64,000 bases of DNA from Bacteroidota bacterium. GTDB lineage: Bacteria; Bacteroidota; Bacteroidia; B-17B0; Aurantibacillaceae. The stretch covers positions 1 through 64,000 of the forward strand of contig JAJONO010000032.1 of NCBI GenBank assembly GCA_021323535.1. Reading direction: 5' to 3'. Below, in pieces: positions 1-64,000 of this stretch (position 1 is its first letter; each line of letters begins with the position of its first letter). Position numbers and translations under genes: made by a program. The notes beneath the pieces are model-generated. The model ran no database searches, had not been told where the DNA came from, and saw nothing but the letters and a program-made list of their open reading frames with translations.

Positions 1-14
1 TTTAAAAGCAAAAT

Positions 15-98
15 GCCTCGATGGCGGAATTGGTAGACGCGATGGTCTCAAACACCATTGTCTTCACTGACATGCCGGTTCGAGTCCGGCTCGGGGTA
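15..98 (+). tRNA. tRNA-Leu (anticodon CAA)
   Basis: The acceptor stem GCCTCGA (15-21) pairs with TCGGGGT (91-97), using G-T wobbles. The D arm has the class II form GGCGGAATTGGTAGACGC. The anticodon loop CTCAAAC lies between ATGGT and ACCAT, giving anticodon CAA, which reads UUG. A long variable arm follows, then the T arm GCCGG-TTCGAGT-CCGGC. The 84-nt length and long variable arm fit tRNA-Leu. CCA is not encoded, so it would be added by a nucleotidyltransferase. The discriminator base is A98. Confidence 0.96.
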
Positions 99-106
99 CG
101 AAACAG

Positions 107-137
107 AAAACCGCTTGATTGTCAGGCGGTTTTTTTG
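107..137 (+). terminator. Rho-independent terminator of tRNA-Leu
   Basis: AAAACCGC (107-114) pairs with GCGGTTTT (126-133) around an 11-nt loop, and the T run continues to 137. It begins nine bases after the tRNA and so ends the tRNA transcript. Confidence 0.85.
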
Positions 138-278
138 TGACCGAAAAGTTGCGATATATAAACGCTTGTAAAACAGGGCAGTTCGGTTCAACTCCGGCAA
201 AGATATTTGCAGAAAACTTTTATCTCAAAGAGGGAGTACGTCTTCTTGGTTTCTATAATCTCATCTATCATAAAGAAA

Positions 279-926
279 TTATATGTCAAATGTGCTCAGT
301 AGTTTAATTTCGTTACGGTATAACACTATCTTTTTATCATTCTCAAGCTGTTTCAATAATCTGGAAATTACAACCCTGCTGGTTCCGAGTTCTTCTGCTA
401 TCTGGTTATGGGAAAGCGGGAGAGAACTTTTACCTAATATTTTCGATTTGTTTTGTAAATACTTAATCAGCCTTTGATCCAATTTATGAAATGCCAATGA
501 ATCCAGAGATTTTAGCAGCTCATTGAATCGGTGAGTGAAACTTGTGAAAACATAGGTTTTCCAGGAAGGGTATTTGTGCAACCAGCTATCGAGTTTTTGA
601 TGAGGTAATTTAATGATCTCGGCATTATCCTCTGCCACCATCCTCACCTCACTTTTTTTTGCTTCCATGCAACAAGCATATGCCATCGCGCAACTTTCGT
701 TATTGCTCAAGTAATACAAGAGAATTTCTTTATCTTCTTCGTCTTTTCTCATTACACGAAGTGTACCAGACAGAACGAGGGGCATGAAGGTGATGTTTTT
801 TCCATAGTCGAGCACCACTTCTCCTTCTTTAACTTCAATCACTTTGGCGAACTCTTGAATCTCGTCGACCAGCCCCTTTTCAAAAATCGGATTGAGTTTG
901 TGTTTAAGCTCTTCTGATGTTATCAT
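279..926 (-). CDS. Crp/Fnr family transcriptional regulator of the sulfur module
   Basis: A 215-residue protein with a cyclic-nucleotide-binding-like beta-roll (about residues 20-135) and a C-terminal Crp-type helix-turn-helix (about 165-205). The recognition helix reads TSRVVISR (182-189), where E. coli CRP has SRETVGR. A cysteine cluster (C79, C85, C86) in the effector domain could sense sulfane sulfur or redox state, but that is inference. It is the last gene of the minus-strand sulfur run. Its ATG overlaps the stop of the porin gene in an ATGA, which implies translational coupling. Neighbouring promoters carry palindromes that this protein probably binds. Family assignment is firm; effector and targets are inferred. 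Confidence 0.9.
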   Translation of the reverse strand: MITSEELKHKLNPIFEKGLVDEIQEFAKVIEVKEGEVVLDYGKNITFMPLVLSGTLRVMRKDEEDKEILLYYLSNNESCAMAYACCMEAKKSEVRMVAEDNAEIIKLPHQKLDSWLHKYPSWKTYVFTSFTHRFNELLKSLDSLAFHKLDQRLIKYLQNKSKILGKSSLPLSHNQIAEELGTSRVVISRLLKQLENDKKIVLYRNEIKLLSTFDI

Positions 927-2314
927 ATTTTAAAGTCCATTATAAGATTAAAATTAAGCATGTCTACTTTATTGTAAAGATACTTCAGATTATTGTAAAT
1001 CTCACCCTGATTTAATTTTCCAGCAATCAAAGCCTTTAACTGTAGTCCCTTCAGCACCTTTTCAAACATGTAGTTAATTTCCAGATTAACCTGATGATAG
1101 GAAGGTAAACCATATTTGTTAAGCCTGAAGTTTTGGACGTTTGGTAATTGATAGTATCCGTAAGCCAAAGACACTCCAGTTCCAGGAATCGCATTTGTGA
1201 AAGCAATTTTGCCCATAAACGCATGGACATTACCTAAGCCTTCATTCCGTTCGCGAGGCAGAAATGTATAAAATGGTTCGCGACCCCATTCACGAGGCAT
1301 CAAATATCTTCCATCGCCCGTAATGTGAGTATAATTAATACTTGTATTGATTTTTTTAGCCGCAAGGCCTACCTGAACGCTTACAGCATTTGACGCACTA
1401 CCCTTATCCATATATGTTTTGAGAGGATCTGCATTGCCCCCATTGTTTAACGCGTCCTGATGAATGAACAGAGCATTTTCATAAATTATGTGATGCCCTT
1501 TTTTCTGTTCCAGTTTAATTTCGATAATAGCTGTGTTCATGACATTTTCGAGGAAAGAATTCCATAGGTTAATCTTGATATTTTTACCGGAATTAATATG
1601 AAGATTAATAATTCCCATGCCCGAGTTTCCTTCAATTTCGCCAGCGTACGATGATTTATTCCCGTAAGAGTTAATTCCAACAGGATAAACACCGATTGAC
1701 TTTGCGACGGTGAACCATCTGACCGTTGATCTGGGTGATACATCCCATATCCAACCTCCGCTTACTGCAATTTTTTTTGATTCAAGTATACTCAACCATA
1801 CCCCTTCTTCAAGCGTGGGTCGCATGCGGCCGTCCTGTGGATTAAAAAAAGGTGTATTCAGGTTAATTTTCCCAATTGTTATCGAACTTTTACTGAAAGT
1901 ATATTTGAGATATAATTCCTCAAGTCTATCAAGATCGCTTTTGTTGCTGTAATTTTCAATATCGAATAGTCCTGCTTCGTAACGATTTAGTAAACCAGTT
2001 AGTGAATCGGGTTTAAACAGTTCGCTTGAGAAAACATTGTAAGTAAAGAACCCACTCACACCTGCCTGAAAACCTTTGAATGGAAAGGTGAGCATTCTCA
2101 GTCCGGCACCAGACGCAAGCGCGTAATCGTCTTTGAGGGCTCCTTCATTAATTGTTGCCATGAAAAATGTTCTGTTGTGAAACTCCCATTCTGCTTTGGT
2201 AAAGCATTCTTTTAAGCAAAGACTATTTGTTTTTTTATCCATCGTGATATGATGATCCTGGGCAGATATCTGCAAGGCACAAGCGAGAGAAAATATTATT
2301 ACAGCTTGTTTCAT
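923..2314 (-). CDS. Outer-membrane beta-barrel porin of the sulfur module
   Basis: A 463-residue protein starting with a clear signal peptide (MKQAVIIFSLACALQISAQ). I chose this ATG at 2314 because the open frame extends to 2365 only by running into the upstream gene, and the extra 17 residues precede the signal peptide. The rest alternates polar and hydrophobic residues with many aromatics, as in a large barrel of the OprD/OprP-like size class, and it ends in FNLIMDFKI, a plausible barrel C-terminus. It lies between a YeeE/YedE transporter half and the Crp regulator, which suggests passage of a sulfur anion such as thiosulfate. The exact family and substrate are not recognised from sequence alone. 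Confidence 0.75.
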   Translation of the reverse strand: MKQAVIIFSLACALQISAQDHHITMDKKTNSLCLKECFTKAEWEFHNRTFFMATINEGALKDDYALASGAGLRMLTFPFKGFQAGVSGFFTYNVFSSELFKPDSLTGLLNRYEAGLFDIENYSNKSDLDRLEELYLKYTFSKSSITIGKINLNTPFFNPQDGRMRPTLEEGVWLSILESKKIAVSGGWIWDVSPRSTVRWFTVAKSIGVYPVGINSYGNKSSYAGEIEGNSGMGIINLHINSGKNIKINLWNSFLENVMNTAIIEIKLEQKKGHHIIYENALFIHQDALNNGGNADPLKTYMDKGSASNAVSVQVGLAAKKINTSINYTHITGDGRYLMPREWGREPFYTFLPRERNEGLGNVHAFMGKIAFTNAIPGTGVSLAYGYYQLPNVQNFRLNKYGLPSYHQVNLEINYMFEKVLKGLQLKALIAGKLNQGEIYNNLKYLYNKVDMLNFNLIMDFKI

Positions 2315-2333
2315 CGCCAATCTTTTACATGAC

Positions 2334-2840
2334 TTAATGCGGCAGCTTATCTCTGAAATACCCATATACCCATGTTCCGGCTAAAGCACTTAACAAACCC
2401 ACTACGATGACTGTTGTTCCGGTTCCTATTTGCGCGAACAAAGGGCCGGGACATGCGCCGGTCATAGCCCATCCGAGTCCAAATAACAATCCTCCTATAA
2501 TCTGACCTTTATTAAATATTTTTGGATGAAATTCGATCTCTTCTCCATAAATTGTTTTTACATTAAATTTTTTAATCAGAAAGATGCTTAGGGCTGCCAC
2601 AGCAATTGCCGACCCGATGATCCCGTACATGTGGAAAGACTTCAATTGAAACATTTCCTGCATTCTGAACCAAGAGATGATCTCGGCTTTAATGAATATT
2701 ATTCCAAATAAAATTCCTGCAAACACGTACTTTAAATTGTGCCACCAGGGATGTTCGATATGTGATTCATTTACGCAGACAGTATCTAAGGCTCGCTGCT
2801 GAAACTCCTCCGATTCTTTATTTATATCTTTTATTTTCAT
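2334..2840 (-). CDS. YeeE/YedE-type transporter half (DUF6691 family)
   Basis: 168 residues with a polar N-terminus of about 35 residues and then four or five membrane segments. The signature GWAMTGACPGP (about residues 125-135) is the conserved cysteine-containing membrane loop of the YeeE/YedE family, whose characterised member imports thiosulfate through a chain of cysteines. DUF6691 proteins are half-size partners of a second YeeE half, and that partner lies directly upstream with a 10-nt gap. Together they should form one transporter of thiosulfate or another sulfane-sulfur compound at the inner membrane. Transport specificity is inferred. Confidence 0.88.
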   Translation of the reverse strand: MKIKDINKESEEFQQRALDTVCVNESHIEHPWWHNLKYVFAGILFGIIFIKAEIISWFRMQEMFQLKSFHMYGIIGSAIAVAALSIFLIKKFNVKTIYGEEIEFHPKIFNKGQIIGGLLFGLGWAMTGACPGPLFAQIGTGTTVIVVGLLSALAGTWVYGYFRDKLPH

Positions 2841-2850
2841 AATTGAAGTT

Positions 2851-3411
2851 TTATAATTTTAGTATGAATGGTAAGATAGCATTGCTCATAAGGAATCCGC
2901 CCGCCATAAAACAACAGGTTGCTATTAACGAAGGAAGTTGCATGTTTGCAATTCCTGAAATAGCATGTCCGGAGGTACATCCCCCTGCGTACCTGGAGCC
3001 AAAACCCACCAGGAACCCACCACCCACGATCATAATGACCCCTCTCAGCGAAAACAAGGCTTGCCAGGAAAACAACTTCGAGGGTATGAGACCGGAATAA
3101 TCTGTAATTCCATATTTGTTCAGTTCGGCAGCTAATTCAGTATTGATATTCATGTTACCACTATTAGGCATCAGAAGTGTGGTCAAAATAGCACCAAGCG
3201 TTACGCCTCCGACAAAAAACAAATTCCAGACTTCTTTTTTCCAGTCGTACTGAAAGAATTTGATGTTTGCGGGAAAGCATGCTGCGCAGGTATGACGTAA
3301 AGAAGAACTAATTCCGAAAGCTTTATTGCCTATCAGTAAAAGCGTAGGGACAATAAGTCCGAGTAAAGGCCCTGCTATGTACCAGGGCCAGGGTTGATTT
3401 ATCCAATTCAT
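2851..3411 (-). CDS. YeeE/YedE family thiosulfate-type transporter half
   Basis: 186 residues with several hydrophobic helices. The motif GFGSRYAGGCTSGHAISG (about residues 137-154) is diagnostic of the YeeE/YedE family, with the conserved cysteine in GGCTSGH. A second pair of cysteines (HTCAACF, near residue 40) may hand sulfur on. It is the first half of a split two-gene transporter, the other half being the DUF6691 gene just downstream. It sits 14 nt after the secreted rhodanese gene, in what looks like one operon. The function is well supported as a family; thiosulfate as substrate is inferred from characterised relatives. Confidence 0.9.
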   Translation of the reverse strand: MNWINQPWPWYIAGPLLGLIVPTLLLIGNKAFGISSSLRHTCAACFPANIKFFQYDWKKEVWNLFFVGGVTLGAILTTLLMPNSGNMNINTELAAELNKYGITDYSGLIPSKLFSWQALFSLRGVIMIVGGGFLVGFGSRYAGGCTSGHAISGIANMQLPSLIATCCFMAGGFLMSNAILPFILKL

Positions 3412-3425
3412 ATTCTACTTTCGTG

Positions 3426-3785
3426 TTATTTACTACAAACTATATTTTTCCAGGAGCCAAGGTTTTCAACCTTGTTTTTAAAGCCGGCGCCAATGAGTTT
3501 TGATTTCGCTACCCCGGCACGCGCGCCACTACGACATACAAGCGTAACTTTATCATACTTCTTTAACTCTTCAATTTTATCAACGAATTGATCAAGCGGA
3601 TAATTTACCGAGCAATCGGAGTGACCGTCTTGCAACCATTCTTCTTTTGTTCTTACATCAACAATAATTTCGTTTGATGATGCATTATTGTTTGACTTCA
3701 TTGTTTCTGGTTTTGTTTGTGAATCACATTTTGTAAAGCCGAGTACCACCAAAAGGTGTACAACGGCTACTCTCAAGGTTTTCAT
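3426..3785 (-). CDS. Exported single-domain rhodanese (sulfurtransferase)
   Basis: 119 residues. The first 20 form a hydrophobic export signal ending in a cysteine (LGFTKC), possibly a lipoprotein, though the lipobox is poor. The remainder is one rhodanese domain: IIVDVRTKEEW near residue 41 and the active loop CRSGAR, with catalytic C84. Rhodaneses move sulfane sulfur from donors such as thiosulfate or glutathione persulfide to acceptors. An exported copy beside YeeE/YedE halves suggests it loads or unloads sulfur in the periplasm. It follows the persulfide dioxygenase gene by only three bases. Confidence 0.88.
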   Translation of the reverse strand: MKTLRVAVVHLLVVLGFTKCDSQTKPETMKSNNNASSNEIIVDVRTKEEWLQDGHSDCSVNYPLDQFVDKIEELKKYDKVTLVCRSGARAGVAKSKLIGAGFKNKVENLGSWKNIVCSK

Positions 3786-3788
3786 TTG

Positions 3789-5204
3789 TTAAGCTTTCAT
3801 CATTTTAGTTTGACATACGTAATCGGTTTTTGGCACATCAGTTTTTGCAATTGCGCCAAACCCTCCTGCAATCTCCTTAAAATTGTGAATGCCCCTCGAC
3901 TTAAGGATACTTGCGGCTATCATGCTTCTATAGCCACCTGCGCAATGCAGATAGAAAGGTTTAGCATTATCCATGTTGTTGAACCAACTATTAACATAGG
4001 CAAGAGGCATACTGTAGCTTTCTTTTACATGTTCGGCAGCGTATTCCGATTCTTTTCTTACATCAATCACTGTACTAACTCCAATCTTTAACTCATCTCT
4101 AAATTGCTCGACTGATATCCTGTTTACCGAATCGATCTCTTTTCCTGATGCTTTCCAGTTTTCAAATCCACCTTTCAAATATCCGATCACATTATCAAAG
4201 CCAACTCGTGACAAACGAGTAACAGCTTCTTCCTCATCTCCGTTTTTTGTTACCAGAATTATTGGCTGTTTAACATCAACCACCAAAGCTCCAACCCAAG
4301 GAGCAAAATCACCGCGTAAACCAATGTTAATAGATTGCGGAATAAAGCCCTTGGCAAACTCTCCTGCTTCACGGACATCAAGAACCAAGGCATCGATTAC
4401 CTGTTTGGTGGTTTCAAGTTCAGAAGGCGACAAAGCATTTAATCCTTTTCGCAGAACATTATCAAAGCTGTCATACCCTTTTTTATTCATGGCCACATTC
4501 ATACCGAAATAACCAGGAGGAGGTAACAGATCATCAGTTACTGCTTTAATAAATGTGGCTTTTCCGGGTTGATTCAGAGCATAGTTTATTTTTTTCTGGT
4601 TTCCTAACCTATCGACTGTTTCCTTCATCATGTTTTTTCCACAAGCGCTACCGGCACCGTGTGCAGGATAAACCATCACGCTATCCGGCAAAGGCAGAAT
4701 TTTATAGTACAAAGAATCATATAATAAACCGGCCAGTTGTTCCTGGGTCATACCTGCTGCCTTCTGAACAAGATCAGGGCGTCCCACATCTCCAAGAAAA
4801 AGCGTGTCACCGCTAAATAGCGCGGTTTCTTTTCCATTTTCATCCACCAACAAAAAACATGAGCTTTCCATTGTGTGTCCGGGTGTATGTATTACTTTAA
4901 TGGTGGCATTGCCAAGTTTAAACTCCTGGTTATCCTTAGCGACGATCGCTGTAAATTCAGGATTTGCATTAGGGCCATAGACAATGTCAGCTCCGGTTTT
5001 TCTGCTTAGATCTACATGGCCCGACACGAAGTCGGCATGGAAATGCGTTTCAAATACATATTTGATTTTTACTCCGTCTCTTACAGCGCGGTCTATATAA
5101 GGTTGAACTTCCCGCAACGGATCAATAATGGCAGCTTCACCATTCGAAGTGATGTAGTAGGCACCTTGTGCCAGACATCCGGTGTAAATTTGTTCTATTT
5201 TCAT
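3789..5204 (-). CDS. Persulfide-dioxygenase-like MBL-fold protein with two rhodanese domains
   Basis: 471 residues from ATG at 5204. The frame is open to 5237, but MKIEQIYTGCLAQGAYYI matches the usual family start. The metallo-beta-lactamase domain (1 to about 230) has THFHADF (H54, H56, D58), HTPGH, SGDTLFLGDVGRPDL and YPAHGAGS, the iron-binding pattern of ETHE1-type persulfide dioxygenases, which oxidise glutathione persulfide to sulfite. Two rhodanese domains follow. The first lacks the active cysteine (TKNGDEE at that loop); the second keeps it (HCAGGYRS, about C421). Sulfite produced here could leave through the TauE-type protein encoded upstream. Confidence 0.92.
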   Translation of the reverse strand: MKIEQIYTGCLAQGAYYITSNGEAAIIDPLREVQPYIDRAVRDGVKIKYVFETHFHADFVSGHVDLSRKTGADIVYGPNANPEFTAIVAKDNQEFKLGNATIKVIHTPGHTMESSCFLLVDENGKETALFSGDTLFLGDVGRPDLVQKAAGMTQEQLAGLLYDSLYYKILPLPDSVMVYPAHGAGSACGKNMMKETVDRLGNQKKINYALNQPGKATFIKAVTDDLLPPPGYFGMNVAMNKKGYDSFDNVLRKGLNALSPSELETTKQVIDALVLDVREAGEFAKGFIPQSINIGLRGDFAPWVGALVVDVKQPIILVTKNGDEEEAVTRLSRVGFDNVIGYLKGGFENWKASGKEIDSVNRISVEQFRDELKIGVSTVIDVRKESEYAAEHVKESYSMPLAYVNSWFNNMDNAKPFYLHCAGGYRSMIAASILKSRGIHNFKEIAGGFGAIAKTDVPKTDYVCQTKMMKA

Positions 5205-5234
5205 GACTTTATATTTTGTATTTGTTTTATGATT

Positions 5235-5278
5235 CAAAATTACTCAGGGTGTCGGTGCGAAACGGTAACAAGAGTTAC
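5235..5278 (-). promoter_or_regulatory. Promoter of the persulfide dioxygenase gene with a class II Crp/Fnr-type operator
   Basis: Read on the minus strand, a perfect Bacteroidota -7 element TAATTTTG occupies 5242-5235. The palindrome GTAAC-AAGA-GTTAC occupies 5265-5278, its centre exactly 36.5 nt upstream of the 3' edge of the -7 element. With the start point about 5 nt further on, the operator is centred near -41.5, the classical class II activator position. Two other promoters of the cluster have the same spacing. Confidence 0.75.
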
Positions 5279-5293
5279 ATATGGCCGTGTTCT

Positions 5294-5307
5294 GTAACAT
5301 GTGTTAC
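5294..5307. promoter_or_regulatory. Perfect palindromic operator GTAACATGTGTTAC
   Basis: A perfect GTAAC-N4-GTTAC palindrome directly abutting the TauE/SafE stop codon. Its centre (5300.5) is 29 bp upstream of the class II site at 5265-5278, so it would be an additional upstream (class I-like) site for the dioxygenase promoter. It is the best match to the module consensus. Confidence 0.7.
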
Positions 5308-6126
5308 CTAATGACCAGCGCCAGCCTTTAAAAACAGCTCATTGATAATAATGTAAACCCCCATCACCAGCACAAACCATCCAAATCCCTTTTTGAGTTT
5401 GTTCCCGTCTATTTTTTTTGAAAGACGATTTCCAACAAGTATTCCGATAATAGCGAGTGCTGTAACACCCAGCAACAGAGTCCAATTCGTATTTCCGGAA
5501 TTTATGGAGATGTCACCGGTGAAGCCGATTAAAGATTTCGCAGCAATAATGAGCAAAGAGGTTCCGACAGCCATTTTCATCGGCAAATTACTTAGCATGA
5601 CAAGCGCAGGTATGATCAGGAATCCGCCGCCAGCTCCAACAAGTCCGGTTAACACACCGACGATACTACCTTCTATTATGATCAGCGGATAATTGAATTT
5701 CTGATCGCACACTTGTTCCGAACTTTTATTTTTCTTATTACGGATCATAGAAAATGAAGCAGCTACCATTAGAACTGCGAAAAGGATCATCATAAGTACT
5801 GACTTTGTAATCACAAATTCGCCCAAGTGAAATATTTCAGTTGGAATTGCCGGCACAATAAACTTCCGGGTTGCGAACACAGCTACAATTGATGGTATAC
5901 CGAACACAACAGCAGTTTTTATATTCACTAAACCCTGTTTGTATTTGGGCCAGGCACCAATTAGGCTGCTAGTACCCACAATGAACAAAGAGTATGCTGT
6001 TGCTGTAACGGGTTCTACGTTCAACAAATAAACCAATACCGGTACTGTGAGAATAGAACCACCCCCACCGATAAGTCCTAAAGATATACCGATAATAATC
6101 GATGATAAATAACCTGCTATTTCCAT
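5308..6126 (-). CDS. TauE/SafE family sulfite exporter-type membrane protein
   Basis: 272 residues with about eight membrane helices in two homologous halves. The half signatures are GLIGGGGSILTVPVLVYL near the N-terminus and GLVGAGGGFLIIPALV after the central loop, both hallmarks of the TauE/SafE (DUF81) family, which exports sulfite, sulfoacetate or related anions. It is the first gene of the minus-strand sulfur run, separated from the dioxygenase by about 100 nt holding a second promoter and two operators. Sulfite export is inferred from the neighbouring sulfite-producing dioxygenase. Confidence 0.9.
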   Translation of the reverse strand: MEIAGYLSSIIIGISLGLIGGGGSILTVPVLVYLLNVEPVTATAYSLFIVGTSSLIGAWPKYKQGLVNIKTAVVFGIPSIVAVFATRKFIVPAIPTEIFHLGEFVITKSVLMMILFAVLMVAASFSMIRNKKNKSSEQVCDQKFNYPLIIIEGSIVGVLTGLVGAGGGFLIIPALVMLSNLPMKMAVGTSLLIIAAKSLIGFTGDISINSGNTNWTLLLGVTALAIIGILVGNRLSKKIDGNKLKKGFGWFVLVMGVYIIINELFLKAGAGH

Positions 6127-6140
6127 TTAAAATCTTTAGG

Positions 6141-6184
6141 CAAAGTTCCGACTGTTTATTACTAAGGACGGTTACAAATGTTAC
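6141..6184 (-). promoter_or_regulatory. TauE/SafE promoter with Crp/Fnr-type operator
   Basis: On the minus strand a degenerate -7 element GAACTTTG lies at 6148-6141. The site GTTAC-AAAT-GTTAC (6171-6184; one arm off consensus) is centred 36.5 nt upstream of the element's 3' edge, the same distance as at 5235-5278. A weak -7 element combined with an operator near -41.5 is what an activator-dependent promoter should look like. Confidence 0.65.
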
Positions 6185-6219
6185 ATTGGATTGAAATGAA
6201 TGAGTCGCAGCTAGGGAAT

Positions 6220-6263
6220 GCAACATATGTTACAAACTTTCAAGGCGTTTGTTACGAAATTTG
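6220..6263 (+). promoter_or_regulatory. Divergent promoter of the YgaP-HMA-thioredoxin operon with Crp/Fnr-type operator
   Basis: The near-palindrome GCAAC-ATAT-GTTAC (6220-6233) is centred 36.5 nt upstream of the 3' edge of a degenerate -7 element GAAATTTG (6256-6263). The geometry matches the two minus-strand promoters of the module exactly, and the GA-for-TA defect in the -7 element matches that of the TauE promoter. The start codon is 27 nt further on. Confidence 0.65.
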
Positions 6264-6289
6264 TGTTGTAAAACAAAATATCAATAACG

Positions 6290-6553
6290 ATGAAAAATAT
6301 TTTAAAGAACAGAATGCTAAAAGGCTGGGCAATAGTACGGGTTTTGAGACTAGGGCTAGGCCTGATTGTAACATACTTCGCTTTTAGTAACCACGACTGG
6401 ATATTGGGTCTGATAGGAGCTATATTACTCCTGCAAGCTTTTTTTAACGCTACGTGTTGTGGACCTTCCGGATGTGAGACAGATCGGCCACAAGCGAAAC
6501 GTAAGTCATATTCGGAATCACTGGATGACGTTACATTTAAAGAAGTAAAATAA
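6290..6553 (+). CDS. YgaP-type (DUF2892) small membrane protein
   Basis: 87 residues with two membrane helices (about 12-32 and 37-52) followed by a cysteine-rich turn CCGPSGC and a charged tail. This is the membrane part of YgaP-like sulfurtransferases without the rhodanese domain. Such free-standing DUF2892 proteins are common beside rhodanese and persulfide dioxygenase genes. It is the first gene of the plus-strand operon and has an operator-bearing promoter. Its likely role is at the membrane in sulfur relay or sulfide/thiocyanate handling; the activity is unknown. Confidence 0.85.
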   Translation: MKNILKNRMLKGWAIVRVLRLGLGLIVTYFAFSNHDWILGLIGAILLLQAFFNATCCGPSGCETDRPQAKRKSYSESLDDVTFKEVK

Positions 6554-6594
6554 ATGCCCTTGTAATGATTATATAAACAGATAAAACACATATT

Positions 6595-6885
6595 ATGAAA
6601 GCAATAATAAATGTCGAGAACCTTAAATGTGGAGGTTGTGTGAGCTCCATTAAGAATGGCTTATTGACCATCAAAAATGTAAACGAGGTTAAAATAGATA
6701 TGCAACAAGGAACTGTTGAGGTGGATTACCAAGGAGAGAATACACTCGCTGCCGTTAAAATCAAGTTGAAAGATTTGGGCTATCCTGAAACTGGAACTGT
6801 AAAAGGTTTTGAAAAAGTGACAACAAATGTAAAGTCGTATGTGAGTTGCGCTATTGGAAAAATCACAAATGAGGAGGAAAAATGA
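6595..6885 (+). CDS. Heavy-metal-associated (HMA) domain protein
   Basis: 96 residues with a ferredoxin-like HMA fold. It begins [14 protein letters not shown], where C12 and C15 form the CxxC soft-metal site, although here the usual MxCxxC methionine is replaced (NLKCGGC). The last 30 residues go beyond a standard HMA domain and contain another cysteine (SYVSCAIGK). No P-type ATPase is nearby. Instead it is coupled to thioredoxin by an ATGA overlap, so it may carry sulfane sulfur or form a mixed disulfide rather than ferry copper. That role is inferred from context only. Confidence 0.85.
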
Positions 6886-7175
6886 ATTTTTTAGAAATAA
6901 TAAAAGGAGATAAACCGGTTCTGGTTGATTTCTACGCTGAATGGTGCGGTCCTTGTAAGATGATGGCTCCGATTCTTAAAGAATTAAAAGAGATGATTGG
7001 TGATAAAGCATCAATCATTAAGATTGATGTCGATAAAAATCCAATGGCTGCGTTAGAATATAAGATAAAAGGTGTTCCCACACTGACAATTTTCAAAGAC
7101 GGGGAAATGAAATGGCGACAGGCAGGAGTTGTATCGGCAAATCAATTGAAGTCAGTACTGGAAAGTTACATGTAA
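6882..7175 (+). CDS. Thioredoxin
   Basis: 97 residues forming one complete thioredoxin fold. The active site is WCGPC (C22, C25), a buried aspartate is in VLVDFYAEW, and the cis-proline loop is GVPTLTIF. There is no signal peptide, so it is cytoplasmic. Its start overlaps the HMA gene stop by ATGA. In this operon it probably reduces rhodanese persulfides or the cysteines of the HMA and YgaP-type proteins, releasing sulfide; this follows from general thioredoxin chemistry and context. Confidence 0.93.
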
Positions 7176-7204
7176 TCGTTGCAAAAGGTAAGAAAGGAAA
7201 TTTT

Positions 7205-7609
7205 ATGGATAGTTCGGTGATAATAAAAGGAGAGAGAAAAGGTATAAGCAACTGGATACGGCAGTTTGCAACCTACTTAGATCTTGAAAAGCGCATGTAT
7301 AAATTACAAGAAAGTATTCTTGGTATTTTCAAGTGGGGGGCATTTGAGCCTTTACCCAAAGTAGATTATGTTTTAATATTTAAACAGCTATTTGCCAAAT
7401 GTGAGGCTTGTTCGGTCGAAGATTACGAAAACAATGATTTCTCTTTCTACCAGGTAAGTTTAGTATATCACAAGAATAGAAAAATAGTGGTTCACGAAAC
7501 AAGGAATAAAGCAGAGGCATTTAAAATGGGTTTGACGATTGCTGACGAGCTACAAACACGCCTCAAAGATTCTGTTAGCATCAGAGGTAAAAGTACCTGG
7601 TTGGTTTAA
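7205..7609 (+). CDS. Uncharacterised protein at the end of the sulfur operon
   Basis: 134 residues from ATG at 7205. The frame is open further upstream, but that part overlaps the thioredoxin gene and shows no family character. I do not recognise the family. The protein is soluble, mixed alpha/beta by composition, with a CEAC pair near residue 65, a central run alternating aromatic and charged residues, and a conserved-looking end (TIADELQTRL...SIRGKSTWL). It follows thioredoxin by 29 nt and is probably co-transcribed with it. A role in sulfur handling is only guilt by association. Confidence 0.7.
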   Translation: MDSSVIIKGERKGISNWIRQFATYLDLEKRMYKLQESILGIFKWGAFEPLPKVDYVLIFKQLFAKCEACSVEDYENNDFSFYQVSLVYHKNRKIVVHETRNKAEAFKMGLTIADELQTRLKDSVSIRGKSTWLV

Positions 7610-7713
7610 GGTCCCGAAAGTATCAACCAATAAGGATTAACAAAAACGCTCAATGTTAGCCCTATCAGGGCCAGGATGGAGATGTTAGTTTCCAATACCC
7701 TTTCAATATCCAT
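7606..7713 (-). pseudogene. Truncated YgaP/DUF2892-like gene remnant
   Basis: Reading the minus strand from ATG at 7713 gives 35 residues starting MDIERVLETNISILALIGL and continuing to FVNPYWLILSGP, then stop. This resembles the N-terminal half of free-standing YgaP-type membrane proteins, which begin with a short polar stretch, a first helix and a VSPYWLLL-type turn. The expected second helix and cysteine-proline end are missing. The frame stops exactly where the plus-strand operon ends, so a rearrangement breakpoint near 7608 probably removed its 3' half. Confidence 0.5.
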
Positions 7714-7994
7714 TCTTTATCAAGTTTCCTTATCCGGGATGGTATTTCCGAGGGTTTTTTTATACAATAATCAATGTTGTTGATGATATCGTTGTAATTT
7801 TAACATTTTGTTTGATGTGTAGCGCCTTACTCGCTCACCCTTTAGCTCTTTTGTTTCCATAACCTGAGAACACTAAAAACTATGCCAGGTTCACTGTTGG
7901 ATTTGCCGTTTCTTGGATTCAACTTTTGCCCTTTTTTAATATATCTTGAATGATTTTAAGCCACGGTTCGGATTCATTCCCTTTGGGGTACGTT

Positions 7995-8022
7995 AAAAGC
8001 AGAGTTTTTACTCTGCTTTTTT
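7995..8022 (+). terminator. Strong hairpin with T tail (tRNA-type terminator, remnant)
   Basis: AAAAGCAGAG (7995-8004) pairs with CTCTGCTTTT (8011-8020) around TTTTTA, followed by more T. It stands right after a CTTTGGGGTACG string that looks like the 3' end of a tRNA and just before a GIY-YIG nuclease fragment. No complete tRNA precedes it. Confidence 0.65.
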
Positions 8023-8037
8023 GTTTTTATTCGCGGT

Positions 8038-8130
8038 ATGGCATCCGTTTATATTTTATATTCGAAAAAACTTGACCGGTTTTATACAGGTAGTTGTAAA
8101 GAATTACAATTTAGATTTGCCAGTTATTAA
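8038..8130 (+). pseudogene. N-terminal fragment of a GIY-YIG nuclease gene
   Basis: From ATG at 8038 the frame encodes 30 residues, MASVYILYSKKLDRFYTGSC and then KELQFRFASY, followed by stop. VYILYSK...RFYTGS is the start of the GIY-YIG nuclease domain (here VYI and YTG), as found in small UvrC-like endonucleases of Bacteroidota; the remaining 55 or so residues are missing. Such genes often sit directly after a tRNA and a hairpin, as this one does. It is probably the decayed end of a tRNA-associated duplication or mobile unit. Confidence 0.6.
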
Positions 8131-8216
8131 AAGAAAAAAGAGCTTAATATTGACCTTTTTTAATGTTTTGAGAAGTGAGATCAGAATGGTTAACTTACAA
8201 CAGCTTCTTTACTTAA

Positions 8217-8243
8217 CCACTAAAGGAAACTTAGTGGCCTTTT
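8217..8243 (+). terminator. Probable terminator hairpin
   Basis: CCACTAA (8217-8223) pairs with TTAGTGG (8231-8237) around AGGAAAC, followed by CCTTTT. It lies downstream of the GIY-YIG fragment and upstream of the ArsR-like promoter, so it would insulate the latter. Confidence 0.55.
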
Positions 8244-8292
8244 CATTTCTTTTTGCATAAAACAACCTGCTCCCAAAAAATAATTCAAAAAA

Positions 8293-8343
8293 TTTGCGCA
8301 ATCAGGTAATTGCATGTATATTTGCAAGCAAATGATTGCGCAA
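8293..8343 (+). promoter_or_regulatory. Promoter with flanking inverted repeat, upstream of the ArsR-like regulator
   Basis: A canonical Bacteroidota promoter: TTTG (8293-8296), 20-nt spacer, TATATTTG (8317-8324). The ten-base arms TTGCGCAATC (8294-8303) and GATTGCGCAA (8334-8343) are exact inverted repeats that overlap the -33 element and lie just past the start point. This is the geometry expected for autorepression by the winged-helix protein encoded next. Confidence 0.7.
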
Positions 8344-8353
8344 TTATAAACTA

Positions 8354-8653
8354 ATGGAAACAAGACGGGATGTTTTTGCAATATTGGTTTTGCTTGCCTC
8401 GCATGCTATGACACCAAATGCTCTCGCTGAGCATTTTAATTCGAGCAGGCAAGCTGTATCCAACCACATTAAAATACTCACTGAATGTAAATTGGTAAAG
8501 CAGGAACAGAAAGGAAGAGAAATTTATTATCACATCAATGCAAACAAGGTGAAAGAGATCGACAAATGGATCGATCAATTCAGAAATATCCTGCAAACTC
8601 AATTCAATCAACTCGACAACGTATTATTAACACTAAAAAAACAGAAAAAATGA
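8354..8653 (+). CDS. ArsR-like winged-helix transcriptional regulator
   Basis: 99 residues from ATG at 8354 (a TTG six codons earlier lies inside the operator arm and is less likely). One winged-helix domain: [15 protein letters not shown], recognition helix [20 protein letters not shown], then the wing [14 protein letters not shown]. It lacks the metal-binding cysteines of ArsR/SmtB metal sensors. Its stop overlaps the start of the following SRPBCC gene by ATGA, a very common pairing in which the regulator and an AHSA1-type protein are coexpressed. The inverted repeat around its promoter suggests autorepression. Confidence 0.88.
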
Positions 8654-9147
8654 ACAATCTATTATTTGATTTTACCGTTGATAAAGCAACAAAAACGGTA
8701 TTCATAACAAGAGAATTTGATGCTGACCTTTCATTGGTTTGGGACGCGTTTACTAAAAAAGAACTACTGGATCAATGGTGGGCACCAAAACCTTATATAT
8801 CAAAAACAAAGTCAATGGACTTTAAAGTAGGTGGACGAAGATTTTATGCAATGGTAAGCAGCGCAGGAGACGAAATAGGTTGGCAAATACAAGACTATAC
8901 TTCCATAAGCCCTAAAACCAACTTTAAATTTTTAAGTGCATTTGCTGACAAGGACGAAAACCCCCATTTGCCCGGTTCAAATTGGGATCTGAATTTCAGT
9001 GAACAAAATGGAATAACCAAAGTAAACATAACGATACATAATGATTCTCTTGAACGTTTGGAGAAAATGATTGAAATGGGATTCCAGGGAGGATTTACTG
9101 CGACATTGAACGAACTTGAAACATTATTATCAACCTTAAAAAAATAA
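8650..9147 (+). CDS. SRPBCC (AHSA1-like) domain protein
   Basis: 165 residues from ATG at 8650, inside the ATGA overlap with the regulator. The START-like fold is recognised from [26 protein letters not shown] at the start of the domain and the C-terminal helix [17 protein letters not shown]. These helix-grip proteins bind a hydrophobic ligand; AHSA1 members were named for similarity to the Hsp90 activator but have no proven activity in bacteria. The gene is cotranscribed with the ArsR-like regulator. Substrate unknown. Confidence 0.9.
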
Positions 9148-9239
9148 GAAATGATAAATTTTTTCTTCTTACAGCGATTGTTTTTTGCCTGACAGTTTCT
9201 TGTTCAAATCCATTTTATCAGAACTTAAATAAAAATTAA
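9135..9239 (+). pseudogene. Start-less short lipoprotein-like reading frame
   Basis: A frame beginning at CTT 9135 reads [19 protein letters not shown], then TVSCSNPFYQNLNKN and stop. It has a charged start, a hydrophobic core and a lipobox-like VSC followed by SN, as in Bacteroidota lipoproteins. There is no ATG, GTG or TTG in a suitable place; CTT stands where MKK would be expected. It overlaps the end of the SRPBCC gene. It is either a decayed lipoprotein gene cut short after the anchor or a chance frame. Confidence 0.3.
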
Positions 9240-9307
9240 AATATATTTAAAAACTAACAAGGATGAAGCAGATCATAAATCGCTTCACCACTTATAAAAT
9301 AAATACA

Positions 9308-9739
9308 ATGGCACAAATTAATCCACACATCAACTTCAACGGAAATGCCGAAGAAGCTTTTACGTTTTACAAATCGGTATTTGGAGGAGAATTCGCAAAG
9401 ATTATGCGTTTCAAAGATATGTCAAGTCCTGAATTTCCAGTAGCGGAAAAAGAAGCAAATAAAATAATGCACATTGCCTTACCTATTGGAAAAAGTATTT
9501 TAATGGCAAATGACGTTCCTGAAATTATGGGACGAACCAACGAAAATGAAAACAGAAGCAAAATTGTAATTAGTGCGGAAAGTAAAGCTGAAGCAGACAA
9601 ATTATTCAACGGACTTTCAGCAGGCGGACAAATTGAAATGCCAATTGGCGACAGTCCATGGGGTTCATATTTTGGTATGTTTAGAGACAAATATGGAATT
9701 GAATGGATGGTGGACTTTGACCCAAATTATAAAGGTTAA
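9308..9739 (+). CDS. VOC family protein (PhnB/YjdN-like)
   Basis: 143 residues from ATG at 9308. The 15 residues available upstream (MKQIINRFTTYKINT) are not part of the fold. PhnB-type glyoxalase-like fold: INPHINFNGNAEEAFTFYKSVFGGEF at the N-terminus, and GDSPWGSYFGMFRDKYGIEWMVDF at the end, which is the typical closing motif of the family. The metal ligands of true glyoxalases are not obvious, so its reaction cannot be stated. It is a monocistronic gene in a stretch of small accessory genes. Confidence 0.88.
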   Translation: MAQINPHINFNGNAEEAFTFYKSVFGGEFAKIMRFKDMSSPEFPVAEKEANKIMHIALPIGKSILMANDVPEIMGRTNENENRSKIVISAESKAEADKLFNGLSAGGQIEMPIGDSPWGSYFGMFRDKYGIEWMVDFDPNYKG

Positions 9740-9823
9740 TTATAAGTAAAGCCTTTTTAACCCTCATTTGTAGGGAGAGGTGGCGTAACAAGTAAAAAAA
9801 TCGTAAATTCCTGATTCAGAAAA

Positions 9824-10588
9824 ATGAGTTTCACAATTTACCTGCCGTCTCCGATTTTGCAACCATATGTGAAATCATTCGCCATCAGTAATAACAAAGA
9901 TCCATCTTCCTATAAAATACTTCCTGGCACGAGCATTGTCATGGGGTTTCAATTTTCAGGAAAGCTGTCGTACTCACAAGAAGCTAAGACCATTCCGCTT
10001 AGCTCTTCCGGGATTACCGGCTTAATGGATAAGTACAGGATATTTAGTAATTCGGCAGACACTGGAAGTATACTTGTAATGTTTAATGAAGTTGGCGCAT
10101 CTGCATTTTTCAACGCCCCGTTGCATGAACTCTTTAACGCTAGCATTGCATTAGATGATCTGATTCTTAGATCTCAGATGGATGTTGTTGCCGAACAAAT
10201 AAACGAGGCCGATACCGATGTTGAAAGAATTAATGTCATCGAAACTTTTCTTGTTTCACGGTTAACGAAGGGGCCGCTGGACGAATTAATTCTTTTGGCA
10301 GTTAATCTTATCAAACAATCAAAGGGCAATATCAAGATTGAATTATTGGCTAAAAAACTAAATATTAGTCAAGGTCAGTTTGAGAAGCGCTTTAGAAAAG
10401 TAGTAGGTGCATCACCAAAGAAATTTTCTTCAATTGTTCGTTTAAGTAATATTCTCAATGCCCGGCCTACAGCCAATAAGTTAACTGAACTAGCAATTGA
10501 TTCGGGTTATTTCGACCAGGCCCATTTTATTAAGGATTTTAAATCATTCACAGGACTTACACCTGAACAATATTTTAAGGAAAAATAA
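9824..10588 (+). CDS. AraC family transcriptional regulator
   Basis: 254 residues. The N-terminal 150 residues are an effector-type domain beginning FTIYLPSPILQPYVKSFAI, as in Bacteroidota AraC proteins with a DUF6597-like sensor. The C-terminal 95 residues hold two helix-turn-helices: IELLAKKLNISQGQFEKRFRKVVG and LTELAIDSGYFDQAHFIKDFKSF followed by TGLTPEQYF. It is alone on its strand segment; the nearest genes are the VOC protein and the hemerythrin-like protein, possible targets. The inducer is unknown. Confidence 0.92.
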   Translation: MSFTIYLPSPILQPYVKSFAISNNKDPSSYKILPGTSIVMGFQFSGKLSYSQEAKTIPLSSSGITGLMDKYRIFSNSADTGSILVMFNEVGASAFFNAPLHELFNASIALDDLILRSQMDVVAEQINEADTDVERINVIETFLVSRLTKGPLDELILLAVNLIKQSKGNIKIELLAKKLNISQGQFEKRFRKVVGASPKKFSSIVRLSNILNARPTANKLTELAIDSGYFDQAHFIKDFKSFTGLTPEQYFKEK

Positions 10589-10651
10589 AGACAACGATTT
10601 TTTACAATTACAGGTTTTGACGGATCCCAATATTTGTGGAAAAAATAAACC

Positions 10652-11302
10652 ATGAACAGAATAAAATCGTTTGCCACACCCCATAAAGCATTAAGAAATG
10701 TACTGGGAAAATTTTCGTTAGAACTAGGCTATGTGAATTTCAGCGATCCTGAACAACTACAAGCGTTAAAGGCGCGTGGGAATGAAATGTTTAGGTTATT
10801 AGATGACCACGTTCATACTGAAAATGAGTACACCTTAAAACATCTTGAAGAAAGATCTAAAGGCTCATCTGACCATGATAAAGAAGATCATGTGCGCTTA
10901 GAAAAAACACAGACTTCTCTGCAACATCAGTTAGAAGGGTTTACAGGTAAGGAAACTGCTGATCAGACCCATGACTTCTATCTTGCCTTCTCATTGTTCC
11001 AAAGCGAATACTTGGAACATATTCATGAGGAAGAAAGCGTAACTGAGTTGTTGTTACAGAAACACTTTGCAGATGACGAACTAATACAACACAGAATGGC
11101 TATCATGAAGAAACTTGAATTTCCTTTGCTTTTATTATGGATGAAATATGTAATACCTGCGCAAAGTGAAGCGGAAAGCTCAGGTATGTTATCAGGATTA
11201 CAAAAAGTGCTTGAGAAGGACCGATTTACAGCTGTTTTGAATGTCATTCAATTAGAAATGAGTGCTGAAAGAGTAAAAAAATTATTAGGAAGTATTCAAT
11301 AG
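10652..11302 (+). CDS. Hemerythrin-like HHE cation-binding protein
   Basis: 216 residues, nearly all helical. A four-helix bundle with histidine and acidic ligands is suggested by PHKAL (H11), DDHVHTENEY (about 51-60), HVRLEKT after a HD-rich turn, and EYLEHIHEEES (about 124). These match the HHE-type hemerythrin pattern of H...HxxxE...H...HxxxE/D. Such proteins bind a diiron centre and sense or store oxygen, NO or iron. The C-terminal 70 residues are outside the usual core. Its stand-alone position gives no partner. Confidence 0.75.
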   Translation: MNRIKSFATPHKALRNVLGKFSLELGYVNFSDPEQLQALKARGNEMFRLLDDHVHTENEYTLKHLEERSKGSSDHDKEDHVRLEKTQTSLQHQLEGFTGKETADQTHDFYLAFSLFQSEYLEHIHEEESVTELLLQKHFADDELIQHRMAIMKKLEFPLLLLWMKYVIPAQSEAESSGMLSGLQKVLEKDRFTAVLNVIQLEMSAERVKKLLGSIQ

Positions 11303-11714
11303 AATTGTTTAAATGAGACTAAATATTTAACAGTAAGCGTTCCGTTTCTCGTTCTTCAAATGACTTTTTCTCGGAGCTGCTTTTTTATAAATATTTTGAG
11401 TGTGAGATTAAAGCGATAATCGAAATTATTTTCTCCGTTCGGTATTGTTCTTTTTTAATTTACGAGAAGTTGTATTTTTACATGAAAATCAATTGCAGAA
11501 TGTTAATCCCTTCAACTTTCGGTATTTTGCCGGCGGTGAAGTTATATGAATATCTGAATAAGAGATTTCCTTACAAAGATCAATAAATCCACAGGGGGTT
11601 GGAACACCAGAAAAGTGCCCTCAAGAAAATTATTAATCATTTAAAAAATAAATTAACTTTGGCTAAGAACTAACTCCCGAGTGCTCTTTTAACCTGACCA
11701 TTACACCCATAATA
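11303..11714. other. Intergenic stretch with no recognised gene
   Basis: AT-rich spacer upstream of the T9SS cargo gene. The only signal I can point to is TAACTTTG (11654-11661), which fits the -7 consensus but has no TTG at the right distance. No convincing frame, RNA or repeat. Confidence 0.5.
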
Positions 11715-14210
11715 GTGAAAACGTACTATTTGATTCTATGTTTTTTCCTGAGCTTTCCGGCATTTTCTCAATGTCCCGATTGTGGTAATGGCATAGTGGA
11801 TGTAGGCGAAACGGAGTTAAACTGCCCGCAGGACGTTTCGCATCCCGCCACCTGCACAAGCCCTTGTTCGCAACCAACATCTTTTGAAACAACTTCCGGT
11901 TTAAGAATAGCCGTTGATTTTGTAGGTACCACCACGTATGGCGCCAGCGCTTTACCAACCGGTTGGACCTTCGCCGGCGGGCCTACGGCTACTACTGCCG
12001 GATCGCTTCCTGCTGCTGATACATATGGCGCCAAAGCAGGATTGGTACAACCAAATTGCAGTGGTGGTTGCACCAGCACCAATGGTTTTTGCATTGGCAA
12101 CCTTGCAAATAGTGTTGCTGTTGGCTCAGGCGGCACCTCTGGTAAACTGGGAGCAAATTTCGATGGAAGATTAAATGTTAACCAGAATTTAAGTTATGCG
12201 GTGCTGAGAGGACAAAATAATCCAACATTGGTTTCTCCGGTCTATAACGTGTCCGCAGTAGAAGGATTTAAAATTCAGTTCTGGCTCTTTACTTCCGAGT
12301 CAAGTTGCGGACAAACAAACGGCTGGGGTTCCTGCACCGGTAACAATGCGTATCTCGATTTTTCTGCGAACGGAGGTACGTCCTGGACACAGATTCTAAC
12401 CATGAACCTTAGCAGTACCAATAGCGATATGTGCACCAACAATAGCACAAATACTTTGTGGCTAACGGGCTCCGCTTGGTCAAGAGTATGCCTCACGGTA
12501 TTTAAATCGGCCAGTTCGCCTGGTAATTTTTATACAACGGCCAGCTCTACATCAGCTGCTTCGGGAATTATGATGGACAATAGTTATTTCACTGCTAATT
12601 TTAAATACAGGATCCGTTATTCGCAAACAGCCTCTTGTACATCAGGCATCACGACCACTAATCCGGGGCGCTACCTGGCCATCGATTATCCTGTATTCAC
12701 GTCGGGTAACGAAATGATCCCCTGCGGAATTTCATTCAGCAACATGTGCGGTTATGGCGACGATAATAATGATGATGGAACAGGTAGTAGCTCAGCCACT
12801 ACAAGTACAGTTGCTTTCAGTACAGTAAAACGTGGTGTTAACCAGGCCGAACGCGGAGTAGAAATACTTACTTCACAAACTGCCGCATATGCCTCTCAAA
12901 ATTTAACAGGATCTACGTTTGCAACGAACTATGATCTTTGTAACGCGGAGGGTGGCGATAAGCAATGCATTGACTGGAGAACAAATAATAATTTTTATAC
13001 AACCGTGTATGAATGTATTGCCGACTGGGAAGCTGCGTCAGGAACAGGAATAAATGTTCAATACTTCAAAGGTACAACGCCGCAATCTACAGGCATGAGT
13101 AAAGTTACCACGGCTGGTAAAACCGCTCTCATAGGCTGGCGGTATTCGGCAAATCGCATCGTATCCTGTGGTTCTACATCCGATCTTAATCCGGGTTGTA
13201 ATGGCTATAGTTTTTTGAGTGGAAGTTTACCTACACAATTTGCCAGAGGTTTTTATGGATTAGCCATTAATTCTCTTGGGCAGTCCTGGCCATTTTACGG
13301 AGCTACCAGTTGTTCTCATTATTTCAATGGCCCTGTGTTTTCTCCTATTGCAATACCTGACACCGTTAGCGGTGCGCCAAATTACATTATATGCAGCGGT
13401 TCTAATGCTGTATTTACAGGTATTGTCAGTTATTGTTCCAGTTCTGCAGCCTTCAGCGGTTCTGCACAGCTTATCATTACCGGACCAAACGGATTTTCGG
13501 AAACCATTATCAGTGGCGGCACAGGCGTTACACCTATTACCGACGCGGGTACTTATACCATCACCCCTATGGTTCCCACTGCACCCACACAATGTCTGGA
13601 TTGTGCCAGGCCGGTTTGCATCACGATTACCAGCGTTGATCTTGATCCTTGCGGCGTGTTACCTGTAGAGCTTATTAACTTAGACGCGACGTGTGATCAG
13701 AATGCAGTAAATGTAGAGTGGTGTACCGCTTCAGAATCATCCAACGATTATTTTATCCTCGAACGTTCTGCTGATGGCATTGATTTTAAAACTGTGCAAC
13801 ATGTGCGTGGAGTGGGGGCTTCCACTACAAAACAATGTTACAAGGTTAAAAACGAAGCCTGGCCTGGAATCAATTATTTTCGCTTAAAACATGTCGATTT
13901 TGACCAGAATTCAAAAACATCCAGAATCATTTCAGTTTCGTCCTGTCAATTAGTTGCCGATTTAATTTTAACCAATGATGGTACAAACAAAATAAAAGTC
14001 CTGCTCAATGCTCCGGCTTCAGAAGTATTGCATCTGTATATTCATAATGTATTTGGTCAATTGGTGCAGAAAGAAACCATACAACCTGATGCTACCAAAC
14101 GGGAATATGTATATTATTTAAAAGACAACCTAAAGGGCATTTATTCGTTGTCCCTGTATTCAGTTTCTAAAAAAACAGCGCAAAAAAAGATCGTGATCTC
14201 TGCGGATTGA
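11715..14210 (+). CDS. Large secreted T9SS cargo protein
   Basis: 831 residues from GTG at 11715, with signal peptide KTYYLILCFFLSFPAFSQ. The mature start is cysteine-rich (CPDCGNG, then a turn around residue 30). The bulk is beta-rich and Ser/Thr/Gly-rich, with many paired cysteines. Near residue 655 the pattern LPVELINLDATCDQNAVNVEW marks the domain that commonly precedes T9SS sorting domains (YFILERSADG). The last 75 residues form a type A-like sorting domain ending in KKIVISAD. It should be secreted across the outer membrane. No catalytic motif was found; adhesin or matrix protein is possible. Confidence 0.85.
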   Translation: MKTYYLILCFFLSFPAFSQCPDCGNGIVDVGETELNCPQDVSHPATCTSPCSQPTSFETTSGLRIAVDFVGTTTYGASALPTGWTFAGGPTATTAGSLPAADTYGAKAGLVQPNCSGGCTSTNGFCIGNLANSVAVGSGGTSGKLGANFDGRLNVNQNLSYAVLRGQNNPTLVSPVYNVSAVEGFKIQFWLFTSESSCGQTNGWGSCTGNNAYLDFSANGGTSWTQILTMNLSSTNSDMCTNNSTNTLWLTGSAWSRVCLTVFKSASSPGNFYTTASSTSAASGIMMDNSYFTANFKYRIRYSQTASCTSGITTTNPGRYLAIDYPVFTSGNEMIPCGISFSNMCGYGDDNNDDGTGSSSATTSTVAFSTVKRGVNQAERGVEILTSQTAAYASQNLTGSTFATNYDLCNAEGGDKQCIDWRTNNNFYTTVYECIADWEAASGTGINVQYFKGTTPQSTGMSKVTTAGKTALIGWRYSANRIVSCGSTSDLNPGCNGYSFLSGSLPTQFARGFYGLAINSLGQSWPFYGATSCSHYFNGPVFSPIAIPDTVSGAPNYIICSGSNAVFTGIVSYCSSSAAFSGSAQLIITGPNGFSETIISGGTGVTPITDAGTYTITPMVPTAPTQCLDCARPVCITITSVDLDPCGVLPVELINLDATCDQNAVNVEWCTASESSNDYFILERSADGIDFKTVQHVRGVGASTTKQCYKVKNEAWPGINYFRLKHVDFDQNSKTSRIISVSSCQLVADLILTNDGTNKIKVLLNAPASEVLHLYIHNVFGQLVQKETIQPDATKREYVYYLKDNLKGIYSLSLYSVSKKTAQKKIVISAD

Positions 14211-14239
14211 TTTTGAAATTTTTTATTTGGAGAAATTTA

Positions 14240-15262
14240 TTAATATCTTCTCCCACAAATTCTTTCCCATAAATCAGCGAAACCTTCCTTTAGATTCGCG
14301 TTTTTTTCATTTGGTTGCTCCATGTCCATCATTTCGATACCGTTTTTTTGATAAAGTTTGTAATGAAACACAATTGTTTTTTTTAATTCGCTTTCCTGCA
14401 TGTTTGTCCTGCCAAATTTTACAGCGTACATATTAAGTGTATCGCCATTAGCTTCCGCGATTGTGTAAGGGTCGCTAAACCATTTAAGGATTTCTATATC
14501 TTTTTTGCTTTTGCTTTGCCGCATTAAATGCTGATTGCGTGGATAGCTGTGCCATGTGATCGGATTCTGACTGTGAAACAAACTAAATTCACTTATAAAA
14601 ACTGTGCTATCATTACTACCAACCGAATACCATAAAATATTGTTAAGCATGGTTGGATTCGTCATGTGAGCTGTTGCGGGAATATTATTTTTTACAATCG
14701 ATTCCTGAACAATATTCTCTGCGCGAACTTTGTTGAAAAAGGTAAATCCTAAATAGATAAAACAATAAATTAAAGACGCCCTGGCAAGTTTATTTCTCCG
14801 CGCTGTATTTTTTCTATGGAAAACTGCGATCAAAACCAGAGTTAACATAGGTATTGTAAATAACAGATCAACAATTGCAAGTGTATTTAATGAGTAATTT
14901 TCATTGCTGAATGGGAGTAATAACTGTGTACCAAAGTTAGTGCACCAATCAAGAAGCGAATGCCCCCATAAACAAGTCAGCATAAATAAGAACATGAGTT
15001 TAAATGAAACTTTTTGCTTAAAAAGTTTAACTAACAACCAGGCTAAAGGTATAGCGTAAAGCGCTTCAATAAACAACGAATGTGTATGTGCCCTATGTTC
15101 GCACATATAGGCGCGCGGGTCGTTTAATCCCGTGTAAAACAGATCAAAATCCGGTAAACTTTTAGCAATGGCGCCTAACAGCATTCCCCATCGCCCTATT
15201 TTTTTTCCCAGCATTGTTTCACCAATTGCCGCGCCAATAACTATGTGCGATACCGAATCCAT
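14240..15262 (-). CDS. YdjM-type membrane-bound metal-dependent hydrolase
   Basis: 340 residues. The N-terminal half carries the YdjM (DUF457) signature: MDSVSHIVIG, LPDFD near residue 37, HRAHTHS near 57, and GHSLLDW near 100, with several membrane helices between them. These His/Asp positions are the proposed metal ligands. Helices continue to about residue 180, then a soluble 150-residue domain follows. In E. coli ydjM belongs to the SOS regulon and its reaction is unknown; membrane phosphatase activity has been proposed for relatives. Stand-alone gene, convergent with the preceding T9SS cargo. Confidence 0.85.
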   Translation of the reverse strand: MDSVSHIVIGAAIGETMLGKKIGRWGMLLGAIAKSLPDFDLFYTGLNDPRAYMCEHRAHTHSLFIEALYAIPLAWLLVKLFKQKVSFKLMFLFMLTCLWGHSLLDWCTNFGTQLLLPFSNENYSLNTLAIVDLLFTIPMLTLVLIAVFHRKNTARRNKLARASLIYCFIYLGFTFFNKVRAENIVQESIVKNNIPATAHMTNPTMLNNILWYSVGSNDSTVFISEFSLFHSQNPITWHSYPRNQHLMRQSKSKKDIEILKWFSDPYTIAEANGDTLNMYAVKFGRTNMQESELKKTIVFHYKLYQKNGIEMMDMEQPNEKNANLKEGFADLWERICGRRY

Positions 15263-15735
15263 TTAATTGTTTCCCTCGATTTATATTCTGAAACTTTAAA
15301 AATGCGAAAAAAACACTACCTGTGATACTTATTTGAAAAAAAGATACGATAAACTTTTTCGATTCCCCCTTATAACTTAGCCTGAAATTTATGAAGCTTC
15401 GATTTACATAGGGGATTCTTCAAATTCTGATCCGCTCAAATCAATGAAAAGTTTAAATTCGATTTATAAAAAGAGCGAAAGGTTTTCGGAATAAGTTCTT
15501 TATATATATATTTTATGTTCAGTAATCGAATAAACCCGACACAAACTTATTGTGAAGAATAGGTGCTGAGGCTCGGAATGAAAAAAGTGAGCTGACGAAA
15601 TAATTAAGCACATTATTATTATTATTATTATTATTATTATGTCGCAAATGAACCCTAAAATGACGCAAAGCAACACGCTTATAAAGCAGGCAGGCAAGTA
15701 TTTTTACACTATTAAAATACTTAAAACTAAAAATC
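15263..15735. other. Intergenic stretch with microsatellite
   Basis: A 473-bp gap between the divergent YdjM-type and SRPBCC genes. It holds an alternating TA run near 15500-15511 and the ATT microsatellite at 15612-15640. No coding frame or structured RNA is evident. Confidence 0.55.
15612..15640. repeat. (ATT)n microsatellite, about 9.7 copies
   Basis: 29 uninterrupted bases of ATT repeats, ending 95 bp upstream of the SRPBCC start codon at 15736. Slippage of such a tract would change the spacing of upstream promoter elements. Confidence 0.95.
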
Positions 15736-16185
15736 ATGCCAAACAACAGCGTCAAATTCCACAGAGTGCTTAAAGCAACTCCTGAAAAAGTGTACCGTGC
15801 TTTTACAACCGCCAATGCTATGTCATCCTGGCTCCCGCCTTACGGATTTTTATGTGTGGTCCATGAGATGGATGTACATGTAAATGGTACTTTTAAAATG
15901 TCTTTTATTAATTTTTCTACCAATAACAAACATTCGTTTGGGGGAAGTTACACGGAAGTAGAACCTAATGAAGTTTTAAAATATGTAGAACGATTCGATG
16001 ATCCAAATCTGGCTGGTGAAATGACCACAACCGTATGGTTTAAAAAAGTTTCGGTTGGTACTGAACTTAATATTTTGCAGGAAGGCATTCCTTCAGCCAT
16101 TCCTGTTGAAATGTGTTACCTGGGATGGCAGGAGTCTTTGGAAAAACTGACAAAACTAGTTGAGCCCGAAATTCCGGACGCTTAA
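15736..16185 (+). CDS. SRPBCC family protein
   Basis: 149 residues with a START-like helix-grip fold. The domain start is VKFHRVLKATPEKVYRAFTT, then SSWLPPYGF, the strand GGSYTEVEPNEVLKYVERF, and the final helix YLGWQESLEKLTKLVE. It resembles AHSA1-type proteins that bind hydrophobic ligands. It is separate from the ArsR-associated SRPBCC gene at 8650 and differs from it in sequence. A microsatellite lies in its upstream region and a Crp/Fnr gene begins about 110 bp downstream. Function unknown. Confidence 0.88.
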   Translation: MPNNSVKFHRVLKATPEKVYRAFTTANAMSSWLPPYGFLCVVHEMDVHVNGTFKMSFINFSTNNKHSFGGSYTEVEPNEVLKYVERFDDPNLAGEMTTTVWFKKVSVGTELNILQEGIPSAIPVEMCYLGWQESLEKLTKLVEPEIPDA

Positions 16186-16296
16186 TTTGACTCATCAGAT
16201 TATGCGATCTGGATTTAGCAGAAAATGAGCGAAAGCGATATTAAAATCAGGGGATGTTATGATGTAGCAACGCTTTTTTATTGGTATTTTTAGTCC

Positions 16297-16860
16297 GTGC
16301 CTGAACTGCTAAATTACATAAAAACAATTCATCCCATATCTTCTTCGTCGGAAGAGGCATTAATGGCTATTTGTAAAGAACTGGAATTTAAAAAGGGTAC
16401 AAACATTCAGAGTATAGGTCATACCTGCAGGACAATTTACTTTGTTAAGAAGGGTGTGGTTCGTATTTTTTACTATAAAGACGCAATTGACATTACCGAG
16501 AGTTTTGAATTTGAGAATGCTTTTGTTGCAAGAGCCGAAAGTTTATTCACAGGCAAGCCATCGCAAAAAGCCATTGGGGCCATTGAGGACACGACAATGA
16601 TCGCCATTGACTCCAATAAATTATTCAGGTTGTTTGATAGCCATTCGGATTTAGAACGATTGTTCAGGAAAATAATTGAGGCTTCATATGTGAGTACGGT
16701 TAACCGGATTGAAAGTTTGCAATTTAATACAGCTGAAGAACGATATAAAACGTTACTGAAAGCGTCGCCCAACGTGCTTAAAAGAATTCCGCTGAAATTT
16801 ATCGCTTCTTATCTTGGAATTACTCAAGTCAGTTTAAGTCGGATCCGGGCATCTAAGTGA
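16297..16860 (+). CDS. Crp/Fnr family regulator (short form)
   Basis: 187 residues from GTG at 16297 (VPELLNYIKTIHPISSSS). The cyclic-nucleotide-binding fold is seen in FKKGTNIQSIGHTCRTIYFVKKGVVRIFY, and the C-terminal helix-turn-helix in IPLKFIASYLGITQVSLSRIRA. This is the short Bacteroidota type typical of genes that regulate a neighbouring small operon. A perfect 18-bp palindrome follows its stop codon and precedes the methyltransferase, a candidate binding site. The effector is unknown; the cyclic-AMP-contacting arginine pattern is not evident. Confidence 0.9.
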   Translation: MPELLNYIKTIHPISSSSEEALMAICKELEFKKGTNIQSIGHTCRTIYFVKKGVVRIFYYKDAIDITESFEFENAFVARAESLFTGKPSQKAIGAIEDTTMIAIDSNKLFRLFDSHSDLERLFRKIIEASYVSTVNRIESLQFNTAEERYKTLLKASPNVLKRIPLKFIASYLGITQVSLSRIRASK

Positions 16861-16862
16861 TT

Positions 16863-16880
16863 ATTTATCATATGATAAAT
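16863..16880. promoter_or_regulatory. Perfect 18-bp palindrome, possible operator
   Basis: ATTTATCATATGATAAAT is exactly self-complementary. It lies two bases after the Crp/Fnr stop codon and 21 nt upstream of a -7-like TACCTTTG (16901-16908) ahead of the methyltransferase. A run of T follows, so a terminator is the alternative, but the stem would have no loop and only A-T-rich pairs. Confidence 0.45.
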
Positions 16881-16924
16881 TTTTTCCCGTAAAGTCAAAA
16901 TACCTTTGCTTCAAATAACTGAAC

Positions 16925-17545
16925 ATGGAGAGTTTTGATCGTAAACAACATTGGGAAAATATTTACACCACAAAGGAATTAGAAAATTGTAGTTGGTATG
17001 AGGCAAGGCCGGTTACATCACTTGAGTTTATAGAAGCGGCCGGTATTTCCAGGACCGCAAAAATAATTGATATTGGTGGCGGCGACAGTTTTTTAGCAGA
17101 TTACTTATTGGAGAAAGGTTTTTCCGACATTACAGTCCTGGACATTTCTGAAGCGTCACTGGAGAGAGCAAAACAAAGACTCGGGAACAAAGCGCATAAG
17201 GTGAAGTGGATAGTTGGAGATGCTGCCAAATTCACGCCTTCCGAACAGTATGATCTATGGCACGACAGAGCAGCGTTTCATTTTCTGACGGATGAACAGG
17301 ATGTAAAGAATTATGTTGAAACTGCTAAAATGGCGCTCAGGAATGAAGGGATCTTAGTGATAGGAACCTTCTCCGAAAATGGTCCGAAAAAATGCAGCGG
17401 AATTAATATTAAACAATATTCACAAGACGGCCTTACCAACACATTCGAAAGTGGGTTTAAAAAGCTACGGTGCCTTAATGTCGACCATCCAACTCCTTTC
17501 AACACGACTCAGAATTTTATTTTTTGCAGCTTTAAGAAGGCATAG
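16925..17545 (+). CDS. Class I SAM-dependent methyltransferase
   Basis: 206 residues. It begins DRKQHWENIYTTKELENCSWYE, typical of small UbiE/thiopurine-like methyltransferases. Motif I is IIDIGGGDSFLADYLLEKG, motif II acidic end is VLDIS, then GDAAKF, and the catalytic-side loop is LWHDRAAFHFL. The substrate pocket is not diagnostic; relatives are often annotated as tellurite- or thiol-methylating enzymes, but this cannot be claimed here. A TACCTTTG -7 element at 16901-16908 is probably its promoter. It is flanked by a Crp/Fnr regulator and a VOC protein. Confidence 0.88.
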   Translation: MESFDRKQHWENIYTTKELENCSWYEARPVTSLEFIEAAGISRTAKIIDIGGGDSFLADYLLEKGFSDITVLDISEASLERAKQRLGNKAHKVKWIVGDAAKFTPSEQYDLWHDRAAFHFLTDEQDVKNYVETAKMALRNEGILVIGTFSENGPKKCSGINIKQYSQDGLTNTFESGFKKLRCLNVDHPTPFNTTQNFIFCSFKKA

Positions 17546-17635
17546 TTTTGAAAAATAAGGTCCTTCGGTACCAACTAATTTTTGCCCGTTTTTTTTGGTA
17601 TATTTATTGAACTATATAATTAAAAAGATAGGATT

Positions 17636-18040
17636 ATGAAAACTAAACAAATCTGGGCAAACCTGGCAACAAATGATCCTGAACGTACAACCAAATTCTA
17701 CACGGCACTTGGTTTTAAGGCTAATAATTCTAACAATTCACAAACTCATGAACTGACAAGCTTTTTCTTTGGCGAAAATAATTTTATTATAAATTTCTTT
17801 TTAAAAGATATTTTCCAGAAGAATACTCAGAGCGAAATTGCTGATCTTAAAAACGGTAACGAAGTTATTCTGAGTCTTTCTGCCGAAAGCAAAGAAAAAG
17901 TGAATGAATGGGTTGAAATTGTAAAAAAAGCCGGCGGAAAAATAACCGTTGAACCTTATGAAATCGGACTGGGATATACTTTTGTTTTTTCTGATCCCGA
18001 CGGACATAAGTTTAATGTTTTATATTGGCCGGGGATGTAA
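17636..18040 (+). CDS. VOC family (glyoxalase/bleomycin-resistance-like) protein
   Basis: 134 residues with two beta-alpha-beta-beta-beta modules. It opens KQIWANLATNDPERTTKFYTALGF and closes GYTFVFSDPDGHKFNVLYW. The DPDGH motif is the usual turn before the last strand. Of the metal-binding residues, only a C-terminal position near the DGHKFNV strand is plausible, so it is not assigned as a true glyoxalase. Close relatives (often annotated as glyoxalase/extradiol dioxygenase) have no established substrate. Monocistronic. Confidence 0.88.
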   Translation: MKTKQIWANLATNDPERTTKFYTALGFKANNSNNSQTHELTSFFFGENNFIINFFLKDIFQKNTQSEIADLKNGNEVILSLSAESKEKVNEWVEIVKKAGGKITVEPYEIGLGYTFVFSDPDGHKFNVLYWPGM

Positions 18041-18092
18041 CACCAGTCTTATGCCGATTAAGATACAATGATGGATCAGAATTCTTAAATTT

Positions 18093-19238
18093 TTACTCAA
18101 GAGCGTTCTTCGGTAAAGTTAATCTTAAACCGATGAAGCCCAGAATCGCCGAAATTACGGAACCAATAATGATGGCTACCTTTGATGTTGTAATTGTGCC
18201 TGCATCATTAAATGCTAACAGGGTTATGAAGATTGACATGGTGAAACCAATTCCGGCAAGCAGGCCGGTCCATAATAAATGTCTTTTTTTTAATCCTACA
18301 GGAAGACTGCACCAGCCAATCATAATCCCTGCAACTGAAAAAAAGAAAATTCCCAACGGTTTTCCAACTAACAATCCACCAATGATACCGTAACTATTCG
18401 ATGTTGAAAGTTCATCTGTTATTCCGGAAGGAATTTTTATAGCAGTATTCGCTAAAGCAAATAATGGCAGAATGATAAACGCAACAGGAAGGTGTAATTT
18501 ATGTTGAAGTTTGTATGAAATGGATTCCTCATCTCCTTTTCCGAATGGAATTGCAAATGCCAGGAGAACGCCTGTTATGGTGGCGTGAATTCCGGATCTA
18601 TACATGCAGAACCACATTATCATTCCGATAATTAAATACAACCAAATGCGATAAACTTTTAGCCGGTTCAATAAAATGAGTATACCAAAGAGCGCCATTG
18701 CGAACGAAAAATACATGACAGAAAAACCCTTGGAATAAAATAAAGCGATAACGATGATGGCCCCCAGATCGTCTATAATTGCCAGGGCTGTAAGAAATAC
18801 TTTTAAGGAAGCAGGAACCCGATTTCCAAGCAAAGAGAGAACTGCTAAAGAAAAAGCAATATCAGTGGCCATTGGAATTCCAAAGCCATTCTGTGTGTCT
18901 GTTCCTGAATTAAAACTAAAATGGATTAAAGCCGGAATGAGCATTCCGCCAATAGCTGCTATTATTGGAAGGAGCGACTTTCTTATGTCTGCAAGTTCGC
19001 CAATGTAAATTTCCCTCTCGATTTCAAGCCCAACGAGCAGAAAAAAAATAGTCATGAGTCCGTCATTGATCCAGAATTCCACAGGCTTCGAAGCGATCTC
19101 AATGTGGAATAAGTGCAGGTAATTTTCACCGGAAGTTGAATTGCTGAGTATCAAAGACAAAACCGTACAAAGCAAAAGAATAATTCCGGAGGTCTTTTCG
19201 CTATTGGTAAAATCGGTGTATAATTTGCTGAGTTTCAT
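18093..19238 (-). CDS. nhaA: Na+/H+ antiporter NhaA
   Basis: 381 residues with about 12 membrane helices. The core motif IDDLGAIIVIALFY contains the two adjacent aspartates that carry ion exchange, preceded by GIPMATDIAFSLAVLSLLGNR. The N-terminal dimer hairpin and the GIHATITGVLLAFAIPF segment are also typical. It exchanges cytoplasmic Na+ for external protons at the inner membrane and supports growth at alkaline pH or high sodium. It stands alone. A TATCTTTG sequence on the minus strand at 19246-19253 would place the start point almost at the ATG, suggesting a near-leaderless mRNA. Confidence 0.97.
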   Translation of the reverse strand: MKLSKLYTDFTNSEKTSGIILLLCTVLSLILSNSTSGENYLHLFHIEIASKPVEFWINDGLMTIFFLLVGLEIEREIYIGELADIRKSLLPIIAAIGGMLIPALIHFSFNSGTDTQNGFGIPMATDIAFSLAVLSLLGNRVPASLKVFLTALAIIDDLGAIIVIALFYSKGFSVMYFSFAMALFGILILLNRLKVYRIWLYLIIGMIMWFCMYRSGIHATITGVLLAFAIPFGKGDEESISYKLQHKLHLPVAFIILPLFALANTAIKIPSGITDELSTSNSYGIIGGLLVGKPLGIFFFSVAGIMIGWCSLPVGLKKRHLLWTGLLAGIGFTMSIFITLLAFNDAGTITTSKVAIIIGSVISAILGFIGLRLTLPKNALE

Positions 19239-19404
19239 CTCACGGCAAAGATAGCTTTTTTGAATTGTTATTTAAGAAGTGGTTACGATTGTGGTAGTGA
19301 AATAGTTCTGTCAATCTTCTTATCTTTACAGGATCGATGTACGTTTATGATCCGCCAATTTTTAGAGGTAAGATTAAAACGGAAGAACCGTAAATAAATC
19401 ATCT

Positions 19405-20169
19405 ATGTCAATAACACTGGAATCGGAACTAATTGGAATGAAAAAAGTAAGCGACGTGGTTGCTTATACTTTGAAAGAAATGAAAAATTTTGCCCGACCA
19501 GGCATAACAAGCAAAGAACTTGACGACTTCGGAGCAAGGATTTTAAAAGACTTCGGCGCCAACTCAGCACCACTTATGACCTATAAGTTTCCAGGTTGCA
19601 CATGTATCAGCATTGATAACGAATTTTGTCACGGAATACCATCAACAAAGAAAATATTAAAAGAAGGCGACTTGATTAACATAGATGTCTCAGCCGAATT
19701 AGATGGCTTTTGGTCAGACAATGGTGCATCATTTGTTCTTGGCAAAGACGAAAACGGACATCAAAATCTTGTTGACGCTTCAAAAGAAATTCTCCAAAAA
19801 GCGATTAATAACATAAAAGGCGGTGTAAGAATTTCAGACATAGGACATCTTATTGAAACAGAAGCGAAAAAACGGGGCTTTAAGGTTATTAAAAATCTTA
19901 CCGGGCACGGAATAGGTAGAAGTTTACATGAAGAACCATCAGAAATTGCAAACTTTAAGGACCGGTTCAATCATACAAGATTCAAAAAAAACTCTGTGGT
20001 GGCAATTGAAACATTTATTTCAACCGATTCAACTTATGCAGTCACCTTAAATGATGGGTGGACAATGGTGGGCAATAAAGGTGGGTATATGGCGCAACAC
20101 GAACACACGATCGTTGTAACCGACAATAAGCCAATTATACTCACTGAAATGAACGGAATCTGGAATTGA
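19405..20169 (+). CDS. map: Type I methionine aminopeptidase
   Basis: 254 residues with the pita-bread fold. All five metal ligands are visible: D94 and D105 (NIDVSAELDGFWSDNG), H168 (LTGHGIGRSLHEEP), E202 (AIETF) and E233 (QHEHT). It removes N-terminal methionine from nascent proteins. It lies outside any ribosomal-protein operon, so it may be an extra copy; Bacteroidota usually keep their main map beside secY and infA. The cysteine-containing CTCISIDNEFCHGIP segment is normal for the family. Confidence 0.96.
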   Translation: MSITLESELIGMKKVSDVVAYTLKEMKNFARPGITSKELDDFGARILKDFGANSAPLMTYKFPGCTCISIDNEFCHGIPSTKKILKEGDLINIDVSAELDGFWSDNGASFVLGKDENGHQNLVDASKEILQKAINNIKGGVRISDIGHLIETEAKKRGFKVIKNLTGHGIGRSLHEEPSEIANFKDRFNHTRFKKNSVVAIETFISTDSTYAVTLNDGWTMVGNKGGYMAQHEHTIVVTDNKPIILTEMNGIWN

Positions 20170-20283
20170 AAGAAATATAAATTCTCTTCGACCAGAACAA
20201 GGGATCAGCCTTATGCTTTTTTACTACAAGGAACCAACATTTTAGCAAGGGAAGCAGAAAACTTGTTATATTTAACACTGATC

Positions 20284-21780
20284 TTGAAAAAGGCCTCTTT
20301 ATATATTCTTCTTTTTTTTACTCTTGACTTCGTTGCTCAAAACAACCCTGTAGAGGATTTAAAGCTCGCTCTCAAAAACGCGAAACATGATACAACCCGC
20401 TGTACTATTTTATCTGAGTTATCAGAAACAGCAGGAGATGAAGAGTGGCCCGTATTTAATGAGCAATTAAAAAAACTCACGGAGAAAAAACTGACTTCGT
20501 CATCATTATCAGATTCAGAAAAGAAATTCTACCGGAAACACCTTGCAAATGCTCTCAACAACATGGGTTATGTTTACAACATGAAGGGTCGGGTAAAGGA
20601 GGCAAAAGATTTTTTTGAACGTAGTTTAAAGATACAGGAGGATATTGGTGATAAAAGTGGCGCTGCTTATTCGCTCAATAATATCGGATACATTTATAAT
20701 ATGCAGGGCCAGGTAAAAGAAGCTTTAGATTATTATGGCCGCAGTCTGAAAATACGTGAGGAGATTGGAGACAAAAGAGGAATCTCAGAGTCTTTCATAA
20801 ATATAGCAGACGTTTATAAAGATCAGGGCCAAACTAAGGAAGCTCTTGAATATCATATGCGCAGCCTTAAAATATCAGAAGAGGTAAACGACAAGGATGG
20901 TATGGCCAGCGCGCTTCATAATATAGCGTTCATTTATAATAGCTCGGGCCGGGTAAAGGAAGCTCTCAACAATCACAACCATAGTCTCAGATTATATGAA
21001 GAGATTGGTGACAGACAGGGAGTCGCTCTTGAACTCAACAGTATTGGAGTTATCTATAATCAACAGGGAAAAACAAATGAGGCGTTGAACTATATCAGCC
21101 GTAGCCTCAAAATAAAAGAAGAGATTGCGGATAAAGATGGTATCGCCAATTCTCTCCACAACATAGCTGGCATATATAACAAACAGGGAAAACTGAATGA
21201 AGCTTTGCTATACGCCAACCGTAGTCTTAAACTGGCAAAAGAACTGGGTTATCCCGAAAGTATTGAACCAACGGCCGAATTGCTTAGCGAGATATATGAA
21301 AAACAAGGCAAAGGCATGCAGGCCCTTGAAATGTATAAATTATTTACACAGATGCGTGACAGTGTGAATAACAGGGAGAATAAGAAAACAGCTTTTAAAA
21401 AAGAGGCCCAATACAAATATGAGAAACAAAGAGCAGCGGATAGTGTTGCTTCAGCAAAAGATATTCAGGTTAAAAATGTTCAGATAGAAAAACAAAATAC
21501 TGAGCTTAAGGCTAAAAAGAATCAACAGTATTTTTTATTCGGTGGGCTTGGACTTGTGACCATCTTCGCTGGTTTTATGTACAATCGTTTCAGAGTAACG
21601 CAGAAGCAAAAACAGATTATTGAAGAACAAAAAAGCGTGGTTGAAGAACAGAAGAATCTGGTTGAAGAGAAGCAAAAAGAGATTCTTGACAGCATCCGTT
21701 ATGCTAAACGTATTCAAAATAGCCTTTTGCCGACCGAAAAATACATTGCAAAAATATTAACGAATAACAAATTGAAATAA
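20284..21780 (+). CDS. TPR protein with membrane helix and coiled coil, cut before a PP2C-type domain
   Basis: 498 residues if it starts at TTG 20284 (KKASLYILLFFTLDFVAQ, a good signal peptide). The frame is open to 20263, but TATATTTA at 20267-20274 looks like the -7 element. Seven or so tetratricopeptide repeats of about 40 residues follow (NNMGYVYNMKGRVKEAKDFF and similar). Then come a coiled coil, one membrane helix near residue 420 and a second coiled coil (QKQIIEEQKSVVEEQ). The end DSIRYAKRIQNSLLPTEKYI is the linker that in many Bacteroidota proteins leads into a SpoIIE/PP2C phosphatase, but a stop comes ten residues later. Confidence 0.85.
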   Translation: MKKASLYILLFFTLDFVAQNNPVEDLKLALKNAKHDTTRCTILSELSETAGDEEWPVFNEQLKKLTEKKLTSSSLSDSEKKFYRKHLANALNNMGYVYNMKGRVKEAKDFFERSLKIQEDIGDKSGAAYSLNNIGYIYNMQGQVKEALDYYGRSLKIREEIGDKRGISESFINIADVYKDQGQTKEALEYHMRSLKISEEVNDKDGMASALHNIAFIYNSSGRVKEALNNHNHSLRLYEEIGDRQGVALELNSIGVIYNQQGKTNEALNYISRSLKIKEEIADKDGIANSLHNIAGIYNKQGKLNEALLYANRSLKLAKELGYPESIEPTAELLSEIYEKQGKGMQALEMYKLFTQMRDSVNNRENKKTAFKKEAQYKYEKQRAADSVASAKDIQVKNVQIEKQNTELKAKKNQQYFLFGGLGLVTIFAGFMYNRFRVTQKQKQIIEEQKSVVEEQKNLVEEKQKEILDSIRYAKRIQNSLLPTEKYIAKILTNNKLK

Positions 21781-21798
21781 CGTTCGGATAGTCCGGTA

Positions 21799-21990
21799 CT
21801 ATTTATCCCGATCCAGCCGTTTTCTCAGCAGGCCCACAATTCCTGCAATTACAAATATTGGCCCCGCTAAATAAAGTCCGATAACAAAGAAGGTTATTCC
21901 TGAACCTCCGCTATAAAAATACTGGATGGAGATGAGCATGGCCAAAAGAAACAATGCAATACCAAGAATTATTTTTCCAAGAGCGCTCAT
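21799..21990 (-). CDS. Small two-helix membrane protein
   Basis: 63 residues with two hydrophobic helices (about 5-27 and 31-55) separated by a short GGSG turn and ending in a basic tail (RKRLDRDK). I recognise no family. It faces the TPR gene tail to tail. Hydrophobicity and the clean start support a real gene, but no partner is evident. Confidence 0.6.
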   Translation of the reverse strand: MSALGKIILGIALFLLAMLISIQYFYSGGSGITFFVIGLYLAGPIFVIAGIVGLLRKRLDRDK

Positions 21991-22023
21991 AGTCTGGCTA
22001 AGATACTATTTTATAAATTCCAA

Positions 22024-22398
22024 TCACCAAAATACTTTTTTGTAATGAATCAGGCCATCCGATCCGAATTTATTCAAACCTTCTTTGCTTCTCAGATAAT
22101 AATTGCTTGAAGTTAAAAACAACGTGTCGTCATTCGTTCTCCATTCTCCTCTTTTGATTTTGTTGCGTTTTGGTTTTTTATGTCCGGGGGGAATGCACAT
22201 TTTCCCAAGCCTTAACGGATGCTTAATATTGTACCATTCTTCGCGGTTATACCTGAACTTTATTTTGTAACGGTTCCGCGATTTAATTTTAAGGGTTGTT
22301 GTTCCTATAATACTCTTATGAATGTATTTTCCTTTTACACGTTGCGACTTAACTGTAAAAGTAAAACTCAAAATAGCTATTGTCAGAACCCACTTCAT
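22024..22398 (-). CDS. Small secreted basic protein of unknown function
   Basis: 124 residues with a signal peptide (KWVLTIAILSFTFTVKS) and a strongly basic, beta-rich remainder. The stretch GEWRTNDDTLFLTSS resembles the GTWxxxxDTLxL strand seen in many Bacteroidota periplasmic proteins. No catalytic motif. It lies 33 nt downstream of the small membrane protein's start, so both may share a transcript on the minus strand. Function unknown. Confidence 0.65.
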   Translation of the reverse strand: MKWVLTIAILSFTFTVKSQRVKGKYIHKSIIGTTTLKIKSRNRYKIKFRYNREEWYNIKHPLRLGKMCIPPGHKKPKRNKIKRGEWRTNDDTLFLTSSNYYLRSKEGLNKFGSDGLIHYKKVFW

Positions 22399-22609
22399 AG
22401 GTATTATCTATACTAAAAATACACTATCCGATAACAATTCGTTCGCCGTTTACAAGGTTAAATGCACAGAACCAAGCCCGCGTATCGCTGAAGTTTTAGG
22501 CGCCTACGCTAAAGCAAAAAACAAAAGTGACAGCGTGCGGAGGTGAGTATGCTTTTAAAAAATTCTGTAACCAACAATTCATTTTGCGTTATAACGACCA
22601 AATTCTCCA

Positions 22610-23734
22610 TTGAAAAACAATTACTATATCACATTTTTGTTAGTGTTTTACATGTTTGCGTTTGAGAGCAGGGCTCAGAACCTCATTCCTGATTCCAGCT
22701 TCGAAAGCAATAAAATTATTCCTGTAGATTTTTCTTCATTTAAGTTTTCCAATTCATGGAGCCAGCCAAGCTGGGGTACTACCGATTTGTTTTGCAAATG
22801 TGATAACAAGAAAAAGAAAAAATATTCTTTAGTGGATGTGCCAGCAAACCTCATGGGCGAACAGCAGGCGCACTCGGGAACATGTTATGCGGGCTTCTTC
22901 GCATTTTCTCACGGAAATTACCGCGAATATCTTCAGACCTATCTTAAACAACCTCTCGAGAAAAATAAAATGTACCGTTTCACTATGCATGTAAGCCTTG
23001 CCGATTACTCACAAACCTGGATCGATCAGTTGGGTGTATGTTTCATGAACGGAAAAACAGGATACAATTCCGCCGATGTAATAACCGATCAGGAACCCGT
23101 TTACATAAAAATAGAAAAAGAGGTAGGAAGAGATATTCAACAATGGCACCGTATCAGTACAACATACAGGGCACAAGGTGGCGAAATGTATTTACTCATA
23201 GGAAGTTTCGCGATCCATAAAGTTGGCAAAACAAAATTTAAAGCGCCGAAAGGTGTAAAGACCCGCATTAACCAAACAACGGGCCGCGACGCTTATTATT
23301 ATGTCGACGATGTAAGTCTTGTTGAAATAGAATCGCCACCGCTTCCCGATACGCTTAAAACAGAACTAAAATCTGTTGATACGCTTCCTTCCGATAAGCC
23401 TCTTGTTTTCAGAAATGTATTGTTCCAGGTAAACAGATCGGAGTTTCTTGAATCTTCTTATCCCGAACTGGACGCGTTGGCACAATATCTTGAAAAACAT
23501 CCTTATGTGTCCATCATCATTTCGGGCCACACCGATAATTCAGGAAATGAAAAGAAAAATAAAAAATTGTCAGAGGGCCGCGCAAAATCAGTTTCAGATT
23601 ATCTCATCAAAAATAAAATTGATAAGTCACGCGTCTCCTTCAAAGGTTATGGAAGTTCAAAACCTATTGCTTCAAATGAAACCGAAGAAGGGAAACAGCA
23701 GAACAGGCGGGTGGAGTTTGTGATTACGAAATGA
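22610..23734 (+). CDS. OmpA-family outer-membrane protein
   Basis: 374 residues from TTG at 22610 (KNNYYITFLLVFYMFAFESRAQ, signal peptide). Residues 25-240 form a beta-sandwich of the kind that begins NLIPDSSFESN and ends YYVDDVSLVEI, typical of carbohydrate- or surface-binding regions in Bacteroidota. The last 110 residues are an OmpA peptidoglycan-binding domain: VLFQVNRSEFLESSYPELD, SGHTDNSGNEKKN, LSEGRAKSVSDYL and GYGSSKPIASN, ending in NRRVEFVI. It should sit in the periplasm or outer membrane, attached to the cell wall. Confidence 0.9.
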   Translation: MKNNYYITFLLVFYMFAFESRAQNLIPDSSFESNKIIPVDFSSFKFSNSWSQPSWGTTDLFCKCDNKKKKKYSLVDVPANLMGEQQAHSGTCYAGFFAFSHGNYREYLQTYLKQPLEKNKMYRFTMHVSLADYSQTWIDQLGVCFMNGKTGYNSADVITDQEPVYIKIEKEVGRDIQQWHRISTTYRAQGGEMYLLIGSFAIHKVGKTKFKAPKGVKTRINQTTGRDAYYYVDDVSLVEIESPPLPDTLKTELKSVDTLPSDKPLVFRNVLFQVNRSEFLESSYPELDALAQYLEKHPYVSIIISGHTDNSGNEKKNKKLSEGRAKSVSDYLIKNKIDKSRVSFKGYGSSKPIASNETEEGKQQNRRVEFVITK

Positions 23735-23780
23735 ATTTACCTAACCCATTTCTGCAATATGTTTGTATCTTGTAATTGCA

Positions 23781-24125
23781 ATGAATATAACTCTTTACGA
23801 ATCTGAACTCCTCGATGAAAATGGTAAGCTTTTTTTTAAAAGAAGTGTGAATTGCAGTTTTGATTCTAAGGGAGATTTAATCGTATACTGTTGCGACATT
23901 GGTACACCTGTTAAGTCTTTTTACAACGACAGTGGAGTTGAGTTTTATATTGTTATAAAGGAAAATGAATTGCCCACCTTACGATTGCTTCTTAAAACAC
24001 AAAGCAATTCGGAAGAACTGTTAGCGGCCCTGAGACTTAAATTCATTGGCGAAAATTGCTTTAATGACATAAAAGCATATTGTACCCAAAACAATATTAA
24101 ACATGAATTCTCTGTCTGGCGTTGA
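23781..24125 (+). CDS. Hypothetical cytoplasmic protein
   Basis: 114 residues from ATG at 23781; an upstream TTG would add six residues without a reason. No signal peptide or membrane helix. Alternating strand and helix with an early acidic segment (LYESELLDENGKLFF) and a region that looks like a small alpha/beta fold (FYIVIKENELPTLRLLLK). Four cysteines are scattered through it. No family recognised. Its stop is four bases from the end of the convergent membrane gene. Confidence 0.6.
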   Translation: MNITLYESELLDENGKLFFKRSVNCSFDSKGDLIVYCCDIGTPVKSFYNDSGVEFYIVIKENELPTLRLLLKTQSNSEELLAALRLKFIGENCFNDIKAYCTQNNIKHEFSVWR

Positions 24126-24129
24126 AATT

Positions 24130-24474
24130 CTATTTCACAAACGCGAACGCCAAAAGAAAAATAAATCCGGCCACTGCAATTAATCCATGCCCAATGGCCA
24201 GCCATTTTGGTAATGGTTTGCCCGACATATCGCGTATAAACAGAATCAGTCCGCCCAATGCAGCCACTATAAAAAGTACAATGCTCTCAACGGGTTTTGG
24301 TCCTTCGTTCATAGAATAATTGATTAAAAGTATCAACGCTGCTATTACAAAGGCACCGTGAATAATAGCTACAAATTTGGGCGTCTCTTTTTTCTGAAGC
24401 ACGAGCGTAAGCAAATATATGCCAATCAAGGCCCCAAGAGCAAATAAACCAATGATAAGATAAAGTGTATTCAT
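24130..24474 (-). CDS. Four-helix membrane protein of unknown function
   Basis: 114 residues with four membrane helices (about 3-25, 34-53, 60-81, 89-112) and short loops. Two helices each begin with a WLAIGHGLI- or FVAIIHGAF-like pattern, so the protein looks like an internal duplication of a two-helix hairpin with a conserved histidine in each half. Such proteins are widespread in Bacteroidota, but no function is assigned. Confidence 0.65.
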   Translation of the reverse strand: MNTLYLIIGLFALGALIGIYLLTLVLQKKETPKFVAIIHGAFVIAALILLINYSMNEGPKPVESIVLFIVAALGGLILFIRDMSGKPLPKWLAIGHGLIAVAGFIFLLAFAFVK

Positions 24475-25036
24475 GATTTTTGTTTTTATAAAAAAGAGCT
24501 ATGTGTTATTTAAGGAAAGAAATACGAAGTACAGGCAAAAAGGGATGTTTTGACCAAACTATTCGTTGAGAAGGATATTTGATGGATCAAATGCGGAAAA
24601 TAACTCGTTGGGGATAGTATCTCCTTTTTTAAGCAATCGCTTATACAGTAAAGAATTAAACCGGGGTATTTATTTCGTATGGATTTCGTTCAACAACTCA
24701 ACCTCAATAAATAAAATAGTAAAGGAATAAAGATTTTCGATGACCTTAATTTTTAATTCTTACGTAAAATCGATCACATTTTTTTATGGAGATTCCCGTT
24801 AATTTCTACAGTAACTATTAATAATTTCACCCCCGTCCAACTTAAAAACATGTCCCGGGGCCGGAAGTTTTTTTGTCACATATAAACTAAAAAAGACATA
24901 TTACTTTGGTGGCTATATGTCATTTTCACATTTTCAATAAAGTCAGGTAAATCCAGGTAAAATTCCTTTATCTTTGTTTAAGGCTTTAAAATATTGATTT
25001 TCAGTCTGTTTTTTGGCTAAAAGCACTTTGTTTTTA
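24475..25036. other. Long intergenic stretch without recognised features
   Basis: About 560 bp of AT-rich DNA between the divergent four-helix membrane gene and prs. I find no convincing frame, hairpin-T-run or repeat. The prs promoter lies at its right end. Confidence 0.5.
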
Positions 25037-25066
25037 TTGTTAAATCCACAAAAATCAGTATATTTG
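25037..25066 (+). promoter_or_regulatory. prs promoter
   Basis: TTG (25037-25039), a 19-nt spacer and TATATTTG (25059-25066): a textbook Bacteroidota sigma-A promoter. The start codon of prs is 15 nt after the -7 element, leaving a very short leader. Confidence 0.8.
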
Positions 25067-25080
25067 CAGTCCCTTAAAAA

Positions 25081-26013
25081 ATGGAATCAGAAGTACGTAT
25101 ATTTTCAGGAATTGCATCGGAGAACCTGGCTCAGAGAATTGCTAAATCTTATGGCCAGCCTCTCGGCAAAGTGGCTCACTACCGTTTTAGTGATGGCGAG
25201 CTTCAGGCTTCCTATGAAGAAAGCATCCGTGGTCAGAGTGTTTTTGTGATCCAGAGTACCATGCCGCCTGCTGATAATCTTATGGAAATGCTGCTCCTTA
25301 TCGATGCTGCAAAACGCGCAAGCGCGAGACACATCGTAGCTGTGCTTCCTTATTTTGGTTATGCCCGTCAGGATCGTAAAGATCAGCCGCGTGTTGCTAT
25401 TGGCGCAAAATTAGTAGCCGATATGCTTGCAGTTGCCGGTGCTACAAGGGTAATGACAATGGATCTTCATGCCGATCAGATCCAGGGATTCTTCAATGTT
25501 CCCGTGGATCATTTATACGCTTCAACTATTTTCTTACCATACATTCAGGCCCTCAATTTACCAAACCTTACTATTGCAGCTCCTGATATGGGAGGAAGTA
25601 AACGCGCCAATACTTACGCGAAGCATCTCAAGGCCGATATCGTGATCTGTTACAAACAACGCGCTAAAGCAAACGTAATTGAAAGTATGACAGCGATCGG
25701 GGAGATTGAAGGAAGAAATATTGTATTGGTAGATGATCTCGTTGATACGGGCGGAACGCTTTGCAAAGCTGCAGACATGATGATGGAGCGCGGGGCATTA
25801 AGTGTAAGAGCCATATGTACGCATCCTGTTCTTTCCGGAAAAGCATATGAGAATATTGAGAATTCAAAACTCGCGGAATTAATTGTTACAGATACAATTC
25901 CTCTTAAACAGGAAAGCAAAAAAATTAAAGTAATCAGTGTAGCCGATCTTTTCGCTAAGGTGATCAAAAGTGTTCATACTTACGAATCGATCAGCAGTAA
26001 CTTTATTCAATAA
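25081..26013 (+). CDS. prs: Ribose-phosphate pyrophosphokinase (PRPP synthetase)
   Basis: 310 residues, the usual class I length. The flexible substrate loop and ATP region are seen in GKVAHYRFSDGELQASYEESIRG and LPYFGYARQDRK. The PRPP-binding loop is VLVDDLVDTGGTL, preceded by TMDLHADQIQGFF and APDMGGSKRA. It makes PRPP from ribose 5-phosphate and ATP for nucleotide, histidine and NAD synthesis. It precedes the L25 gene, an order common in Bacteroidota. Confidence 0.97.
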   Translation: MESEVRIFSGIASENLAQRIAKSYGQPLGKVAHYRFSDGELQASYEESIRGQSVFVIQSTMPPADNLMEMLLLIDAAKRASARHIVAVLPYFGYARQDRKDQPRVAIGAKLVADMLAVAGATRVMTMDLHADQIQGFFNVPVDHLYASTIFLPYIQALNLPNLTIAAPDMGGSKRANTYAKHLKADIVICYKQRAKANVIESMTAIGEIEGRNIVLVDDLVDTGGTLCKAADMMMERGALSVRAICTHPVLSGKAYENIENSKLAELIVTDTIPLKQESKKIKVISVADLFAKVIKSVHTYESISSNFIQ

Positions 26014-26085
26014 CCCGTTAATATAAAAACCGGGTGAAAGAAACTGAAACGGGCAGTTTTGATCACTCACAAAAACTTAAAAAAA

Positions 26086-26718
26086 ATGAAAACAGTATCT
26101 TTGAGCGGTTCGCTTAGAGCGAACGTAGGGAAAACAGATGCTAATGCTTTAAGAGCAAAAGGTCAGGTTCCATGTGTAATTTATGGTACAGGTGAGCAGA
26201 TTCACTTCAGCGCAGATGAGCGTCACTTTAAAAACATCATCTTCACTCCTGAAACTAACTTAGTAGAAGTTGAATTAGACGGTAAAAAATACAAAACCGT
26301 TTTACAGGAAGCACAATACCACAAGATCAACGACAAATTAATTCACGCTGACTTCCTTCAGGTAACTGAAGATAAGCCAATCTCTGTTAGCTTACCGGTT
26401 AAAACTATCGGTCAGGCGCAAGGTGTAAAAGACGGCGGACGTTTAGTTATAAAAATGCGTAAGGTTCGTGTTCGTGGTTTAGTTTCTAAATTACCAGCAA
26501 GCATCGATCTTAACATCGAAAAATTAGCGATCGGCAAATCTATTGCTGCCGGCGACATTAACATCGACGGAATTACAGTGTTACATCCTGCAAATATTTC
26601 TGTAGTGAGCGTACAAACTCAGCGTGCTGCTGTTGTTGAAGAAGCAACTCCTGCTGCTACAACTGCAACTCCTGCTGCTACAACTGCCGCTCCTGCTAAA
26701 ACAGACGCTAAGAAATAG
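26086..26718 (+). CDS. rplY: Ribosomal protein L25/Ctc
   Basis: 210 residues from ATG at 26086 (KTVSLSGSLRANVGKTDANA); the open frame upstream adds nine residues that do not match the family. The N-terminal L25 domain (1-95) binds 5S rRNA; the second beta domain (about 100-185) is the TL5/Ctc extension (VSLPVKTIGQAQGVKDGGRL). The tail is a low-complexity Ala/Thr/Pro segment (TPAATTATPAATTAAPAK). It follows prs by 72 nt. The pth gene that often comes next is absent here. Confidence 0.96.
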   Translation: MKTVSLSGSLRANVGKTDANALRAKGQVPCVIYGTGEQIHFSADERHFKNIIFTPETNLVEVELDGKKYKTVLQEAQYHKINDKLIHADFLQVTEDKPISVSLPVKTIGQAQGVKDGGRLVIKMRKVRVRGLVSKLPASIDLNIEKLAIGKSIAAGDINIDGITVLHPANISVVSVQTQRAAVVEEATPAATTATPAATTAAPAKTDAKK

Positions 26719-26738
26719 TTTCTTGTTTAAATAATAGA

Positions 26739-26768
26739 AACCCTGCGAAGAAATTTGCGGGGTTTTTT
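26739..26768 (+). terminator. Terminator of the prs-rplY transcript
   Basis: AACCCTGC (26739-26746) pairs fully with GCGGGGTT (26757-26764), with one T-G wobble, followed by six T. It begins 20 nt after the rplY stop codon. Confidence 0.88.
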
Positions 26769-26799
26769 GTTTGGAAATATCTGTACATTTAACGTAGAT

Positions 26800-27705
26800 A
26801 TGGTTTTCCGTAATACGATCTTAGTTTTTCTGATTCTAATGACAGGCATTTCTGGTGGTGTTTTCGCAAGATGCCTGGGTGAGGGCTTATCTCTTAAAAT
26901 GCTGACTGAAAACAAAAACGTATTTATCGCCAGGGTGAAAAGTTCCTACGGTTCAGGAAGCGATAAAATTTTTAAAACGGAGATCGTAAAAGCTTTGAAG
27001 GGTAAAATGACGGGAGAGGTATTGATTATCGCGGAAAAATTCTGGCTCGAGGATGGTGATCCGGGCTTTCATCTTGGAAGTGTGTATCTGTTGGTACCCT
27101 ATGAAGAAAATGGAAAATTTTATATGAGCGCCTGTTCTTATTTTGTGAAGGCCGGCGAGCAAAATTTCAGCAGAGATTCTATTTGTTTTTCCGCGTTTTC
27201 AAATCCTGATGCGTTTATAGATGTTGGATATTATAAAGGACAACTAAAGAATGGGAAGCCAAGCGGTGTTTGGATAGATTATGGCGACTCCGGCGTTTAC
27301 AGAAAAGGGAAACGACATGGTCAATGGAACGTTTATGGGGAGAAATACATCTATAAAAAAGGAAAAGTTGTTTATTGGGAGGAGAAGTATACCAACGATT
27401 CATTGATAAAGTATTCCAGGAAGGTAACTACAATGGTTTATCGAGGTAAGATAATTTCTATTTGGAGAGAGTATTATTCACAAGAGAAAGTAACAAAATT
27501 TGACAAGGGAAAGAAAGTGCAGGAAATTATTTTTAAAAGTGAAAATATTGTAGAAATAAAATGTTACAAAGATGGGGTTTTATATTCCGATTCAAAATAC
27601 AAACCCCGCAATGAAAAACTCCAATACCCAATAGAGGATTCTTTTGACGCCGAGCATTATTTTTATTGGAAGAATTATCATTGTCCTGATACAAAGTCAA
27701 AATAA
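26800..27705 (+). CDS. Secreted protein with MORN-like repeats
   Basis: 301 residues from ATG at 26800; the frame is open from 26755, but that part lies in the rplY terminator. Signal peptide: VFRNTILVFLILMTGISGGVFA. The first domain (25-145) resembles a tissue-inhibitor/NTR-like beta fold (ADDED pattern: FIARVKSSYGSG, then a SVYLLVPYEENGKFYMSAC strand pair). The second half has MORN-type repeats (GQLKNGKPSGVWIDYGDSG, KGKRHGQWNVYG). Proteins with these repeats in Bacteroidota are often labelled YwqK-like antitoxins without proof. Function unknown. Confidence 0.7.
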   Translation: MVFRNTILVFLILMTGISGGVFARCLGEGLSLKMLTENKNVFIARVKSSYGSGSDKIFKTEIVKALKGKMTGEVLIIAEKFWLEDGDPGFHLGSVYLLVPYEENGKFYMSACSYFVKAGEQNFSRDSICFSAFSNPDAFIDVGYYKGQLKNGKPSGVWIDYGDSGVYRKGKRHGQWNVYGEKYIYKKGKVVYWEEKYTNDSLIKYSRKVTTMVYRGKIISIWREYYSQEKVTKFDKGKKVQEIIFKSENIVEIKCYKDGVLYSDSKYKPRNEKLQYPIEDSFDAEHYFYWKNYHCPDTKSK

Positions 27706-27767
27706 TTCTGTTCAATAACAGCGCTCTTTGCGTCAACCTTCGCGTTGTGCAAGCGTTGCGGTTAAAT

Positions 27768-28085
27768 TTAAAGGTTCTCATACAAATGACTGCTCTCCAC
27801 CAAACAAATCTGCGTGAGGTATCGTTTATACCATTTCACCGCTTGTGATTTTGCCATCTGGTGCGTTGCGTTCTTTCTCCAGTTTTCAATGGCTTCTTTA
27901 CTTTCCCAGTAACTTATAAAAATACCTTTATTACCATTGGCTACACTTTCATAACGGATGTAACCGGGTTGTTCCTGCGCCAGCGTCATTGTTTTTTCAT
28001 CCATCTCCGCGTATCCTTCAAGGTCATCGCTTTTTGTGCTTGAAAAGATCACAGCGTAAAAATTGTTTTTTGGAAAATCTTTCAT
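27768..28085 (-). CDS. Antibiotic biosynthesis monooxygenase (ABM) family protein
   Basis: 105 residues with a dimeric alpha/beta barrel fold. Family marks are FYAVIFSSTK, the helix YAEMDEKTMTLAQEQPGYIRYESV and the strand GIFISYWESKEAIENWRKN, followed by HQMAKSQAVKWY. The GYIRYES and YWES patterns are the common core. Members include haem-degrading and quinone-forming monooxygenases, but most are uncharacterised. It stands alone; a heptad repeat tract lies just upstream. Confidence 0.88.
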   Translation of the reverse strand: MKDFPKNNFYAVIFSSTKSDDLEGYAEMDEKTMTLAQEQPGYIRYESVANGNKGIFISYWESKEAIENWRKNATHQMAKSQAVKWYKRYLTQICLVESSHLYENL

Positions 28086-28166
28086 ATAGTTGATAGTTTA
28101 AAGTCAATGGTTTATAGTTCTGTGTGCATTTTTAGTTGGGAGTTTAGTGTTGAAGGTTTAGAGTTG
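28086..28166 (+). repeat. Heptad-periodic GTT repeat tract
   Basis: Two blocks of five 7-mers: ATAGTTG ATAGTTT AAAGTCA (28086-28106) then ATGGTTT ATAGTTC to 28120. After an 11-nt break come TTAGTTG GGAGTTT (28132-28145), AGTGTTG, AAGGTTT and AGAGTTG to 28166. Positions 4-6 of each unit are almost always GTT or GTC. It is in the upstream region of the ABM gene. Confidence 0.8.
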
Positions 28167-28313
28167 TTTTTGGTTTCTCTTGTGCATGTTTTGCGTTAGC
28201 AGAACTCTATGCAGGAACTGATGCTTTATTTTTCTTTTCAAAAGAAAGTTATGTTTCTATGTGGTTAATTTGTAGACGAGTCATTTATCATTTTACATTC
28301 AAAATTTATAATT

Positions 28314-30410
28314 TCACCCGACTTTACTCCAATCCGGCCTGTTCTTGTGCTGCACACTCAAATGATGCTGGTACACTTTGTTTTTGTCCATTACCAGATC
28401 AGGATCTTCATCCAAAACAGTTTGCGCCGCTTGTCTTGCCCGCTGAAGTATTTGTCCATCCTGCGCTAAATTTGCGAGCTTCAGATCCATTACACCGCTT
28501 TGTTGAGTGCCTTCAATATCACCAGGGCCACGTAATTTCAGATCCACTTCGCTGATCTCAAAACCATCATTGGTTCTCACCATCGTTTCCATCCTTAGTT
28601 TGCTATCTCTCCCTAGCTTGTAGCCTGTCATTAAAATGCAATAACTCTGTTCGGCACCACGCCCAACTCTTCCTCTTAACTGGTGCAACTGTGAGAGCCC
28701 GAAACGCTCGGCGCTTTCAATCACCATTACACTGGCATTAGGAATATTTACACCCACTTCAATTACAGTGGTGGCCACCATAATTTGTGTTTCGCGTTTA
28801 ATGAAACGTTGCATCTCAAATTCCTTTTGTTCGTTAGTAAGTTTTCCATGAACAATGCTCACCTGATATTGCGGCGGAGGAAATTCAAGCAGTAAATTAT
28901 CATAGCCTTGCTGAAGGTTTTGATAATCGAGTTTTTCACTTTCCTGTATAAGCGGGTACACAATGTAGATCTGTCTCCCTAAAGCAATTTGTTCTCTCAG
29001 GAACCCGAACATGGCCAGACGTTTGTTTTCCATGTAATGCACAGTCTTTATAGGTTTTCTTCCCGGCGGCATTTCATCAATAAGACTTGTATCCAGATCG
29101 CCGTACAATGTCATTGCTAAAGTGCGTGGAATAGGAGTGGCCGTCATAATGAGCATGTGAGGCGGATTTATATTCTTAGCTCTTAATTTCGCGCGTTGTT
29201 CTACACCAAAACGATGCTGTTCATCGATCACTACTAAACCGATATTCTGAAATTTTACTTTGTCTTCGATAAGTGCGTGAGTACCGATCAGAATTTTAGT
29301 TTCACCATCCATTAACGAAGCATGAATGCGTTTTCGTTCTTTAGTGGAACTGGAACCTGTGAGAAGTTCTGTTTTCAGATCCATGTCCTGCAACAGATCT
29401 TTAAAGGTCTGAAAATGCTGCTGCGCGAGAATTTCTGTGGGCGCCATTAAGCATGCCTGGAATCCATTATCAATAGCGAGAAGCATGCTCATCAACGCCA
29501 CTAATGTTTTTCCGCTTCCAACATCTCCCTGAACAAGACGATTCATTTGCCGCCCGCTGCCCATATCAAGACGTATTTCTTTTAAAACTCTTTTCTGTGC
29601 ACCAGTCAGTTCAAATGGTAAATGATTGGAGAAAAAATCGTTGAAGGTTTTTCCAACACGGGAAAAAACAAAACCCTGAATGGTATTTGCTCTTACTTTA
29701 TTTAATTTAAGGAGACGAAGTTGTATGTAAAATAATTCTTCAAATTTTAAACGAAGAGATGCGTCTTTTAATTGTTTTGCATTGGTCGGAAAATGAATTT
29801 GCTTTAAAGCATCGTATTTTGAAACGAGCTGATGATCGGAAAGAACTTCATTGCTTAAATTTTCTTCAATATGTTGTGGCTGTAATTGCTGAGTGAGTAC
29901 CCGCATCATTCTACGGATGCCTTCACTGTCGAGTCCTCTGAACTTTAATTTTTCGGTAGAACTGTAAACCGCCTGGAAGGCCGACTGCTGATCAATAAAT
30001 GCTGCAGTAGCGCTTTCAATTTCGGGATGAGCAATATTTACCTTACCATTAAAAAAAGTAGGTTTTCCGAATACAACATACTTCGTTTCTGTTTTTAGTT
30101 TGTCGGCCATCCATTGATAACCTTTAAACCATACCAGTTCAATTTTTCCCGTATTGTCTCTGAAAACAGCAACCAGTCTTTTACCTTTTTTTTGCCCCAC
30201 AATTTCCATTCGTTCTATTACGCCTTTGAGTTGAATGAAAGGAATGTCTTCCTCAATCTCGTTGATGTTGTGAAATTTAGTTCTGTCAACATAGCGGAAA
30301 GGATAATGCGTCAGGAGGTCACGGTAAGTAAAAATACGAAGCTCTTTTTTAAGAACCTCGGCGCGTTGCGGACCAATTCCTTTGAGGTATTCGATAGGTG
30401 TATCGAGCAT
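28314..30410 (-). CDS. recG: ATP-dependent DNA helicase RecG
   Basis: 698 residues from ATG at 30410; the frame extends 29 codons further, but MLDTPIEYLKGIGPQRAEVL is the family start. The wedge/OB domain (about 60-150) is followed by the superfamily 2 helicase core: Walker A GDVGSGKT (295-302), Walker B DEQH (396-399), TATPIPRT, and the motif VI region QLRGRVGRGAEQSYC. The C-terminal TRG-type region GFEISEVDLKLRGPGD is present. RecG reverses stalled replication forks and processes R-loops and Holliday junctions. Stand-alone gene. Confidence 0.98.
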   Translation of the reverse strand: MLDTPIEYLKGIGPQRAEVLKKELRIFTYRDLLTHYPFRYVDRTKFHNINEIEEDIPFIQLKGVIERMEIVGQKKGKRLVAVFRDNTGKIELVWFKGYQWMADKLKTETKYVVFGKPTFFNGKVNIAHPEIESATAAFIDQQSAFQAVYSSTEKLKFRGLDSEGIRRMMRVLTQQLQPQHIEENLSNEVLSDHQLVSKYDALKQIHFPTNAKQLKDASLRLKFEELFYIQLRLLKLNKVRANTIQGFVFSRVGKTFNDFFSNHLPFELTGAQKRVLKEIRLDMGSGRQMNRLVQGDVGSGKTLVALMSMLLAIDNGFQACLMAPTEILAQQHFQTFKDLLQDMDLKTELLTGSSSTKERKRIHASLMDGETKILIGTHALIEDKVKFQNIGLVVIDEQHRFGVEQRAKLRAKNINPPHMLIMTATPIPRTLAMTLYGDLDTSLIDEMPPGRKPIKTVHYMENKRLAMFGFLREQIALGRQIYIVYPLIQESEKLDYQNLQQGYDNLLLEFPPPQYQVSIVHGKLTNEQKEFEMQRFIKRETQIMVATTVIEVGVNIPNASVMVIESAERFGLSQLHQLRGRVGRGAEQSYCILMTGYKLGRDSKLRMETMVRTNDGFEISEVDLKLRGPGDIEGTQQSGVMDLKLANLAQDGQILQRARQAAQTVLDEDPDLVMDKNKVYQHHLSVQHKNRPDWSKVG

Positions 30411-30547
30411 TGTAAGCCGGAAAGTGACAATAAGTTTGTAACGAAAATTATAGTCTACTTCACGGTTAAAATTAATACATCCATGCTGTTGAAACAATTC
30501 GCAATCTTAACAAGATGTTTGGAGTTATAAACTTAAATTTGCTTTGA

Positions 30548-31255
30548 GTGAAAAAACTGGCGGGCATAATCATTTTTGTTCTTTCTGCTTTCATGTCTGA
30601 AGCGCAGTGGCACGATACGCTTCACGAAGTGTTCAAATACAAATCGAGCATAGATGCCCGGCTCGAATCGCGTTACAGTTTTATCAATAACGAAATTGTT
30701 AGTGTTACAGGAGTGCGGCTGGGTGTAGCTTTCCAGCGTAAACTGAGAATAGGGGGTGGCATCAGTTGGTTGAAGTCTGATTATAAAATAACATTTTACC
30801 CGATCAATATTTTTGGGAGAAAAGATACTGTTCAACGTTATCTTAAGTTTGCTTACCTGTGTTTTTACCTCGATTTTGTTTTTTATAAAACCAAACGCTG
30901 GCAGTTAAGTGTACCTATTCAAATGGGGCTTGGTTCCTTATGGTTCCAGAGAAAAACAGCCTATAATATATTTGGAGCTGACCGTAAATATTTTCTGGCC
31001 CTGTATGAACCGGGAATTACCGCGCAATTCAAAGTGTTTAAATGGATAGGATTAGGAGCCGATGTAGCTTACCGTTTCTCGGCGAAAGACAATGTGAAAA
31101 TAAGACAGGATCTGGATATTGATCATACCAAATACAAAGTGCTGGCATGGTCGCCCACTTACAGTTTTAAATTGCTAATCTGGTTTGATCAGTTGTATTA
31201 CCAGGTGTTTCCTAACTCGAAAATTACCAAGCGGTTTGGACCCGCAGTTTGGTAG
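30548..31255 (+). CDS. Outer-membrane beta-barrel protein of unknown function
   Basis: 235 residues from GTG at 30548 (KKLAGIIIFVLSAFMSEAQ, signal peptide). The rest has alternating strands rich in Tyr, Phe and Trp (YLKFAYLCFYLDFVFYKTKRWQ and similar) and ends FGPAVW. Length and pattern suggest an eight- to ten-strand barrel. It lies divergently from recG. No family is recognised with confidence. Confidence 0.7.
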   Translation: MKKLAGIIIFVLSAFMSEAQWHDTLHEVFKYKSSIDARLESRYSFINNEIVSVTGVRLGVAFQRKLRIGGGISWLKSDYKITFYPINIFGRKDTVQRYLKFAYLCFYLDFVFYKTKRWQLSVPIQMGLGSLWFQRKTAYNIFGADRKYFLALYEPGITAQFKVFKWIGLGADVAYRFSAKDNVKIRQDLDIDHTKYKVLAWSPTYSFKLLIWFDQLYYQVFPNSKITKRFGPAVW

Positions 31256-31265
31256 AAGAATCTTT

Positions 31266-31610
31266 CTAGGAAATCTTAACCGCTTCGTAAATTTTGAATT
31301 CTCCGGCAGAACCTAAGTATTCAGCATCCACATCAACAAGCCCCACTTTTTTAATCTGGTCCTTGCTTAATGGTTTATTAAGATACCAACGGTCGTCCTG
31401 AACTTTAAGATCAATATCTTTATCCAAAAGAACCTGGTTAAGTTGTTTTTGAGTTAAAAAAAGTACTCCTTCTTCTTCATCTTCACTTTCAGCATTTAAG
31501 ATGGTTCCCACTAATTTTAATTTAGGAACTTCAGGCTTGTATTTAAATTCCAACCCTTCTTCTGAGTTGATTTCAACGTATTTTATGCCTGTTATGTGAA
31601 TTTCTGCCAT
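31266..31610 (-). CDS. Conserved hypothetical cytoplasmic protein
   Basis: 114 residues from ATG at 31610 (AEIHITGIKYVEINSEEG); an earlier in-frame start would add 11 hydrophobic residues without a family match. Beta-rich with an acidic patch (NAESEDEEEGVLFL) and no signal or membrane segment. I recognise no family. It is convergent with the barrel gene and upstream of nothing obvious on its strand. Confidence 0.6.
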   Translation of the reverse strand: MAEIHITGIKYVEINSEEGLEFKYKPEVPKLKLVGTILNAESEDEEEGVLFLTQKQLNQVLLDKDIDLKVQDDRWYLNKPLSKDQIKKVGLVDVDAEYLGSAGEFKIYEAVKIS

Positions 31611-31708
31611 AATCAAAATTTTGTGCAAGTTTACTAAAAACACAGCTTTTTAGCAATTAAATGTTGTAAAACTTGGTCAATTTGTTAATTTCTTTAGTCA
31701 AAAAAAAG

Positions 31709-33010
31709 TTAATGTAGAACCATAAATTTGCGGGTCACCGAGCCTTCTACCCCTTCAATTTTAACAAAATAGAAGCCTTCTGCCATTGTTGAAGTGTTCA
31801 CATTTAAGCGGCCCGTAATTGCTTTTTCGTTAAGGATGACGCGTCCGTCAGCTGTTAGCACCGATATGGTTAAATCACCGGTTTTTGCCCTGCATTCTAT
31901 ACGGAGTTCGTTATTGGCCGGAACAGGATAAAGGGTTACGTTTTCGTTAAGGAAAGAGTTCTTTTCGAGCCCCACAACCGACGCACAAGCCGCAGTACTG
32001 GTTTTAACAGCAATACGGGCTGCATCGGTATTAAGGAATGAGTACATTCTGGCTTTCTGGCCTTTGGTGAACATGGTCATACAGGCATCGCTGCTGTAGT
32101 CCATGTAATTTTCAACCATGTCAGGTGCGTCTAGTCCGCCCCAATAGGCTACTTCAAGGGAGCAGGTGTTTTTGGTGATATTGCAATCTGTCGACGATTT
32201 TGGACCCGCATTAGGGGTGTCATCTACAAAGTCGGTGCTGTCACAGTAAACAGTTTGCGGGTTTGAACCGTTATCGTCATCGGCCCAGATGTGGCGCATA
32301 CCCAGCCAATGGCCCACTTCGTGAACAGTGGTTCTTCCCAGAAAACTTGGTTTAGCGTATTTTCCAATATAGTCCCATTGGATCACAACACCATCCAGTG
32401 CCGGATCGCCTCCCGGAAATGTAGCATAGCCCAGAACAGCTGTAATGCTGAAAATGCTCATATCGCCCACCCAAATGTTAAGGTAGCTTGTATTGGCCCA
32501 GGCAGTATCGCCGCCTTTGCTTGGTTTTTTCATGTTGTCGAATCCGAAAAGCGGATCAAACTGCGCATTTGAAGGAGCCGATTTGCGTACAATTCCAGTA
32601 GTAGGATTTCCATCAGGATCGGTTGATGCCAGGCAGAATTCAATTTCAATGTCGGCACCAAGTGTATCAAATACAGGGCGCGTGTTGCTGTAGTTGGCGT
32701 TTTGTTTTCTGAAACATTCGTTCAATACATTTATCTGCGAAAGCAGAAGTGAGTCGTGAATATTTTGAGTTGCATTCTTATACACTACATGAAACACAAC
32801 CGGAATTTTTATAATAGCGTTTTTATTTTGCAGCGAAGCTTTATTTACCGGATTGCTCAGCCATTGGCGGGCTTTGGTTTCGGCTATAGCATATGTTTGT
32901 TTTACGGAAGCATCGTTAAGATGTTTGTAATACGCAGGCATGGTAGCGCACTGTTCCTGTGAAAAAGCGAATCCGCTTAAAAATAAAAAGGCAAATAAAA
33001 ATTTATTCAT
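31709..33010 (-). CDS. M43-type zinc metalloprotease with T9SS sorting domain
   Basis: 433 residues with signal peptide NKFLFAFLFLSGFAFSQ. The catalytic domain (about 65-335) contains HEVGHWLGMRH (230-240), the extended HExxHxxGxxH zinc site of metzincins, and the Met-turn region ENYMDYSSDACMTMFTKGQ near 300, matching the pappalysin/cytophagalysin family. Cysteine pairs (YCDST, DCNITKNTC) are probably disulfides. The last 80 residues form a T9SS type A sorting domain (LYPVPANNELRIE, ending VTRKFMVLH). It should be secreted and act on external proteins. Confidence 0.95.
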   Translation of the reverse strand: MNKFLFAFLFLSGFAFSQEQCATMPAYYKHLNDASVKQTYAIAETKARQWLSNPVNKASLQNKNAIIKIPVVFHVVYKNATQNIHDSLLLSQINVLNECFRKQNANYSNTRPVFDTLGADIEIEFCLASTDPDGNPTTGIVRKSAPSNAQFDPLFGFDNMKKPSKGGDTAWANTSYLNIWVGDMSIFSITAVLGYATFPGGDPALDGVVIQWDYIGKYAKPSFLGRTTVHEVGHWLGMRHIWADDDNGSNPQTVYCDSTDFVDDTPNAGPKSSTDCNITKNTCSLEVAYWGGLDAPDMVENYMDYSSDACMTMFTKGQKARMYSFLNTDAARIAVKTSTAACASVVGLEKNSFLNENVTLYPVPANNELRIECRAKTGDLTISVLTADGRVILNEKAITGRLNVNTSTMAEGFYFVKIEGVEGSVTRKFMVLH

Positions 33011-33159
33011 GGGTTAAATTATGTGACACTAAAAATATGTGTTTAGAAATTCAGTCACAAAGTTTTATGATAAACGGTCGAAAAAAGATGTCGTCAAAAA
33101 TCAGATGTGATGAAGAATTGAATTCCTATTGGCAATGATCCACCCATCCGTGTTGCAAC

Positions 33160-33297
33160 TTCGAGTGCTGGTACAGGGTAACGAAGCACCCGAATTTAAG
33201 GCATGGGATGTAGTATAAAGGCCCAAGAGTCCCGAAGGGACTCAATAGTATTAAACTATGATAAACCGAGCAGCCTCAGCCCCGAAGGGGGGTGAAT
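33160..33297. repeat. REP-like hairpin group left of the transposase
   Basis: Three hairpins: TTCGAGTGCT/AGCACCCGAA (33160-33169 and 33185-33194); a perfect GAGTCCC-GAA-GGGACTC (33227-33243); and AGCCCC-GAA-GGGGGGT leading into GAAT (33278-33297). The last ends two bases from the transposase stop codon. GAA-loop, C-rich hairpins of this kind accompany REP-associated transposases. Confidence 0.85.
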
Positions 33298-33298
33298 A

Positions 33299-33745
33299 TC
33301 AGAATAAGTACTTTTCATCGAACACAACTTCATGCTCCGTCAACATCTCAATGTATTCCTGATGAAAATCTTTTTTCGCGTGATGTTGTTTTTGATTTTG
33401 AATATAGTTTATAAGGACCTTTTTATCCCGGGGAGCGTAAGAAAAAGCTCCGTAACCTTCCTGCCATCCATGAAAATTTGGAAAGAGTTTATTCCGTTTT
33501 ATAAAATCTGTGGATGACATTTTTATATCTCTCACAAGTTCAGAAACTGAAATAGTATGATGCACATGTGTTAGGATATGAATGTGATCTTCAATTCCGC
33601 CGATTTGATGCACGTGACACTTTTTATTCATTAATGTTCCGGCTATATATTTATAAAGTAAATCCTGATTATTTTCTGTAAGTGTTTTTTCACGGTATTT
33701 TGTGCCAAAGACAATGTGAAAGATGATTTGTGTATAAGTACTCAT
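33299..33745 (-). CDS. REP-associated / IS200-like Y1 transposase
   Basis: 148 residues. The HUH motif is HIHIL (H54, H56), and the single catalytic tyrosine is Y114 in LINYIQNQKQHH. WQEGYGAFSYAP is the strand before it, conserved in Bacteroidota Y1 transposases. Such enzymes cut single-stranded DNA at hairpins, making a 5'-phosphotyrosine link. The gene is bracketed by hairpins that are inverted copies of each other (AGCCCCGAAGG type to the left, CCTTCGGGGCT type to the right), so it may be a mobile IS200-like unit or a domesticated RAYT that spreads the surrounding REPs. Confidence 0.93.
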   Translation of the reverse strand: MSTYTQIIFHIVFGTKYREKTLTENNQDLLYKYIAGTLMNKKCHVHQIGGIEDHIHILTHVHHTISVSELVRDIKMSSTDFIKRNKLFPNFHGWQEGYGAFSYAPRDKKVLINYIQNQKQHHAKKDFHQEYIEMLTEHEVVFDEKYLF

Positions 33746-33811
33746 TTTTGTTTTTTCAAAAGTAATTTATCTTATAAAGATGTGATGGTCCGTTTAACGA
33801 AGTATATTTTT

Positions 33812-33927
33812 ATTCACCCCCTTCGGGGCTGGACCATTTTCGAGTTACTTGGTTAATAATATTTAGCCCCTTCAGGGCTATGCCATCCTACCTGTCTTCG
33901 TAATAATATTGAGTCCTTTCAGGACTC
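33812..33927. repeat. REP-like hairpin group right of the transposase
   Basis: ATTCACCCCCTTCGGGGCT (33812-33830) is an inverted copy of the hairpin next to the transposase stop. TAGCCC-CTTCA-GGGCTA (33864-33880) and GAGTCC-TTTCA-GGACTC (33911-33927) follow, each preceded by the sequence TAATAATATT or TTAATAATATTTA. The group is the mirror image of the left-hand group. Confidence 0.85.
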
Positions 33928-34006
33928 TGCCTTAACATGTTATAACATGATAGATTTGCCTGATGACGGCCTTTTCCGTAACTTCATAATACAAAATTAA
34001 TCAATC

Positions 34007-34222
34007 ATGAGCTCAGCATTTGTAAAAGAAGGTGAAGAAATGTGGTTGCGGGATATAGCTCCAACCCTGGATGCTTTGATCAATTATCTTAGTCGAGAAA
34101 ACGGTATTCGTATCACTGAAAAGAAAAATTATTACAGCGAGGAACATAAAACCGAAGTTCATAAAATGAGCGATGGTTTTGAGTATGTGATCCGTGAAAA
34201 TAAATGGGTTGAACTTGAGTAG
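34007..34222 (+). CDS. Small protein inside the REP cluster
   Basis: 71 residues. Helical N-terminal half (MWLRDIAPTLDALINYLSREN) and a beta hairpin at the end (GFEYVIRENKWVELE). No signal or membrane segment; no family recognised. REP hairpins lie on both sides, the nearest only eight bases after its stop codon. It could be a stable resident gene into whose flanks REPs inserted, or cargo of the element. Confidence 0.55.
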   Translation: MSSAFVKEGEEMWLRDIAPTLDALINYLSRENGIRITEKKNYYSEEHKTEVHKMSDGFEYVIRENKWVELE

Positions 34223-34229
34223 GCTATTT

Positions 34230-34300
34230 GAGTCCCGAAGGGACTCAATATTAACAAGTGCAAGTATATCAAACACATCTTAGCCCCCGAGGGGGTGAAT
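34230..34300. repeat. REP hairpin pair
   Basis: GAGTCCC-GAA-GGGACTC (34230-34246), identical to 33227-33243, then 34 nt, then TAGCCCCCGAGGGGGTGAAT (34281-34300), a variant of the 33278-33297 hairpin. Order, orientation and spacing reproduce the left-hand group, so the two-hairpin pair is the repeating unit. Confidence 0.88.
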
Positions 34301-34337
34301 AAAATGTTGTTATTCTTCAACTTTTGAATCAGTTGTT

Positions 34338-35348
34338 TTACTCCGCTGCGTTCAGTGAAAAGGTAAAGCAGGTTCCTTCGCCAACTTCACTTTCTACCTT
34401 AATGGATTTGTTGTGCGCGTCGATGATGTGTTTTACGATGGCGAGTCCAAGCCCGGTTCCACCTTGTTCGCGGCTGCGGCCTTTATCTATGCGATAAAAA
34501 CGTTCGAACACACGTGGAAGATGTTTAGCCTCGATACCATTGCCGTTATCTCTTACCTCAACAATAACATCGTTGTTTAAGAATGATAAGGTAATGCAGG
34601 TTGTTCCATTATCTTTTCCGTATTTAATACTATTGGTGATAAGGTTAACTAGCACCTGTCTTATTCTGAATTTATCGGCGCGTACAAGAATAGGTTTTTC
34701 ATACTTGCGAGTGAATTCAAGTTTAATATTTTTTTTGGCGGCGCTCAGTTCAAGCGAAGAATAAATATCGCGGCATAAGATTGCAATGTCGAATACATCC
34801 ATGTCAAGGTGAAGATCACCTGTTTCGAGTTGAGTAATAGTTTCAAGATCATCGATAATATTAATGAGGCGATCAATGCTTTTTTCGGCGCGTCTTAAAT
34901 AATCTACATTGATGTTGGGGTCCTCAAGCCCGCCATTAAGCAAAGTATCTACATATCCCTGGATGTTGAACACAGGTGTTTTTAATTCGTGTGAAACATT
35001 GCCCAGGTATTCTTTACGGTAACTGTCGAGGTTCTCGAAATGCGATACTTCTTTTTCGCGTGACTCAATAAGAAAGTCAACGCGGTTTTCGAGTTGAGCG
35101 ATACTATCTACTTCTTCGAGCTGGTTGTGTTTCTGCGGAATTTCTTTATCAAGAAAACGTTTCCTGATCTTTTCAGCGAGAGCGTCAACACTTTTCGCGA
35201 TATCTACATAATAAAAATAATAAAGTGTAGCAAAGGAGCAGATGAAGCAGATGAAAACTGAAATGATGAGGAAGGAAACATCAATATTAAAATTTCCGAT
35301 TCTGTAAATAAGCAGGAAACAGGTGGCACAGATAAGGGTGCTTACCAA
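34338..35348 (-). CDS. PhoR-like sensor histidine kinase
   Basis: 336 residues or slightly more. Two membrane helices at the N-terminus have almost no periplasmic loop between them, then come a HAMP-like linker, the phosphoacceptor motif NVSHELKTPVFNIQGYVD, and the ATP-binding domain with NLITNSIKYGK (N box), DNGNGI (G1), FERFYRID (F box) and GGTGLGLAIVKHI (G2). The only conventional start is TTG at 35348, inside the first helix. A better-looking start lies 17 codons upstream, where LENKSKISTKIFRIG would follow a GTA CTG pair, so the 5' end is uncertain. No response regulator is adjacent. Confidence 0.92.
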   Translation of the reverse strand: MVSTLICATCFLLIYRIGNFNIDVSFLIISVFICFICSFATLYYFYYVDIAKSVDALAEKIRKRFLDKEIPQKHNQLEEVDSIAQLENRVDFLIESREKEVSHFENLDSYRKEYLGNVSHELKTPVFNIQGYVDTLLNGGLEDPNINVDYLRRAEKSIDRLINIIDDLETITQLETGDLHLDMDVFDIAILCRDIYSSLELSAAKKNIKLEFTRKYEKPILVRADKFRIRQVLVNLITNSIKYGKDNGTTCITLSFLNNDVIVEVRDNGNGIEAKHLPRVFERFYRIDKGRSREQGGTGLGLAIVKHIIDAHNKSIKVESEVGEGTCFTFSLNAAE

Positions 35349-35432
35349 TCCTATTCGGAAGATCTTCGTGGATATTTTGGATTTGTTTTCCAGTACCTAC
35401 AAAAATAGAGAAATATTGATTCAACCAACGTT

Positions 35433-35468
35433 AAGAAAAAACCCCTCCACCGTAGGCGGAAGGGTTTC
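35433..35468 (-). terminator. Terminator of the atpD-atpC transcript
   Basis: On the minus strand, AAACCCTTCCGCC pairs over 13 positions (two wobbles) with GGTGGAGGGGTTT around TAC, followed by six T. It is 24 nt past the atpC stop codon. The complementary strand also has a short T run, so it may serve both directions. Confidence 0.9.
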
Positions 35469-35491
35469 TTTCAAAATCTGATTAATTAATA

Positions 35492-35728
35492 TTACTCGGC
35501 AAGTACAATAACGTTGTTTTTCTGAACTTCAACAACACCGCCTTTAATAGCAAATTCAATTTTGTTGTTGTTGTCTTCGATCAGCTCCACTTTTCCTTCT
35601 TTAAGGGTGGCGATCATAGCAGCGTGGTTATTTAAAATACCAAAGCTGCCTTCGCTTCCCGGGAAGATGGCCGATTTAACCGATCCTTCGAAAAGTTTTT
35701 TATCCGGAGTTATTATTTCTAATTTCAT
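35492..35728 (-). CDS. atpC: F0F1 ATP synthase epsilon subunit
   Basis: 78 residues. It is the short form containing only the N-terminal beta-sandwich (KLEIITPDKKLFEGSVKSAIFPG, then GSFGILNNHAAMIATLKEGKVEL), without the C-terminal helical hairpin that inhibits the enzyme in E. coli. Short epsilon subunits are usual in Bacteroidota. It follows atpD on the minus strand, with a 75-bp gap filled by a heptad repeat hairpin. It is part of the central stalk and couples rotation to the F0 ring. Confidence 0.95.
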   Translation of the reverse strand: MKLEIITPDKKLFEGSVKSAIFPGSEGSFGILNNHAAMIATLKEGKVELIEDNNNKIEFAIKGGVVEVQKNNVIVLAE

Positions 35729-35729
35729 T

Positions 35730-35803
35730 AGAGTCTATAGTTTATGGTATATAGTTTATAGTCAGGCGTCGATACTATCAACTATTGACTATTAACCATT
35801 GAC
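35730..35803. repeat. Heptad GTT repeat forming a hairpin, between atpD and atpC
   Basis: Five units AGAGTCT ATAGTTT ATGGTAT (35730-35750), ATAGTTT ATAGTCA (to 35764), a GGCGTCG spacer, then the complementary units ATACTAT CAACTAT (35772-35785), TGACTAT TAACCAT and TGAC. The two halves are in heptad register, so they can fold into an imperfect 30-bp hairpin. It fills the entire gap between two cotranscribed genes. Confidence 0.85.
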
Positions 35804-37324
<1,521 letters not shown>

Positions 37325-37337
37325 TTAATTTCGGGTG

Positions 37338-37345
37338 CAAAGGTA
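37338..37345 (-). promoter_or_regulatory. Probable atpD -7 element
   Basis: TACCTTTG on the minus strand, 28 nt before the start codon. No TTG lies at the usual -33 distance, so only the -7 part is supported. Confidence 0.5.
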
Positions 37346-37441
37346 GTGGTTTAATCGTAATTTTTAAAAATAATAGGGCTATTTATTAAGGTATTCTTAA
37401 CAAAATCCAGAATTTTTTTCAGGATGGCACTAAAATTTTAG

Positions 37442-37449
37442 TATATTTG
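37442..37449 (+). promoter_or_regulatory. Probable -7 element of the T9SS cargo gene
   Basis: TATATTTG, a perfect -7 consensus 16 nt before the ATG at 37466. No clear -33 TTG. Confidence 0.55.
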
Positions 37450-37465
37450 AGAATCAACCCATTAA

Positions 37466-39355
37466 ATGAAAGAGCTGACACCCTTCAAAGTTCTTTTCTT
37501 TTTCGTTGTATTGAGCCTGTTTTCGCATGCCCAGGTCATCTACAACGGATATGCTAAAGTTACTGCCGTTACCGGAGGTTCGGTACTCACCGTCTCCAAT
37601 GTAAATACCACAAATCACAGTTTTAATACCAGCGAATATGTGATCGTTATGCAGATGCAGGACGATGTGATCGGCGCCAACACTGGGAATAATGTCAATT
37701 TTGGAAACCTCAGCGCCATTCAGAATGCCGGTCGTTATGAATTGGCGCAGATCCTGGCAGTGAACCCCACCCCGGCAGCACCTACCAGTATTACACTTAC
37801 AGCTGTTCTTGCCAATGCGTACAATACCGGCGCCAATTCATCACTCCAGGTGATTACCTTCAGGAGGTTAAGCGCAACCGCTTTTACCAGTACAAATAAT
37901 ATTACAGGCCTTGCCTGGGATGGTAACCGCGGTGGTGTTATTGCCCTTGAAGTGCCTACTGTTTTTACTTTAAACCATAATATCAGTGCCGATTACCTGG
38001 GTTTCAGAGGCGGTGCCAAAAATACTCCAAACGGTTATACAGCCTGTGAAAATGTAACTTACCGTAATGCCATTGCTACACGTTACGCTGGTAAAGGCGA
38101 AGGAATCTATAAAGCTACAAATGCCGCTTACGCTGGGGCACGTGGTAAAATACTCAATGGCGGCGGCGGCGGAAACGATGTGAATGCTGGCGGTGGTGGT
38201 GGCGGAAATTATACAGCCGGAGGAAACGGCGGATTGGGTTGGGTGCCTGCCGGTACAGGTTGCTCACCTAGCGTTGGCGGAATTGGCGGACTGGCTTTAT
38301 CAGGAAATATTACAGCTTCACGTATTTTCATGGGCGGTGGCGGTGGCGGCGGACATGAGAACGATGGACTAGGAACTGTTGGTGGAAATGGCGGCGGAAT
38401 CATTCTTATTAAAACCGGTACCCTTGTTACCAGCGGGGCTTGTGGAAGCCGCTTAATTTCGGCCAACGGGGCTACAATCACCAATGCTTCCAATGATGGC
38501 TCAGGTGGTGGCGGAGCAGCAGGATCAATCGTATTTCAGGTGAATACTTTTAGTGTAGTGGGTACCTGTCCACTATCCGTTCAAAGCAATGGCGGTAATG
38601 GCGGTCTCAGTAATACAACCGGCGTACATGGCGGCGGCGGCGGTGGGGCGCAGGGAGTAATCATTTATTCCGGAACGACGCCTACAGTCAATGTAACCAA
38701 CAGTGCGGTATCTGGGTCGGGCGGAATGAGCTGTTCGGGTTGTGGCGCCGGATCGGGCGGTAGCAGTGGTAGCGGGCCAAATAACTCAGGTGTTTTACAG
38801 GATCAGCAAGGACCTCTTCCAATAGAGTTAAAATATTTCAGAGTTGAAAATATGGATGATAAAGTGGAACTTAAATGGGCAACTGCTTCCGAAAAGAATA
38901 CGAATTATTTTATTGTTGAAAGAAGTTCAGATGGCCACGATTGGGAACAGTTTCAAAAACATAAAGCTGCCGAAAACAGTTCTCATACTTTATATTATGA
39001 ATCGTTTGACGAAGCCCCGCTCATCGGAATATCTTATTACAGACTTCGCACAGTTGACCTCGACTTGTCGGAACATCTTTCAGAAATAAGAACAGTTGAC
39101 AGATCTGGCAAAGATGAGTTTGTTATTTTCTTTCCAAACCCTGCCGCTGATGTTCTAAACATTGCTTCATCAGGAAAATCGTCAGATATAGATTTTGCTA
39201 TATTTGATATTGCCGGAAAAAAAATTGATGTTGTGGTTATCGATCAGAACGAAAGTAAAATTGTGTTAAACGTTGCGGGTTTTCCGCGTGGGGTTTATTT
39301 CATCAACATTAAGAGTGCCACAGGCGCTGTAAGCAATAAGATCATTCTTAAGTAA
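37466..39355 (+). CDS. Glycine-rich secreted T9SS cargo protein
   Basis: 629 residues with signal peptide KELTPFKVLFFFVVLSLFSHAQ. Residues 30-190 are beta-rich; about 230-455 is extremely glycine-rich (GGGGGNDVNAGGGGGGNYTAG, AGGGGGGHEN-like runs) with spaced cysteines (SGMSCSGCGAGSG). Then comes the common pre-sorting domain LPIELKYFRVENMDDKVELKW with YFIVERSSDG, and a type A sorting domain ending VSNKIILK. It should be exported through T9SS and attached to the surface or released. The glycine-rich block suggests a flexible or adhesive structural protein. No enzyme motif. Confidence 0.88.
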   Translation: MKELTPFKVLFFFVVLSLFSHAQVIYNGYAKVTAVTGGSVLTVSNVNTTNHSFNTSEYVIVMQMQDDVIGANTGNNVNFGNLSAIQNAGRYELAQILAVNPTPAAPTSITLTAVLANAYNTGANSSLQVITFRRLSATAFTSTNNITGLAWDGNRGGVIALEVPTVFTLNHNISADYLGFRGGAKNTPNGYTACENVTYRNAIATRYAGKGEGIYKATNAAYAGARGKILNGGGGGNDVNAGGGGGGNYTAGGNGGLGWVPAGTGCSPSVGGIGGLALSGNITASRIFMGGGGGGGHENDGLGTVGGNGGGIILIKTGTLVTSGACGSRLISANGATITNASNDGSGGGGAAGSIVFQVNTFSVVGTCPLSVQSNGGNGGLSNTTGVHGGGGGGAQGVIIYSGTTPTVNVTNSAVSGSGGMSCSGCGAGSGGSSGSGPNNSGVLQDQQGPLPIELKYFRVENMDDKVELKWATASEKNTNYFIVERSSDGHDWEQFQKHKAAENSSHTLYYESFDEAPLIGISYYRLRTVDLDLSEHLSEIRTVDRSGKDEFVIFFPNPAADVLNIASSGKSSDIDFAIFDIAGKKIDVVVIDQNESKIVLNVAGFPRGVYFINIKSATGAVSNKIILK

Positions 39356-39373
39356 TTCAAAAGAATAAAAGTC

Positions 39374-39405
39374 AAAATTCAAAAACGCCCTGCCTTTTGA
39401 ATTTT
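39374..39405 (+). terminator. Terminator-like hairpin between the T9SS cargo and ribF
   Basis: AAAATTCAAAA (39374-39384) pairs with TTTTGAATTTT (39395-39405) around ACGCCCTGCC; a further T run lies at 39413-39420. The arms also follow a 7-bp rhythm (AAAGTCA AAATTCA; TTTTGAA TTTTGAA), so this may be a heptad-family hairpin used as a terminator. Confidence 0.6.
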
Positions 39406-39458
39406 GAATTAATTTTTTTTGACTTCCTATTTATGACTTAAAAGCCTAATTTTACAGT

Positions 39459-40427
39459 GTGCTTACCATAAGAAATACGAAACACTTCAGGATAGAAAAA
39501 CCTTCTATTGTTACCATTGGAACATTTGATGGCGTTCATTTGGGTCACCAAAAAATCCTCAGCCGTTTACAGCAGCTCAAACAAAAACATGGATTAAACG
39601 CTGTGGTACTTACTTTTGAACCTCATCCCAGGAAAGTATTATTTCCTAACCAGGCTGATTTAAAACTTCTCACTTTAATTGATGAAAAACTCGACCTGCT
39701 CGAAAATTACGGAGTGGATGTAGCTGTTGTTTATCCGTTCGATAAAACTTTCTCCAACATCGAAGCAAAGGAATATATCGAAGAAATACTACTTAAAAAT
39801 CTTAAGGTAAAATATCTGGTGATTGGTTATGATCATCATTTCGGAAAGGATCGTGGGGGAAATATTAAAGTGCTGCAGCAATTCGAAAAAGAATACGGAT
39901 ACGAAGTAGAAGAGATAGACGCGCTCGATATTGATCACATTGCGATCAGCAGTAGTAAGATCAGGCATGCGCTGGAGGAAGGAAAAATCACTCTCGCTAA
40001 TAATTACCTGGGCCATTATTTCTTTTTAAATGCAATAGTCGTTGAAGGAAAACAATTAGGAAGAAAACTGGGTTATCCTACGGCTAATCTTAAGATCGAA
40101 GGTACCGACAAGCTCATTCCCAAAATAGGTGTTTACTTTGTAGAGGTGGTTATTGATAACGTGGCGCATTATGGAATGATGAACATTGGTTATAATCCAA
40201 CCACCGACAACGACCAGAAAGTGAAAATTGAAGTTAATATTTTCGATTTCAACGAAGATATTTACAGGAAGGTTGTTCGTATCAATTTCATTGATTATTT
40301 AAGAGACGAGAAAAAATTCAATAACTTAGAAGAACTCACAGAAGCGCTGCATGAGGACAAACAGAAATGTATGCTTTTGATCGAGGAGATTAACAGGACA
40401 CTCTGCGCGATTGTTAAAACAAAATAA
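39459..40427 (+). CDS. ribF: Bifunctional riboflavin kinase / FAD synthetase
   Basis: 322 residues from GTG at 39459. The N-terminal FAD synthetase domain has IVTIGTFDGVHLGHQKIL (nucleotidyltransferase HxGH) and YDHHFGKDRGG. The ISSSKIRHALEEG motif marks the end of that domain. The C-terminal flavokinase domain has GRKLGYPTANL and NIGYNPTTDNDQ. It converts riboflavin to FMN and then FAD in the cytoplasm. No FMN riboswitch is visible upstream; the leader is short. Confidence 0.96.
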   Translation: MLTIRNTKHFRIEKPSIVTIGTFDGVHLGHQKILSRLQQLKQKHGLNAVVLTFEPHPRKVLFPNQADLKLLTLIDEKLDLLENYGVDVAVVYPFDKTFSNIEAKEYIEEILLKNLKVKYLVIGYDHHFGKDRGGNIKVLQQFEKEYGYEVEEIDALDIDHIAISSSKIRHALEEGKITLANNYLGHYFFLNAIVVEGKQLGRKLGYPTANLKIEGTDKLIPKIGVYFVEVVIDNVAHYGMMNIGYNPTTDNDQKVKIEVNIFDFNEDIYRKVVRINFIDYLRDEKKFNNLEELTEALHEDKQKCMLLIEEINRTLCAIVKTK

Positions 40428-40453
40428 AGCGCGGATTAAAGCGTTATTAAATT

Positions 40454-41056
40454 ATGAAACAGTTTAAAACCTTATTTGTTTTTTTGATAACATTCATCGG
40501 AGTTTCGTCGCATGCGCAATTACTGGACTCAGTTACGCTTGCCACCTACCAGGAATATACCGATCTTGAAGAGGCCCTCAAAAATCCGGATAATGTTGTA
40601 AAGTTATCACTCCGTAAAAAAAAGTATAAAGAATTTCCAAAAGAGATCTTTGCGTTTAAAAACCTTCAATACCTCGACCTCAGCAAAAATTCTTTGAAAG
40701 ATCTTTCTGATAGTTTAACGCGTTTCCCGAATCTGCAATATCTTATTTGCAGCAAAAATATTCTTGAACGCCTTCCTAAAAATATCGGGCAGTTAAAAAA
40801 CCTCCGTCACTTAAACGTGAATCAGAACGAAATCGAACAATTGCCATACTCGATTGGCGATCTTGAAAACCTCGAAGTAGCCGACCTTTGGAGCAACAAC
40901 CTGGATTATTTTCCGGAGAGTATGAAGAAGATGACAAAATTAAAACTGATGGATTTGCGTAACATTCTTATTCCAAGAGCTAACCAGGATGCTATTCAGG
41001 CCATGCTTCCAAACACAAAAATCTATTTCAGTCCGCCCTGCAATTGCAGCTGGTAA
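40454..41056 (+). CDS. Secreted leucine-rich-repeat protein
   Basis: 200 residues with signal peptide KQFKTLFVFLITFIGVSSHAQ. About five leucine-rich repeats of 23 residues follow (LQYLDLSKNSLKDLSDSLTRF, LRHLNVNQNEIEQLPYSIG, LEVADLWSNNLDYFPESMK). It ends FSPPCNCSW, a cysteine-containing cap. No sorting domain, so it probably stays in the periplasm or is anchored through a partner. LRR proteins mediate protein binding; no partner is evident. It starts 26 nt after ribF and may be cotranscribed with it. Confidence 0.88.
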   Translation: MKQFKTLFVFLITFIGVSSHAQLLDSVTLATYQEYTDLEEALKNPDNVVKLSLRKKKYKEFPKEIFAFKNLQYLDLSKNSLKDLSDSLTRFPNLQYLICSKNILERLPKNIGQLKNLRHLNVNQNEIEQLPYSIGDLENLEVADLWSNNLDYFPESMKKMTKLKLMDLRNILIPRANQDAIQAMLPNTKIYFSPPCNCSW

Positions 41057-41238
41057 AGGGTTTCAGACAGTTCAGACTTATTAAGAACGGTCTTTTAATA
41101 AGTTTTGAGCCTGCCCTAAAAAAGCATAAACTTTTATTCCAAATTTTATAATGCAGTATTAGTACCTGTTTTATACGGGTGAAATCATGTATTATATATG
41201 TGTTTTTCATTGGAAAAAGCGGGCAAAAAAGTCACATT

Positions 41239-43377
41239 ATGAAAAAAAGTATATTCCTTACGGCGGTCTTATTGCTGTGCTTTGCTTTCAGTTCTTCGCT
41301 AAAAGCCCAGTCAAAAGCCGAACTCGAAGAACAGGCTTATGCAGCCCTTAACGACAGGGATTTTGCAACAGCGTATACTTTATTTGATAAGCTCAATTCA
41401 AAGTATCCGAAGGAATTCGATTATAAATTCAAGCTTGGACTCAGTTGTTTGAATTATCCTGAAAAGAAAGCACGGGCCATAGAAGTGTTTATGGATGTGA
41501 AAAAAGAATCGAAAGGACCAGAAGGAGATTATTATTTAGGAAAAGCATACCACGTAAATTATAAATTCGATGATGCCATTCCTCTTCTTGAATCTTATGT
41601 TGCAGCACGCGCTAATACAAAGAATAAAGAAGAAAAGGAACTGGTAAAAGACGCTGAAATAATTCTCTCTAATTGTAAGAACGGAAAACTCCTGGTAGAT
41701 ACTAAAGTCATTGCAGACATTAAGAATATCGGTCCTCCTGTAAATACAGACGAAGATGAATATGTTCCGGCCATTACAACCGACGAATCTATTATTGTAT
41801 TTACTTATCGCGGTAAGAAAAGCATCGGAGGAAAACTCAGTACCGAATTAAAACCTGATCCTATCGACGGGCAATATCACGAGGATGTTTATATCTCACG
41901 TAAAAAAGCTGATTCAACCTGGACCGAGCCAATGAGCATTGGATCGGTGAACGGGAAAGGAAACGACGCGGCAATCTCTATTTCTCCCGATGGGCAACTG
42001 CTTTTTATTTTCGCAAGTACTGATAAAAACGAAGGAGATATTCTTGTGAGTAAACTCGAAGGAAATGAATTCTCGAAACCTGAACCTCTTAATAAAAACA
42101 TTAATACCGAATCGTGGGAAGGATCATGTTCTATTTCTGCTGATGGAAGAACTTTATATTTTGCGAGTGAACGCCCGGGTGGAGTAGGAGGCCGCGATAT
42201 CTGGATGAGTGAGAAAGACGCAAGCGGAGATTGGGGACCGGCAAAAAATCTTGGACCTAAAGTAAATACTACAACTGACGACGACGCACCTTTCATTCAC
42301 CCCGATGGAATTACTTTATTCTATAGTTCGAAGGGTCACCAGAGCATTGGCGGTTATGATATTATGTTTTCTGTAAAAAGAGATAATGAGTGGACAGAAC
42401 CAAAAAGCATGGGACTTCCTCTCAATACAACAGAAGATGATCGTTATTATGTAATTAACTCCCGTGGGGATAAAGGATTTTTCAGCAGTAACCGTGCGGG
42501 TTCTGGCGGCTTAGGAAAACAGGATATTTACATGGTAACACCTGGTATTCTTGGCGACAAACCTGTTATCGCTTTATTAAAAGGTGTTGTTTACGGCGAT
42601 GATAAACCTGTTGAAGCGAAGATTGAAGTTTTAAAAATTGTGCAGAAAGAAAATATCGGTCCGTTTTATTCTAACAACACAACCGGAAAATACCTCATGG
42701 CATTAAGTCCCGGATTTGTTTACCGTATTAAAGTTGTTGCTAACGGATTCGATCCTATTGAAGAAGATCTTGATATTGAAAGTCTCAATAAATACATGGA
42801 GACCAATAAAGATTTTTACCTGTATACTCCGGGTCGCACGGGAACAACAACGGCAACTCCTACAACTGTGGCAACAACAGATACTACAACTCCGACAAAC
42901 ACAACAACTACAACTCCTACCAACACAAGTGTTGCTGTAAATACAAATACACCAACCGAAACAAATACAACGGTTGAGGGCGGTCCATGCGTTTCTATGA
43001 ATCTTCCTGAGTTTGGTCCTCTGAAAGGAAAATCATTGAACGATCTCCAGGTTTACAGTGAACTTTTGAGGATAGCCGGAGATTATTGTGCAGAAGGATT
43101 GGTGTTTAAAGTGCAGATTGCCGCTTATCGAAAACCAGAGAATTACAAGTACGGACATTTAGCGCAGTATGGCAAACCCGAAGTTGTAGATTATCCGGAT
43201 GGCATTACACGTTTCACTCAGAAACAATTCAAGACCGTAAAAGCAGCTGAGGTTCAAAGGCAGAAAGCTATTGCAAAAGGACAGAAAGATGCCTGGATTG
43301 TTGCCTTCATTGGTGGAAAACGTTATACGCTTGAAGAATTAATTATGGTTGATTTCCTCGGGAAATCGATTAACTAA
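41239..43377 (+). CDS. TPR/PD40-repeat protein with a SPOR-like C-terminus (PorE-related architecture)
   Basis: 712 residues from ATG at 41239 (KKSIFLTAVLLLCFAFSSSLKAQ); an in-frame start 20 codons earlier precedes the signal peptide. TPRs (about 25-150) lead to a PD40/WD40-like propeller (about 165-440: DAAISISPDGQLLFIFAS, GSCSISADGRTLYFASERPGG, GIGGYDIMF-type blades), then a carboxypeptidase-regulatory-like domain (about 450-520). A Thr-rich linker follows (TTTATPTTVATTDTTTP). The last 95 residues are SPOR-like (FKVQIAAYRKPENY). T9SS protein PorE has the same order but ends in OmpA. Probable periplasmic envelope scaffold. Confidence 0.85.
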   Translation: MKKSIFLTAVLLLCFAFSSSLKAQSKAELEEQAYAALNDRDFATAYTLFDKLNSKYPKEFDYKFKLGLSCLNYPEKKARAIEVFMDVKKESKGPEGDYYLGKAYHVNYKFDDAIPLLESYVAARANTKNKEEKELVKDAEIILSNCKNGKLLVDTKVIADIKNIGPPVNTDEDEYVPAITTDESIIVFTYRGKKSIGGKLSTELKPDPIDGQYHEDVYISRKKADSTWTEPMSIGSVNGKGNDAAISISPDGQLLFIFASTDKNEGDILVSKLEGNEFSKPEPLNKNINTESWEGSCSISADGRTLYFASERPGGVGGRDIWMSEKDASGDWGPAKNLGPKVNTTTDDDAPFIHPDGITLFYSSKGHQSIGGYDIMFSVKRDNEWTEPKSMGLPLNTTEDDRYYVINSRGDKGFFSSNRAGSGGLGKQDIYMVTPGILGDKPVIALLKGVVYGDDKPVEAKIEVLKIVQKENIGPFYSNNTTGKYLMALSPGFVYRIKVVANGFDPIEEDLDIESLNKYMETNKDFYLYTPGRTGTTTATPTTVATTDTTTPTNTTTTTPTNTSVAVNTNTPTETNTTVEGGPCVSMNLPEFGPLKGKSLNDLQVYSELLRIAGDYCAEGLVFKVQIAAYRKPENYKYGHLAQYGKPEVVDYPDGITRFTQKQFKTVKAAEVQRQKAIAKGQKDAWIVAFIGGKRYTLEELIMVDFLGKSIN

Positions 43378-44268
43378 TTACATGATGTAAAAATCATTGT
43401 TCTTAAAAGGCTGCGGAATTTCCTTTTCTTTCAGAAGCTGTTTTATATTTATTTCAATTGTTCTCGAAATGGTTGTTACAGGTGTATCGCTAGGCCGGTT
43501 GGTGAAAGGATCCTGAAGATGATACGCCGACTTTTCAAGCAGGAAAAAGCACATAGATATTACCATAAGCAAAGGTAGCTCAAAATACATTTTCACATCT
43601 CCAAGCGCAATCGAAAGTGTAATTACGAAAAGATAAATGGTCATATGAAGAAACAGTCGGTACGTAGAGGGAAATACGGTACTTTTAATTCTTTCAGCCC
43701 TTCCCATAGAATCACATAGCCTTATAAAAGTCTCATCCATCTGTGTAAACGTGAATGTGTCGAGCTTCTTGCTCCTGTAAAGTTCTGCTATCTCCAGTTC
43801 ACTCATTTGAAGTAGTCCGAGTGGTTTATTGTTGTGACGGTCGAGCTCGTCTAAATCTTCCGAAGAAATGAACTGATCAAGGTTTGCTTTAGCATCCTGA
43901 TCACGCAGCGATTGCCCCAACGAATAGCACCATGCGATTTGTCGGTAAGAAATTTTACGGATCAGTGGATCATCTTTTGGGAGAAAGGACTGCAACTGAA
44001 TAACGAGCGTTCTGGAATCGTTCACTATAGAACCCCAGATCTTTCGCGCTTCCCACCAACGGTCATACGACTGACTTATTTTAAACGAAAGTAAAACAGA
44101 AATAGAGGTACCGAGGAACGCCGGTATAGGAAGTGGTATCTCGGGAAGCAGGTATTTTAAATACCAGGTAATATAGTTTACAATTAAGCCAATTATAAAA
44201 ACATAAAGAAGGTCGAACTTAATTTTATTGAAGATATAGCTGAAAGGTATTTTTTTATCCGCAATCAT
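43378..44268 (-). CDS. Bestrophin-family anion channel protein
   Basis: 296 residues. IPFSYIFNKIKFDLLYVFIIG and IPAFLGTSISVLLSFKISQSYDRWWEARKIWG are the N-terminal signature of bacterial bestrophin-like (UPF0187) proteins, including the YDRWWEAR pattern. Four membrane segments: two near the N-terminus, two around 205-250. Bacterial homologues form pentameric channels; some conduct cations. Its stop codon abuts that of the convergent PD40/SPOR gene without a gap. Confidence 0.93.
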   Translation of the reverse strand: MIADKKIPFSYIFNKIKFDLLYVFIIGLIVNYITWYLKYLLPEIPLPIPAFLGTSISVLLSFKISQSYDRWWEARKIWGSIVNDSRTLVIQLQSFLPKDDPLIRKISYRQIAWCYSLGQSLRDQDAKANLDQFISSEDLDELDRHNNKPLGLLQMSELEIAELYRSKKLDTFTFTQMDETFIRLCDSMGRAERIKSTVFPSTYRLFLHMTIYLFVITLSIALGDVKMYFELPLLMVISMCFFLLEKSAYHLQDPFTNRPSDTPVTTISRTIEINIKQLLKEKEIPQPFKNNDFYIM

Positions 44269-44435
44269 ATAAGGTTAATAATCGCAAGTAAAATTAAATG
44301 CCCCGTAAGGCAACCTCCAATCCGAAAATGTTAAATAGATTAAAAAAACGAATCCTACCGATTATACTTCCATTATCTTTTCAGTGTTCCTGTTCGGAAT
44401 GCAGATTTCAAATAAGTAGAAGCTGGCTTCGGTTT

Positions 44436-45385
44436 TTATTTCTCATCTTTCGCGATCTGTACTTTATATCCCAGAATAGCTCTTCCGTTAATGAAAACAA
44501 TAATTCCGTACTCACCCGCATGATTTAGTTTTTGTCTGATGATATAAGTATCTTCTTGTTTTTTTATAACAACAGGTCTGTAAACTATTCCCAAACCATC
44601 CGCTTCAATATTAATGCTGTCGATTTTCGTTTGAGTTTTCAGTTCAAATGATAAAGTATCTTTCAGTTTGGCTTTTATTAATCCTTTTTCAGGTAAAGGT
44701 TGACTCATGTTAAACCTGAAGTGTGCCGGATAAAGAAAGGGCCATTGCTTGAATTTTGATTTGGAAATGAGAGTGTCTGAAAGTTGCCATATTGATTTTT
44801 CAGGGAAATGGGTATAAATGAAATTTTGCGGCACCATTAAAAAATAAGTATCGCTGAAACGCTTGTTCATTTTTTTTGCCCGTTCATCGTAATACCCGGC
44901 CGACCAGGTTACATCGCATAGTTGCCACTTCCCGGAAAGAAAAATGGCGTTCCAGGCATGATCAGGTTTTTTGTATGTTTTATTAATGTCATAGAGCGAA
45001 TGCTTTGAAAAACCACTGATCTTTTCACATTTGATGCCTACGGCTTCGCACATGCCGCATAACAGGTTTGAATAACCAACACAGACAGCCTTTTTCTTTC
45101 TGAACGTTTTTTCTGCTTTCGCAGTTCTGTAAGAGATATTATATTCAATGTTTTCAGCAACCCATCTGTATATGGCCCTGAACTTTGACAAATCATCTTT
45201 CAGAACTTTGACAAATCATCTTTCAGGTCTCTCGTAAGCGCGCGGGCAAGTTCGTCATAACTTTTAAAAGTTCCCGGCGACATAGATAAAGCGATAGAAT
45301 CCACTTTAGAAAAATTTGTTTGTGATCTGGAGAAAATAAAAAAGCCCGCCGAAAATAACAGCAGGCAAAATATTTTTTTTCTCAT
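44436..45385 (-). pseudogene. Transglutaminase-like protein gene split by a 23-bp duplication
   Basis: A frame of 61 residues (45385-45200: signal peptide RKKIFCLLLFSAGFFIFSRS, then SYDELARALTRDLKDDLSKF and stop) is followed by one of 251 residues (45191-44436). The second begins SKFRAIYRWVAENIEYNISY, the transglutaminase-like start, and keeps KKAVCVGYSNLLCGMCEAVG with the catalytic cysteine, the DHAWNA histidine and CDVTW. A 23-bp tandem duplication at 45181-45226 causes the break. Removing one copy joins DDLSKF directly to RAIYRW in one frame of about 308 residues. The intact protein would be an exported cysteine peptidase-like enzyme. Real mutation or assembly error cannot be told apart here. 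Confidence 0.85.
45181..45226. repeat. Exact 23-bp tandem duplication
   Basis: AACTTTGACAAATCATCTTT followed by CAG occurs at 45181-45203 and again at 45204-45226 without any difference. 23 is not a multiple of 3, so it shifts the frame of the transglutaminase-like gene. Confidence 0.97.
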
Positions 45386-45402
45386 GATCTTATTCAGAAA
45401 AA

Positions 45403-45856
45403 TTAAACCGTCATGATTTCTTTTTCCTTCTGCTCAATGTGTTTGTCCACCTTAGTAACAGTTCCATCGGTAAGATTCTGAATTTTTGTTTCAGCATCTT
45501 GCGGTTTTCGTTAATTCTTTCCTGCGTTCTTCTGTGAGAGGCGGAACCACGATGCGGATGATAACACCATCGTTCTGAGGATTGAAACCTAAGTTGGCCA
45601 TCTGGATGGCTTTTTCGATGGGCGTCAGCATTGTTTTATCCCATGGCTGGATAATAAGAGTACGCGCATCCTGGGTGTTAACACTGGCTACACCATTCAA
45701 TGGCATTTTTGAACCGTAAGCATCTACCTGTACATTTTCAAGCATAACAGGGTTTGCTTTTCCGGCTCTTACTTTCTGAAGCTCTGCTTCAAGGTGACTA
45801 ATGGCTTTATCCATTAGAGATTTTGAATTATCTAAAACTGATTTAACGTCGCTCAT
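45403..45856 (-). pseudogene. frr: Ribosome recycling factor gene, internally deleted and frameshifted
   Basis: The intact frame (45856-45491) gives 121 residues matching RRF through LTEERRKELTK (to residue 117), then TARC and stop. In another frame the following DNA encodes DAETKIQNLTDGTVTKVDKH and IEQKEKEIMTV, ending at TAA 45403-45405, which is the normal RRF C-terminus. The joined product would be about 148 residues against about 185 in the family, so about 37 codons of the long helices are missing as well as the frame. RRF is essential for ribosome recycling, so an assembly error, a mixed population or a second copy elsewhere is likely. A heptad repeat tract fills its upstream region. 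Confidence 0.85.
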
Positions 45857-45871
45857 AATGTTGTAAAGGTA

Positions 45872-45955
45872 ATAGTTTATAGTTGATAGTCAATAGTTGT
45901 TAGTTCAAAGTTCCGGTTCAAGGTTTCTGGTTATTCGTTAATGGTTTCTTGTTCT
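45872..45955 (+). repeat. Twelve-unit heptad GTT repeat upstream of frr
   Basis: Twelve consecutive 7-mers without a break in register: ATAGTTT ATAGTTG (45872-45885), ATAGTCA ATAGTTG, TTAGTTC AAAGTTC, CGGTTCA AGGTTTC, TGGTTAT TCGTTAA, TGGTTTC TTGTTCT (to 45955). The early units share AGTT at positions 3-6; the later ones slide to GGTT at 2-5. It lies 15 bp upstream of the frr start codon. Confidence 0.9.
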
Positions 45956-45964
45956 GTGTACCTA

Positions 45965-45981
45965 AATAACCGAAGGTTATT
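45965..45981. repeat. Perfect hairpin with GAA loop
   Basis: AATAACC-GAA-GGTTATT, a 7-bp perfect stem with the same GAA loop as the REP hairpins near 33-34 kb but a different stem sequence. It follows the heptad tract directly. Confidence 0.6.
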
Positions 45982-46052
45982 CCTCTGTTTCTCTGCGTCT
46001 GTGGTTAAAATAGTTCTTTTTTAATGTCCCTGTTCAAAGTTCCTGTGGTTAA

Positions 46053-47195
46053 TTAGGCAGTGGTTTTAACCTGAAATAACTCCGCCAGTTTACTCACCAC
46101 AAAATCGATCTCCTCCTTTGTATTGTACTTACAAAAACTGAATCGCACCGAAGGCCTCGTCATATCAATTCCTAAACCTCTGAGTACATGACTGCCCTGG
46201 TTACTTCCGCTGCTACAGGCACTTCCCCCGCTGGCGGCAATTCCTGAAATATCAAGATTGAAAAGAAGCATCTCTGCATCCGGATGATTCGGGAAACAAC
46301 AATTCAATACTGTGTATAACGATTTGTCAAAAGAAGTTTCTCCATTAAAAACCGTTCCCGGAATAGCACTGGTGAGTTGCTGCTTCATGTATTCCTTCAT
46401 GCCGGAAATATGTTTCTGGTGTTCTTCCATTTCGTTGAAACAGATTTCGAGCGCTTTAGCGAGACCAACAATTCCGTAAAGGTTTTCGGTTCCGCCGCGC
46501 ATGTTTCTTTCCTGTGCGCCACCATGAATGAATGGCGTAATTTTATTATTGTGATTGATGTAAAGAAATCCAACTCCTTTTGGTCCGTGAAATTTATGAG
46601 CGGCACAGGTGATAAAATGAACCTTAAGCTCTCTGAGATCCATTCGGTAGTGACCCATAGTTTGAACCGTATCGCTATGAAAAAGCGCATTGTATTTTTC
46701 GCAGAGCTCGCCAACTTCCTTGAGTGGGAGCAAGGTCCCGATCTCGTTATTGGCATGCATTAACGAAACTAAACTACGGCTGTTATTTTTTAAAAGTTCT
46801 TCGAGGTGCGCAAGGTCAACATTCCCTTTTTTATCGATCTTCACCCAGCTGGCTTTGATCTTACCGGCTTTCTCCATGGTGTGAATGGTATGTTCAACAG
46901 CATGATGTTCGATGGGTGAAGAGATCACATGTTTGATTCCGAATGTTTCCACGCTCTGAACAATGGCCATATTATCGGCTTCTGTTCCTCCTGATGTAAA
47001 GAAAATTTCAGCGGGAGTTACATTCAGCAATTTGGCTACCGTTTTACGAGCGCCTTCAATGGCAGAACGTGTTTTTCTTCCGTAACCGTGAATAGAAGAA
47101 GGATTTCCAAAATCTTCCGTCATAAACGGCATCATGGCTTTCAATACTTCTCCGTCAAGCTTCGTGGTGGCTGCGTTATCGAGATATACTTTCAT
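46053..47195 (-). CDS. Cysteine desulfurase (NifS/IscS family)
   Basis: 380 residues, fold type I PLP enzyme. VYLDNAATTKLD at the start, TSGGTEADNMAI, the PLP lysine K201 in CAAHKFHGPKG, and the active cysteine C327 in GGSACSSGS are all present. It removes sulfur from cysteine as a persulfide for Fe-S cluster and tRNA thiolation pathways. No iscU or iscR lies next to it, so the exact role (IscS- or NifS-like) is open. It is between glmM and the broken frr on the minus strand, with heptad tracts on both sides. Confidence 0.95.
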   Translation of the reverse strand: MKVYLDNAATTKLDGEVLKAMMPFMTEDFGNPSSIHGYGRKTRSAIEGARKTVAKLLNVTPAEIFFTSGGTEADNMAIVQSVETFGIKHVISSPIEHHAVEHTIHTMEKAGKIKASWVKIDKKGNVDLAHLEELLKNNSRSLVSLMHANNEIGTLLPLKEVGELCEKYNALFHSDTVQTMGHYRMDLRELKVHFITCAAHKFHGPKGVGFLYINHNNKITPFIHGGAQERNMRGGTENLYGIVGLAKALEICFNEMEEHQKHISGMKEYMKQQLTSAIPGTVFNGETSFDKSLYTVLNCCFPNHPDAEMLLFNLDISGIAASGGSACSSGSNQGSHVLRGLGIDMTRPSVRFSFCKYNTKEEIDFVVSKLAELFQVKTTA

Positions 47196-47200
47196 TTCTT

Positions 47201-47274
47201 AGAGTTTATAGTCAATGGTTTATAGTTTATAGTGGAGCGCTAGCTGTTGAGTATAAACTATGGTCTATCGACTC
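47201..47274. repeat. Heptad GTT repeat forming a hairpin, between glmM and the cysteine desulfurase
   Basis: AGAGTTT ATAGTCA (47201-47214), ATGGTTT ATAGTTT ATAGTGG (to 47235), a 14-nt spacer, then AGTATAAACTATGG and TCTATCGACTC (47250-47274), which is the reverse complement of the same unit type. The last bases run into the glmM stop codon. Same design as the hairpin at 35730-35803. Confidence 0.82.
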
Positions 47275-48670
47275 AATTTTTAATGATTTCTTTTATGTCT
47301 GAAATAATTTTTTTAGCAAGATTTTCCGCGGTGGATTGTGTCTGGCTCTCACTGTAAATTCTTATAATAGGCTCGGTGTTGCTCTTACGTAAATGAACCC
47401 ATTCTTTATCAAATTCGATCTTAACGCCGTCCACCGTATTAACCGGTTGCTTTTTATATTTCTCTTTTACTTTGGTTAAAACATTGTCCACATTAATTTG
47501 AGGAGTGAGTTCAATTTTATTTTTCGAGATAAAATAATTCGGATACGATTTTCTTAGCATAGAAGCGGATTTACCATATTTTGCCAGATGAGTCAGGAAG
47601 ATAGCAATTCCAACTAAAGCATCCCTTCCGTAATGAAGTTCCGGTAAAATAATTCCGCCGTTTCCTTCGCCGCCAATGATCGCATTGGTGTCTTTCATCA
47701 TTTTCACAACGTTTACTTCTCCCACAGCAGAAGCGGAATATTTTCCACCTTGTTTTTCTGTGATATCGCGAAGCGCGCGTGTACTTGATAAGTTACTTAC
47801 AGTGTTTCCTTTTTTATGTTGTTGTAAAACATAATCAGAAACAGCAACGAGCGTGTATTCTTCACCGAACATTTCCCCGTCTTCGCAAACCAGTGCTAAA
47901 CGATCAACATCCGGATCAACACTTATGCCAATATGTGCTTTTTGTTTCACAACGGTCTTGCTGAGATCGGTCAGATGTTCTGGTAATGGCTCAGGATTGT
48001 GAGCGAAATTTCCGGTTGGCTCCGCATTGATGGTAGTTATTTTTTTCACCCCCAGTTTTTCAAGCAGAGCCGGAACTGCAAATCCGCCACTTGAATTAAT
48101 AGCGTCAATTACTACATTGAATCCTGCTTTTTTAATAGCAGCCGCATCAACATAAGGAAGATCCAGAATTTTCTGAATATGAGTATTTAAAAAATCGTTG
48201 TTTACAGAATAAGAGCCGAGTTCATTCACTTCAGCGTAAGTAAATTCTCCCTTATTGGCAATTTCTAAAAGCTCTTTACCGGTTTCTTCGCTGATGAATT
48301 CGCCCTTTTCATTGAGTAATTTCAAGGCGTTCCATTGTTTAGGGTTATGGCTCGCGGTTAAAATAATTCCGCCGCTGGCTTTTAATTCTGTTACAGCTAT
48401 CTCAACGGTAGGAGTGGTGCTGAGTTCAAGGTCAATCACGTCAATACCCATGCCTATAAGCGTTCCGCTAACAATGTTGGACACCATTTGTCCGCTGATC
48501 CTGGCATCGCGGCCAATAATCACCGTACTTGCTTTTTTGGATTTGTTATTCTTTAAAATTAAGGTTCCGAATGCCGATGTAAATTTTACGATGTCAATAG
48601 GAGTAAGGCCATCGTCCGGCTTTCCACCGATGGTTCCCCTGATACCTGAAATGCTTTTTATGAGAGTCAC
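47273..48670 (-). CDS. glmM: Phosphoglucosamine mutase-type phosphohexomutase
   Basis: 465 residues of the alpha-D-phosphohexomutase family. It begins LIKSISGIRGTIGGKPDDGL, the usual Bacteroidota GlmM start. The phosphoserine loop is TASHNPKQWNALK (S107), the metal loop is DPDVDRLAL, the sugar-specificity loop is GGEGNGGI, and the phosphate-binding end is RKSNTEPIIRIYSES. It interconverts glucosamine 6- and 1-phosphate on the way to UDP-GlcNAc. The specificity loop (GEGNGG rather than GEQSGH) leaves some doubt between GlmM and phosphomannomutase. Confidence 0.88.
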   Translation of the reverse strand: MTLIKSISGIRGTIGGKPDDGLTPIDIVKFTSAFGTLILKNNKSKKASTVIIGRDARISGQMVSNIVSGTLIGMGIDVIDLELSTTPTVEIAVTELKASGGIILTASHNPKQWNALKLLNEKGEFISEETGKELLEIANKGEFTYAEVNELGSYSVNNDFLNTHIQKILDLPYVDAAAIKKAGFNVVIDAINSSGGFAVPALLEKLGVKKITTINAEPTGNFAHNPEPLPEHLTDLSKTVVKQKAHIGISVDPDVDRLALVCEDGEMFGEEYTLVAVSDYVLQQHKKGNTVSNLSSTRALRDITEKQGGKYSASAVGEVNVVKMMKDTNAIIGGEGNGGIILPELHYGRDALVGIAIFLTHLAKYGKSASMLRKSYPNYFISKNKIELTPQINVDNVLTKVKEKYKKQPVNTVDGVKIEFDKEWVHLRKSNTEPIIRIYSESQTQSTAENLAKKIISDIKEIIKN

Positions 48671-48839
48671 TTTGTGTTGTTTTTAAGACATGTAAAGATA
48701 CTACAAAGTGACTAACAAATAACCCATTTAAATTAACAAAATGTTGATTTTTTAAGTAATTTGGCGATTGAACGAACCGCTGTGTTCCGCTAATTTAGTA
48801 GCTTAGCAATTGAAATTGACCACCTTTTTAAATACCGGT

Positions 48840-49292
48840 ATGCCCTTTAAACGATTACTGATTATTTTCACATTTATACTTTGTAAGTTCACCGTAAAAT
48901 CGGAAAACACTATTCTGTTTCCGGATTCTTTTTATGCCGGTTCTATTGAGAAAATTGATACTTCTCTGTTTGTTGTGGAAGCAATTCATGAAAAACGGGA
49001 TGGCCGTCCGAATCCTATTCTTCAGCTGTTTAAAGTAAAACAAAAGAAGAACAGGAAAATTACAGCCGCTATACTTGCGTTTCCTTTTCCATTCGGCATA
49101 GTTGGTCTGCACCGCATCTACCTCGGAACCGCTCCTTACGTGCCGGTGGTATACATTGGTACGCTCGGCGGCGTTCTTGGTATTCTCCCCTTTATTGATT
49201 TTTGTGTTATCATACTAGATAAGAATGTTGATCGTTATATTGAGAATAAAAATGTTCTCATGTGGGTGGACGATAAAAAACCAGCTAAGTAA
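48840..49292 (+). CDS. TM2-domain membrane protein
   Basis: 150 residues from ATG at 48840; a TTG ten codons earlier is possible. N-terminal signal or helix (KRLLIIFTFILCKFTVKS), a soluble stretch, and a C-terminal TM2 domain with two helices around a conserved turn (ILAFPFPFGIVGLHRIYLGT, then GTLGGVLGILPFIDFCVI). TM2 proteins are widespread and poorly understood. The stop overlaps the asnB start in TAATG, so translation of asnB is probably coupled to it. Confidence 0.82.
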   Translation: MPFKRLLIIFTFILCKFTVKSENTILFPDSFYAGSIEKIDTSLFVVEAIHEKRDGRPNPILQLFKVKQKKNRKITAAILAFPFPFGIVGLHRIYLGTAPYVPVVYIGTLGGVLGILPFIDFCVIILDKNVDRYIENKNVLMWVDDKKPAK

Positions 49293-51199
49293 TGTGTGGA
49301 ATAGCGGGTATAATTTTAAAGCAAAACAATTCATTCGATCTTAAAGAAACTGTTACGGCCATGTCGCAGGCCATTGCACATCGTGGTCCCGACGGAGAAG
49401 GATTTATTTTCGCCTCTGAAAGCGAAGTTGTTCCGTACAACAGAGAAAACATTTCCTTCAAACGAAAAGACCTGGCTTACATACCCACACAGAACTTTCA
49501 ACTTTCAACTAATAACTTTCAACTCGCATTTGCACATCGTCGCCTCTCCATTATCGATCTCAGTGAAAGTGGTTATCAACCCATGTGTACTCCCGATAAA
49601 AAACTCTGGATCACATTTAACGGCGAAATCTATAATTACATTGAGTTAAAAAAGGAACTTCAGACATCGGGACATAATTTTGTTTCGGAAAGCGACACTG
49701 AAGTTATTCTGCAGGCGTATCGGGCCTGGGGATTTGATTGTGTGAAACGTTTTAATGGAATGTGGTCGTTTTGCATTTATGATTTAAATAAACAAATTTG
49801 TTTCGCGTCACGCGACCGTTTAGGCGTAAAACCATTTTACTACATTAACAGAAATGATGTTTTCGCTTTTGCCAGCGAACAAAAGGCATTTGTTAAGTCC
49901 GGACTTCTCAAAGCAAAGTATAATCAAAGAGCTGTTCACAGTTATCTCGTGAATGGATTGCTTGAAACGGAGACGAATAATTTTTTTGAAGGAGTAGAGG
50001 AGTTGTCCCCCGGACATAATCTTATTTATTCTCTTCAATCGAAAGAACTTAAAACGGAAACCTATTACAGGATCGGTATCGATCAGCGGCATGAAAGCCT
50101 GAGTGATAAGCAACTGATAGAAGAAATTGAAAAGCGTCTGTACAACGCAGTTAAACTCCGTCTGAGGAGTGATGTTGAAGTTGGAGCTTGTCTCAGCGGT
50201 GGTATTGACAGTAGCGCCATCGTTGGTCTCATGTACAAAATTCTTGAAAGAAGCAATTACTGTTTTACTTCTGTGTTCAGGAATGAAACAATGAACGAAG
50301 AAAAATTTGCTGACATCGTTGCAAAAAACACAAAAGCAAAACACGTTAAAATTGAACCAACGTTTGAAGGCTTCATAAAGGAGCTGGATGCCTTGGTGTA
50401 TTCACAGGATGTTCCCATCTGGGATACTAGCACTTATGCACAGTTTAAAGTGATGGAACTGGCGAAACAAAATAATATCAAAGTGGTGATCGACGGTCAA
50501 GGGGCCGATGAATTATTCGCCGGATATCATCATCATTATGTTGCAAAGTGGAACAATTTGTTTTTGCAGGGACAAAATATCGAAATGATACGCGATATTA
50601 AAGCGTCTAAGAAAACAATCGATGGTCCGTTTGTATTTTTCGCCAAAGAAAAAATAAAACAAAAACGAAATGTAAACACGTCGGTTCTGCAGCATTTTTT
50701 TAAAGATGACTTTCTCGGTTCGAACGAAGTGTATAATTCGGCAACCTATTTTGATTCGGTAAATGAACAACTGATCCATGATATTGAAACAACGCGCCTT
50801 AAGACATTCCTCAAATGTGAGGACCGCTGCGGTATGTGGCATAGCGTGGAAAGCAGAACACCGTTTAGTGACGACGTTGAACTGATCGACTTTATGTTTT
50901 CATTTAATGGTAACAGAAAGATAAAGGATGGTATTTCAAAATATCTGTTGAGAGAAGCTGCAAAAAACGTTCTTCCAAATGAAATTTATTCGCGTTACGA
51001 TAAAAAAGGTTTCGAGACACCGATGAAAAAATGGGTCACAGAGTTAAAGACTCAAATGACCGATGAAATAAAAGCGGCCAATTTTGATTTTCTGAATACT
51101 ACTTCCCTTGATAAAATAAATCTAGACAGTTCGGCACAGCTGAAATTATTTTTCAAGTTGTTTATCCTAAGCCGCTGGCAAAAAGTGTTCGCCGGGTAG
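49292..51199 (+). CDS. asnB: Asparagine synthetase (glutamine-hydrolysing)
   Basis: 635 residues. The class II glutaminase domain starts MCGIAGII with nucleophile C2, then HRGPDGEG and HRRLSIIDLSESGYQPM, and FNGEIYNY. The synthetase domain has the ATP PP-loop CLSGGIDSSAIV and GQGADELFAGYHHH. It converts aspartate to asparagine with glutamine nitrogen, or acts in a surface polysaccharide pathway as many paralogues do. A loop before HRRLSIID (residues about 66-80) is a 7-residue repeat NFQLSTN-NFQLAFA, encoded by a heptad DNA tract. Its start is coupled to the TM2 gene. Confidence 0.95.
   Translation: MCGIAGIILKQNNSFDLKETVTAMSQAIAHRGPDGEGFIFASESEVVPYNRENISFKRKDLAYIPTQNFQLSTNNFQLAFAHRRLSIIDLSESGYQPMCTPDKKLWITFNGEIYNYIELKKELQTSGHNFVSESDTEVILQAYRAWGFDCVKRFNGMWSFCIYDLNKQICFASRDRLGVKPFYYINRNDVFAFASEQKAFVKSGLLKAKYNQRAVHSYLVNGLLETETNNFFEGVEELSPGHNLIYSLQSKELKTETYYRIGIDQRHESLSDKQLIEEIEKRLYNAVKLRLRSDVEVGACLSGGIDSSAIVGLMYKILERSNYCFTSVFRNETMNEEKFADIVAKNTKAKHVKIEPTFEGFIKELDALVYSQDVPIWDTSTYAQFKVMELAKQNNIKVVIDGQGADELFAGYHHHYVAKWNNLFLQGQNIEMIRDIKASKKTIDGPFVFFAKEKIKQKRNVNTSVLQHFFKDDFLGSNEVYNSATYFDSVNEQLIHDIETTRLKTFLKCEDRCGMWHSVESRTPFSDDVELIDFMFSFNGNRKIKDGISKYLLREAAKNVLPNEIYSRYDKKGFETPMKKWVTELKTQMTDEIKAANFDFLNTTSLDKINLDSSAQLKLFFKLFILSRWQKVFAG
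49493..49527 (-). repeat. Heptad repeat inside the asnB coding sequence
   Basis: AACTTTC AACTTTC (49493-49506), AACTAAT AACTTTC (49507-49520) and AACTCGC (49521-49527): five exact 7-bp units in register. On the minus strand they read GAAAGTT GAAAGTT ATTAGTT, the same family as the intergenic tracts. Three units equal 21 nt, so the protein shows a 7-residue repeat and the frame is kept. Confidence 0.85.
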
Positions 51200-51225
51200 A
51201 CTTCGCCAAAGTCCGCCGCCGTAAT

Positions 51226-51897
51226 TTAATTCTTAGTTTCTTCTTTCTTATCCTTATTCTCAATGAATCTAAACTGTATTCCTGCACTGAAAACAAATCC
51301 CGGAGAACCTTTTAATTTATAATCGTGATCTTTTGTAAAGTTTTCATTGTCTGATTTCAATTTTGGATACAGGAAGAAAGGCATGCCAAGCTTCATATTA
51401 AAGCCAAACGGACCAATATAAAGCCTTGGATTCACATATAAGGAATAATACAAACCCGAACTCCAGATGCTGGTACTTTCTTTGTCTTTAAGTTCCCATT
51501 TTAATTTTGAATAGCCTATATCTCCTCCCAGAACAAGATCAAATCCTTTTGTTGAAACAGGGTGATAGTTTAGCTGCACTACAAAGTCATTCGATTTTAA
51601 AGTAGGTTTTACATTGTTAACAGTATCTTTTTCGGTGAAAAAATTAGCGCTTTTAAAACGCAGGCCAACACCGAATTTTTTATGTAAACCATATTCGGCC
51701 CCAAAGGTAAAATGGCTGTTTCCGGCCTTATCGGTTTCGCTGGTATCGCGACCATTCACTTTGTTATGAATATCTATTTTGGTATTATAGATTTCCAGTC
51801 CGCCGCCGGCATCAATAACGAGGGCGCCTTTGTAAAAAGATTGTGATTTGGATTGTAACGTAGCAAGTAAAATAATAAGAGTAAAGATTTTTTTCAT
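51226..51897 (-). CDS. Outer-membrane beta-barrel protein of unknown function
   Basis: 223 residues with signal peptide KKIFTLIILLATLQSKSQ. The remainder has strands alternating in hydrophobicity (GALVIDAGGGLEIY, FTFGAEYGLHKKFGVGLRF) and ends with a barrel-like FVFSAGIQFRFIENKD followed by a charged tail. It fits the OmpX/OmpW-sized barrel class common in Bacteroidota. It is 71 bp downstream of the PorE-like gene on the same strand and may be cotranscribed with it. No function known. Confidence 0.75.
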   Translation of the reverse strand: MKKIFTLIILLATLQSKSQSFYKGALVIDAGGGLEIYNTKIDIHNKVNGRDTSETDKAGNSHFTFGAEYGLHKKFGVGLRFKSANFFTEKDTVNNVKPTLKSNDFVVQLNYHPVSTKGFDLVLGGDIGYSKLKWELKDKESTSIWSSGLYYSLYVNPRLYIGPFGFNMKLGMPFFLYPKLKSDNENFTKDHDYKLKGSPGFVFSAGIQFRFIENKDKKEETKN

Positions 51898-51968
51898 GCC
51901 CTGGGTTTTAATTAAAGTTAATGAATTTTGACGATCAAAAAAACCAGAGGTTTAATGGGGTCTGAAAA

Positions 51969-53942
51969 TTATTTTACCCCGGTAACCTTAAACTCAGTTC
52001 TACGGTTCTTAGCCTTATTCTCAGGAGTTGTGTTAGGCACTTTTGGTTTGGTATCGCCATAACCTTTAAAGCTCAGGCGTTCGTCATCAATTTTACCTGT
52101 TGTTATCAGGAAATCATGTACAGCTTTGGCACGGTTGTTTGAAAGCGTAAGATTTGCTTTTTTGTTACCGTCGCTATCGGTATGTCCGCCCAATTCACCC
52201 CTCATAGTAGGGTTGGCTGTAAGGAACTGAGCCAGCTTAATAAGCTCGGCTTTACTTTCAGGTTTAAGATCCCACTTATCCACGTCGAAGAATACGTTCT
52301 TTAATTCAACAACGCTTCCGGTATCGATGGGTTCGAGAGGAATTTCGAGAATGAAAGGTTTGTTGAAATCAGTTTCTTTATTTTTTAAAGAGAAATTCTC
52401 ACTATAAAAAAGGTAACCACTTTTGTTTACGTTCACTAAGTAGTTTTTGTTGGCTGTTAAGGTTACAAAAAATTCACCATTCGCATCCGAATAAGATTTG
52501 GTAACATTGGCTCCGCTTTCAAGATCAAATACTTCGAAGTTGGCTTCGAGTGGCGCTTTTGTTTTAGCGTTAAAAATTTTTCCTTTGGCATAAGTAATTT
52601 TTTCAGGACGAATATCCGCTGGCATTTCAAACTGGTAAATATCCAGCCCTCCGATTTTATCTTCTCTTCCGTCACTTGCAAAATAAGCTATACTACCTGA
52701 TGGATCAACGAGTAAACTATTTTCGTCTCCCGCTGTATTAATAGGATAACCAAGATTGACTGCAGGTCCCCAGTCTCCATTAGGCTGACGTTTGCTCATG
52801 AACAGATCTGTTCCACCTAAACCAGGATGTCCATCGCTGGCAAAATAAAGTGTCATGTTATCAGGGTGAATGAAAACCGATTCTTCATTACCACTTGAGT
52901 TAACGTTAGCGTTAAGTTTTACCGGAGTTTGAAAACGTCCGTCGTCACCAATGGTGCTCGAATAAATATCAATGTTTTTACTTCCACCCCTGCCTTTAAA
53001 TCCCTGGATAAAATATAATGTTTTACCATCGCTGCTAAAGCTTGGTTGTGTTTCCCAATTGGCGGTATTGATTGCTGTTCCCGCGTTTCGGGGTTTCGTC
53101 CATTTGCCATTCATTTTCTGCGAGTAAAAAATATCGCAGCTTCCCATTCCTTTTCTGTCGGCCGAACCGTAATCGCCATACTCATCTGCGCAGGACGCAA
53201 ACAACATAATGTTTCCATCTGCAGAAAGAGTAGGGGCGCCTTCGTTACCCGTGCTGTTAATGTTTAGCATTGGCAGCGCTGTTTGCCAGGCTCCTTTTAC
53301 TTTTGAACTAATAAAGAAATCTTCGTTAAATGCTCCCGGAAGTTCCTGGCGTGGAAGCGCGCGAGTAAACATAAATGTGTTACCATCGCCGCTGATAGCA
53401 GGAAAGTATTCGTCGTTTGCGGTGTTTATTCCTTCGCCAACATTAACAGGTTTAAAAGGTTTCGGATTTTTTACAAGTTTGGATGCAAATTCACAATTCT
53501 TGATCTGCTTTAAACTCTCATCTTTTAAATTCGGGTTAATTCTTTCGAACTTGATAAACGCTTCGTAAGATAATTTCGCATTGTCGAAATCAGACATAGA
53601 CTGATAAGCTTTTGCGAGATAAAAGTTATTATCCGTCATGAATTTCGGATTGATCTCAATCGCTTTCTTATAATTCTCAACCGCTTCTTTTGGTCGCTTT
53701 TTTATCATCAGGAAATCCGCATAGGCCGAATATGCTTCAATGAAATTCGGATCTTCTTTGATAGATGCAAGTATCTTTTTTTCCGCGGCTGCATCTTGTC
53801 TGTTCCTGAACAGACTCTTACTTTCTTCAAACAGACTAATGGCTTTTTTATTGGTAGAGGAATAGGAACCGGGAGGCATGTTTTGCGCGTTTGCCAGGTG
53901 GGTCACGAAAAGGGAAAAGAATATGGCTAATAATTTTTTCAT
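51969..53942 (-). CDS. PorE-like TPR/PD40/OmpA envelope protein
   Basis: 657 residues with signal peptide KKLLAIFFSLFVTHLANAQ. In order: TPRs (about 30-150), PD40/WD40-like blades (about 165-430: PTLSADGNIMLFASCADEYG, PSFSSDGKTLYFIQGFKG, GLGGTDLFMSKRQPNGDWG), a carboxypeptidase-regulatory-like domain (about 440-520) and an OmpA peptidoglycan-binding domain (about 540-655: FDVDKWDLKPESKAELIKLA, LGGHTDSDGNKKAN, LSNNRAKAVHDFL, NRRTEFKV). This is the architecture of the T9SS component PorE, but paralogues of other function share it. It is the third gene of a CPBP-M61-PorE-like minus-strand run. Confidence 0.9.
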   Translation of the reverse strand: MKKLLAIFFSLFVTHLANAQNMPPGSYSSTNKKAISLFEESKSLFRNRQDAAAEKKILASIKEDPNFIEAYSAYADFLMIKKRPKEAVENYKKAIEINPKFMTDNNFYLAKAYQSMSDFDNAKLSYEAFIKFERINPNLKDESLKQIKNCEFASKLVKNPKPFKPVNVGEGINTANDEYFPAISGDGNTFMFTRALPRQELPGAFNEDFFISSKVKGAWQTALPMLNINSTGNEGAPTLSADGNIMLFASCADEYGDYGSADRKGMGSCDIFYSQKMNGKWTKPRNAGTAINTANWETQPSFSSDGKTLYFIQGFKGRGGSKNIDIYSSTIGDDGRFQTPVKLNANVNSSGNEESVFIHPDNMTLYFASDGHPGLGGTDLFMSKRQPNGDWGPAVNLGYPINTAGDENSLLVDPSGSIAYFASDGREDKIGGLDIYQFEMPADIRPEKITYAKGKIFNAKTKAPLEANFEVFDLESGANVTKSYSDANGEFFVTLTANKNYLVNVNKSGYLFYSENFSLKNKETDFNKPFILEIPLEPIDTGSVVELKNVFFDVDKWDLKPESKAELIKLAQFLTANPTMRGELGGHTDSDGNKKANLTLSNNRAKAVHDFLITTGKIDDERLSFKGYGDTKPKVPNTTPENKAKNRRTEFKVTGVK

Positions 53943-53956
53943 AGGTCATTCCTGGT

Positions 53957-55810
53957 TTACAATCCAACCCAGGCTCTTAAAGTTTGTTTTTGTTTTTCAC
54001 TGATACTTTCTTTTAACGAAATTTTATTATGCTCTGTAATCTTCACTTTACGCGCTTTCGCTTTTAAAGTTTTAACCTTGAACTTTCCTTTTTTGTCGGG
54101 ACGATAAACATCAATAACAACTTTATCATCTTCCTTCAGGGTCTCGTAATATTTGCCTATAACTTCTTTGGCATTTTCAAGGGTAATTTCTGTTCCGTTG
54201 ATCTTATAAAGTTCGTCGCCCGCCTGAAACCCAAGCGCTTTACCAAATTCGTCCAGATCTTTAATATCAGTGACCATAAGACGTTTTGTTTCCGTGTTAT
54301 AGTCGAGGTCAGGACTTCCAAACGAAAACTCGAAGGTGATATGTTCAGAAACAAAATCAACGCCTATTTTTTCAAATACTTCTTTCATAGGAAGTGGCGT
54401 TTTTCCTGAAACGTGTTTTCTTAAAAACTGTCCGATCTCAGGGAAGGTAAATTTTTCAATGTCATTAAAAAGATCTTCATCGTTAAACGATTTATTTTTC
54501 CCGTATTTGGTGGAAAGATCTTTCATCAGATTCTGTGTTCCGTATTTTCCATTGCTGTAATCACGTAATAAAATATCCAGACACATGCCAATCAAAGCTC
54601 CTTTTTCGTAAACGTTATTGTATTGAGGATGTATTTTTTCTTCGAGAACATGTTTGCTCATCCATGTAAAACTCATGGTATCGTTAAATTCGGTGAGGCT
54701 CGTCTCGTATTTTTGCATCATGGTATTGATAAGATCGTCAATGCCAATGATGCCTCCTTTTGCCTGTGCATGATGAGCGGCGTATTCGGTCATACCTTCG
54801 TACAACCACAGGTGTTCGCTCATTTTAGGCTTATTAAAATCAAAATCACCGATCTCTTTTGAGTGAATGTTCAACGGTGTTACAATGTGAAAGAATTCAT
54901 GGGCGGCAACATCTCTTAATTCCTGCTGGAGATAAGTGCTGTCCATTTCGGGCATCACATAAAACGAAGAATACGAATGTTCCAGTGCTCCATGCGCGCC
55001 CGAACGGGTGGTTCTGTCAATGAAATAAAACAAGAACGCGTATTTGTTTACCGGAAGTTCTCCTCCGAGATAATCACGCTGCGCGTAAAGTAATTGTTTT
55101 AAAGTTTTTGCAATGTATTTTGAGTTGATCTTTTTGTTTGGAGAGTAGCAGCTTACCAGAACTTTTGTGTTTGCCACCATCACGGTAGTAGTATCCGGAA
55201 TGCAATACATGATAGGAGAATCTACAAGATCGTGATAATCGAAAACAGAAACCAGGTCCTTTGTCTCGCCAGGTTTAATATCCGATAATCCTGTAGAGGG
55301 ATAAAAGCCTTTTGGTTTTTCGAATTCGAGAACAAAATTACGATCGGTCATTCCTTTGTAATAACCGAAGAAACCATGTGTGTTTATAGAAAAATTTTTT
55401 CCTTCTTCAATGTTCGTCCCACCAGGTTCAAAAACCACTTTGCCCGAATCTTTCGATTCCATTTTGTCCCAGGTATCATCCACGTCGTAAGTAATCTCGT
55501 TGATTTCTGTTGCGGGAGACATTTTATAGGTGTTCGCATCTGTCTTTGTTACAGTAATGGTCTTGCCGTTCTTTCCGCTTACTTTCAGATTGCTGATGAA
55601 TCTTCCAAAATTATATATCTCGTAAGTACCGGGAACCATAGCGGGGAAACAGAATTCAACTTCGTTTTGTGTTAGTTCAGGGGGACTTAGTTTTATTGAA
55701 ACCCTGTCGTTGGTTACCCTGGTAAGATTTATAGAGTAGCGGTAATCTTTTCCGGCCTTAAGTTGAAAGATGAGGGAGCAGAAAAGTATAAAGGAAAAAA
55801 AAGATTTCAT
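53957..55810 (-). CDS. M61 family metallopeptidase with PDZ domain
   Basis: 617 residues with signal peptide KSFFSFILFCSLIFQLKAG. The N-terminal beta domain (20-240) is followed by the gluzincin catalytic domain: zinc motif HEFFH (304-308) and the third ligand in WLYEGMTEY (E338). A PDZ domain lies near 480-570 (LDEFGKALGFQAGDELYKING). M61 enzymes are glycyl aminopeptidase-like. It is secreted to the periplasm. The gene starts three bases after the CPBP gene stop and ends 14 bases before the PorE-like gene. Confidence 0.93.
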   Translation of the reverse strand: MKSFFSFILFCSLIFQLKAGKDYRYSINLTRVTNDRVSIKLSPPELTQNEVEFCFPAMVPGTYEIYNFGRFISNLKVSGKNGKTITVTKTDANTYKMSPATEINEITYDVDDTWDKMESKDSGKVVFEPGGTNIEEGKNFSINTHGFFGYYKGMTDRNFVLEFEKPKGFYPSTGLSDIKPGETKDLVSVFDYHDLVDSPIMYCIPDTTTVMVANTKVLVSCYSPNKKINSKYIAKTLKQLLYAQRDYLGGELPVNKYAFLFYFIDRTTRSGAHGALEHSYSSFYVMPEMDSTYLQQELRDVAAHEFFHIVTPLNIHSKEIGDFDFNKPKMSEHLWLYEGMTEYAAHHAQAKGGIIGIDDLINTMMQKYETSLTEFNDTMSFTWMSKHVLEEKIHPQYNNVYEKGALIGMCLDILLRDYSNGKYGTQNLMKDLSTKYGKNKSFNDEDLFNDIEKFTFPEIGQFLRKHVSGKTPLPMKEVFEKIGVDFVSEHITFEFSFGSPDLDYNTETKRLMVTDIKDLDEFGKALGFQAGDELYKINGTEITLENAKEVIGKYYETLKEDDKVVIDVYRPDKKGKFKVKTLKAKARKVKITEHNKISLKESISEKQKQTLRAWVGL

Positions 55811-55813
55811 TAT

Positions 55814-56782
55814 TTATTTTAGTATTAAATTAAAGTTTTTCCAACGATATATAAGCCAAAAAATGATAAAAGTTACCGACGACATAATAACAGCGGCAAT
55901 TAATTCGGCAGCTGGGTCTACTTCGCTTACACCAAAAATAGCATCTGTAACGAGTGTGCCTTTTGGATTGGTAATAAGAAGACTTGAAATAAGATTGTTG
56001 GCCAGGTGTATTCCCCATGAAAGTTCAAGCCCCTCATCGATCAGCGCCAAAAACCCAAGAAAAAAACCAAAGAAAGCATAGTATGGAAACATGATGCCCC
56101 AGCCGTAATTGACAGCTTCCGGATTCTGCATATGCAAAAGACCAAAAAGCAAAGAAGTAACAATGAGAGGTGCTATGCCACTTTTAAAAATAAGTGCAAG
56201 GCCCTGCATAAGATAACCCCTTATAAAAATTTCTTCGGCTCCGGTTTGTATCGGCATTAAGATCACGCACACAACGAGCAATGTAAAAAATTTTGCCGCG
56301 TCAAACTGAATAGTAAATTGTTCCGGTTCGGTTAAATAACCAATGATTGTAAGGATGATCACCATGGACCCCCATATTGCAAAGGCTGTAAAGAATCTTT
56401 TGTACCTGAATTTTCTGTAGGCAGTAATAATCGAGAGAATGGGCTTTTTATGAACCCGTCTCACCGCTACAAAAAGTCCAAACAAACCAAATACAAACAT
56501 GCCCATAAGGAATACAAGCATCAGGTTCCTGTCAATTCCTGTAATGCCTGGATCGGTAAGCAGTTTTTCATTCTTCTGAATATCCTCCGGTGTATAACCC
56601 TTGTTAACCAGTTTTACCAGCAGAAACATGGCAAACACCAGTTGAAATCCGAGATAACCTACAACAGTAGCAAGTATTCCGAAAAAATACATCCACACTT
56701 CGTTGCGTCCATGAACAAGACCCGAGTTCAGAAAAAGGTTATTGAAAGGAAGTTGTGGCTTATTGGGTTCCTGTTGGTCCAT
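55814..56782 (-). CDS. CPBP family intramembrane glutamic protease
   Basis: 322 residues with about eight membrane helices. Catalytic motifs: EEIFIRG (183-189; E183, E184 and R188), FGLLH (H217) and the HLANN motif near the end of the core. These are the Rce1/CPBP (ABI) family residues, which cleave within the membrane. First gene of the CPBP-M61-PorE-like run, which suggests a joint role in envelope protein processing, though that is inference. The start at 56782 is divergent from the peroxidase gene. Confidence 0.93.
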   Translation of the reverse strand: MDQQEPNKPQLPFNNLFLNSGLVHGRNEVWMYFFGILATVVGYLGFQLVFAMFLLVKLVNKGYTPEDIQKNEKLLTDPGITGIDRNLMLVFLMGMFVFGLFGLFVAVRRVHKKPILSIITAYRKFRYKRFFTAFAIWGSMVIILTIIGYLTEPEQFTIQFDAAKFFTLLVVCVILMPIQTGAEEIFIRGYLMQGLALIFKSGIAPLIVTSLLFGLLHMQNPEAVNYGWGIMFPYYAFFGFFLGFLALIDEGLELSWGIHLANNLISSLLITNPKGTLVTDAIFGVSEVDPAAELIAAVIMSSVTFIIFWLIYRWKNFNLILK

Positions 56783-56819
56783 TATGTTTTTTTAAAGTTT
56801 CGGGTAATGATTTAATACC

Positions 56820-56827
56820 TAATTTTG
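56820..56827 (+). promoter_or_regulatory. Probable -7 element of the peroxidase gene
   Basis: TAATTTTG, matching the -7 consensus and 53 nt before the ATG at 56881. No clear TTG at -33. Confidence 0.45.
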
Positions 56828-56880
56828 GCAGTCTAAATGTAACTGATTTTTTGCTCGAAACACAATAAAGGATTGAAATA

Positions 56881-57831
56881 ATGAAACTGTTTTCCCTCTG
56901 TATTTCCTTGGTTTTTTTACTTGCGGCCTGCTCTTCAAATGAGCGCGAAAAAATAATCACCACCGAAAAACAATTGGGCGAAATTCTCTTCTTTGATCCC
57001 ATTCTTTCAAGAGACAGTTCACTGAGCTGCGGCAGTTGTCATAAACCCGAATTCGCCTTCGCGGATAACGTCGCTTTCAGTAAAGGAGTATTTGGACAAG
57101 CTACCACACGCAACACACCAAGCGCCATGAATCTCAGCGACCGTAATTTTTATTTCTGGGACGGGCGTTCCGAAACACTGGAACACCAGGCCATGGGTCC
57201 TGTTGAAAATTCGGGAGAGATGGATCTTCCTGCAACTATTCTTGTAAAGCGTTTACTAAGAAGCGAACGCTACAAAACAGCTTTTAATAATGTTTATGGA
57301 AAAGATCCTTCGCGCGATTTAATTTCTTCGGCGCTCGCTGCTTTTGAAAGAACACTTGAAACAAGTAAAAGTCCTTTCGATAAATACATGAAAGGAGAAG
57401 ATACTACTTTGTTTTCTGAAAGCGCGAAACGTGGATTAGACATCTTTAACAACAAAGGAAAATGTTTCGATTGCCATTTCGGGACCGACTTCACAGGCAA
57501 TGATCAGTTCAGAAATATTGGCCTTTATAATGGAAAAGAATTGAATGATAAAGGACGCATTCTCATCAGTGGAAAAGCAAAAGATCTTGGTGCGTTTAAA
57601 ACTCCAGGATTAAGAAACATAGCGCAAACCGCGCCTTACATGCATAATGGTATGTTTAAAACATTAAGTGAAGTAATTGACTATTATGACGAACCCGATA
57701 AATTCGTAAATAATAGTATTAACCGTGATACACTTCTTAAAAAACCTCTGGGTTTAACGGCCACTGAGAAAAAAGACCTGGAGAATTTTCTTCTGAGCCT
57801 TAGCGACGAACGTTTTTCAAAGAAAAAATAG
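56881..57831 (+). CDS. MauG-type dihaem cytochrome c peroxidase
   Basis: 316 residues. Lipoprotein signal: SLCISLVFLLAACSS. Two c-type haem sites, CGSCH (50-54) and CFDCH (195-199), with the distal PYMHNGMF loop near residue 255 that carries a haem ligand in this family. Length and layout match bacterial dihaem cytochrome c peroxidase/MauG proteins. It should reduce hydrogen peroxide in the periplasm with electrons from cytochrome c. Its stop is two bases from the stop of the convergent gene. Confidence 0.95.
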   Translation: MKLFSLCISLVFLLAACSSNEREKIITTEKQLGEILFFDPILSRDSSLSCGSCHKPEFAFADNVAFSKGVFGQATTRNTPSAMNLSDRNFYFWDGRSETLEHQAMGPVENSGEMDLPATILVKRLLRSERYKTAFNNVYGKDPSRDLISSALAAFERTLETSKSPFDKYMKGEDTTLFSESAKRGLDIFNNKGKCFDCHFGTDFTGNDQFRNIGLYNGKELNDKGRILISGKAKDLGAFKTPGLRNIAQTAPYMHNGMFKTLSEVIDYYDEPDKFVNNSINRDTLLKKPLGLTATEKKDLENFLLSLSDERFSKKK

Positions 57832-57833
57832 GA

Positions 57834-58253
57834 TCAGAGCTCAGAATATAATTTCTGAAAAGGAATTTTGTTTTTTACCTGGTGCCACTCGAGCGCCTGA
57901 TCAAAATTGGTAAACATTTTTGTTTTTGTTTTAGGCTTCATGACAGCCAGGTAAAAGTTGGCGATAATTTTTTGACCCAGTCCTGCTAAAATAAAAGCTT
58001 CTGATTCCTGGTATTTGCTGTGCGGACTATCCGCCATGTATTTTAATACTTCCTTAGGGATGTGAGAAAATTCAAGCTGGCGTACATCGTAAATAACTTT
58101 AACAACCTTATCTCCCATTATCCTATAAGTTTGCTCATTGTTAAGTACAACATTTTCAAGATTCATTTCATTATCATCTTTAAGTCTGACCACCATGAGA
58201 TTTTCATCTTCGCAGTAAAAGGAACGCGACAAAACTGTGTCAAACTTCAGCAT
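57834..58253 (-). CDS. STAS-like / SpoIIAA-type domain protein (DUF7793-like)
   Basis: 139 residues, cytoplasmic. Strand-helix alternation similar to the STAS/SEC14-type proteins found in Bacteroidota: LMVVRLKDDNEMNLENVVLN, VVKVIYDVRQLEFSHIPKEV, ESEAFILAGLGQKIIANFYL, and TKMFTNFDQALEWHQVK, the last resembling the ExAxxWL end of SpoIIAA-like proteins. The fold assignment is by pattern only. It follows the UDP-glucuronate decarboxylase gene by three bases. Function unknown. Confidence 0.65.
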   Translation of the reverse strand: MLKFDTVLSRSFYCEDENLMVVRLKDDNEMNLENVVLNNEQTYRIMGDKVVKVIYDVRQLEFSHIPKEVLKYMADSPHSKYQESEAFILAGLGQKIIANFYLAVMKPKTKTKMFTNFDQALEWHQVKNKIPFQKLYSEL

Positions 58254-58256
58254 GGA

Positions 58257-59228
58257 TTATTTGAATTGTCGATGTTCTACTTTGTTAAGATCCTCTTTAC
58301 TTAATGATTTAAAATAGTCGTATGTGATTTTTAATCCTTCGGCTCGGTTCACTTTCGGTTCCCAGCCAAGAATTTCTTTAGCTTTTGAAATGTCGGGTCT
58401 ACGTTGTTTAGGATCGTCTTTTGGAAGTGGTAAAGAAATAAGTTTTTGCTTTGCGCCGGTAAGTTTTAGAATTTCCTCACCAAATTCTTTAATAGTAATT
58501 TCACTTGGGTTACCAACGTTTACCGGCATATGATAATCGCTTAATAACAAACGGTAAATGCCTTCCACAAGATCGTCCACATAACAAAAACTACGTGTCT
58601 GGCTTCCATCGCCGAACATCGTTAGGTCTTCTCCTCTTAAAGCTTGCCCGATAAAAGCAGGAAGAACCCGTCCGTCATTCAGTCGCATTCTTGGTCCATA
58701 CGTATTAAAGATCCTTACAATTCGTGTCTCAAGCCCGTGAGCATTATTATAGGCCATTGTAATGGCTTCCATGAAACGTTTTGCTTCGTCGTAACAACCG
58801 CGCGGACCAACAGGATTTACATTTCCCCAATAATCTTCGGTTTGCGGATGAACATGCGGGTCACCATATACTTCGCTGGTAGAAGCAACAAGAACTCTTG
58901 CGTTTTTAGATTTTGCCAATCCTAAAACATTATGTGTTCCTAATGAAGAAACTTTTAGAGTTTGAATCGGAATTTTTAAATAATCGATTGGTGAAGCGGG
59001 TGAAGCGAAGTGAAGTATATAATCCAATTCACCAGGAACGTGAATGAATTTGGAAACATCGTGATGATAGAACTCAAATTCTTTGAGCTTGAAAAGGTGT
59101 TCAATGTTTTTAAGATCGCCGGTGATCAGATTGTCCATCGCGATCACATGATATTTCTCTTTTATAAAACGGTCGCAAAGGTGTGAACCTAAAAAACCCG
59201 CGGCGCCAGTAATGAGAACTCTTTTCAT
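58257..59228 (-). CDS. UDP-glucuronate decarboxylase-type SDR (UDP-xylose synthase)
   Basis: 323 residues, extended SDR. NAD loop [24 protein letters not shown], the conserved STSEVYGDP, catalytic YDEAKR (Y and K), and [10 protein letters not shown]. The ASPASPxxY and [24 protein letters not shown] patterns are typical of UXS, which makes UDP-xylose through UDP-4-keto-pentose. It follows the UDP-glucose dehydrogenase gene that supplies UDP-glucuronate. The product probably enters extracellular polysaccharide or lipid A-type glycans. Confidence 0.93.
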
Positions 59229-59284
59229 AATATCAGTTTATAGTTTAGATTTTCGATTTCTGAATGATCCTGTAATTCAAAAAT

Positions 59285-60607
59285 TTATTTCGTTTTTATT
59301 CCAATACAGTAATAGTCAAAGCCCAATTCTTTCATATCATGATGATCGAAAATATTTCTTCCATCGAAGATCAGTTTGTTATTTAAACGTTCAGCAAGCT
59401 CAGTGAAGTCAGGAACGCGGAATTCCGGCCATTCGGTAATAATAAGAAGCGCGTCGGCCTTATTTAAAGGACCGTACATATCTGTGGCGTAAGAAATAGT
59501 ATCTCCAAGAATGCGATGCGCTTCATGCTTTGCAACAGGATCGTAGGCAACCACACTGGCTCCGGCTTTTAATAATTTCTCAATGATAACCAGGCTTGGT
59601 GCTTCCCGCATATCGTCGGTTTTAGGTTTAAACGATAAGCCCCACATGGCAAATGTTTTTCCTTTAAGATCGTTATTGAAATGCGTGCGCACCTTGTTGA
59701 ACAGAACTTCTTTCTGTTTGTCATTTACTTCTTCCACCGCGTTAAGAATACGCATGTCGTATTTATTTTCTTTCGCAGTTTTAATCAACGCTTTCACGTC
59801 TTTTGGAAAACAGCTTCCGCCATATCCAACACCGGGGTAAATAAATTTATTACCGATCCTTCCGTCACTGCCTATACCCTTACGAACCATATTCACATCG
59901 GCTCCCATGATTTCGCAAAGATTAGCGATGTCGTTCATGAAACTGATCTTCGTGGCAAGCATGGAGTTGGCGGCATACTTTGTCATTTCGGCGCTCGCAA
60001 TATCCATAAAAATGATCGGGTGCCCGTTCATTAAAAATGGTTTATATAATCGGCGCATAATATCTTCGGCAATCGGATTATCAATTCCAACCACAATACG
60101 ATCGGGCTTCATGAAATCTTCAATAGCTGCACCTTCTTTTAAAAATTCAGGATTGGAAGAAATATAATAAGGTATTTTTACCTGGCGCACATCGAGTTCT
60201 TTTTGTAAAGCGTGACGTACTTTTTCTGAAGTGGCCACCGGAACGGTTGATTTGGTGACAACTACTAATTGTCTTTGCATGTACTTTCCAATATCGGAAG
60301 CAACCGCGAGTACATATTTAAGATCGGCCGATCCGTCTTCGTCAGGAGGTGTTCCCACTGCAATAAAAGCAACGTCGCAATCTTCAATACTGTCTTTAAG
60401 TGAAGTTGAAAACTGTAGACGGTTCTTCTTTACATTCCTCAGAACCATTTCTTCAAGTCCGGGTTCGTAAATAGGAAGAATTCCCTGTTTAAGATTATCA
60501 ATTTTTTTCTTGTCAATGTCTACGCAGGTTACTGATGCGCCAACTTCGCTGAAACAGGTTCCTGTTACGAGTCCGACATATCCTGTACCGATTACTGTAA
60601 TCTTCAT
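59285..60607 (-). CDS. ugd: UDP-glucose 6-dehydrogenase
   Basis: 440 residues. NAD-binding start ITVIGTGYVGLVTGTCFSEV; catalytic cysteine in GVGYGGSCFPKDVKAL; central helix ASAEMTKYAANSMLA; C-terminal SFKPKTDDMREAPS. These are the UDP-glucose/GDP-mannose dehydrogenase family marks, and the short GGSCFPKD context suits UDP-glucose. It oxidises UDP-glucose twice to UDP-glucuronate. It lies seven bases after the aminotransferase gene and 56 bases before the decarboxylase gene in the same operon. Confidence 0.94.
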   Translation of the reverse strand: MKITVIGTGYVGLVTGTCFSEVGASVTCVDIDKKKIDNLKQGILPIYEPGLEEMVLRNVKKNRLQFSTSLKDSIEDCDVAFIAVGTPPDEDGSADLKYVLAVASDIGKYMQRQLVVVTKSTVPVATSEKVRHALQKELDVRQVKIPYYISSNPEFLKEGAAIEDFMKPDRIVVGIDNPIAEDIMRRLYKPFLMNGHPIIFMDIASAEMTKYAANSMLATKISFMNDIANLCEIMGADVNMVRKGIGSDGRIGNKFIYPGVGYGGSCFPKDVKALIKTAKENKYDMRILNAVEEVNDKQKEVLFNKVRTHFNNDLKGKTFAMWGLSFKPKTDDMREAPSLVIIEKLLKAGASVVAYDPVAKHEAHRILGDTISYATDMYGPLNKADALLIITEWPEFRVPDFTELAERLNNKLIFDGRNIFDHHDMKELGFDYYCIGIKTK

Positions 60608-60614
60608 AAATTTT

Positions 60615-61751
60615 TTAGACTAATTCTAATACTGTTTTAGTTATGTAGTTGAGTGTTTCTTCGTCGAGTTCGGTATGCATGGGTAATGAAAGAACACTTG
60701 CGCAGAGTTTTTCAGTAACAGGGAATGCTCCGTCTTTATTCCTGTCGCTTTTAAACGCATTTTGTTTGTGAAGAGGAATAGGGTAGTAGATCATAGCGGG
60801 AATTCCTTTTTCTGCAAGCTGCTCTTTTAATTTTGTTCTGTCGACACCATTTAATTGTAAAGTATACTGGTGAAATACATGTGTTGAATTTTTTACACGT
60901 TTTGGTGTTTTTAATTTGGGATGATTGGCAAACGCTTTATCGTAAAATGAAGCGACTTTATTTCTTGCTTCTGCATAGGAATCAAGGCGCTTAAGTTTTG
61001 CAATGAGAACAACTGCCTGAATCGTGTCCAGCCGCGAGTTGCATCCCAGAACATCGTGTACATACTGAACACTTTGCCCATGATGCGAGATCATTTTTAA
61101 TTTCTGCGCAAGGTCAGAATCATTGGTATACATCGCGCCGCCGTCTCCGTAACAACCTAAGTTTTTGCTTGGGAAGAAAGAGGTGCATCCAACATGACCA
61201 ATGGTTCCTGCTTTTTTTATAGTCCCGTCTTTAAAAGTATAGTCGGCGCCAATGGCCTGGGCAACATCTTCAATAACGAAGAGATTGTGTTTTTTTGCAA
61301 CAGCCATAAGACGTTCCATGTCCGAACATTGTCCGAATAAATGTACAGGGACAATAGCTTTGGTTTTTGGTGTAATGGCTTTTTCCAGTTCTTCAATATT
61401 GATATCGAATGTGTCCGGGTAAACATCAACAAGAACCGGAACCAATCCAAGAAGTCCTATAACTTCGGCGGTGGCCACATAAGTAAAATCGGCGGTGATC
61501 ACTTCATCGCCCGGTTTTAATCCAAGAGCCATCATGGCAATCTGAAGCGCGTCGGTTCCGTTGGCGCAGGGAATAACATGTTTTACTTTAAGATAAGACT
61601 CGAGCTGCGCCTGAAATTCTTTAACAGCGGGGCCATTAATAAAAGCTGTTGAATTAATTACATTTTGTATTCCGGCATCAACTTCATCCTTTATTTTTTC
61701 ATATTGACCTTTTAGGTCAACCATCTGGATTTTTTTTGTGGAAATCATCAA
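60615..61751 (-). CDS. DegT/DnrJ/EryC1/StrS sugar aminotransferase
   Basis: 378 residues, fold type I PLP enzyme. VDLKGQYEKIKDEVDAG at the start, CANGTDALQIAM (PLP phosphate loop), EDVAQAIGADY (aspartate for the pyridine ring), the PLP lysine in SFFPSKNLGCYGDGGAM, and the C-terminal HQYTLQLNG and MIYYPIPLHKQ. It resembles the WbpE/ArnB group that aminates keto-sugars on nucleotides. With UDP-glucose dehydrogenase and UXS downstream, a UDP-4-keto-pentose or UDP-keto-uronate substrate is plausible. The start at 61751 includes two extra residues before ISTKKIQ. Confidence 0.92.
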   Translation of the reverse strand: MMISTKKIQMVDLKGQYEKIKDEVDAGIQNVINSTAFINGPAVKEFQAQLESYLKVKHVIPCANGTDALQIAMMALGLKPGDEVITADFTYVATAEVIGLLGLVPVLVDVYPDTFDINIEELEKAITPKTKAIVPVHLFGQCSDMERLMAVAKKHNLFVIEDVAQAIGADYTFKDGTIKKAGTIGHVGCTSFFPSKNLGCYGDGGAMYTNDSDLAQKLKMISHHGQSVQYVHDVLGCNSRLDTIQAVVLIAKLKRLDSYAEARNKVASFYDKAFANHPKLKTPKRVKNSTHVFHQYTLQLNGVDRTKLKEQLAEKGIPAMIYYPIPLHKQNAFKSDRNKDGAFPVTEKLCASVLSLPMHTELDEETLNYITKTVLELV

Positions 61752-61797
61752 TTGTTTGTTTAATTGGCAGAAAATGCGAAATTACAAAAAAAACGCA

Positions 61798-61975
61798 AGA
61801 AGCCATCTCGAAAATAAGCACCAGAGCTTTTTCATCCCGATAGCTATCGGGATTGATTCAGACGAGGCGCTTTTCGAAGTCAATAGCTCAGCGATCTCTT
61901 GACAAGAAACGCAACGAAGTATGAATGAAAAAGACGACGCAAAACAGACCGGTAATTATTTTTGAGATGGTTTCT
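61798..61975. repeat. 178-bp inverted-repeat element with central palindrome
   Basis: The ends are inverted copies: AGAAGCCATCTCGAAAATAA plus GCACC (61798-61822) against GGTAATTATTTTTGAGATGG plus TTTCT (61951-61975), 21 of 25 bases complementary. Inside the left arm is an exact palindrome TCCCGATAGCTATCGGGA (61835-61852). A second partial pair is CTTTTTCAT with ATGAATGAAAAAG. No coding frame. It fits a MITE-like or structured repeat; it separates the aminotransferase and thioesterase genes. Confidence 0.7.
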
Positions 61976-61979
61976 AACA

Positions 61980-62393
61980 CTATTTACTAAAAAACGGGGC
62001 CAGCGCAGTGGCAAACCAGTCGGGAATAGCTGCTACTTTGTTAGTGGATTTCTGAATGTAAACCAGTGTTACTTTACCGGTGTTGAGTAACTCTCCGTTT
62101 GAATTATAGCACTCGTAATCGAAGTTAAGTTTTACACCTTTTGGCATTTCTTTAATGCTGGTAACAACAGTAATTTCATCATCGTAAAAGGCGGGTTTTT
62201 TATAGCTGATGCAATAATCCACAACCGGCATTAGTATTCCGCGCGCTTCCACTTCTTTATAACTGAAACCAATGAGACGCATGGCTTCAACACGGCCCAC
62301 TTCATAATACTGTGCATATACCCCATAATAAGCGTAACCCATCTGATCGGTTTCACCATAACGTACACGGATTTTTGTTTCTGCTTTGATCAT
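61980..62393 (-). CDS. YbgC-type acyl-CoA thioesterase
   Basis: 137 residues of the hot-dog fold. RVRYGETDQMGYAYYGVYAQYYEVGR carries the active-site aspartate (D16) and the YxxY/F loop of the 4-hydroxybenzoyl-CoA thioesterase/YbgC group. CISYKKPAFYDDEITVVTSI is the usual next strand pair. It hydrolyses acyl-CoA thioesters; in gammaproteobacteria ybgC lies with tol-pal, but not here. Its stop is five bases from the inverted-repeat element. Confidence 0.93.
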   Translation of the reverse strand: MIKAETKIRVRYGETDQMGYAYYGVYAQYYEVGRVEAMRLIGFSYKEVEARGILMPVVDYCISYKKPAFYDDEITVVTSIKEMPKGVKLNFDYECYNSNGELLNTGKVTLVYIQKSTNKVAAIPDWFATALAPFFSK

Positions 62394-62437
62394 ATTTAGT
62401 TATTAAAAAGCTAACTTTACAAATGTAATTTTATTTC

Positions 62438-63175
62438 ATGATCCGAAGGGTTCCCATATTAATTATTGTTCACATTTTATTGTTCTCATGCCACCCGCGT
62501 TATCTTAAACAGAGTGAAAAATCTGAACATTATTCTTTAAAGGAAAGCTCTGTTTCCAATGTGTTGAATGACTCTCTTTCGCGTTACAAAAAAAAAGTAG
62601 ATCAGGAAACCGGCAGGGTAATTTCTACCCTTAGTGGGGAAATTACCAAAGAAGGAAACGAAAGCACCCTGGGTAATTTTGTGTGCGATGCCTTGAATTA
62701 TAATAAAGATTTTTTTCCCGGCGAAACTGTGGATGTTGTGATCGTAAACCGGGGAGGATTAAGAGCTAATCTTCCTAAAGGAGATATTCGAGTAATCAAT
62801 ATTTTTGAACTCATGCCATTTGAGAACGAACTGGTATTGGTAACAATAAAAGGAAAGGAGCTACTGAAATTTGTGCCGCACGTGATTGAAAAAAAACATC
62901 CTTTCCTGGGTATGAAAATCAAAATAAAGAACGGTCAGTCTGAATCTGTACTTGTAGGAGACGAGCCTGTTGATGAGACTAAGAATTACAACGTACTTAC
63001 CAGCGATTATCTTGCCAACGGAGGCGACTCTTTTACTTTTTTGAGCAACCCGGTTAGCATAAAACCATCTGGTTTAAAAATAAGGGACGCTATTATAAAT
63101 TACTGCGACTTCGAAAAAAAACTGAAACAAACAATAGATCCTTATAAAGATGGAAGACTCATTATTTCAAAATAG
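62438..63175 (+). CDS. 5'-nucleotidase C-terminal domain protein (lipoprotein)
   Basis: 245 residues. Lipoprotein signal: RRVPILIIVHILLFSCHPR. Residues about 65-230 are a complete 5'-nucleotidase C-terminal (substrate-specificity) domain: STLGNFVCDALNY, VVIVNRGGLRANLPKGDI, LMPFENELVLVTIKGKELL, and YNVLTSDYLANGGDSFTFL with the stacking aromatic residue. The metallophosphatase half that normally precedes it in UshA-type enzymes is encoded by the next gene. The two overlap by 26 bp, so they are translationally linked. Confidence 0.92.
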   Translation: MIRRVPILIIVHILLFSCHPRYLKQSEKSEHYSLKESSVSNVLNDSLSRYKKKVDQETGRVISTLSGEITKEGNESTLGNFVCDALNYNKDFFPGETVDVVIVNRGGLRANLPKGDIRVINIFELMPFENELVLVTIKGKELLKFVPHVIEKKHPFLGMKIKIKNGQSESVLVGDEPVDETKNYNVLTSDYLANGGDSFTFLSNPVSIKPSGLKIRDAIINYCDFEKKLKQTIDPYKDGRLIISK

Positions 63176-64000
63176 AAGGGATTTTTTAAAATATTCTTTG
63201 GGGGTAGGGGCTACCCTTTACAGTCTTGGTTCAAAAGGAACGAATAATCTGCTTGTATCGAAGGGTTTTACGAAGCTAACTATTTTGTATACCAACGATC
63301 AGCATAGCAGAATAGAACCTTTTCCGGAAAACGATCCTAAATACGCTGGTGAAGGAGGTTTTGCGAAGAGGGCAACGCTCATTGAAAAAATAAGGAAGGA
63401 AGAAGAGAATGTTTTGTTACTTGATGCCGGGGATATTTTCCAGGGCACACCATATTTCAATTATTTTTCGGGAGAGATTGAGTATAAACTCATGAGCCTG
63501 ATGAAGTACGATGCGGTTACTTTCGGGAATCATGATTTTGATCTGGGCTGTGAAAATATCGTAAAGCAAATGCCGCATGCTTCGTTTGATTTCGTGAATT
63601 GTAATTATAATTTCAGTAACACGGCGCTGGCAGGAAATAAAAAAGTATTTCCGTATAAAGTATATAAGAAAGATAAACTGAAAATAGGTGTATTCGGAGT
63701 AGGAATTGATCTGGAAAATCTTGTGGATAAACGTTATGTAAAAGATGTGGTTTACAACGATCCTGTTTCAAATGCAAATAAATGGGCGACCGTTTTAAAG
63801 CACGACGAAAAATGCGATTACGTAATTTGTTTATCGCACCTGGGATATAAATACGACACAAATAAAATTTCGGATGTATTATTGGCATCTCAAAGTAAAA
63901 ACATTGATCTCATCATTGGCGGACATACACATACTTTTTTAAATTCTCCTGAGGAATTAAAGAATTCCATTGGAGAAAAAGTTGTTGTAACACAGGTTGG
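63150..64000 (+). CDS. 5'-nucleotidase metallophosphatase domain protein (partial, runs off the window)
   Basis: Starts at ATG 63150, 26 bp inside the preceding gene, and is open to the window edge (283 codons seen). Tat-like signal: NRRDFLKYSLGVGATLYSLG, with twin arginines. The metal-binding motifs of the UshA-type phosphoesterase follow: LYTNDQHSRIEP, LLDAGDIFQGTPYFNYFSG, FGNHDFDLG, ICLSHLGY and GGHTHTFL. It should complete the 5'-nucleotidase or 2',3'-cyclic phosphodiesterase in the periplasm. The C-terminal domain is on a separate upstream gene, so the usual domain order is reversed on the DNA. Confidence 0.93.
   Translation, partial: MEDSLFQNRRDFLKYSLGVGATLYSLGSKGTNNLLVSKGFTKLTILYTNDQHSRIEPFPENDPKYAGEGGFAKRATLIEKIRKEEENVLLLDAGDIFQGTPYFNYFSGEIEYKLMSLMKYDAVTFGNHDFDLGCENIVKQMPHASFDFVNCNYNFSNTALAGNKKVFPYKVYKKDKLKIGVFGVGIDLENLVDKRYVKDVVYNDPVSNANKWATVLKHDEKCDYVICLSHLGYKYDTNKISDVLLASQSKNIDLIIGGHTHTFLNSPEELKNSIGEKVVVTQV

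Follow-up and report, generated by a model that had tools for sequence, protein, structure and literature searches.

A split ribosome recycling factor gene in a Bacteroidota draft genome, probably explained by a local assembly error

The gene for ribosome recycling factor (RRF), frr, is described as essential in E. coli (PMC7538156), and in S. aureus RRF is likewise reported to be essential (PMC7196661). In the draft genome of a Bacteroidota bacterium (GCA_021323535.1; 5,312,254 bases in 141 contigs, 97.48% complete, 1.18% contamination), frr appears as two pieces in different frames. The question is whether this organism has lost RRF, carries another copy of the gene, or has an intact frr that the assembly misrepresents. 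The locus was analyzed within a window, the whole stretch of 64,000 nucleotides at the start of contig JAJONO010000032.1, to which all unprefixed coordinates refer.

The broken frr gene and its counterparts in relatives

The 5' part of frr lies on the minus strand at 45497-45856, with the ATG at 45856, and consists of 120 codons homologous to RRF. One more codon is followed by a stop, giving an open reading frame at 45491-45856 of 121 amino acids that ends in ELTKTARC. The 3' part, about 32 codons running from DAETKIQNLTD to EIMTV, is found in another frame of the same strand at 45403-45501 with its TAA at 45403-45405. The 164 positions of the PF01765 profile were not matched in one frame, and were covered in two frames with a gap between them. 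The 5' piece matched positions 1-99 (140.6 bits, E 5.5e-41), above the curated cut-off of 29.7 bits, and the 3' piece (45406-45510, minus strand) matched positions 135-164 (25.9 bits, E 1e-5), by itself below that cut-off. By these E values, the homology of the two pieces to RRF is beyond chance.

Measured from its ATG through the TAA at which it should end, the gene is 454 bp long, while a length of 561 bp with the stop is implied by the 186 residues found in 30 of 33 compared relatives. The loss is 107 bp, or 35 codons and 2 bases, corresponding to about residues 121-155. The junction was placed at 45497-45502 on the minus strand, the exact breakpoint being ambiguous by a few bases. The original prediction of an internal deletion and frameshift at 45403-45856, with the normal C-terminus following in another frame, holds in both its coordinates and its description. 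Its finer points needed adjustment: homology had been taken to run to ELTK (residue 117) with a stop four residues on, and its true limit is residue 120 (TAR), and the missing segment had been put at about 37 codons. The encoded sequence resembles RRF over its first 120 residues and the final 32 or so, whereas the 33 relatives have 184-187 residues, counted from the position aligned with the frr start of this genome. The closest of the compared relatives is 87.6% identical over residues 1-121.

Two partly overlapping sets of genomes, each including this one, were searched for frr; every species was represented by a single genome. An RRF match was obtained in 57 genomes of the first set of 60, and the gene was full length and in one frame in 56 of the 59 others; the three without a match, G004, G022 and G032, are rated 93, 86 and 60% complete. 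The second set comprised 148 genomes of the class, requested at a completeness of at least 95%, of which 146 had a PF01765 match. Of the 147 that remain when this genome is set aside, 145 have a full-length frr, covering nearly the whole profile (from 1-4 to 163-164) in one open frame, and there was no match in G069 and G151. A split frr was seen in this genome alone within the class set.

The lack of an RRF match in G151 and G069, both of the class, and in G004, of the same genus, stands beside completeness ratings of 100, 97 and 93%. A relative's whole RRF protein, compared with these three genomes at E <= 10 in a search run without a positive control, also gave nothing. The gene most likely falls into assembly gaps in all three, although G151 has only about 40 contigs. 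Extra weak RRF matches occurred beside full-length frr in G147 and G155. The one in G155 (contig C3, 213850-214068, minus strand) scored 23.6 bits, below the cut-off, and has two internal stops, while the full-length gene is on another contig; it is possibly an RRF pseudogene.

Search for another frr copy and for decay

An intact second copy had been offered as one of three ways out in the original prediction. A search of all 141 contigs with PF01765 at E <= 0.001 returned the two broken pieces and nothing more. When the threshold was relaxed to E <= 10, two additional weak matches appeared below the cut-off, with E values of 0.09 (contig C120) and 0.21 (contig C28); they are contained in open frames 561 and 375 codons long and were taken as chance. 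A relative's RRF protein that spans the missing part recovered only the two known pieces from the assembly at E <= 10. Neither the profile nor the protein search supports a second intact frr in this assembly, and the proposal was rejected for an assembly of 97.48% completeness that holds no further copy and no stray fragment of the missing part.

The two pieces were compared with those 12 of the 33 relatives that stand closest to this genome. Values of pN were 0.098-0.172 for the N-terminal part and 0.084-0.188 for the C-terminal part, with pS between 0.56 and 0.99. Among the relatives themselves, the mean pN and pS of 66 pairs were 0.11 and 0.76 in the N-terminal part and 0.13 and 0.75 in the C-terminal part. 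Both pieces are under ordinary purifying selection, as among relatives; pN is far below pS in each, which argues against decay. An old pseudogene was rejected on these values and because the pieces contain no further stop or frameshift.

A second lesion near frr and the rarity of such lesions

Downstream of frr on the same strand is a transglutaminase-like gene (44436-45385) that is also split over two frames, with a 5' piece at 45200-45385 and a 3' piece at 44436-45191. The 3' piece matched positions 17-107 of the 108 in PF01841, and since the match starts at position 17, the beginning of the domain should lie in the other frame. The frame break stems from a 23-bp sequence duplicated exactly in tandem (45180-45225), whose two copies, 45180-45202 and 45203-45225, are identical. 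From the start of the second copy to the frr junction the distance is 296 bp. No later decay was seen in either lesion. An orthologue lacking the duplication was sought, and the sampled loci of other genomes contained no match to the transglutaminase pieces; matches were present in 12 of 39 other genomes of the genus and are distant, the best having 39% identity. A terminator-like hairpin of 8 pairs (6 of them G-C), followed by a T run, was noticed at 45344-45366 on the minus strand, a short way into the transglutaminase-like reading frame from its 5' end. It may be the frr terminator, or the reading frame may start further down; shuffled regions contained 1.7 such sites on average in the same scan, and this one may be a chance occurrence.

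The frequency of comparable lesions was assessed in a sample of the same genome that consisted of the window and 37 further stretches (743,892 bases, about 14%). Exact tandem duplications with periods of 12-400 bp were recorded, except those whose unit has a shorter period within it. Seven were found, and the period was divisible by three in every case except the 23-bp duplication. Five of the six others lie inside open frames of at least 226 codons, and a 21-bp repeat of this divisible type occurs at 26644-26687 of the window within a 226-codon open frame. The 23-bp unit was not found elsewhere in the sample beyond its two copies.

Frame breaks were sought by comparing 1,623 open frames of at least 150 codons, drawn from loci of other genomes totaling 1.5 Mb, with the sample. 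Matches at E < 1e-15 covered 177,032 of its bases (87,016 in an earlier, smaller run), and frr, revealed by 55 query frames, was the sole gene found to be split. This coverage amounts to 24% of the sample, and frr and its neighbors are over-represented in it because many query loci had been fetched by frr. The transglutaminase lesion was missed although it is part of the sample, which indicates that this homology-based frame-split test overlooks some real breaks. A generally poor assembly with many frameshifts is unsupported, a single split having been found in the covered bases within the limited sensitivity of the test. Frame switches were also sought by a coding-potential scan, which was set aside: it flagged neither lesion and listed 65 adjacent same-strand segment pairs, of which 61 have a possible start codon no more than 30 bases away, an arrangement that ordinary operons also show.

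Under uniform placement, the chance that one lesion falls within 296 bp of the other is about 8e-4, a figure calculated post hoc. Because the lesions are so close together and rare in the sample, a common cause is probable, and the frr and transglutaminase lesions are probably two results of it.

Assembly error weighed against real loss

A local assembly error at this place is, in our judgment, very probable. Of the three options raised by the original prediction it is the best supported, in view of a second lesion 296 bp from the first and of how rarely such breaks occur in the sample. The essential role of RRF, the full-length frr of relatives and the purifying selection on both frr pieces likewise favor an error over a real loss, and frr is most likely one ordinary intact gene at this position in the organism. 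The closeness and rarity of the lesions also suggest that one assembly event lies behind both. Between the lesions lie about 299 bp (45203-45501), which could represent a short contig misjoined at both ends. One end would have been joined without merging a 23-bp overlap, leaving the duplication, and the other would have been joined across a gap that was closed up, producing the 107-bp loss from frr. The tandem duplication at 45180-45225 is the kind of duplicated overlap expected from the first join, and may mark it.

Local errors in metagenome drafts, including joins at which overlapping ends remain duplicated, have been described (PMC7111523), and the present locus resembles those accounts in its broken coding sequences and in a tandem duplication that may be an overlap left at a join. 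That paper defines such errors by a lack of read support. The duplicate-overlap type described there has Ns at the join, whereas none are present here. No Ns or other non-ACGT letters occur anywhere in the sampled sequence of this genome, which is one reason why the assembly error is something we infer. Nor was a further unmerged overlap seen in the 743,892 bases, so there is no sign that the assembler made this error habitually. The limited sensitivity of the frame-split test, with about a quarter of the sample covered, lowers our confidence slightly. Two other origins for the junctions found no support. No word of the junction region longer than 15 bases recurs in the rest of the sample, which lends no support to a junction built from a repeat. 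A foreign insert between the lesions is not supported either, as the C-terminal frr piece is as near to one relative as the N-terminal piece is (84.4% and 84.3%); the base composition between the lesions is in line with the surroundings.

If the assembled allele is real, it might be confined to part of a mixed population, in which other cells carry an intact frr that was left unassembled or unbinned. Both lesions look recent, with no decay and with identical 23-bp copies, and an intact allele may fall outside a bin of 141 contigs with 1.18% contamination. Against this, the assembly contains no other allele and no fragment of the missing part, and survival without RRF would still be required of the cells whose frr is broken. 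We regard such a mixture as improbable, though it could itself be the source of an assembly error. A genuine and very recent loss of RRF in the organism as a whole is very unlikely. It would require a single complex mutation that combined a duplication and a deletion about 300 bases apart, with HflX and EF-G left to split the ribosomal subunits. The genome does encode HflX (420.7 bits) and two EF-G-family proteins above the cut-off, HflX has been reported to complement RRF deficiency in S. aureus (PMC7196661), and a review describes HflX as an alternative recycling factor that splits ribosomes, at a rate roughly 5-fold below that of EF-G, RRF and IF3 (PMC9067457). However, each of the 14 control genomes likewise has HflX above the cut-off, so its presence is permissive and is no sign that RRF has been replaced. 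Moreover, neither frr piece has decayed, and frr is full length in all 145 other genomes of the class that have a match.

We consider it scarcely credible that frr is functional in its present form, with frameshifting at the junction producing a shortened RRF. In favor of this, the C-terminal part shows conservation in its own frame; about 35 residues would be absent even with such a frameshift. All 33 compared relatives have 184-187 residues, three solved RRF chains align through the missing part, and a loss of 107 bp is unlike the layout of a programmed frameshift.

Damage to frr in a bacterium has a precedent in Candidatus Carsonella ruddii, where the gene is listed as degraded (PMC2175510), and transfer of a frr gene to the cicada host has been reported (PMC6581868). 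Candidatus Carsonella ruddii, unlike the organism studied here, is a symbiont, and its frr is described as carrying mutations in ribosome-interacting residues (PMC2175510); here the deletion is clean, the genome measures 5.3 Mb, and both remaining pieces are under normal selection. Were the loss real, this would be a bacterium with a genome of normal size that lacks an essential translation factor. On present evidence, the broken frr is not a biological novelty. As an artefact it serves as a warning that a genome rated 97.48% complete may hold a local error mimicking the loss of an essential gene, and a second lesion nearby is a useful sign of such an error.

AT-rich repeats with a 7-bp period, of the TAATAGT and TTATAGT types, were also observed beside genes at 45870-45912, 35728-35762 and 47199-47233 of the window. 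Short stretches similar to them occur on contigs C1, C25, C38 and C96.
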